From NCBI GenBank assembly GCA_003541675.1, contig DPMC01000009.1, positions 1 to 8,845 of the forward strand: a DNA stretch of 8,845 nucleotides, in the 5' to 3' direction. The DNA is from Acidimicrobiaceae bacterium. GTDB lineage: Bacteria; Actinomycetota; Acidimicrobiia; Acidimicrobiales; MedAcidi-G1. The translations under genes and the position numbers were made by a program. Positions within the stretch are counted from its first letter, which is position 1. Each line of letters starts with the position of its first letter. Below are positions 1 through 8,845 of this stretch, one piece after another. The notes below the pieces were generated by a model. The model was given only the letters and a program-made list of their open reading frames with translations. It was not told the origin of the DNA and did no database searches.

Positions 1-4
1 CTGA

Positions 5-16
5 TCCGGGCCCGGA
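5..16. repeat. 12-bp perfect palindrome TCCGGGCCCGGA
   Basis: The sequence is its own reverse complement over 12 bases. It lies just beyond the hairpin that probably ends the cold-shock transcript. It may be part of the termination region or chance in GC-rich DNA; no function can be assigned. Confidence 0.4.
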
Positions 17-22
17 CGCGAA

Positions 23-48
23 AGAACCCGCCCCGTGGGACGGGCTCT
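23..48 (-). terminator. Probable intrinsic terminator of the cold-shock gene
   Basis: Read on the minus strand, AGAGCCCGTCC and GGGCGGGTTCT pair almost completely (two G-U pairs) around a CACG-type loop. The 3' arm runs into TTCTTTCG, a short U-rich stretch. It lies about 85 nt past the cold-shock stop codon, which suits a short 3' UTR. The U tract is weak, as is common in high-GC actinobacteria. Confidence 0.6.
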
Positions 49-85
49 CTGCCACCTCACCCCGAAGGGGAAGCGTGCAGCGGGT

Positions 86-122
86 TGGGCTGTGGCCTCA
101 GGCTAACGCCAGGGCCAGCCCA
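86..122 (-). other. Hairpin in the cold-shock 3' UTR
   Basis: TGGGCTG and the downstream CAGCCCA-type arm pair, followed after a 2-nt bulge by a GCC/GGC extension. The structure begins 12 nt after the cold-shock stop codon. No U tract follows, so it is more likely a 3' UTR stability or processing element than a terminator. Confidence 0.3.
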
Positions 123-133
123 CCAGTTCGGAT

Positions 134-334
134 TCAGACCTTGCGGACGTTCAGAGCCTCAGGGCCCTTGCGGCCGGGGCCGACCTCGAATTCGACGGCC
201 TGACCCTCGTCGAGGCTGCGGTAGCCCTCGCCCTCGATGTTGGAGTAGTGAACGAAGACATCTTCTTCACCGGACACGGAGAGGAACCCGTAGCCCTTTT
301 CTGCATTGAAAAACTTCACGGTGCCGTTCGGCAT
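134..334 (-). CDS. Cold-shock protein, CspA family
   Basis: A 66-residue single-domain cold-shock protein, the usual size for the family. These proteins are small cytoplasmic beta-barrels that bind single-stranded RNA/DNA and act as RNA chaperones. The RNP1-like motif KGYGFLSV and RNP2-like motif DVFVHYSNI are both intact, and the protein opens with the typical [16 protein letters not shown] chose the ATG at 334 because homology begins there; a longer frame to 361 adds nine basic, non-family residues. A purine-rich AAAGAAAG lies about 13 nt upstream and is only a moderate ribosome-binding match. The gene follows the cupin gene on the same strand after 132 nt that probably hold its own promoter and a structured leader, common for csp genes. 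A hairpin and a terminator follow it. The family assignment is secure; whether it is cold-induced cannot be told. Confidence 0.97.
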
Positions 335-466
335 ATTCAGGTATCGCTTTCTTTTGAACAAGACCGGGTCGGTTGTCGAACCGGCAGGGGTAAGCGTACG
401 AGTTCCGATATCTAACCGGGCGTTTACTGACCACAGGAAATTTTGGCTGAGTTTTCCGTGTCTTGC
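335..466 (-). promoter_or_regulatory. Leader and probable promoter region of the cold-shock gene
   Basis: These 132 nt separate the cupin stop from the cold-shock start. On the minus strand a possible -10 TTAGAT lies near 410-415, with no convincing -35. That would give a leader of roughly 70-80 nt, in line with the long structured leaders of many csp mRNAs. A short stem, CGGTT/AACCG with a 4-nt loop, lies at 370-383. The promoter call is tentative; the lack of any ORF here is clear. Confidence 0.3.
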
Positions 467-820
467 CTAGGCCTCGCCGACGCCCCGCTGCCCCACGAAG
501 TAGCCGACGCCGTAGTCCTCGGTCGAGAACGTGATTGTGCTGCCCGGAGGGAAGTAGAAGAGGTCACCCTTGGTGGCCGTCACCGACTGGCCGGTGTCGT
601 CGGCAATGGTGATCTCACCATCGACGATCAACTTCATCTCGTGGTACGTGTACGTGTAGGTCATCGACTGGCCTGCCTCAAGGCGATAGCACCCGGCGGT
701 GATCGGCTTGTCGGGGTCCTCGGAGACGGCGAAGTCGTCGAGGAATGCGTTGGCGTCGAACTCGTCCATCGCCGGGAGTTCGCGTCCCTTGATGGATCCC
801 TTGAACTGCATCGCTGCCAT
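467..820 (-). CDS. Cupin-domain protein, EutQ-like
   Basis: A 117-residue protein that is essentially one cupin beta-barrel. Residues 40-112 carry the recognisable core: ITAGCYRLEAGQ, then the YHEMKLIVDGEITI segment, then KGDLFYFPPGSTITF and a final YFVGQR. This order and wording match the EutQ-like/DUF861 cupins. The usual metal-binding histidines are mostly missing: cupin motif 1 shows Y59-H60-E61, and motif 2 has PPGSTI instead of PxGxxH, so a classical metal-dependent oxygenase is unlikely. EutQ is an acetate kinase of the ethanolamine-utilisation system, but no other eut gene is visible, so I assign only the fold. It lies 83 nt downstream of the aldo/keto reductase on the same strand and could share its transcript. 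ATG at 820 gives MAAM; the ATG three codons later is an alternative start. Neither has a strong ribosome-binding site. Confidence 0.85.
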   Translation of the reverse strand: MAAMQFKGSIKGRELPAMDEFDANAFLDDFAVSEDPDKPITAGCYRLEAGQSMTYTYTYHEMKLIVDGEITIADDTGQSVTATKGDLFYFPPGSTITFSTEDYGVGYFVGQRGVGEA

Positions 821-903
821 GGATCGTTGCTCGTTTCATTTGATGGGGTAAGACGAACGGAGATTCTGTCACGTATCGGGGGACGGTCTGCCAGACGAGT
901 TGC

Positions 904-1776
904 TCAACCCCAGGCCGATACTGCGTGGTCCACCAGGGGGAAGATGAAGGCCTCATCGGTCGACAGGAGGGCGGTCCATTCGGTGGCGTCGAGGGGCTCG
1001 AGTCGTTCTGCGGCAGCGATCGCCAGTCGGGCGGTGGTCTTGTCGCTGGGCGTGCAGAAGGCGTCGACGCTCGGCGTCGACAGCGCGAAGCGGACCCCGT
1101 CCTCAATCCCCTTGGGGGTTCGTTGCGGTTCGTACCAGGTGCGTAAATCCGGCGTTCGGTCTCCCCAAGGTCGCCAGGCCACGGCTTTGATGGCCATGAC
1201 GCCCACGTCCCGGTTGATGCACTCAGCCAGCAGCGCCTCGACGTCGGCCCGGTAGTCGGCGTCGGCCATGACCCGCGGGTAGACGGGGAACATCACCGTG
1301 TCGAGGTCGTAGCGGCGGACCGCCTCGAGGTGAGCCCGCGGGGCGGTGAGGTCGTGGCCGGTGACGCCGACGAAACGGGTCAGGCCCTGATCTCGTGCTT
1401 CGAGAATGACCTCGAACGCCTCGGCCCGCTGGTCGAGGACCTCCAGGGAGGTCACGCCGTGGGCCTGGTAGAGGTCGAGATAGTCGACCTGCAGTCGGTC
1501 GAGGGTGCGTCGCAGACGGGTGCGGGCCCAGTCGCGCTCGGTCTCGGCTGTCTTGCCGGCCACGAACAGGCGGTCCCGGAGCGCTGGGATATGAGGGCCG
1601 ACAGCCCGTTCAGCGAGCCCGTATCCGGGGGCGATGTCGAGGTGGTTGATCCCGGCGTCGATCGCCTCGTGGAGGAACACGGCCGACTCATCGGAAGTGT
1701 CGGCGGCGAAGGCCGCACCGCCCAGGATGGCGATGCTGCTTTGATGGTCGGTCCGACCGAGGCGACGGGTCTGCAT
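904..1776 (-). CDS. Aldo/keto reductase family oxidoreductase
   Basis: A 290-residue TIM-barrel oxidoreductase, close to the normal family length. Such enzymes reduce aldehydes or ketones with NAD(P)H in the cytoplasm. The catalytic tetrad is visible: D47 and Y52 in HLDIAPGYG, K75 in FVAGKT, and H106 in LYQAHG. The N-terminal RRLGRTDHQSSIAILGG is typical of bacterial members that act on sugars or small carbonyls. The C-terminal part (residues 188-250) has VGVMAIKAVAWRPWG and then GVRFALSTPSVDAFCTPSD, where the family usually binds the cofactor phosphate. The substrate cannot be inferred. The gene diverges from the VOC gene across 62 nt and is followed by the cupin gene. A 13-bp dyad GGTCGG-T-CCGACC (1746-1758) lies within its first codons. 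No strong Shine-Dalgarno precedes the ATG. Confidence 0.93.
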   Translation of the reverse strand: MQTRRLGRTDHQSSIAILGGAAFAADTSDESAVFLHEAIDAGINHLDIAPGYGLAERAVGPHIPALRDRLFVAGKTAETERDWARTRLRRTLDRLQVDYLDLYQAHGVTSLEVLDQRAEAFEVILEARDQGLTRFVGVTGHDLTAPRAHLEAVRRYDLDTVMFPVYPRVMADADYRADVEALLAECINRDVGVMAIKAVAWRPWGDRTPDLRTWYEPQRTPKGIEDGVRFALSTPSVDAFCTPSDKTTARLAIAAAERLEPLDATEWTALLSTDEAFIFPLVDHAVSAWG

Positions 1777-1838
1777 TCGACCGACCGTAGCAACGACGAT
1801 GAGGCCGGCTGGCCGGTCGCTGGGTTACCTTCGTAGCC
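1777..1838. promoter_or_regulatory. Divergent promoter region, aldo/keto reductase and VOC gene
   Basis: A 62-nt gap between two divergent starts must hold both promoters. On the plus strand TACCTT (1826-1831) fits a TANNNT -10 box ending about 8 nt before the GTG at 1839. No Shine-Dalgarno lies in between, so the VOC mRNA may be leaderless, which is common in actinobacteria. This is inferred from spacing alone. Confidence 0.35.
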
Positions 1839-2534
1839 GTGACTCTTCGACTACGGCAGGTGGCTCTGGTGGCCCGCGACCTCGATCTCGTGGAGCGTGA
1901 TCTGATCGCCCATCTGGGCCTGGAACCGTGCGTCCATGATCTCGGGGTGTCGCAGTTCGGCCTCCGAAATGTGCTGTTCCCGGTGGGGGAGTGCCTCCTG
2001 GAGGTCGTCTCCCCGACGGCGACCGGAACGACCGCCGGTCGACAGTTGGAACGCCGTGATGGGGATGGTGGCTACATGGTCCTCGTCCAGACCGATGACC
2101 TGGCCGGAGATCGCCGTCGACTCGCCGATCTCGGTATTCGTATCGTCCTGGACGCGAAGATGCCGGGCATCGAAGGAGTGCATATCCATCCCAAAGACGT
2201 CGGTGGTGCCATCCTCTCGATCGACGAGACTGAGGACTGGGCAGACTGGCCGTGGGCCGGACCGGCTTGGAGCGACCACGTACGGACTGGCGTGGTCTCG
2301 GATCTCGTCGCCGTCGAGGTCCAGGCTGACGACCCGGCGGCCATGGCTGAACGTTGGGCAGACGCCTTGGGGGTGTCTCGCTCGGGCAACGCAGTGTCGC
2401 TTGACGAGGGCGAGATCCGTTTCGTGGAGCCGGCCGATGGTCGTGGAGAGGGCGTCTCCGGTCTCGAGTTTCGTTCCAAGCGGTCGGCCGATCTGATAGT
2501 CGGCGGAGTCCGGATGGCGCTTCGGCCTGCCTGA
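1839..2534 (+). CDS. VOC-superfamily (glyoxalase-like) protein
   Basis: A 231-residue protein with two beta-alpha-beta-beta-beta modules. The first (residues 1-130) opens with LRLRQVALVARDLDLVERDL and contains GLRNVLFPVGECLLEVVSPT, then RRDGDGGYMVLVQTDDL and HIHPKDVGGAILSID. The second (about 150-231) is shorter: DLVAVEVQADDPAAMAERW, then SLDEGEIRFVEP. This is the vicinal-oxygen-chelate fold, whose members include glyoxalases, ring-cleavage dioxygenases and resistance proteins. The usual first His of the metal site is not in the opening strand; E55, H115 and H117 are possible ligands. Substrate is unknown. The GTG start is preferred because family homology begins there and the upstream TACCTT could drive a leaderless message. 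The selenoprotein gene starts 48 nt downstream on the same strand, so the two may be co-transcribed. Confidence 0.88.
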   Translation: MTLRLRQVALVARDLDLVERDLIAHLGLEPCVHDLGVSQFGLRNVLFPVGECLLEVVSPTATGTTAGRQLERRDGDGGYMVLVQTDDLAGDRRRLADLGIRIVLDAKMPGIEGVHIHPKDVGGAILSIDETEDWADWPWAGPAWSDHVRTGVVSDLVAVEVQADDPAAMAERWADALGVSRSGNAVSLDEGEIRFVEPADGRGEGVSGLEFRSKRSADLIVGGVRMALRPA

Positions 2535-2568
2535 ATCCTGTTGGGTGCCCACTCGCAGGCCCCGGGCT

Positions 2569-2574
2569 GGAAGA
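2569..2574 (+). promoter_or_regulatory. Shine-Dalgarno deciding the selenoprotein start
   Basis: GGAAGA lies 8 nt upstream of the GTG at 2583, ideal spacing. The alternative in-frame TTG at 2541 has no comparable purine run, so the GTG start is preferred. Confidence 0.65.
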
Positions 2575-2582
2575 ATCAGTCC

Positions 2583-3641
2583 GTGCCGACGTACACGACC
2601 GAGTTGCCAATTCGTGACGAATTGGATGCTGCGCATGGGGAGGCCATGGCCGAATGGTCCAGTGCGGGAACGTGGTGGACCGGAGCGCAACGACTCGCCA
2701 TGGTTGCCGAAGTACGCCGGGCCCGAGACGCCGACACGCTCGCCCCGTGGGAGTCGCCGTCAGCGGTCGATGGGCTGATTCCGGATGGCCATCCGCTGCC
2801 CGACGCTGTGGTCGACCTGGTGTGGCGGCTCACCAACCACCCAGGAACCCTGACCCCCGAGTGGCATGCCTCAATCCTCGGCCGAGGTGTGGAGGCACTG
2901 GCCTACGTCGAGGTGGTGTCGATCGTGGCTCAGGTGAACTGCGTCGACCGGTTCGCCGACGCCCTGGAACTGGATCGTGTACCGGTACCGGAGGCGCAGC
3001 CCGGAGAACCCGACGGGCAGGTGCCCGCCGACGCCGAGGTACGCCTGCACTGGGTACCGACAGTCGACATAGGAGGACCGAACGTCTGGCTGGCGCTCAG
3101 CGGCGTACCTTCGGAACTGGAGGCCAGGTCACGGCTCTCGACGCCTCACTACCTGGAGGGTCGGGCGGTATTCGGCGATGTGGTCTCGGACCGGTTCTCG
3201 CTGCAGCGGGTCCAGATGGAATTGGTCGCCGCCCGCACGTCGAAACTGAACGAATGCTTCTACTGAACGACCAGTCACGCGTTGTTGCTCGGTCTGAGCG
3301 GCCTCCACCAGGACAATGAGGTGACCCTTGAAGCCATCGGCGGCTCGGGGAACGGTGATGGCGGAGTTCGACACGGCGATCTGCTCGTCCGATTGACCGA
3401 AGCCATGTGGGAAGGAGAGCCGGGGCCCCTGGCAGCGGTACGTGACGAACTCTTGGCGGTCGCCGGAGCCGACGTTCTGGTCGATGCCGTGGCGGTGAGC
3501 GCCAACTTCCACATGATGACTCGGGTCGCTGACGGCACAGGTACGCCGTTGGACCCCGACACCGATGCTGCCTCTGTGGATTTCCGCAACGAGATCGAGG
3601 TGAACGACCTCGTGTCACGACGCCATGTCCTGGCGTCCTGA
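2583..3641 (+). CDS. Selenocysteine-containing AhpD-like (carboxymuconolactone decarboxylase family) protein
   Basis: Read through an in-frame TGA at 3264-3266, this is one 352-residue protein with Sec at residue 228. The C-terminal part has the AhpD active site, E213-x11-C225-F-Y-U228-T-T-S-H232. The spacing equals that of mycobacterial AhpD (E118, C130, C133, H137), so Sec replaces the peroxidatic cysteine and C225 is the resolving cysteine. Homology-like sequence continues after the TGA: SHALLLGLSG, then AVAVSANFHMMTRVADGTGTPLD near residues 302-324. Residues 1-140 are helical and family-like (TWWTGAQRLAMVAEVRRA; ALAYVEVVSIVAQVN) but lack a CxxC pair, suggesting a degenerate duplicated half. 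The likely role is peroxide or organic hydroperoxide reduction, or another thiol/selenol redox reaction; substrate is unknown. Stopping at the TGA would give an inactive 227-residue product without U228 and H232. A SECIS-like hairpin follows the TGA. A TGC-to-TGA mutation or base-call error is the main alternative. Confidence 0.88.
2607..2625 (+). repeat. 19-bp dyad CCAATTCGTGACGAATTGG in the first codons of the selenoprotein gene
   Basis: Nine-base arms are perfectly complementary around one central G. As RNA it folds into an 8-bp hairpin with a UGA loop that is not in the reading frame. It starts 24 nt after the GTG start. It could be an operator for a dimeric regulator or an mRNA hairpin affecting translation. 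It encodes codons 9-15, so chance cannot be excluded. Confidence 0.5.
3264..3266 (+). other. In-frame TGA recoded as selenocysteine (Sec228)
   Basis: The TGA falls at the fourth position of C-F-Y-x in E-x11-C-x2-C-x3-H, where AhpD relatives have cysteine. The frame is open on both sides: 227 codons before and 124 after, both with family features. Seven other genes here, and this gene itself, end in TGA, so the code is not generally reassigned. Sec insertion would need SelB, tRNA-Sec and selenophosphate synthetase, none of which is encoded in this window. Confidence 0.85.
3284..3302 (+). promoter_or_regulatory. Bacterial SECIS element candidate
   Basis: GUUGCUC and GAGCGGC pair over seven positions (five Watson-Crick, two G-U), leaving the apical loop GGUCU at 3291-3295. 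The first loop G comes 24 nt after the UGA, inside the 16-37 nt range accepted for bacterial SECIS elements, and both first loop bases are G as the bacterial consensus requires. GGUCU is also the loop core of the E. coli fdhF SECIS, where G and U contact SelB. The element lies inside the coding sequence and encodes part of LLLGLSG. Confidence 0.8.
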
Positions 3642-3660
3642 TCGGTTGAGGTGCCGTAGG

Positions 3661-4527
3661 TCAGGCGCCTAGTGCCTGTCGGATCCGGGCGATGTGGTTG
3701 GGTCCGATCTCACAACATCCGCCAACCACATCTACGCCCATCTCCACCCACGAGAGCACCATCGCGGTGTAAGGATCGGCACCCATGTCGGTCCGGGCGG
3801 AGGGAAGGGGGCTTCCATCACGGCCCCGCCAGCCCAGCGGCATGTCGCAAAACGCGTTGGCGTAGACACCCAACGGCCGATCGGTGGCGTCACGAAGTAC
3901 CGGAAGGGCCTCGGTTATCTGTTCAGGTGGACAACAGTTCAGAAGGTAGAGGTCAGCCTGGATCTCGCTACAGGCCCGGTCGAAGGATGTGCCATCCAGC
4001 AGGTGGGGGCCGGTCCCGCCTTGAAGGGTGAACGAGGTCCACACCTCTTTCCCACTGATTCGTGCGGCATCGGTGGCGGCCCGAGCCTCGTGGAGGGCAC
4101 CCATGGTCTCACAGAGGAAGATGTCGACGTGTTCGTTGAGCTGGTCGACCATGACGGTGTACTCACCCAGCAGTTCCTCGTAGGTGGCCTCCGGTGTGGG
4201 GTTGTAGCTGTGGCGGAGTGGCGGCAGTGAACCGGCGACTCGGACGGAACGCTCCGATGTATCGGCGGCTTCCCGGGCAAGGCGGCCGGCGGCCCGGCAC
4301 AGCTCATCAGACCGTCCACCCAGACCATGAGGCTCCAGCCTGTTGGCGAACGTCGAGTAACTGTTGGTAGTCAGTACGTCACAGCCCGCAGCTACATAAT
4401 CGGCGTGTACGCCTCGAACAAGATCCGGATCCTCGATCAGTGCCCAGGCTGACCAGAACTCGGCTGAGCGGGGTGACCCACGCCGAATCAACTCCTGGCC
4501 CATACCCCCGTCCAGCAGCGTCGTCAT
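3661..4527 (-). CDS. Homocysteine S-methyltransferase family protein
   Basis: A 288-residue zinc-dependent methyltransferase domain of the Hcy-binding type, close to the length of MmuM/BHMT-like single-domain enzymes. These transfer a methyl group, for example from S-methylmethionine or betaine, to homocysteine to make methionine. The N-terminal LLDGGMGQELIRRG is the classic opening, followed by AGCDVLTTNSYSTF. The three zinc cysteines are visible, counted from this start: C198 in LLNCCPPE, and C271 and C272 in VGGCCEIGPNHI. The ATG at 4527 is chosen because GGAGG lies 5 nt upstream and homology starts immediately; a frame opening at 4566 would place that GGAGG inside the coding region. The gene converges on the selenoprotein gene with only 19 nt between stops, and diverges from the transporter gene. 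The methyl donor cannot be determined; selenohomocysteine or other selenols are possible substrates only by analogy. Confidence 0.93.
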   Translation of the reverse strand: MTTLLDGGMGQELIRRGSPRSAEFWSAWALIEDPDLVRGVHADYVAAGCDVLTTNSYSTFANRLEPHGLGGRSDELCRAAGRLAREAADTSERSVRVAGSLPPLRHSYNPTPEATYEELLGEYTVMVDQLNEHVDIFLCETMGALHEARAATDAARISGKEVWTSFTLQGGTGPHLLDGTSFDRACSEIQADLYLLNCCPPEQITEALPVLRDATDRPLGVYANAFCDMPLGWRGRDGSPLPSARTDMGADPYTAMVLSWVEMGVDVVGGCCEIGPNHIARIRQALGA

Positions 4528-4642
4528 CGGGTCCTCCGGGAGGCGGTGTGTCTGATCGAGAAACACTAGGTGTCTGTGGACAAGGGGCCTATTGTCCAGC
4601 GATGTTCAGCCCGGTGATGTCGAGCATGGAGAGAGTCTTCTG
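4528..4642. promoter_or_regulatory. Divergent promoter region, methyltransferase and transporter
   Basis: These 115 nt separate the divergent methyltransferase and transporter starts and must hold their promoters. They contain two small dyads: ACAC-TAG-GTGT (4563-4573) and the TGGACAA/TTGTCCA pair (4577-4598). TATTGT at 4590-4595 could be a plus-strand -10, inside the second dyad, but no good -35 is seen. Confidence 0.4.
4577..4598. repeat. Operator-like inverted repeat TGGACAA-N8-TTGTCCA
   Basis: Seven-base arms are perfectly complementary with an 8-nt spacer, a 22-bp dyad of the size bound by dimeric helix-turn-helix repressors. It overlaps a possible -10 for the transporter gene. No regulator gene is adjacent, so the binding protein is unknown. 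Confidence 0.45.
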
Positions 4643-5467
4643 ATGGGCGCTCTGCTCGGTGCTCTCAGCGCCATGTCGGTCGGGTGCTCTGAGATGTTCG
4701 GTCGGAAGGGCTCGCTCGCTGCAGGGGTGCTAGCCGTTGGCGTGGTCTCCCAGGGCGTGGCGGCGGCGACAGCACTGGTGCTCGCGCTGGCCCTCTCCGG
4801 CGAGTTCCTGTGGCCCGACCTCGCCCGCGGCGCACTGTCGGGGGTGGGGTTCGGCGTGGGGATGGTCACCTACCTCGGGGGCGTGATTCGTAGCTCCTCT
4901 ACGGTGGTCTCCCCGTTGGTGGCCACCATGACCGTGGTGCTGCCGTTCAGCGTCGCGGTATCCGGCGGCGAGGAGGCATCGATTCTGGCCTTCACCGGCG
5001 TCGGGGTGGCAATACTCGGTCTGGTGTTCATCACCGTGGGCGGCCGTGCAACGGTAGGGGTTCGACAGGGGTTTCTGTGGGGAATGACGTCGGGCCTCGG
5101 CTACGGGCTTGGACTCTCAGTGCTGATCGACACGTCATCAGCCAGTGGCCCGTGGCCGGCCGCCGCCCAGCGACTGGTGGCCTGCATCCTTACAGTCCTG
5201 CTGGCCGTCGCACTCCGCCAATCGGTGCTGCCGTCGAAAGGGGTCCGCTGGCCTCCGCTGGCCTCAGGAACGTTCGGAGGCATTGCTTCTGCGTTGTACG
5301 TCCTAGGTGTCCAGGCTGACGCCCTTCCCGCCGCGGTGACCGGAGCGATGTTCCCGGCGGTGAGCGTGGCCGTTGGCCGTGTGGTGTTTGGTGATGTCGT
5401 CAAACCCCCACAACTACTGGGCCTGGGTCTGGTCTTGGCCGGGGTGTCAGGTGTAGTAGCCGGATGA
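4643..5467 (+). CDS. DMT/EamA-type membrane transporter
   Basis: A 274-residue, strongly hydrophobic protein with about eight to ten predicted membrane helices, consistent with the drug/metabolite transporter superfamily. The two-half layout fits paired EamA domains: the first half contains YLGGVIRSSSTVVSPLVATMTVVLPF, and the second contains ALYVLGVQADALPAAVTGAMFPAVSVAVGRVVFGD, the repeated helix 4 region that ends each EamA half. Such proteins export amino acids, metabolites or drugs across the cytoplasmic membrane; substrate unknown. The ATG at 4643 has GGAGAG 9 nt upstream and starts directly in the first helix. A TTG at 4592 would add 17 polar residues and overlaps the dyad, so it is less likely. 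It precedes the crotonase gene by 28 nt on the same strand, so an operon is likely. Confidence 0.85.
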   Translation: MGALLGALSAMSVGCSEMFGRKGSLAAGVLAVGVVSQGVAAATALVLALALSGEFLWPDLARGALSGVGFGVGMVTYLGGVIRSSSTVVSPLVATMTVVLPFSVAVSGGEEASILAFTGVGVAILGLVFITVGGRATVGVRQGFLWGMTSGLGYGLGLSVLIDTSSASGPWPAAAQRLVACILTVLLAVALRQSVLPSKGVRWPPLASGTFGGIASALYVLGVQADALPAAVTGAMFPAVSVAVGRVVFGDVVKPPQLLGLGLVLAGVSGVVAG

Positions 5468-5495
5468 TTCAGCGGACTGCGCGAGGCTGTGCAGC

Positions 5496-6428
5496 ATGAG
5501 TGACTTTGAGACTGACGGGCACACCGGCAGCCCAGAAACCGGCGGAGCGCCGGTCCTGTACGAAGAACGAGATGACCTGGCGATCATCACGTTGAACCGC
5601 CCGGATAAGAAAAACGCGTTGACCGATGCGGTGATCGAGGGCATCGCCGACGGGATTGATGCGGCGACGAAATCCCCTGACGTGGTAGCCGTGGTGCTTC
5701 GGGGCTCGGGCGGCACTCTGACCGCTGGCTACGACCTGACGGCCGGGACGGGAGTGGGTACGTCGTCGGGAGACGAGGAGGGATGGTCCACGCCCTACGG
5801 GGCGAAGGGCCCCGAACCACGGCAAGGCGCCTGGGATCCGGTCCGCGACTACCAGTTCATGAATAACAACGTCCGGCGGTTCATGAAGGTATGGGAGTGC
5901 CCGAAGCCGGTAATCGGAGAGATCCGGGGTTGGGCGATCGGTGGCGCCACTGACCTAATCCTGTGCGCGGATCTGTTGTACATGGCATCCGACGCCCACA
6001 TCGGGTACGCCCCCAGCCGGATTTTCGGCACTCCAACCACCATGCTCTGGGTGTACCGACTTGGCCTCGAACATGCCAAGCAGTTCCTTCTGACCGGTCG
6101 GGCCATCGACGCCGAGACGGCCCATCGAATCGGTCTGGTGTCTCAGGTCTATGGGCCCGACGAACTCTCGGCGGAGGCTGAGGCCGAGGCCCGGCGATTC
6201 CGTCACATTCCGGCCAATCAGTTGGCGCTGAACAAACTGCTCGTCAATCAGGCCTACGAGAACATGGGGCTTCGAACCTCCCAGATGCTGGGCACGTTCT
6301 TCGACGGGGTGACCCGTCACACCGAGGAGGCCTACCGGTGGGCCGAATCATTCGACGACAAGGGCTTTCGCGAGGTCATCAGGGAACGCGACGCACCGTG
6401 GAAGGACTACGGCGAGAGCCCCCAATGA
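5496..6428 (+). CDS. Crotonase-fold (enoyl-CoA hydratase/isomerase family) protein
   Basis: A 310-residue crotonase-superfamily protein, a little longer than the usual 260-290. These enzymes act on acyl-CoA thioesters. Visible signatures are ITLNRPDKKNALTDAV (residues 31-46), the first oxyanion segment TLTAGYDL (74-81) and the second, IRGWAIGGATDLILCADL (143-160). The two catalytic glutamates of classical enoyl-CoA hydratase are absent: the GGGCEL position reads GGATDL (Asp153), and the PE position reads GTPTTMLWVYRLG (Thr181). This PTTxxWVYRLG subtype is common in actinobacteria and may not be a hydratase at all. A 25-40 residue insertion (about 82-120) follows the first oxyanion segment. 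GAGG lies 9 nt before the ATG. It likely shares a transcript with the transporter upstream. Confidence 0.9.
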   Translation: MSDFETDGHTGSPETGGAPVLYEERDDLAIITLNRPDKKNALTDAVIEGIADGIDAATKSPDVVAVVLRGSGGTLTAGYDLTAGTGVGTSSGDEEGWSTPYGAKGPEPRQGAWDPVRDYQFMNNNVRRFMKVWECPKPVIGEIRGWAIGGATDLILCADLLYMASDAHIGYAPSRIFGTPTTMLWVYRLGLEHAKQFLLTGRAIDAETAHRIGLVSQVYGPDELSAEAEAEARRFRHIPANQLALNKLLVNQAYENMGLRTSQMLGTFFDGVTRHTEEAYRWAESFDDKGFREVIRERDAPWKDYGESPQ

Positions 6429-6678
6429 GCAGAGTCAGATGGATCCGAAATGGGCCGCCAACACGGCCGGGTGCAACGATTCCCTAGGCTGAAGTCACTG
6501 GCGGATGGCTGAGGAGCCGCCGCTGGACACGGTCTTCCCACCGTGCGATCGGCCCCCACTTCGGTGGGGGCCGTCTCGCGTCCCGGATAAGCCAAGTAGG
6601 GCTCCGTGTGTCAAGTCCGTCAGCTGTGTTGCTACCACGCTCATTTCGAAAGCTGTCGTGTGAGGCGTGTTGTAATCG
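6429..6678. other. Convergent intergenic region with a hairpin cluster
   Basis: No credible gene is seen in these 250 nt. They hold three consecutive hairpins at 6500-6521 (GGCGG/CCGCC), 6528-6545 (CACGGT/ACCGTG) and 6550-6573, plus a looser stem at 6636-6669 (CACGC-TCA / TGAGGCGTG with one bulge) close to the DUF6159 stop. The arrangement suits termination between convergent genes. Confidence 0.5.
6550..6573. terminator. Strong GC hairpin with UUCG loop, probable bidirectional terminator
   Basis: CGGCCCCCAC and GTGGGGGCCG pair over ten bases around a TTCG tetraloop. It stands between the convergent crotonase and DUF6159 genes, 121 nt past one stop and 105 nt past the other. No long U tract flanks it on either strand, so termination is inferred from position and stability. 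Confidence 0.6.
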
Positions 6679-7488
6679 TCAGCGAGTGGCAAACGCCTCG
6701 GTCAGGCCTGCGCCCTGGAAGCCGTCCGGAATCGAACCGGTCGTGGCGTAGAGGTAGAGCGCGGTCTGGAAAACAGCTCCGAGAGCGGTCAGCACGACGA
6801 CGACCAACGCCACCCAGGGCACGGCGATTACCAGACCGACGGGGCCGGCCAGGAACACCACGAGGATCGCCGGGATCATGGCAGCCAGTCCCAAGAGGCC
6901 GAACCCGATCTGGGAAGCGAGATTCTCTCCCCACGTGCGCTTGAGTAGCGACGCTGAGGCCTTAAGGCCACTGACCGCACGGTGATCATCGACCACGATG
7001 GCTGGGATGACGAGGAACGAAGCTGCCTCCCAGGCCATACCGATCATGCTGACGGCGAACTGACCGAGTCGACCCGAGCGTTCCTTGAGTGCTGAGAGGA
7101 CGAGGCCAACGGTGGCCGTGAGGAGCGCCCACGGCAGCAGGCCGCCGAGATGGGAAAAGGCCCGGCTCAGCGCCGACTTCACGGTGGGGTCGCCACCCGA
7201 GAGCCGTTCGTGGGCTCCGGCCACCAGGGCGCCCTTGAAGAACACCCCGACCACGCTGAGGATCAGGGCGCTAGCGATACCGGCGAACACCAGCACCGGG
7301 TCGACCTGCCCTTCCTCTGACGAGAGGCCGGAGAGATCAGTCGCGGCGAGAGTCGGAAGCCAGAGCACGAGGAGCGCCCCGACGGACACCAGGAAGGAGA
7401 ACACCGGGAGTACAAGCAGCTCCCGATCCTTCCGTAGTACCTGCCACGACACCTTGGCCAACGTGATCGTTCTCGAGATGCGTCCCAT
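6679..7488 (-). CDS. DUF6159-like integral membrane protein
   Basis: A 269-residue membrane protein of unknown function with about six hydrophobic segments, near residues 26-48, 65-88, 115-135, 145-167, 190-212 and 214-240. Conserved-looking points match the DUF6159 type: a short basic N-terminus followed by SWQVLRKDRELLVLPVFSF, a central MAWEAASFLVIPAIVVDD, then SASLLKRTWGENL, and the end ALYLYATTGSIPDGF. No catalytic motif or signal peptide is visible. The gene converges on the crotonase gene. It follows the decarboxylase on the same strand after 112 nt, with no clear Shine-Dalgarno before the ATG. The family assignment is from memory of the motif pattern, and the function is not known. Confidence 0.8.
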   Translation of the reverse strand: MGRISRTITLAKVSWQVLRKDRELLVLPVFSFLVSVGALLVLWLPTLAATDLSGLSSEEGQVDPVLVFAGIASALILSVVGVFFKGALVAGAHERLSGGDPTVKSALSRAFSHLGGLLPWALLTATVGLVLSALKERSGRLGQFAVSMIGMAWEAASFLVIPAIVVDDHRAVSGLKASASLLKRTWGENLASQIGFGLLGLAAMIPAILVVFLAGPVGLVIAVPWVALVVVVLTALGAVFQTALYLYATTGSIPDGFQGAGLTEAFATR

Positions 7489-7540
7489 ACGGCGACCGTA
7501 GCGTCGATCGGTGACAGCCCGAAAAGCCTGTCGGTTGGAT

Positions 7541-7558
7541 CTAGTGGCGGCCCGCTAG
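7541..7558 (-). other. Small hairpin between decarboxylase and DUF6159 genes
   Basis: CTAGTGG and CCGCTAG pair (one G-T) around a 4-nt loop. It lies 43 nt past the decarboxylase stop. No U tract follows, so any termination role is uncertain. Confidence 0.3.
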
Positions 7559-7600
7559 CCCCGTCTCATGATGAGCTCTGAACGCAACGGGATCGGAGAA

Positions 7601-8845
7601 TCAGACGCCTGGGGCAAGGGTGGCGAGGATCTCAGCGAGGTCGTTGATGGTCGTCCGGGGGTTGACGATGCACACGCGCATGGCTGGCTCGCCGTCGAAC
7701 GTAGTCGTGGTGAGCATGGCGGTCCCGTCGGCCATCAGCCGGTCACACCACGCCTGGTAGTCGTCCGCACCCCATCCGTGGCGGCGGAAGGCCACGACCG
7801 ACAGTTCGGGTTCGACGATCAGTTCCAGGTGGTCGGCAGCCACCACGAGATCACGGGTGGCTCGGGCGACTGTGAGCGTCTCTTCGATGGCGTCCCGGTA
7901 GGCGTCGGTCCCGTAGGTGGCGAGCGAAAACCAGAATGGCACTCCGCGGGCTCGGCGGGTCAAAACGTGGGCGTGGTCACACGGGTTGAACACCGTGTCA
8001 TCCATGAGTGGTTCGAGGTAGCCGGCGTGCTGGGTATGGGCCCTGCGGGCGGCCGCTGGCTCCCGGTAGACGAGCGCCGCACAATCGAATGGGGAAAAGA
8101 GCCACTTGTGGGGATCCACGACGAGCGAATCGCAACGCTCCACCCCGTTGTAGAGGTTTCGGACCGAGGGCGCAGCCAAAGCCGCACCCCCGTAGGCCCC
8201 ATCGACATGGAACCAGGCACCGAAAGCGGCACAGGCGTCGGCCACCGAGTCGAGGGCGTCGACGATTCCCACGTTGGTGGTTCCGGCGGTGGCCACCACG
8301 GCGAACACCTCGGTCCCGGCGGGACGACCGTTGATGGTCGCGGCGACGGCATCACCGGTGAGGCGCAGTTCGCCGTCAAGGTCGGCGAGGAGTACATCGA
8401 CGTCCATGACACGCGCTGCTGAGTCGATCGAGGCATGGGTGCTGGCCGATGCCACGACCGCCCAGCGGATCGGTCGGTCCAGTCCGCCGGCCATTCGGGC
8501 CCGGTTGGCGACGTCGCGTGCGGTGACTAGCGCGGACAGGTTCCCCATCGTCCCGCCGGTGACGAAGCAGCCTCCCGCCGTGTCGGGCAGGCCGGCCAGA
8601 TCGGCGATCCAGTCCAAGGCCTGGTTCTCGGCGTAGACCATTCCGGCGCCGTCTAACCAACTCGAACCCGCCACCGAAGAGGTACCGACCACGAAGTCAA
8701 AGGCGCTGGCAGCCGGGGTGGGTGCACCGGCCACGAAGGCCAGGTAGCGGGGGTTGTCCGCCGCGATGTTGCTCGGGGCGAGGTGTTCGACATAGCGGCG
8801 GAGTGCTTCGGTGCCACCCAGTCCCTCCGCGGTGATGGTTTCGCC
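7601..8845 (-). CDS. Group II PLP-dependent amino acid decarboxylase (partial, N-terminus outside window)
   Basis: The frame is open to the window edge, giving 414 visible residues of an enzyme usually near 470, so roughly the first 50 are missing. Members of this family (aromatic amino acid, histidine, glutamate and related decarboxylases) remove CO2 from an amino acid using pyridoxal phosphate. Visible features in order are NPRYLAFVAGAPTP, FVTGGTMGNLSAL (phosphate loop), ASASTHASID (the His that stacks on PLP), HVDGAYGG (Asp contacting the pyridine nitrogen) and VVDPHKWLFSPFDCAALV. In the last, the lysine at 8105-8107 forms the Schiff base. All key residues are intact. The GTG at 8732-8734 is internal, because coding sequence with the family's typical N-P-R-Y-L segment lies upstream of it. 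Amine product and substrate cannot be inferred from what is visible. It precedes the DUF6159 gene on the same strand. Confidence 0.93.
   Translation of the reverse strand, partial: GETITAEGLGGTEALRRYVEHLAPSNIAADNPRYLAFVAGAPTPAASAFDFVVGTSSVAGSSWLDGAGMVYAENQALDWIADLAGLPDTAGGCFVTGGTMGNLSALVTARDVANRARMAGGLDRPIRWAVVASASTHASIDSAARVMDVDVLLADLDGELRLTGDAVAATINGRPAGTEVFAVVATAGTTNVGIVDALDSVADACAAFGAWFHVDGAYGGAALAAPSVRNLYNGVERCDSLVVDPHKWLFSPFDCAALVYREPAAARRAHTQHAGYLEPLMDDTVFNPCDHAHVLTRRARGVPFWFSLATYGTDAYRDAIEETLTVARATRDLVVAADHLELIVEPELSVVAFRRHGWGADDYQAWCDRLMADGTAMLTTTTFDGEPAMRVCIVNPRTTINDLAEILATLAPGV

Follow-up and report, generated by a model that had tools for sequence, protein, structure and literature searches.

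An in-frame UGA in an actinobacterial gene of the NF041238 selenoprotein family and the predicted sestrin-like, two-domain AhpD architecture of its product

An 8,845-nucleotide stretch of DNA from an Acidimicrobiaceae bacterium (hereafter, the window) contains a gene interrupted by a TGA codon, which raises the question whether this codon is a stop, a lesion, or a selenocysteine (Sec) codon, and what kind of protein would result from reading through it. With the TGA read through, the frame extends from position 2583 to 3641 on the forward strand and encodes 352 residues followed by a TGA stop (3639-3641), with a single internal TGA at codon 228 (3264-3266), as stated in the first-pass annotation of this DNA, which took the codon to be Sec. 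The gene starts with GTG, a position at which relatives likewise carry a start codon; an alternative start, TTG, lies 14 codons upstream, at 2541. Translation with table 11 splits the gene into two ORFs, 2541-3266 and 3282-3641. The upstream neighbor (1839-2534, same strand) encodes a glyoxalase-like protein, and the downstream neighbor (3661-4566, reverse strand), which converges on the gene, encodes a homocysteine S-methyltransferase. Comparison of 29 loci showed that the gene neighbors are shared among close relatives only, the widest cluster, with the homocysteine S-methyltransferase, being found in 8 loci.

The read-through protein belongs to the NCBIfam family NF041238, "alkylhydroperoxidase-related (seleno)protein" (AhpD_rel_CFYUT), scoring 335.8 bits where 175 are required. 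Its residues 10-343 align to positions 1-355 of the 357 in the profile, so that family sequence lies on both sides of the TGA in the same frame and in one profile match, as the first-pass annotation had noticed. The CFYUT motif of the family is present as NECFYUTTSH, with the TGA at the U. In Pfam, only a weak CMD match was found (16.4 bits, below the cut-off of 23). The family itself is known: the relevant passage of a 2026 review lists NF041238 as "AhpD-related protein (hypothetical protein 1, Sargasso Sea metagenome)" with a CxxU motif (PMC13188914), and the passage of the 2005 Sargasso Sea study on hypothetical protein 1 reports four sequences, suggests a redox function and shows a predicted SECIS (PMC1088965), in agreement with the first-pass annotation, according to which AhpD-like selenoproteins had been reported in marine metagenome surveys. 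Given the full-length match, the CFYUT motif, the UGA at the CxxU position and nothing essential that differs, the window gene is an ordinary further member of a known selenoprotein family rather than a new selenoprotein.

Conservation of the TGA was assessed in several overlapping sets of sequences (27, 80, 81 and 26), the counts of which are not additive. Searching the genome of the window and 60 relatives yielded 28 family-length matches in 26 genomes, each with exactly one TGA; a fragment in genome G007, scoring 58 bits and lying at the edge of a contig, was not counted as family. Of these matches, 27 were read and aligned (G060:C146 was left out, and L105, a copy of L014, was dropped before alignment), and the TGA occupies the motif codon in all 27 codon-aligned sequences, the window's own and 26 others. 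From 117 related loci in titled genome records, the best 80 were retained, and the same holds for all 80 of them; among their titles are Acidimicrobiales, Gammaproteobacteria, Pseudomonadales, Alphaproteobacteria, Binatia, Deltaproteobacteria and Acidobacteria. One search pattern behind these 117 loci contains the motif itself, and the class-wide search is the fairer count: of the 395 genomes covered, 75 had a match, and of the 81 matches in all, 80 contain one TGA and one has no stop. The codon was read in the DNA of 35 of these matches (34 TGA, 8 + 26, and one TGC), and the other 46 were assessed by stop count only; the TGA is at the motif in all 26 further loci of this set. A search of the phylum gave five matches in 4 of 396 genomes, with one TGA each; phage records gave no match. 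A Cys-type gene in which the TGA arose by a sequencing error or as a pseudogene lesion could be suspected from the draft state of the assembly and from the existence of Cys forms (the single TGC, and apparently some counted in the table row of the 2005 study), but is hardly credible against a TGA at the same codon in 27/27, 80/80 and 26/26 loci.

The region downstream of the TGA evolves as coding sequence. Upstream of the TGA, the median dN/dS is 0.44 (127 pairs), and downstream it is 0.53 (136 pairs), both below 1 (in each case, pairs were kept from 351 by a pS of 0.05-0.65), which implies that the part 3' of the TGA is maintained as protein. This bears on the reading in which the UGA is a true stop, yielding a 227-residue protein, with the downstream part a separate or dead frame. 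Among 152 database proteins (120 listed of 188 matches and 120 listed of 216), 150 stop at C-x-Y directly 5' of the TGA (149 by pattern, whereas P0152 ends in ECFY; of the remaining two, P0023 is only a partial record, and P0106 has a different end), and the ORF from 3282 could restart translation. However, gene callers cut at every UGA by rule, so that the split expected under standard annotation is what the databases contain; purifying selection acts on the downstream frame; truncation at the UGA takes away U228 and H232, which are invariant in 47 sequences; and the codons directly after the TGA are frozen (see below). We regard termination at this UGA as very improbable.

Among the database proteins, P0123 and P0124 are ORFs that start just 3' of the UGA position and consist of the C-terminal domain followed by an alpha/beta-hydrolase. 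For P0123 and the N-terminal piece P0094, the longest contig is 48781 in both cases, and this agreement makes a Sec-AhpD/hydrolase fusion likely. P0131 and other 359-residue matches carry about 130 extra N-terminal residues ahead of the family portion and also end in NECFY (7 examined).

Downstream of the UGA, RNAalifold applied to 27 sequences predicted one SECIS-like hairpin (3284-3302, forward strand), with a 7-pair stem, GUUGCUC/GAGCGGC, and a GGUCU loop at 3291-3295. The loop begins 24 nt after the UGA, and the hairpin, with a G in its small apical loop, thus agrees with the distance of 16-37 nt given for bacterial SECIS elements in the relevant passage of PMC10778597. The second loop base, G at 3292, is invariant in the 27 sequences. 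We take the loop letters to resemble those of Escherichia coli fdhF. Synonymous change is halved at the hairpin: mean pS is 0.69 upstream of the TGA and 0.65-0.75 along the gene in 12-codon windows, with the exception of codons 0 to +11 from the TGA (0.41) and codons +6 to +17 (0.32). The codons from Leu236 (CTC) to Ser239 (AGC), at 3288-3299, are frozen throughout the family. Leu236 is encoded by CTC in all 80 sequences with Leu at this position (81 compared), unlike the conserved Leu72, Leu268 and Leu323, which use six codons (2.17-2.20 bits, 81 sequences), and Ser239 is encoded by AGC in 70 of 78 sequences and by AGT in 8. Residues 236, 239 and 235 have the lowest codon entropy among 13 conserved six-codon residues.

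The sole exception to the TGA (L213, G650:C4, about 6180-7118, reverse strand) reads TGC, in RCFYCTLGH, and in this Cys form the hairpin codons are lost: Leu236 is encoded by CTG, and Ala replaces Ser239. The respective genome has selA. An RNA signal is best supported by the frozen codons and their loss in the one member found that can do without Sec, although this control is a single case. Covariation contributes nothing, with 0 compensatory changes in 27 sequences over 7 or 6 pairs and no separation from shuffle controls, and the case for the hairpin accordingly rests on the frozen codons. Pairing is kept in 95.2% of cells, and sliding the partner lowers this to 24-60%, although such a comparison is biased toward a structure derived from the same sequences. 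The window's own 48 nt are not unusually stable (z = +1.04, 171 of 200 shuffles at least as good), and their minimum-energy fold contains the inner four stem pairs only; Rfam gave 0 matches in the window at the gathering threshold. For the SECIS near the UGA, which the first-pass annotation had proposed to look for, the candidate is a hairpin under strong synonymous constraint, with neither covariation nor unusual stability.

Cys forms were also sought by other routes. A search with residues 229-352 for full-length Cys forms gave two matches among 3641 candidates, both C-terminal pieces that continue into an alpha/beta-hydrolase, and a profile search (7994 candidates scored) gave none above 64% query coverage among the 120 of 216 matches listed. 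Nevertheless, Cys forms of NF041238 may be more common than the single one found here, given the row for hypothetical protein 1 in the table of the 2005 study, 4, 7, 0, 5 (PMC1088965), of which we take the 7 and the 5 to be Cys homologs, the column heads standing outside the passage. Outside the family, the solved AhpD-type proteins 6k40 and 2pfx align a Cys with the UGA, as had been expected of AhpD relatives; homologs align through the TGA, and residue 228 is matched by TGA in relatives and by one TGC.

The machinery for Sec insertion was found in part in the genome of the window, a draft of 306 contigs that is 66.3% complete. selA is on contig C297 (398 bits), and selB is on C203, with 239.8 bits against a cut-off of 242.25 and without the first 21 profile positions. 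Positions 2-27 of the selB profile match the end of the selA contig (C297:5-82), and the ends of C297 and C203 have 24 identical bases in common; given the start of selB on the selA contig and these shared bases, the two genes are most likely neighbors split by the assembly. In the same 66% complete assembly, selD had no match and tRNA-Sec was not found: all seven RF01852 matches are below the cut-off, and ARAGORN assigned these places to tRNA-Gly, Ser, Leu, Ser, Cys, Met and Asp. The expectation of selA, selB, selD and tRNA-Sec in the source genome thus held for selA and the contig-split selB. The lack of tRNA-Sec, named beforehand as an observation against Sec, is literally the case in this assembly, but tRNA-Sec is present in 14 of 15 genomes of the same genus, as is selD, and in five of five loci checked, ARAGORN reported tRNA-SeC with the anticodon TCA. 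Among 61 genomes, selA is present in 26 of 26 that encode the NF041238 family, and the family occurs in none of 13 that lack selA (Fisher p = 0.00028, relatedness ignored).

A recoded genome, in which UGA would generally specify an amino acid, would also account for read-through in the 2583-3641 gene, yet the gene itself ends in TGA, as do 21 of the 27 aligned sequences, and selA and selB are present; this reading is exceedingly improbable. The pseudogene, the recoded genome and the true stop were all rejected, on the conserved TGA, the TGA terminators and the purifying selection downstream, respectively. Reading of the UGA as Sec, proposed in the first-pass annotation, is supported by the conserved TGA, the frozen hairpin codons and the presence of selA and selB.

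Two further genes in these genomes have in-frame TGA codons. The selD genes of relatives (for example, L099, L101 and L102) carry a single TGA in 39 of the 48 genomes with a selD match, and SelD of these relatives is probably itself a selenoprotein. In the window's own genome, a second CXXU gene (L103, G000:C3, about 265-843, forward strand; DCHYUTVHH) encodes a peroxidase-related protein (TIGR01926, 151 bits). Its active site contains one TGA, and another TGA just upstream may precede the start.

The predicted structure of the read-through protein (pLDDT 92) consists of two AhpD-fold domains in tandem. The N-terminal domain (residues 1-152, 2583-3038) yields AhpD-fold matches when modeled alone (pLDDT 94.7), and its helix region contains no CXXC or Cys pair. 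The C-terminal domain (residues 165-340, 3075-3602), identified by PDB sequence matches, the structure model and fold matches, carries the CXXU motif. HHalign aligned the two halves in register, weakly (probability 15%). E213 (3219-3221), C225 (3255-3257), U228 (3264-3266) and H232 (3276-3278) all belong to the C-terminal domain and are invariant in 47 sequences (alignment A3, 47 of the 48 chosen, without L173, whose gene runs to the contig end; L162 and L182 were left out as well from A4 and A5, 45 each). By analogy with AhpD, these residues (3219-3278) would form a Glu, CXXU, His catalytic set, present together with the predicted AhpD fold. In the wider family, an N-terminal CXXC is kept in 47 of 81 sequences (members in L111-L190) and has been lost in the window's clade.

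Among PDB sequence matches, AhpD and peroxidase-related proteins rank first (6k40, E = 6e-15), and these proteins (6k40, 2pfx, 2oyo, 3c1l, TIGR01926) share with the C-terminal domain both the fold and the E-C-x-x-C/U-H set. Whereas the solved representatives are single-domain proteins with Cys, the window protein has Sec and an extra N-terminal AhpD-fold domain. The earlier description as an AhpD-like enzyme holds for the fold and the catalytic set, with the correction that a fusion of two AhpD domains, rather than a plain AhpD, is predicted. With Foldseek, neither the whole-protein nor the N-domain model had a PDB match at E <= 0.001; the best whole-length structural match is sestrin2, and sestrin chains are absent among the matches listed for the N-domain alone. 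Sestrin2 (5t0n, 5dj4, 5cuf) is 6% identical to the window protein, and both have two AhpD-fold domains per chain, the window protein by prediction. In sestrin2, as described in a passage of PMC4674687, the N-terminal domain holds the redox Cys and GATOR2 is bound by the C-terminal domain, whereas the CXXU of the window protein is C-terminal. DDYDY, the C-terminal hinge of sestrins according to passages of PMC4674687 and PMC11429811, is absent from the sequence of the window protein, which is sestrin-like in architecture and not a sestrin. Bacterial fused AhpD dimers have been described in Corynebacterium ureicelerivorans and Comamonas aquatica, with two AhpD-like domains and cysteines in the C-terminal one only (PMC11429811); these have Cys where the window protein has Sec, and the section of the sestrin review devoted to them does not mention selenium (PMC11429811).

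Taken as a whole, we consider it probable that the in-frame UGA, very likely read as Sec, gives rise to a predicted two-domain AhpD-fold enzyme whose CXXU would reduce organic hydroperoxides. SelB with Sec-tRNA would recognize the hairpin 24 nt after the UGA and insert Sec228. By analogy with AhpD and sestrin2, the Sec228 selenolate would attack the peroxide, with E213 and H232 as a proton relay; Cys225 would resolve the oxidized Sec by forming a selenenylsulfide, to be reduced in turn by a cellular thiol system. The N-terminal half, as a second AhpD-fold domain without a Cys pair, would make a single chain resemble an AhpD dimer, as is the case in sestrins, and probably helps to maintain the fold and the substrate pocket. 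Sestrin2 reduces cumene hydroperoxide via Cys125, Tyr127 and His132 (in a passage of PMC4674687). The AhpD fold hosts other activities, too: the debrominase Bmp8 has the same fold (structural match). A Sec enzyme of the same fold acting on a substrate other than a hydroperoxide, such as a dehalogenase or an enzyme of a lactone-related step or of protein-disulfide exchange, is conceivable but not likely, given the top rank of AhpD and peroxidase-related proteins among the PDB sequence matches and the retained E-C-U-H set.

Returning to the hydroperoxide-reducing selenoenzyme, a more speculative extension, to which we give little weight, is that the family is a selenium counterpart of the sestrins: a fused AhpD pseudo-dimer in which Sec would be locked in by the frozen hairpin codons, selenium chemistry would be confined to the C-terminal domain, and the N-terminal domain, without a Cys pair in the window's clade, would have turned to ligand sensing or regulation like the inactive sestrin domain. 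The passages of the 2026 review and the 2005 study on NF041238 do not mention a two-domain, sestrin-like fold, and the link of this selenoprotein family to the fused-dimer fold seems to be unreported in the literature searched; this fold and the rarity of Cys forms seem to be what is new here. The description of NF041238, so far AhpD-related or hypothetical, can be extended by a prediction: two fused domains arranged as in sestrins, of which the working one contains selenium. In the databases, 150 of 152 entries examined are cut at the UGA and so lack most of the catalytic domain. The rarity of Cys forms, of which we found one, makes the family a good test of why some lineages retain selenium.
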